From NCBI GenBank assembly GCA_026692885.1, contig JAPLNJ010000200.1:1-6316 (forward strand): a DNA stretch of 6,316 nucleotides. The letters are read 5' to 3'. Shown here one piece after another: positions 1 through 6,316 of this stretch. Position numbers and translations under genes: made by a program. This DNA comes from Planctomycetota bacterium (GTDB lineage Bacteria; Planctomycetota; Planctomycetia; Pirellulales; Pirellulaceae). The notes under the pieces were generated by a model. The model did no database searches and was not told the origin of the DNA. It saw nothing but the letters and a program-made list of their open reading frames with translations. Position 1 is the stretch's first letter. Each line of letters opens with the position of its first letter.

Positions 1-816
1 CGGTACATCATGGTCGCGAGCATGAGCAATCGACAGCGGGGAACGAAAGGCTGGGAGTGCTACACCAGCAAGGACCTGCGGCACTGGCAGGCCCCGGTCA
101 CCGTGTTCACGCCGCCCGCAGGATTCTGGGCCGATCGCGACTTCTGGGCGCCGGAGCTCCACGCCTACCGTGGCAAGTTCTACCTGTTCGGGACCCTAAG
201 TGCGGATCGTGTCAAACGCGGAACGCAGGTATTCGTCGCAGACCGTCCCCTGGGGCCTTTCCACGCTCACACCGACGCCGCTGCCACGCCGCATGACTGG
301 ATGGCCCTGGATGGGACGCTGTACGTCGATGACAACCAGCCTTGGATGGTGTTCTGCCACGAGTGGGTCCAGATCGCTGACGGCACGATGAACGCAGTTT
401 GGTTGGCAGACGACCTCTCGAAGCCCGTCGGCGAACCGATCCTGTTGTTCCGGGCCTCGGACACGCCCTGGTGTCGACCGGTCCAGCCGGGGAAGTACGT
501 GACGGATGGACCGTGCTTCTATCGCTTAAAAAGCGGTCCGTTGCTCATGCTCTGGTCCAGTTTCGGCGAGCGGGGCTACGCGGTCGGAAATGCACGTTCC
601 GGCAGCGGAACCATGCACGGACCGTGGACACAGGACCGCAAGCCGCTCTACGAAGGCGGTGGCCACTGCATGGTGTTTCACTCGCTGGAGGGCAAGCCGA
701 TGCTCGTCCTCCATGCCCCGAACGATTCACCCAAGGAACGGGCTAAGTTCTTCGAGATTCACGAAACGCAGGATTCGATCCGTCTGCAAGCCGTTGTCTG
801 GCAGCAGGGGAAATGA
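1..816 (+). CDS. Glycoside hydrolase family 43 protein (5' end missing)
   Basis: This is a five-bladed beta-propeller glycosidase of family 43 (arabinofuranosidase/xylosidase type), expected to hydrolyse plant or algal polysaccharide side chains by inversion. The frame is open to the left edge (R-Y-I before the first Met at 10), so the true start, any signal peptide and the N-terminal catalytic base Asp lie outside. Numbering from Met at 10, I see WAPELH at 46-51, the LDGTLYVDD blade with candidate Asp101 (pKa modulator), HEWVQIADG at 117-125, and TDGP at 165-168 where many relatives have EGP with the general acid Glu. Later come a WSSF segment, a GPW, a GGGH and an ERAKFFEI end, all typical of a GH43 group known from Bacteroidetes and planctomycetes. 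About 30-60 residues are missing relative to a usual ~310-residue enzyme. The stop is TGA at 814-816. Exact substrate cannot be told. Confidence 0.87.
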   Translation, partial: RYIMVASMSNRQRGTKGWECYTSKDLRHWQAPVTVFTPPAGFWADRDFWAPELHAYRGKFYLFGTLSADRVKRGTQVFVADRPLGPFHAHTDAAATPHDWMALDGTLYVDDNQPWMVFCHEWVQIADGTMNAVWLADDLSKPVGEPILLFRASDTPWCRPVQPGKYVTDGPCFYRLKSGPLLMLWSSFGERGYAVGNARSGSGTMHGPWTQDRKPLYEGGGHCMVFHSLEGKPMLVLHAPNDSPKERAKFFEIHETQDSIRLQAVVWQQGK

Positions 817-1066
817 CGACGCTCGTCGGCCTAAAGAAGGGGGGACCACGTGAAGGTGCCATGTCGCGTTACCGCGGCTTCCGCCGCAACGACAAGCCTT
901 GCTCCTAGCGAACCGCGCGGATACGTTGGCGGAGGATGCGGTACAGGTTCCCTGCCGGAATGATCGCCTTCAGTGCCCCGTCGCGACCTCAGGGATGTTG
1001 CCGTGTCCAGTCGTCGGCGGTTCTCCGACATGCTAAATTTCGGCCATGTGTCTGCGAGGATACCCA

Positions 1067-1083
1067 TCGGTCGATGTGACCGA
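1067..1083. promoter_or_regulatory. Palindrome overlapping the -35 region, candidate operator
   Basis: TCGGTC (1067-1072) and GACCGA (1078-1083) form a perfect 6-bp inverted repeat with a 5-nt spacer. It covers the -35 hexamer of the promoter at 1076-1103. A second, overlapping palindrome, CATCG-GT-CGATG, spans 1065-1076. This placement suits a repressor site. No DNA-binding regulator is encoded nearby in the window, so the binder is unknown. Confidence 0.35.
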
Positions 1084-1103
1084 CGCGCGATCCAGGGTAT
1101 AAT
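1076..1103 (+). promoter_or_regulatory. Sigma-70-type promoter of the retropepsin/PRTase pair
   Basis: A perfect TATAAT lies at 1098-1103, with GTGACC (4 of 6 matches to TTGACA) at 1076-1081 and a 16-nt spacer. Transcription would begin near 1110, leaving a leader of about 34 nt before the ATG at 1144. A perfect TATAAT is rare in DNA this GC-rich, and it lies exactly where a promoter is needed. Confidence 0.6.
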
Positions 1104-1132
1104 CAACGGCAGATGCGATCATCCCACACGCA

Positions 1133-1138
1133 GAGGAG
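1133..1138 (+). promoter_or_regulatory. Ribosome binding site deciding the start at 1144
   Basis: GAGGAG sits 5 nt before ATG at 1144. The same frame is open further up to a GTG at 973, but that extension would run through the TATAAT box and is rich in Arg with no domain character. This site therefore fixes the start at 1144. Confidence 0.7.
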
Positions 1139-1143
1139 CGTTC

Positions 1144-1941
1144 ATGGCAACGTTTGCGGTCGAGTGGAAACCAGGAGGGCCGATGCTGAAGCTCGCTGTC
1201 GCGATGCCGATTGTCAACGAGGCGAGGCCAGCAAAGTACATCGATTTCGACGTGCTCGTCGATACGGGGTACGACCTGAGCATGGTCATTCCCGAGAGGG
1301 TCAATGCTCTCAAGCTCCATAAGATCCGAGACGGGGCCAGCCATTCACCGCTTTGCAGTTCCGAGACAACGATTCACCTTGCGAGTCTGTGGCACCAAGG
1401 CGAGTTGATTGCGAACAATGCGGAGGTGTCGAGCGACAACCCGAGGGTCGGTGAAGGCCTGCTTGGGCAGAACGTGTTGCTCAACCATGTCCTTGAGCAA
1501 ATGGGACCGGGGAAGCAATGCCTTGTTCACCCGGGCGAAGGAGGTGGCCCGGCTGTGGTCACCGGCCATGCTTACCCGAGCGGACCGAAGGTACTTCTCA
1601 GCATAGGTCCTGCCATTGCGAAAGGGCAACAGCCACCGCATCGCGTCAAATGGCAATGTGTCCTCGACACGGGAGCAGGGAAGGGGATCATCGCGCCGAC
1701 AATCCGCAAGACGCTGAAGTTGGTTCAGACCGGCAGACGGAAGATCAACAACGGGAAGGTCGAGAAGGAATACCCGGAGTACCGGGTTAGCGTGTGGCAC
1801 GATAATGTGTGCTTGGTTCCGAATCTCCCGGTCGCCGAGCTGCAACCACAAGGTTCGCCCATCCTGCTTGGACAGGACTTCCTTCACGGGTGTTTGTTCA
1901 CCCAGGACGGTCCGAGCAGGTTGGTTCAACTTGAGTTCTGA
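1144..1941 (+). CDS. Tandem (two-lobed) retropepsin-like aspartic protease
   Basis: This 265-residue protein is predicted to be a retropepsin-fold aspartic protease with both catalytic lobes on one chain. Lobe 1 (about 14-120) has VLVDTGYDLSMVIP with Asp40 and GLLGQNVLLN at 105-114. Lobe 2 (about 149-265) has CVLDTGAGKGIIAP with Asp175 and ILLGQDFLHG at 240-249. These are the DTG catalytic loop and the late hydrophobic LLG-x-D/N-x-L motif of the family. The lobes align without a gap at an offset of exactly 135 residues: D40/D175, P50/P185, LKL 56-58/191-193, WH 83-84/218-219 and G108/G243. Lobe 2 has the canonical DTGA, whereas lobe 1 has DTGY, an unusual residue after Gly. I see no signal peptide or membrane helix, so it is probably cytoplasmic. 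The next gene starts about 18 nt downstream on the same strand, so the two are probably co-transcribed. Function in vivo is unknown; processing of the partner or of a cellular target is inference. A non-proteolytic scaffold is the alternative. Confidence 0.8.
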   Translation: MATFAVEWKPGGPMLKLAVAMPIVNEARPAKYIDFDVLVDTGYDLSMVIPERVNALKLHKIRDGASHSPLCSSETTIHLASLWHQGELIANNAEVSSDNPRVGEGLLGQNVLLNHVLEQMGPGKQCLVHPGEGGGPAVVTGHAYPSGPKVLLSIGPAIAKGQQPPHRVKWQCVLDTGAGKGIIAPTIRKTLKLVQTGRRKINNGKVEKEYPEYRVSVWHDNVCLVPNLPVAELQPQGSPILLGQDFLHGCLFTQDGPSRLVQLEF

Positions 1942-1952
1942 TACTTTTCCCC

Positions 1953-1957
1953 AAGGA
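1953..1957 (+). promoter_or_regulatory. Possible ribosome binding site of the PRTase gene
   Basis: AAGGA lies 12 nt after the stop of the protease gene. It is only 2 nt from the TTG at 1960 (too close) and 14 nt from the GTG at 1972 (rather far), so it does not settle the start. Translation may be coupled to the upstream gene. Confidence 0.3.
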
Positions 1958-1959
1958 CA

Positions 1960-3996
1960 TTGCACGCTTCGGTGCCACACGCCGCGGATGATGTGACCGG
2001 CGCGCAACGCTTGGGTAGCACCAAGCCTGCACTATCCGTGACCTTCACGTCAGTCGGTCAACCTGCAGAAGGTCGATTCGAGGGTAAAGACCATGAGTTT
2101 GGAAGGTTCGTCCTGATGGACTCGGGAAAGGGGATGTGGCGCATGAACGGGGGAGATGAGGCGGGCGTTCGCGTTATGCTGGGGCACCCATTTTTCGATG
2201 TGGAAGAGGTACTTGAGTTCCCCCTCGTCCACGCGAGAAAGTTGGCCGCGCACCTCCCCGAGCAGCCCTTCCGAGAACTTGAGCAGTACGCCGAGGTGGA
2301 GCGAAGGAGGGCTGATGGCAACCCGCTTGCCGAGCGGTTGAAGCCCCTGAAGTGCGACAGTGAGTTCGAGGCTTCGTTCGAGCAATGGGAAGTCATCACC
2401 GGATTCATCCTTTCCACGGACAGTCCTGCAGCGATCGAAAGATACGTTCGGGAGTACGTCGAGCACACTGGGCGGTTGGCTGTCCTCGCCGTCGCTGACC
2501 GCGACATGAATTCGGTGGACTCCTTCTGTCTCACCTGCCTCCTACAGTTCCTGGCTGTTGCGATAAAGACAGAGCGGATGTGTGACAAGAAAGTGGTGGG
2601 GGAGGCACTCAAACGATTCGACGAGTTGGTCGCCGAGATCATCAACGCCGATCCGAGCCGGGTCCGATCTGCCGACCGGGCAGGGCCTTTCGTGCGCGTC
2701 GTGACCGGTCTGCTCGCCGTCCTTCTGGTTACCAGCGAGTATGCGGGCGGGCTCAACATGGCCACTTTCAACAACGCGCTGCAGCTGAAACAAAGGCTCG
2801 GGTCCACGGTTTGGGGGGCAGTCAGACCAAGTGATAGGTATCGGTTCTCCCTCTGCTCTCTTCATTTCGCCTTGGCCATCTACGGCGATAAGCGGCCCTT
2901 GGAGTCTTTCCACGGGTTCAGCGACAACTGCCTGATGCGTCTGCGGCACATCTTGCTCGATGGGATGGAATCTGTGCCGCACCCGACCACCGCAATCTAT
3001 TCCGCTGTCTTCCGGTACTTTATCGACCAGATCGACCGCGGGGTAAACTGCCGTTCGGCCGACTTTCACCTGATCCAGGAGAACTTCACAGACGTAGACC
3101 GCACTGAGATCATGCGGCTGGCTGACAAGTTCCGAGTCTACCACTATGGCATCACCTTCGAGCGGCTGGTCCGGTTCTTGGGCCAGTTCCAGACCCTTCA
3201 AATGATGCGCGCCGCCCTCGTCCTGCTTAGAAACCTGAAATTCTACACTATGGTCACGCTTCAAACGATGCTTGAGAGCGTTTTCCGGGATTTGCCGAAC
3301 GCTGGCGAACCACATACCGTTGTCCCTCTCGGCTCGCCGGGCGGCAGCACGTCCCTCATGCACTATCTCGTCTCGCACTGGTCACTTGGCAAACTCCACA
3401 TCGAGAACGACCTGGAGCGGGTCCTGGGAACTACAGCAGACGATAAGCCACTTTACTTCATCGACGACTGCACCCTCTCGGGCACGCAGACCATCAACAC
3501 GTTCGCCGAGTACGTTGGAAGACGGGAGTTGAAGCCGCACCACACGGTCCACTGTCAGCCGCTGAGGAACGCGGATGCATTACTTCGCCGTCCAATCGTC
3601 CTGACATACGCGATCGGGTCGTTCTTCGCCTGCAAGCGACTTCGATTAGGCCTAGCCGAGCTTGGGCTTCAGAACGTGACCATCAAAGCCGCAGCGTGCG
3701 AGGACACCGGGCTAAGGCCGTTCACGCCCTCGATGGAATACATTTGGGAGGAACAGAGCCAGCGAGAGATGCTGGCCGGGTTCTTATCGGAGGTTGGTTT
3801 CTCGATCCTGGAGCCGAGGGCAGTAAGGAAAGCCTGGATGGGTGACAGGAGGCGGGAGAGCGCGCTGGGCTTCTCCGACTATCAGCGACTCATCGTCTTC
3901 CAGTACAACGTACCAAAAACGACGATCACCCCCCTCTGGGAAACTGGCCCCTTTCAGGGCAAGGACTGGATGCCGCTGTTCCCAGTCTCGGACTGA
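1960..3996 (+). CDS. Large protein with C-terminal PRTase-CE (phosphoribosyltransferase-like) domain
   Basis: The protein is 678 residues counted from TTG at 1960; other starts are GTG at 1972, 1993 or 2038, with the first in-frame ATG only at 2116. The C-terminal part (about 385-678) fits the PRTase-like domain of predicted bacterial conflict systems. It has an entry helix pair (RLVRFLGQF at 402-410, then LKFYTMVTL around 426-434), a glycine-rich LGSPGGSTS at 457-465, and the PRPP-loop signature YFIDDCTLSGTQT with Asp502-Asp503. It ends with GFSDYQ (637-642), YNVPKTTITPLW (649-660) and a closing W-x-PLFP, the tail I know from proteins annotated phosphoribosyltransferase-like. Such domains are thought to bind or transfer phosphoribosyl or nucleotide groups; the reaction is not established. 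Residues 1-95 look beta-rich and about 100-380 mainly alpha-helical; neither matches a family I recognise. A hydrophobic stretch near 248-257 is too short for a convincing membrane segment. The protein probably works with the protease encoded just upstream. Confidence 0.75.
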   Translation: MHASVPHAADDVTGAQRLGSTKPALSVTFTSVGQPAEGRFEGKDHEFGRFVLMDSGKGMWRMNGGDEAGVRVMLGHPFFDVEEVLEFPLVHARKLAAHLPEQPFRELEQYAEVERRRADGNPLAERLKPLKCDSEFEASFEQWEVITGFILSTDSPAAIERYVREYVEHTGRLAVLAVADRDMNSVDSFCLTCLLQFLAVAIKTERMCDKKVVGEALKRFDELVAEIINADPSRVRSADRAGPFVRVVTGLLAVLLVTSEYAGGLNMATFNNALQLKQRLGSTVWGAVRPSDRYRFSLCSLHFALAIYGDKRPLESFHGFSDNCLMRLRHILLDGMESVPHPTTAIYSAVFRYFIDQIDRGVNCRSADFHLIQENFTDVDRTEIMRLADKFRVYHYGITFERLVRFLGQFQTLQMMRAALVLLRNLKFYTMVTLQTMLESVFRDLPNAGEPHTVVPLGSPGGSTSLMHYLVSHWSLGKLHIENDLERVLGTTADDKPLYFIDDCTLSGTQTINTFAEYVGRRELKPHHTVHCQPLRNADALLRRPIVLTYAIGSFFACKRLRLGLAELGLQNVTIKAAACEDTGLRPFTPSMEYIWEEQSQREMLAGFLSEVGFSILEPRAVRKAWMGDRRRESALGFSDYQRLIVFQYNVPKTTITPLWETGPFQGKDWMPLFPVSD

Positions 3997-4094
3997 CCGG
4001 GAAGTTTCACATCAGCGGCGGCACTCGGCGGCTGGGGGGCCATGTCCTTACGTTGTGAACACCCGGTCCCGACGCTGTCGACCAAACGTTTCGA

Positions 4095-4117
4095 GCGTCG
4101 GTCCGACACACCGACGC
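4095..4117. terminator. GC-rich hairpin between convergent genes
   Basis: GCGTCGGT (4095-4102) and ACCGACGC (4110-4117) form a perfect 8-bp stem with a 7-nt loop. It lies about 100 nt past the PRTase stop and about 160 nt past the ExbD-like stop, between convergent genes, so it could end transcription from both sides. No T tract follows on either strand, so it is not a textbook intrinsic terminator. A palindromic AAACGTTT lies just left of it at 4084-4091. The same core as the palindrome at 1067-1087 recurs here. Confidence 0.35.
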
Positions 4118-4120
4118 GAG

Positions 4121-4259
4121 TTAGACGAGGCCGACACCACGCGCTGAAGATGCCATCGCCGCTTTCGTTTTCGACTTCACCATCTTGCCGCCGCTGTTGC
4201 GCCGGTAGACGACTCCCGCAGCAGCGAGGGTGGTAATCCACGTCCAGCAAGGCGATCAT
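4121..4259 (-). pseudogene. Possible frameshifted N-terminal stub of an endonuclease V-like gene
   Basis: On the minus strand, 17 nt after the stop of the ExbD-like gene, an ATG at 4259 begins MIALLDVDYH. A shift of frame at about 4230 continues it as TTLAAAGVVYRR and runs to TAA at 4121-4123. Joined, the start resembles the first beta strands of endonuclease V-type nucleases (a D-V-D/S-Y strand, then a short loop and an A-A-x-V-hydrophobic strand). The sequence after VVYRR does not look like that family. The match is short and made by eye, there is no clear ribosome binding site, and chance is quite possible. Confidence 0.22.
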
Positions 4260-4276
4260 GCTACGATCGCGGCAGA

Positions 4277-4783
4277 TCAATCAGGCGATGCCGTCAACGC
4301 CTGAACCCGCACGTTTTCGACCCCAGCCTCCTTGCACACGGCCTGCACGGCTGCGACGTGCTCGAACAGGCACCGGCGGTCCACCTCGACGACGACTTCC
4401 CGGTGGATCGCGCCGTCCTCACGGGTTTTGACCAGCAGGTTCTTCAGCCCGCCCGGGTCGACCGCCTGACCGTCAACGAGGATCTTGCCCTGTGGATCGA
4501 GCTTCACGGCGATCTTGCGGATGTCTGTGCCTGGCGGAGGGGCCTCGGCCATCGTTGGGGCTTGAAGTTTGGGCGTTAGCTCGACTGGCTGCGCGGGTTG
4601 GACCATGACCCGTTCTACCATTTGCGGTGGCGGTGGTGCCACAGATCGCACACTCAACCCGAAGAAGAACAAACCGGCGAGGCCCAGAACCAACAGGCCG
4701 CCCAACATCAACAAGACGACAACGGCCACGATGGCGATGACCGTTCCAGAAGATGATGTACGCGGTTGATCTTCGTAGCTCAT
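4277..4783 (-). CDS. ExbD/TolR-like single-helix membrane protein
   Basis: From ATG at 4783 this is a 168-residue protein. It has a short polar N-terminus (MSYEDQPRTSSSG), one long hydrophobic helix at about 14-43, a Pro-rich linker (about 49-90) and a C-terminal globular domain (about 91-163). That domain follows the ExbD/TolR periplasmic pattern: IAVKLDPQGKILVDGQ, a helix, VVVEVDRR, a helix, then VENVRVQAL. It would be anchored in the inner membrane with the C-terminal domain outside. The membrane helix lacks the Asp that carries protons in true ExbD/TolR, and no ExbB/TolQ gene is present, so energy coupling is doubtful. The frame stays open to a GTG at 4876, but that extension (MWKRRRKRL...) lacks a ribosome binding site and fits the family less well; AAGTGAG lies about 7 nt before 4783. 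It is 111 nt downstream of the large gene and may be in its operon. Confidence 0.7.
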   Translation of the reverse strand: MSYEDQPRTSSSGTVIAIVAVVVLLMLGGLLVLGLAGLFFFGLSVRSVAPPPPQMVERVMVQPAQPVELTPKLQAPTMAEAPPPGTDIRKIAVKLDPQGKILVDGQAVDPGGLKNLLVKTREDGAIHREVVVEVDRRCLFEHVAAVQAVCKEAGVENVRVQALTASPD

Positions 4784-4894
4784 CGCCGGGCTCACTTTCG
4801 TAATGAAGACTGGCTGGGCGGCACCGGCCCGTGCATCATCAGCTTGGGCAAGCCGTTTCCGTCGACGTTTCCACACCCAGCCAAAGCCGGTGAC

Positions 4895-6316
4895 CTACCG
4901 CTGCGGCGGACTGGCTTCCCGCACCACGGCTCCGTGTTCGTCACTCAGCACCAGCAGCGAGAATTTCTTCACGAAGTCCAGCTCGTTGGTGCTCAGCGAC
5001 GTGTAATCGAAGCGGCCACGCAGATCCGTGTAGCCGTCCTTGTAGAACTTCACCGTGCCGTCCTGCATCTGAGCGTAGACCTTCACGTACACCTTCGCCA
5101 GGGGCTTACCCGTTTCGCTGTGCTTGACGTGGATCTGGCCGTAGTTCTCCACGACCTGCACTGCCAGGGCATTGGCGTAGTAGGCCCGCGATTTGGTCTG
5201 GCCAGCGCCGGTAATCTCGACCAGCACGTTGCTGCTGTGCAACTGCTTGGGCAGCTCGAACGTGATTGCCGCCTGCTTGGCAGGCAGATCCAACGTCTGC
5301 GTCAGGTTGGGCCGGATGTTCGAGAACTGGCCGGAGTACTGCTGCACGAACGGATTGCGGCTGAACAGCAGTTCAATGTCCATCAGGTAGTAGTTGACCT
5401 GGACCTGCTTCAGGGTCTGGTAGTTGAGCGTGACCTTCTTGGCCTCCACCTGGAAGTCGAAACTGGCTTCTGTGGCCGCCAGCTTGGTCTGGACCTCGGT
5501 CCGGCTCTCCTTGTCGATGACCTTGGTGTCCTGACCAGAGATCTCCTCCAGTTGGGCGATCATGGCGCCGAACAGGTCGCGCCAACGATCCACCGGATGC
5601 TGGGCGTACTTCGCGACGATGTCGCGGGCCTGCTGTGGCTGCTCTCGAACCATAGTCAAGTACGCTGCGAAGTAATCGTACTGCAGACGGGTGGCCAACC
5701 GTTCGGCACGCACCCGGCTGAACGCGCCCAGCGCCTCGTCGATCCGGTCCTGCAGCAGGTAATAGGTCACCGCCATCAACTCCGGATCGTCCAGATCGGC
5801 CCGGTAGCTGAGGATCTTCAGCAGTTGGTGATACTGGCCGTGGAAGCGGTCGTTGACAATCTGGCGGCGCTGGCCCAACTGATGGGCGCGAGCGTTGACC
5901 AGCGGCCGGTAGTCGAGGTGCTGGTACGCTTTGCGAGCCACCGGATCGATCGTCAGTAGCGGGCTGTCGATGAAGGCCCCGCATTGGCCGACGAAGCCGT
6001 CCGCGTGTTGCAGATACTCACGGGCCGCTGCCGGCTCGTTGTGCTTGAGGTAATACGACCACAACGTGTCGCTGTAGGCGTGGCGCTGAGCCAGCAACCC
6101 GGTCACCGTGCCGAAGAACGCCTTGTCCTGCACGCGGAAGGCAATCTTGTCCAGGTTCGTACGGTGCAAGTTCGCCTGTTGCAGGTACTTCAACACGTCG
6201 TCGCTGGTGCCGAACTGGGACAGGTATTCCCACGATGCTTTGTCGATGCGGCTAAGCTTGGCTACGGCCTTCAAGGTGACCGGCGCCGCGTGCGCCACCA
6301 ACTGCTCGTTCTTGGA
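4895..6316 (-). CDS. Large protein with helical repeats and macroglobulin-like C-terminal domain (5' end missing)
   Basis: The frame is open to the right edge, leaving the last 473 residues of a longer protein; the TTG at 6301 is an internal Leu, not a start. The first ~285 visible residues are alpha-helical with a TPR-like look (WEYLSQFG, LWSYYLKHNEPAAAREYL, TYYLLQDRIDEALGAFSRV). From about 290 to the end it becomes beta-rich: FDFQVEAKKVTLNYQTL, then YYLMDIELLFSRNPF, then an immunoglobulin/MG-like stretch with GKPLAKVYVKVYA and KDGYTDLRGRFDY, ending in LLVLSDEHGAVVREASPP. The KDGYTDLRGRFDY segment resembles the macroglobulin-type or carboxypeptidase-regulatory-like domains of large secreted planctomycete proteins. 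A cell-envelope location is likely but the signal peptide, if any, is off-window. Function is unknown. The stop is TAG at 4895-4897, followed by the ExbD-like gene on the same strand. Confidence 0.75.
   Translation of the reverse strand, partial: SKNEQLVAHAAPVTLKAVAKLSRIDKASWEYLSQFGTSDDVLKYLQQANLHRTNLDKIAFRVQDKAFFGTVTGLLAQRHAYSDTLWSYYLKHNEPAAAREYLQHADGFVGQCGAFIDSPLLTIDPVARKAYQHLDYRPLVNARAHQLGQRRQIVNDRFHGQYHQLLKILSYRADLDDPELMAVTYYLLQDRIDEALGAFSRVRAERLATRLQYDYFAAYLTMVREQPQQARDIVAKYAQHPVDRWRDLFGAMIAQLEEISGQDTKVIDKESRTEVQTKLAATEASFDFQVEAKKVTLNYQTLKQVQVNYYLMDIELLFSRNPFVQQYSGQFSNIRPNLTQTLDLPAKQAAITFELPKQLHSSNVLVEITGAGQTKSRAYYANALAVQVVENYGQIHVKHSETGKPLAKVYVKVYAQMQDGTVKFYKDGYTDLRGRFDYTSLSTNELDFVKKFSLLVLSDEHGAVVREASPPQR

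Follow-up and report, generated by a model that had tools for sequence, protein, structure and literature searches.

Locus and flanking genes

The question raised by this locus was whether a retropepsin-type protease gene and a PRTase-CE gene that lie next to each other form a new two-part defence system, as proposed in the initial annotation. The window (the whole stretch of DNA analysed, 6,316 nt from a Planctomycetota bacterium of the Pirellulaceae, contig JAPLNJ010000200.1) carries both genes on the forward strand. Adjacency by chance was the most likely explanation for the pair, and we lean towards reading the second gene as a rare stand-alone conflict-type protein, made of a helical half and a PRTase-CE effector, beside an independent protease. 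Searches of the open-licence PMC literature returned neither an antiphage operon combining an aspartyl protease with a phosphoribosyltransferase nor the term 'PRTase-CE', and for bacterial retropepsin-type proteases in phage defence they returned a single paper, on Rickettsiales.

A Pfam scan agreed with the earlier description of the pair as flanked by unrelated genes. Upstream lies a GH43 glycosidase gene outside any system (positions 1–816, + strand, 5' end cut by the window; PF04616, 107.9 bits), and downstream, convergent with the pair, a gene for an ExbD/TolR-like membrane protein (4277–4780, − strand; PF02472, 34.5 bits), followed by a flanking gene for a large protein (4895–6316, − strand, 5' end cut by the window) that had no Pfam family above its own cut-off and no NCBIfam match, and is probably envelope-type. 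No defence or mobile gene was detected by the Pfam scan among the genes flanking the pair within the 6.3-kb window. GC content was 58.0% for the protease gene and 58.6% for the PRTase-CE gene, versus 61.0–62.3% for the three flanking genes. The kinds of gene present and the base composition look planctomycete-like.

Protease gene

Positions 1144–1941 (+ strand) encode a 265-aa two-lobed retropepsin-type aspartic protease, as first annotated: D40-T-G and D175-T-G are both present, and the lobes align with each other without gaps at 24% identity across 115 residues (E 2e-11). PF13975 matched at 37.5 bits (cut-off 28.2), with its best stretch in the second lobe, and the first lobe gave a weak TIGR03698 match (23.3 bits, below the family cut-off of 57.35). 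The DTG of lobe 2 was present in all five alignment rows, and that of lobe 1 in four, the fifth row being without lobe 1. One DTG per lobe is shared with single-chain retropepsin-type aspartic proteases (PF13975/PF13650), and other ORFs carrying two matches of this type exist; unlike those proteases, the window protease has a first lobe that scores below family cut-offs, and its close family is small. An AlphaFold model (five rows) reached a pLDDT of just 42.5, and the protease profile had no match among PDB sequences. Relatives were found in neither phage or plasmid records (tblastn) nor IMG/VR viral contigs. Matches to Avs3a (E 0.13 and 0.018) were rejected as chance, covering short stretches of a 2,083–2,090-position model.

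PRTase-CE gene

The second gene was assigned to positions 2143–3996 (+ strand), encoding a 617-aa protein with an all-helical N-terminal half and a C-terminal PRTase-CE domain (PF24390). The Met aligning with window position 2143 is the start in all four close relatives found; alternative starts are ATG 2116, used in the databank gene call (626 aa), and TTG 1960, used in the initial annotation (678 aa). The 18-nt spacing reported earlier depends on TTG 1960, and was replaced by an intergenic gap of 174 nt (from ATG 2116) to 201 nt (from 2143), since the relatives start at the 2143 Met and the databank call at ATG 2116.

The C-terminal domain (3172–3984, + strand; residues 405–675 of the 678-aa frame) was recovered as previously claimed, PF24390 matching at 68.8 bits against a cut-off of 27 and spanning positions 3–252 of 253. 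It contains the loop FIDDCTLSGT, and the residues singled out earlier, D502 and D503 of the 678-aa frame, do sit in the DDCxLSGTQ loop, which is identical in the window protein, three full-length metagenome relatives and a Burkholderia relative. The DDxxxSGT loop is presumably of the PRPP type known from phosphoribosyltransferases in general.

The domain is preceded by about 350 mostly helical residues, and no Pfam family exceeded its cut-off in this N-terminal half. A structure model built on five rows, one of which (P0005) is truncated, gave a helical N-terminal half with pLDDT mostly 80–94 (residues 31–250 of the 626-aa form), and pLDDT below 50 from residue 373 on, including the PRTase domain. 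Foldseek searches of this model against the PDB returned nothing at E ≤ 0.001, the top-ranked rows being mostly helical-repeat proteins, designed or natural. The protein profile had one chance-level match among PDB sequences (E 0.14), and a PHROGs search gave no match.

Family contexts and test of the pairing

Gene neighbourhoods were surveyed for the 17 PRTase-CE genes that scored over the cut-off in 398 Pseudomonadota genomes. Nine adjoined a reverse transcriptase, five an ORC-CDC6-like ATPase (L037, L042, L046, L047 and L048) and two a helicase/NADAR/methylase-like set, and one was fused to an OLD-like TOPRIM domain. A conflict-type partner or fusion was thus present at 17/17 loci, which supports the earlier description of PRTase-CE as a conflict-type domain. 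The pairs with an ORC-CDC6-like ATPase resemble the window protein in having PRTase-CE in a conflict-type context, and differ in the ATPase gene itself, which is absent from the window. This set of recurring partners gives a yardstick for claimed new ones, such as a protease.

Measured against it, the recurrent retropepsin/PRTase-CE adjacency that the initial annotation had named as its test was not observed: no retropepsin lay near any of the 17 genes (three of which are on contigs covering 4–10 kb around the gene), even though a retropepsin is encoded elsewhere in 16 of the 17 genomes, the nearest same-contig copy being ~233 kb away (in G724). Nor was a retropepsin matched anywhere on the 391,552-nt Burkholderia plasmid that carries a full-length relative of the window protein. 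As an indirect comparison, the longest contigs of the four PRTase and four protease non-window clusters were set side by side (P0003 has three contigs, of which the longest was used), and had no size in common. Of the proposed two-gene cassette, the shared strand and the adjacency stood; the 18-nt gap and, within the loci compared, a recurrent pairing were not supported.

Distribution of relatives

Few relatives were found for either gene, four non-window clusters each, with protein search length limits that leave out partial genes at contig ends. The full-length relative mentioned above, P0011 (WP_046543936.1) from a Burkholderia contaminans plasmid, shares 32.5% identity with the window protein over 78% of the protein and carries PRTase-CE over the cut-off. 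Its architecture is like that of the window protein and it too is a single gene; it adjoins a tyrosine integrase gene and is without a protease neighbour, whereas the window gene adjoins the protease. A tblastn search of phage and plasmid records with the PRTase-CE protein returned two Burkholderia contaminans plasmids only and no phage, and IMG/VR viral contigs held no relatives. Among GTDB genome contigs, a first alignment retrieved nothing and a second a single Rhodoferax fragment, a relic. The spread was patchy: one genome in the 399 Burkholderiales and one in the 398 Pseudomonadota had a match, in each case the same 40-residue relic in the centre genome, G001.

Upstream repeat and promoter-like sites

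A 16-nt direct repeat (GATGTGACCGRCGCGC) is present upstream of the protease gene (copy 1, 1073–1088, + strand) and again 138–153 nt upstream of ATG 2143 (copy 2, 1990–2005, + strand). The score of this pair was reached in 2 of 1,000 shuffles (as the strongest of six comparisons) and in 0 of 200 in a separate shuffle run, and 2 of 875 random window pairs scored as high, a count that may include the pair itself. Extended to 21 nt (1068–1088 and 1985–2005), the repeats are imperfect (86%) and bracket the protease gene. Standing upstream of both genes, the 16-nt repeat could place them under joint control. Copy 1 overlaps a sigma-70-like site at 1076–1103 (10/12 match), one of three such sites in 800–4300 (shuffle mean 0.9); the single promoter for both genes put forward in the initial annotation is only putative.

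Preferred reading and alternatives

If the second gene is a stand-alone conflict-type protein, its helical half is probably a sensing or restraining scaffold, and PRTase-CE, judging from retron type III-A and from the other systems that contain this domain, is probably the harmful enzyme. The DDxxxSGT loop would hold the substrate, a phosphoribosyl compound or a nucleotide, and the helical half, on sensing a cue, would release the PRTase-CE domain, which may then deplete or modify nucleotides so that the infected cell halts; the upstream protease gene would be independent and merely adjacent here. Any protective effect of the protein is likewise putative. Since it brings its own helical half and needs no second gene as partner, such a single-gene form would offer a compact means of studying what the PRTase-CE enzyme does.

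A role as a metabolic or regulatory nucleotide-binding protein outside conflict is unlikely: the ordinary flanking genes and the lack of defence neighbours in the window are consistent with it, and the conflict-type contexts at 17/17 family loci, the patchy spread, the plasmid copy beside an integrase and the Rhodoferax relic speak against it. We consider a genuine two-gene system, in which the protease would cleave or release the PRTase-CE protein or its helical half upon infection, as in other conflict systems, to be distinctly unlikely. The two genes share a strand, lie 174–201 nt apart, are each preceded by the 16-nt repeat, have slightly lower GC than the flanking genes and have few relatives in either family, all of which would fit; opposed to this are the 17 surveyed genes, none with a retropepsin nearby, the Burkholderia plasmid, with no retropepsin at all, and, indirectly, the contig-size comparison. 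A more specific form, a lineage-restricted immune system in which the 16-nt repeat would serve as a common operator and the protease would clip the helical half and free a nucleotide-targeting toxin, was judged improbable.

Equally improbable is that the protease gene was inserted ahead of the PRTase gene, cutting the latter off from its original upstream region, with the 16–21-nt direct repeats as the trace of the event. Repeats on both sides of the protease gene and, indirectly, relatives of the PRTase gene seemingly without a protease would agree with such an event, but the repeats are short and imperfect, and no integrase gene was found among the window ORFs scanned. A simple attC-like scan gave one place, on both strands, inside the downstream gene, which also counts against the insertion, and an integron cassette was rejected on this result.

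Comparison with retron type III-A

The PRTase effector of retron type III-A is mentioned in PMC12548924, and belongs to the same PRTase-CE domain family as the window protein. PADLOC models of this effector matched the domain at 5.2e-15 (PDLC02934, partial coverage) and 4.8e-14. That the window gene is a type III-A effector left behind after loss of the reverse transcriptase is very improbable and largely refuted: PRTase_III-A was the best PADLOC model, but none of the five main ORFs scanned in the 6.3-kb window encodes a reverse transcriptase, the window had no Rfam match at gathering scores (Rfam may not cover every retron RNA), PRTase-CE starts at about residue 11 of 419 in the retron-type protein L038 and is C-terminal, after the helical half, in the window protein, and in the domain tree the RT-associated group does not enclose the window clade.

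Gene structure

With pairing to the upstream protease unsupported, what stands is the large protein encoded in the window: a PRTase-CE variant made up of one gene, rare and compact. The initial annotation had proposed a two-gene cassette, of which both genes and their domains are real, but the pairing with the protease is unsupported by gene neighbourhoods.

The protease frame contains an ATG at 1144, although as listed it opens earlier, at GTG 973; it matched PF13975 (gag-asp_proteas) at 37.5 bits (cut-off 28.2). Since its halves can be aligned to each other without gaps (E 2e-11), and DTG and LLGQ motifs are found in each half of the window sequence, the label of a two-lobed retropepsin is right. 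This build is not unusual in itself, as genome searches also gave single frames with two retropepsin matches elsewhere (e.g. 597 aa in genome G724 and 339 aa in genome G609). Searching 398 Pseudomonadota genomes with a protease profile produced two weak partial matches only, both to the second lobe.

The same-strand ORF ending at 3996 matched PF24390 (PRTase-CE) at 68.8 bits (cut-off 27), confirming the domain call made on this gene. Among the flanking genes, Pfam identified GH43 on the upstream side and an ExbD-like gene on the downstream side. The claimed 18-nt spacing depends on a TTG start at 1960 and was not upheld: the databank gene call is 626 aa, from ATG 2116, and MNRG(D/N)EAEVR, which opens all four close metagenome relatives found (P0002–P0005), aligns with Met 2143. 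Because the start is ATG 2116 (databank) or Met 2143 (relatives), the gap between the two genes is 174–201 nt.

In the structural model of the large protein, helices extend throughout the N-terminal half (pLDDT mostly 80–94 for residues 31–250), and no reliable fold was obtained from residue 373 onward. Foldseek with this model returned no significant match. The helical half is probably a sensing or restraining part, and the C-terminal domain would be a nucleotide-acting enzyme.

Genomic context of the PRTase-CE family

Of 398 Pseudomonadota genomes searched with PF24390, 35 gave a match, which passed the cut-off in 17; context was counted at these 17 loci, leaving out the 18 genomes with under-cut-off matches alone, and three loci are short owing to contig ends (L041, 4,155 nt; L050, 7,058 nt; L038, 10,298 nt). 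A reverse transcriptase adjoins the PRTase-CE gene in 9/17 loci (four found by Pfam and, with a profile made from these, five more), and PADLOC, run on two of the four Pfam-found proteins, ranked retron III-A RT models first. Retron type III is reported to come typically with PRTase effector genes (PMC12548924), and a figure legend on validated systems lists PRTase among its abbreviations (PMC13092281). An ORC-CDC6-like ATPase, in each case identified by Pfam, adjoins the gene in five loci (L037, L042, L046, L047, L048), with an additional HAD-type phosphatase-like gene in L042 and L048, and a gene matching PADLOC CARF models in L046; this combination is a recurrent multi-gene conflict-type set. 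Two further loci (L034, L035) have, in the same order, the PRTase-CE gene, a large NO VEIN-type helicase, a NADAR gene and a DUF1156 methylase-like gene, and in one locus (L036, 7402–8946) PRTase-CE is fused to an OLD-like TOPRIM in a 515-aa protein, flanked on its two sides by a divergent OLD-type AAA gene and a dynamin/GTPase-like gene. Such partners at the 17 loci give good support, from genomic context, to the earlier description of PRTase-CE as a conflict domain.

When homologue neighbourhoods were tabulated, the protease adjoined PRTase-CE neither at any of the 17 loci, where the protease profile had no match, nor on a Burkholderia plasmid carrying a relative, leaving the proposed pairing without support. 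Sixteen of the 17 genomes do have PF13975 and PF13650 matches, but never near the PRTase-CE gene; a retropepsin match shares a contig with PRTase-CE only in G609, G583 and G724, the nearest being ~233 kb apart (G724).

A domain tree (17 loci, window, P0002–P0004 and the Burkholderia relative P0011; midpoint rooting, one of the deepest splits with support 0) placed the window clade, together with Burkholderia, on a long branch of its own, apart from the RT-associated group. Across the alignment there is a (D/T)Dxxx(S/T)G-type loop, with TD in several RT-associated members, and L047 and L034–L035 varying around it.

Relatives and co-occurrence

In a protein databank of 5.8 billion sequences, the PRTase-CE protein had at least four relatives beyond the window at 72–81% identity (7,997 candidates scored), the same ones being recovered by a profile search among the matches listed, and the protease had four at 56–81% identity (945 candidates). 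The longest contigs are 3476, 13025, 16924 and 3397 nt for the PRTase-CE relatives, and 2267, 8654, 1075 and 40318 nt for the protease relatives. Among these four plus four listed relatives no size is common to both sets, and therefore no longest contig in either set shows the two genes together; the comparison infers co-occurrence from sizes, misses contig-end, partial or very divergent genes, includes one relative with three contigs (P0003), and draws its information from the two long contigs on each side, the short ones saying little.

Two Burkholderia contaminans plasmids carry a relative that shares this architecture, at 32.5% identity over 78%; on one of them the gene is transcriptionally alone and adjoins a phage-type integrase. 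The protease profile had no match in the 25-kb plasmid locus, and neither PF13975 nor PF13650 matched anywhere on the plasmid of 391,552 nt. The sole match in GTDB contigs was a fragment in Rhodoferax ferrireducens comprising the last 40 residues of a PRTase-CE protein (L002, 10001–10117; same place as L003), sharing 82% identity over 39 residues with the Burkholderia protein: the relic of a lost copy. This relic aside, the alignment-based profile of the PRTase-CE protein matched in 0/399 Burkholderiales and 0/398 Pseudomonadota genomes, in evenly drawn samples with at most three candidates scored in the genomes listed.

Flanking sequence elements

A 16-nt near-identical direct repeat, GATGTGACCGRCGCGC, lies upstream of both genes (1073–1088 and 1990–2005), and a sigma-70-like site is present at 1076–1103. 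The repeat has no further copy in the window at ≤3 mismatches and belongs to a longer repeat of 21 nt (86%), whose copies bracket the protease gene. Its match score, the strongest of six comparisons, was reached in 0/200 shuffles and, separately, in 2/1000, and was also attained by 2/875 random window pairs, possibly including the repeat pair itself. It may be a common operator of both genes, or an insertion trace or scar. Downstream, 3' of the PRTase-CE gene, a GC-rich hairpin lacking a T run was spotted by eye at 4095–4117 (GCGTCGGT...ACCGACGC).
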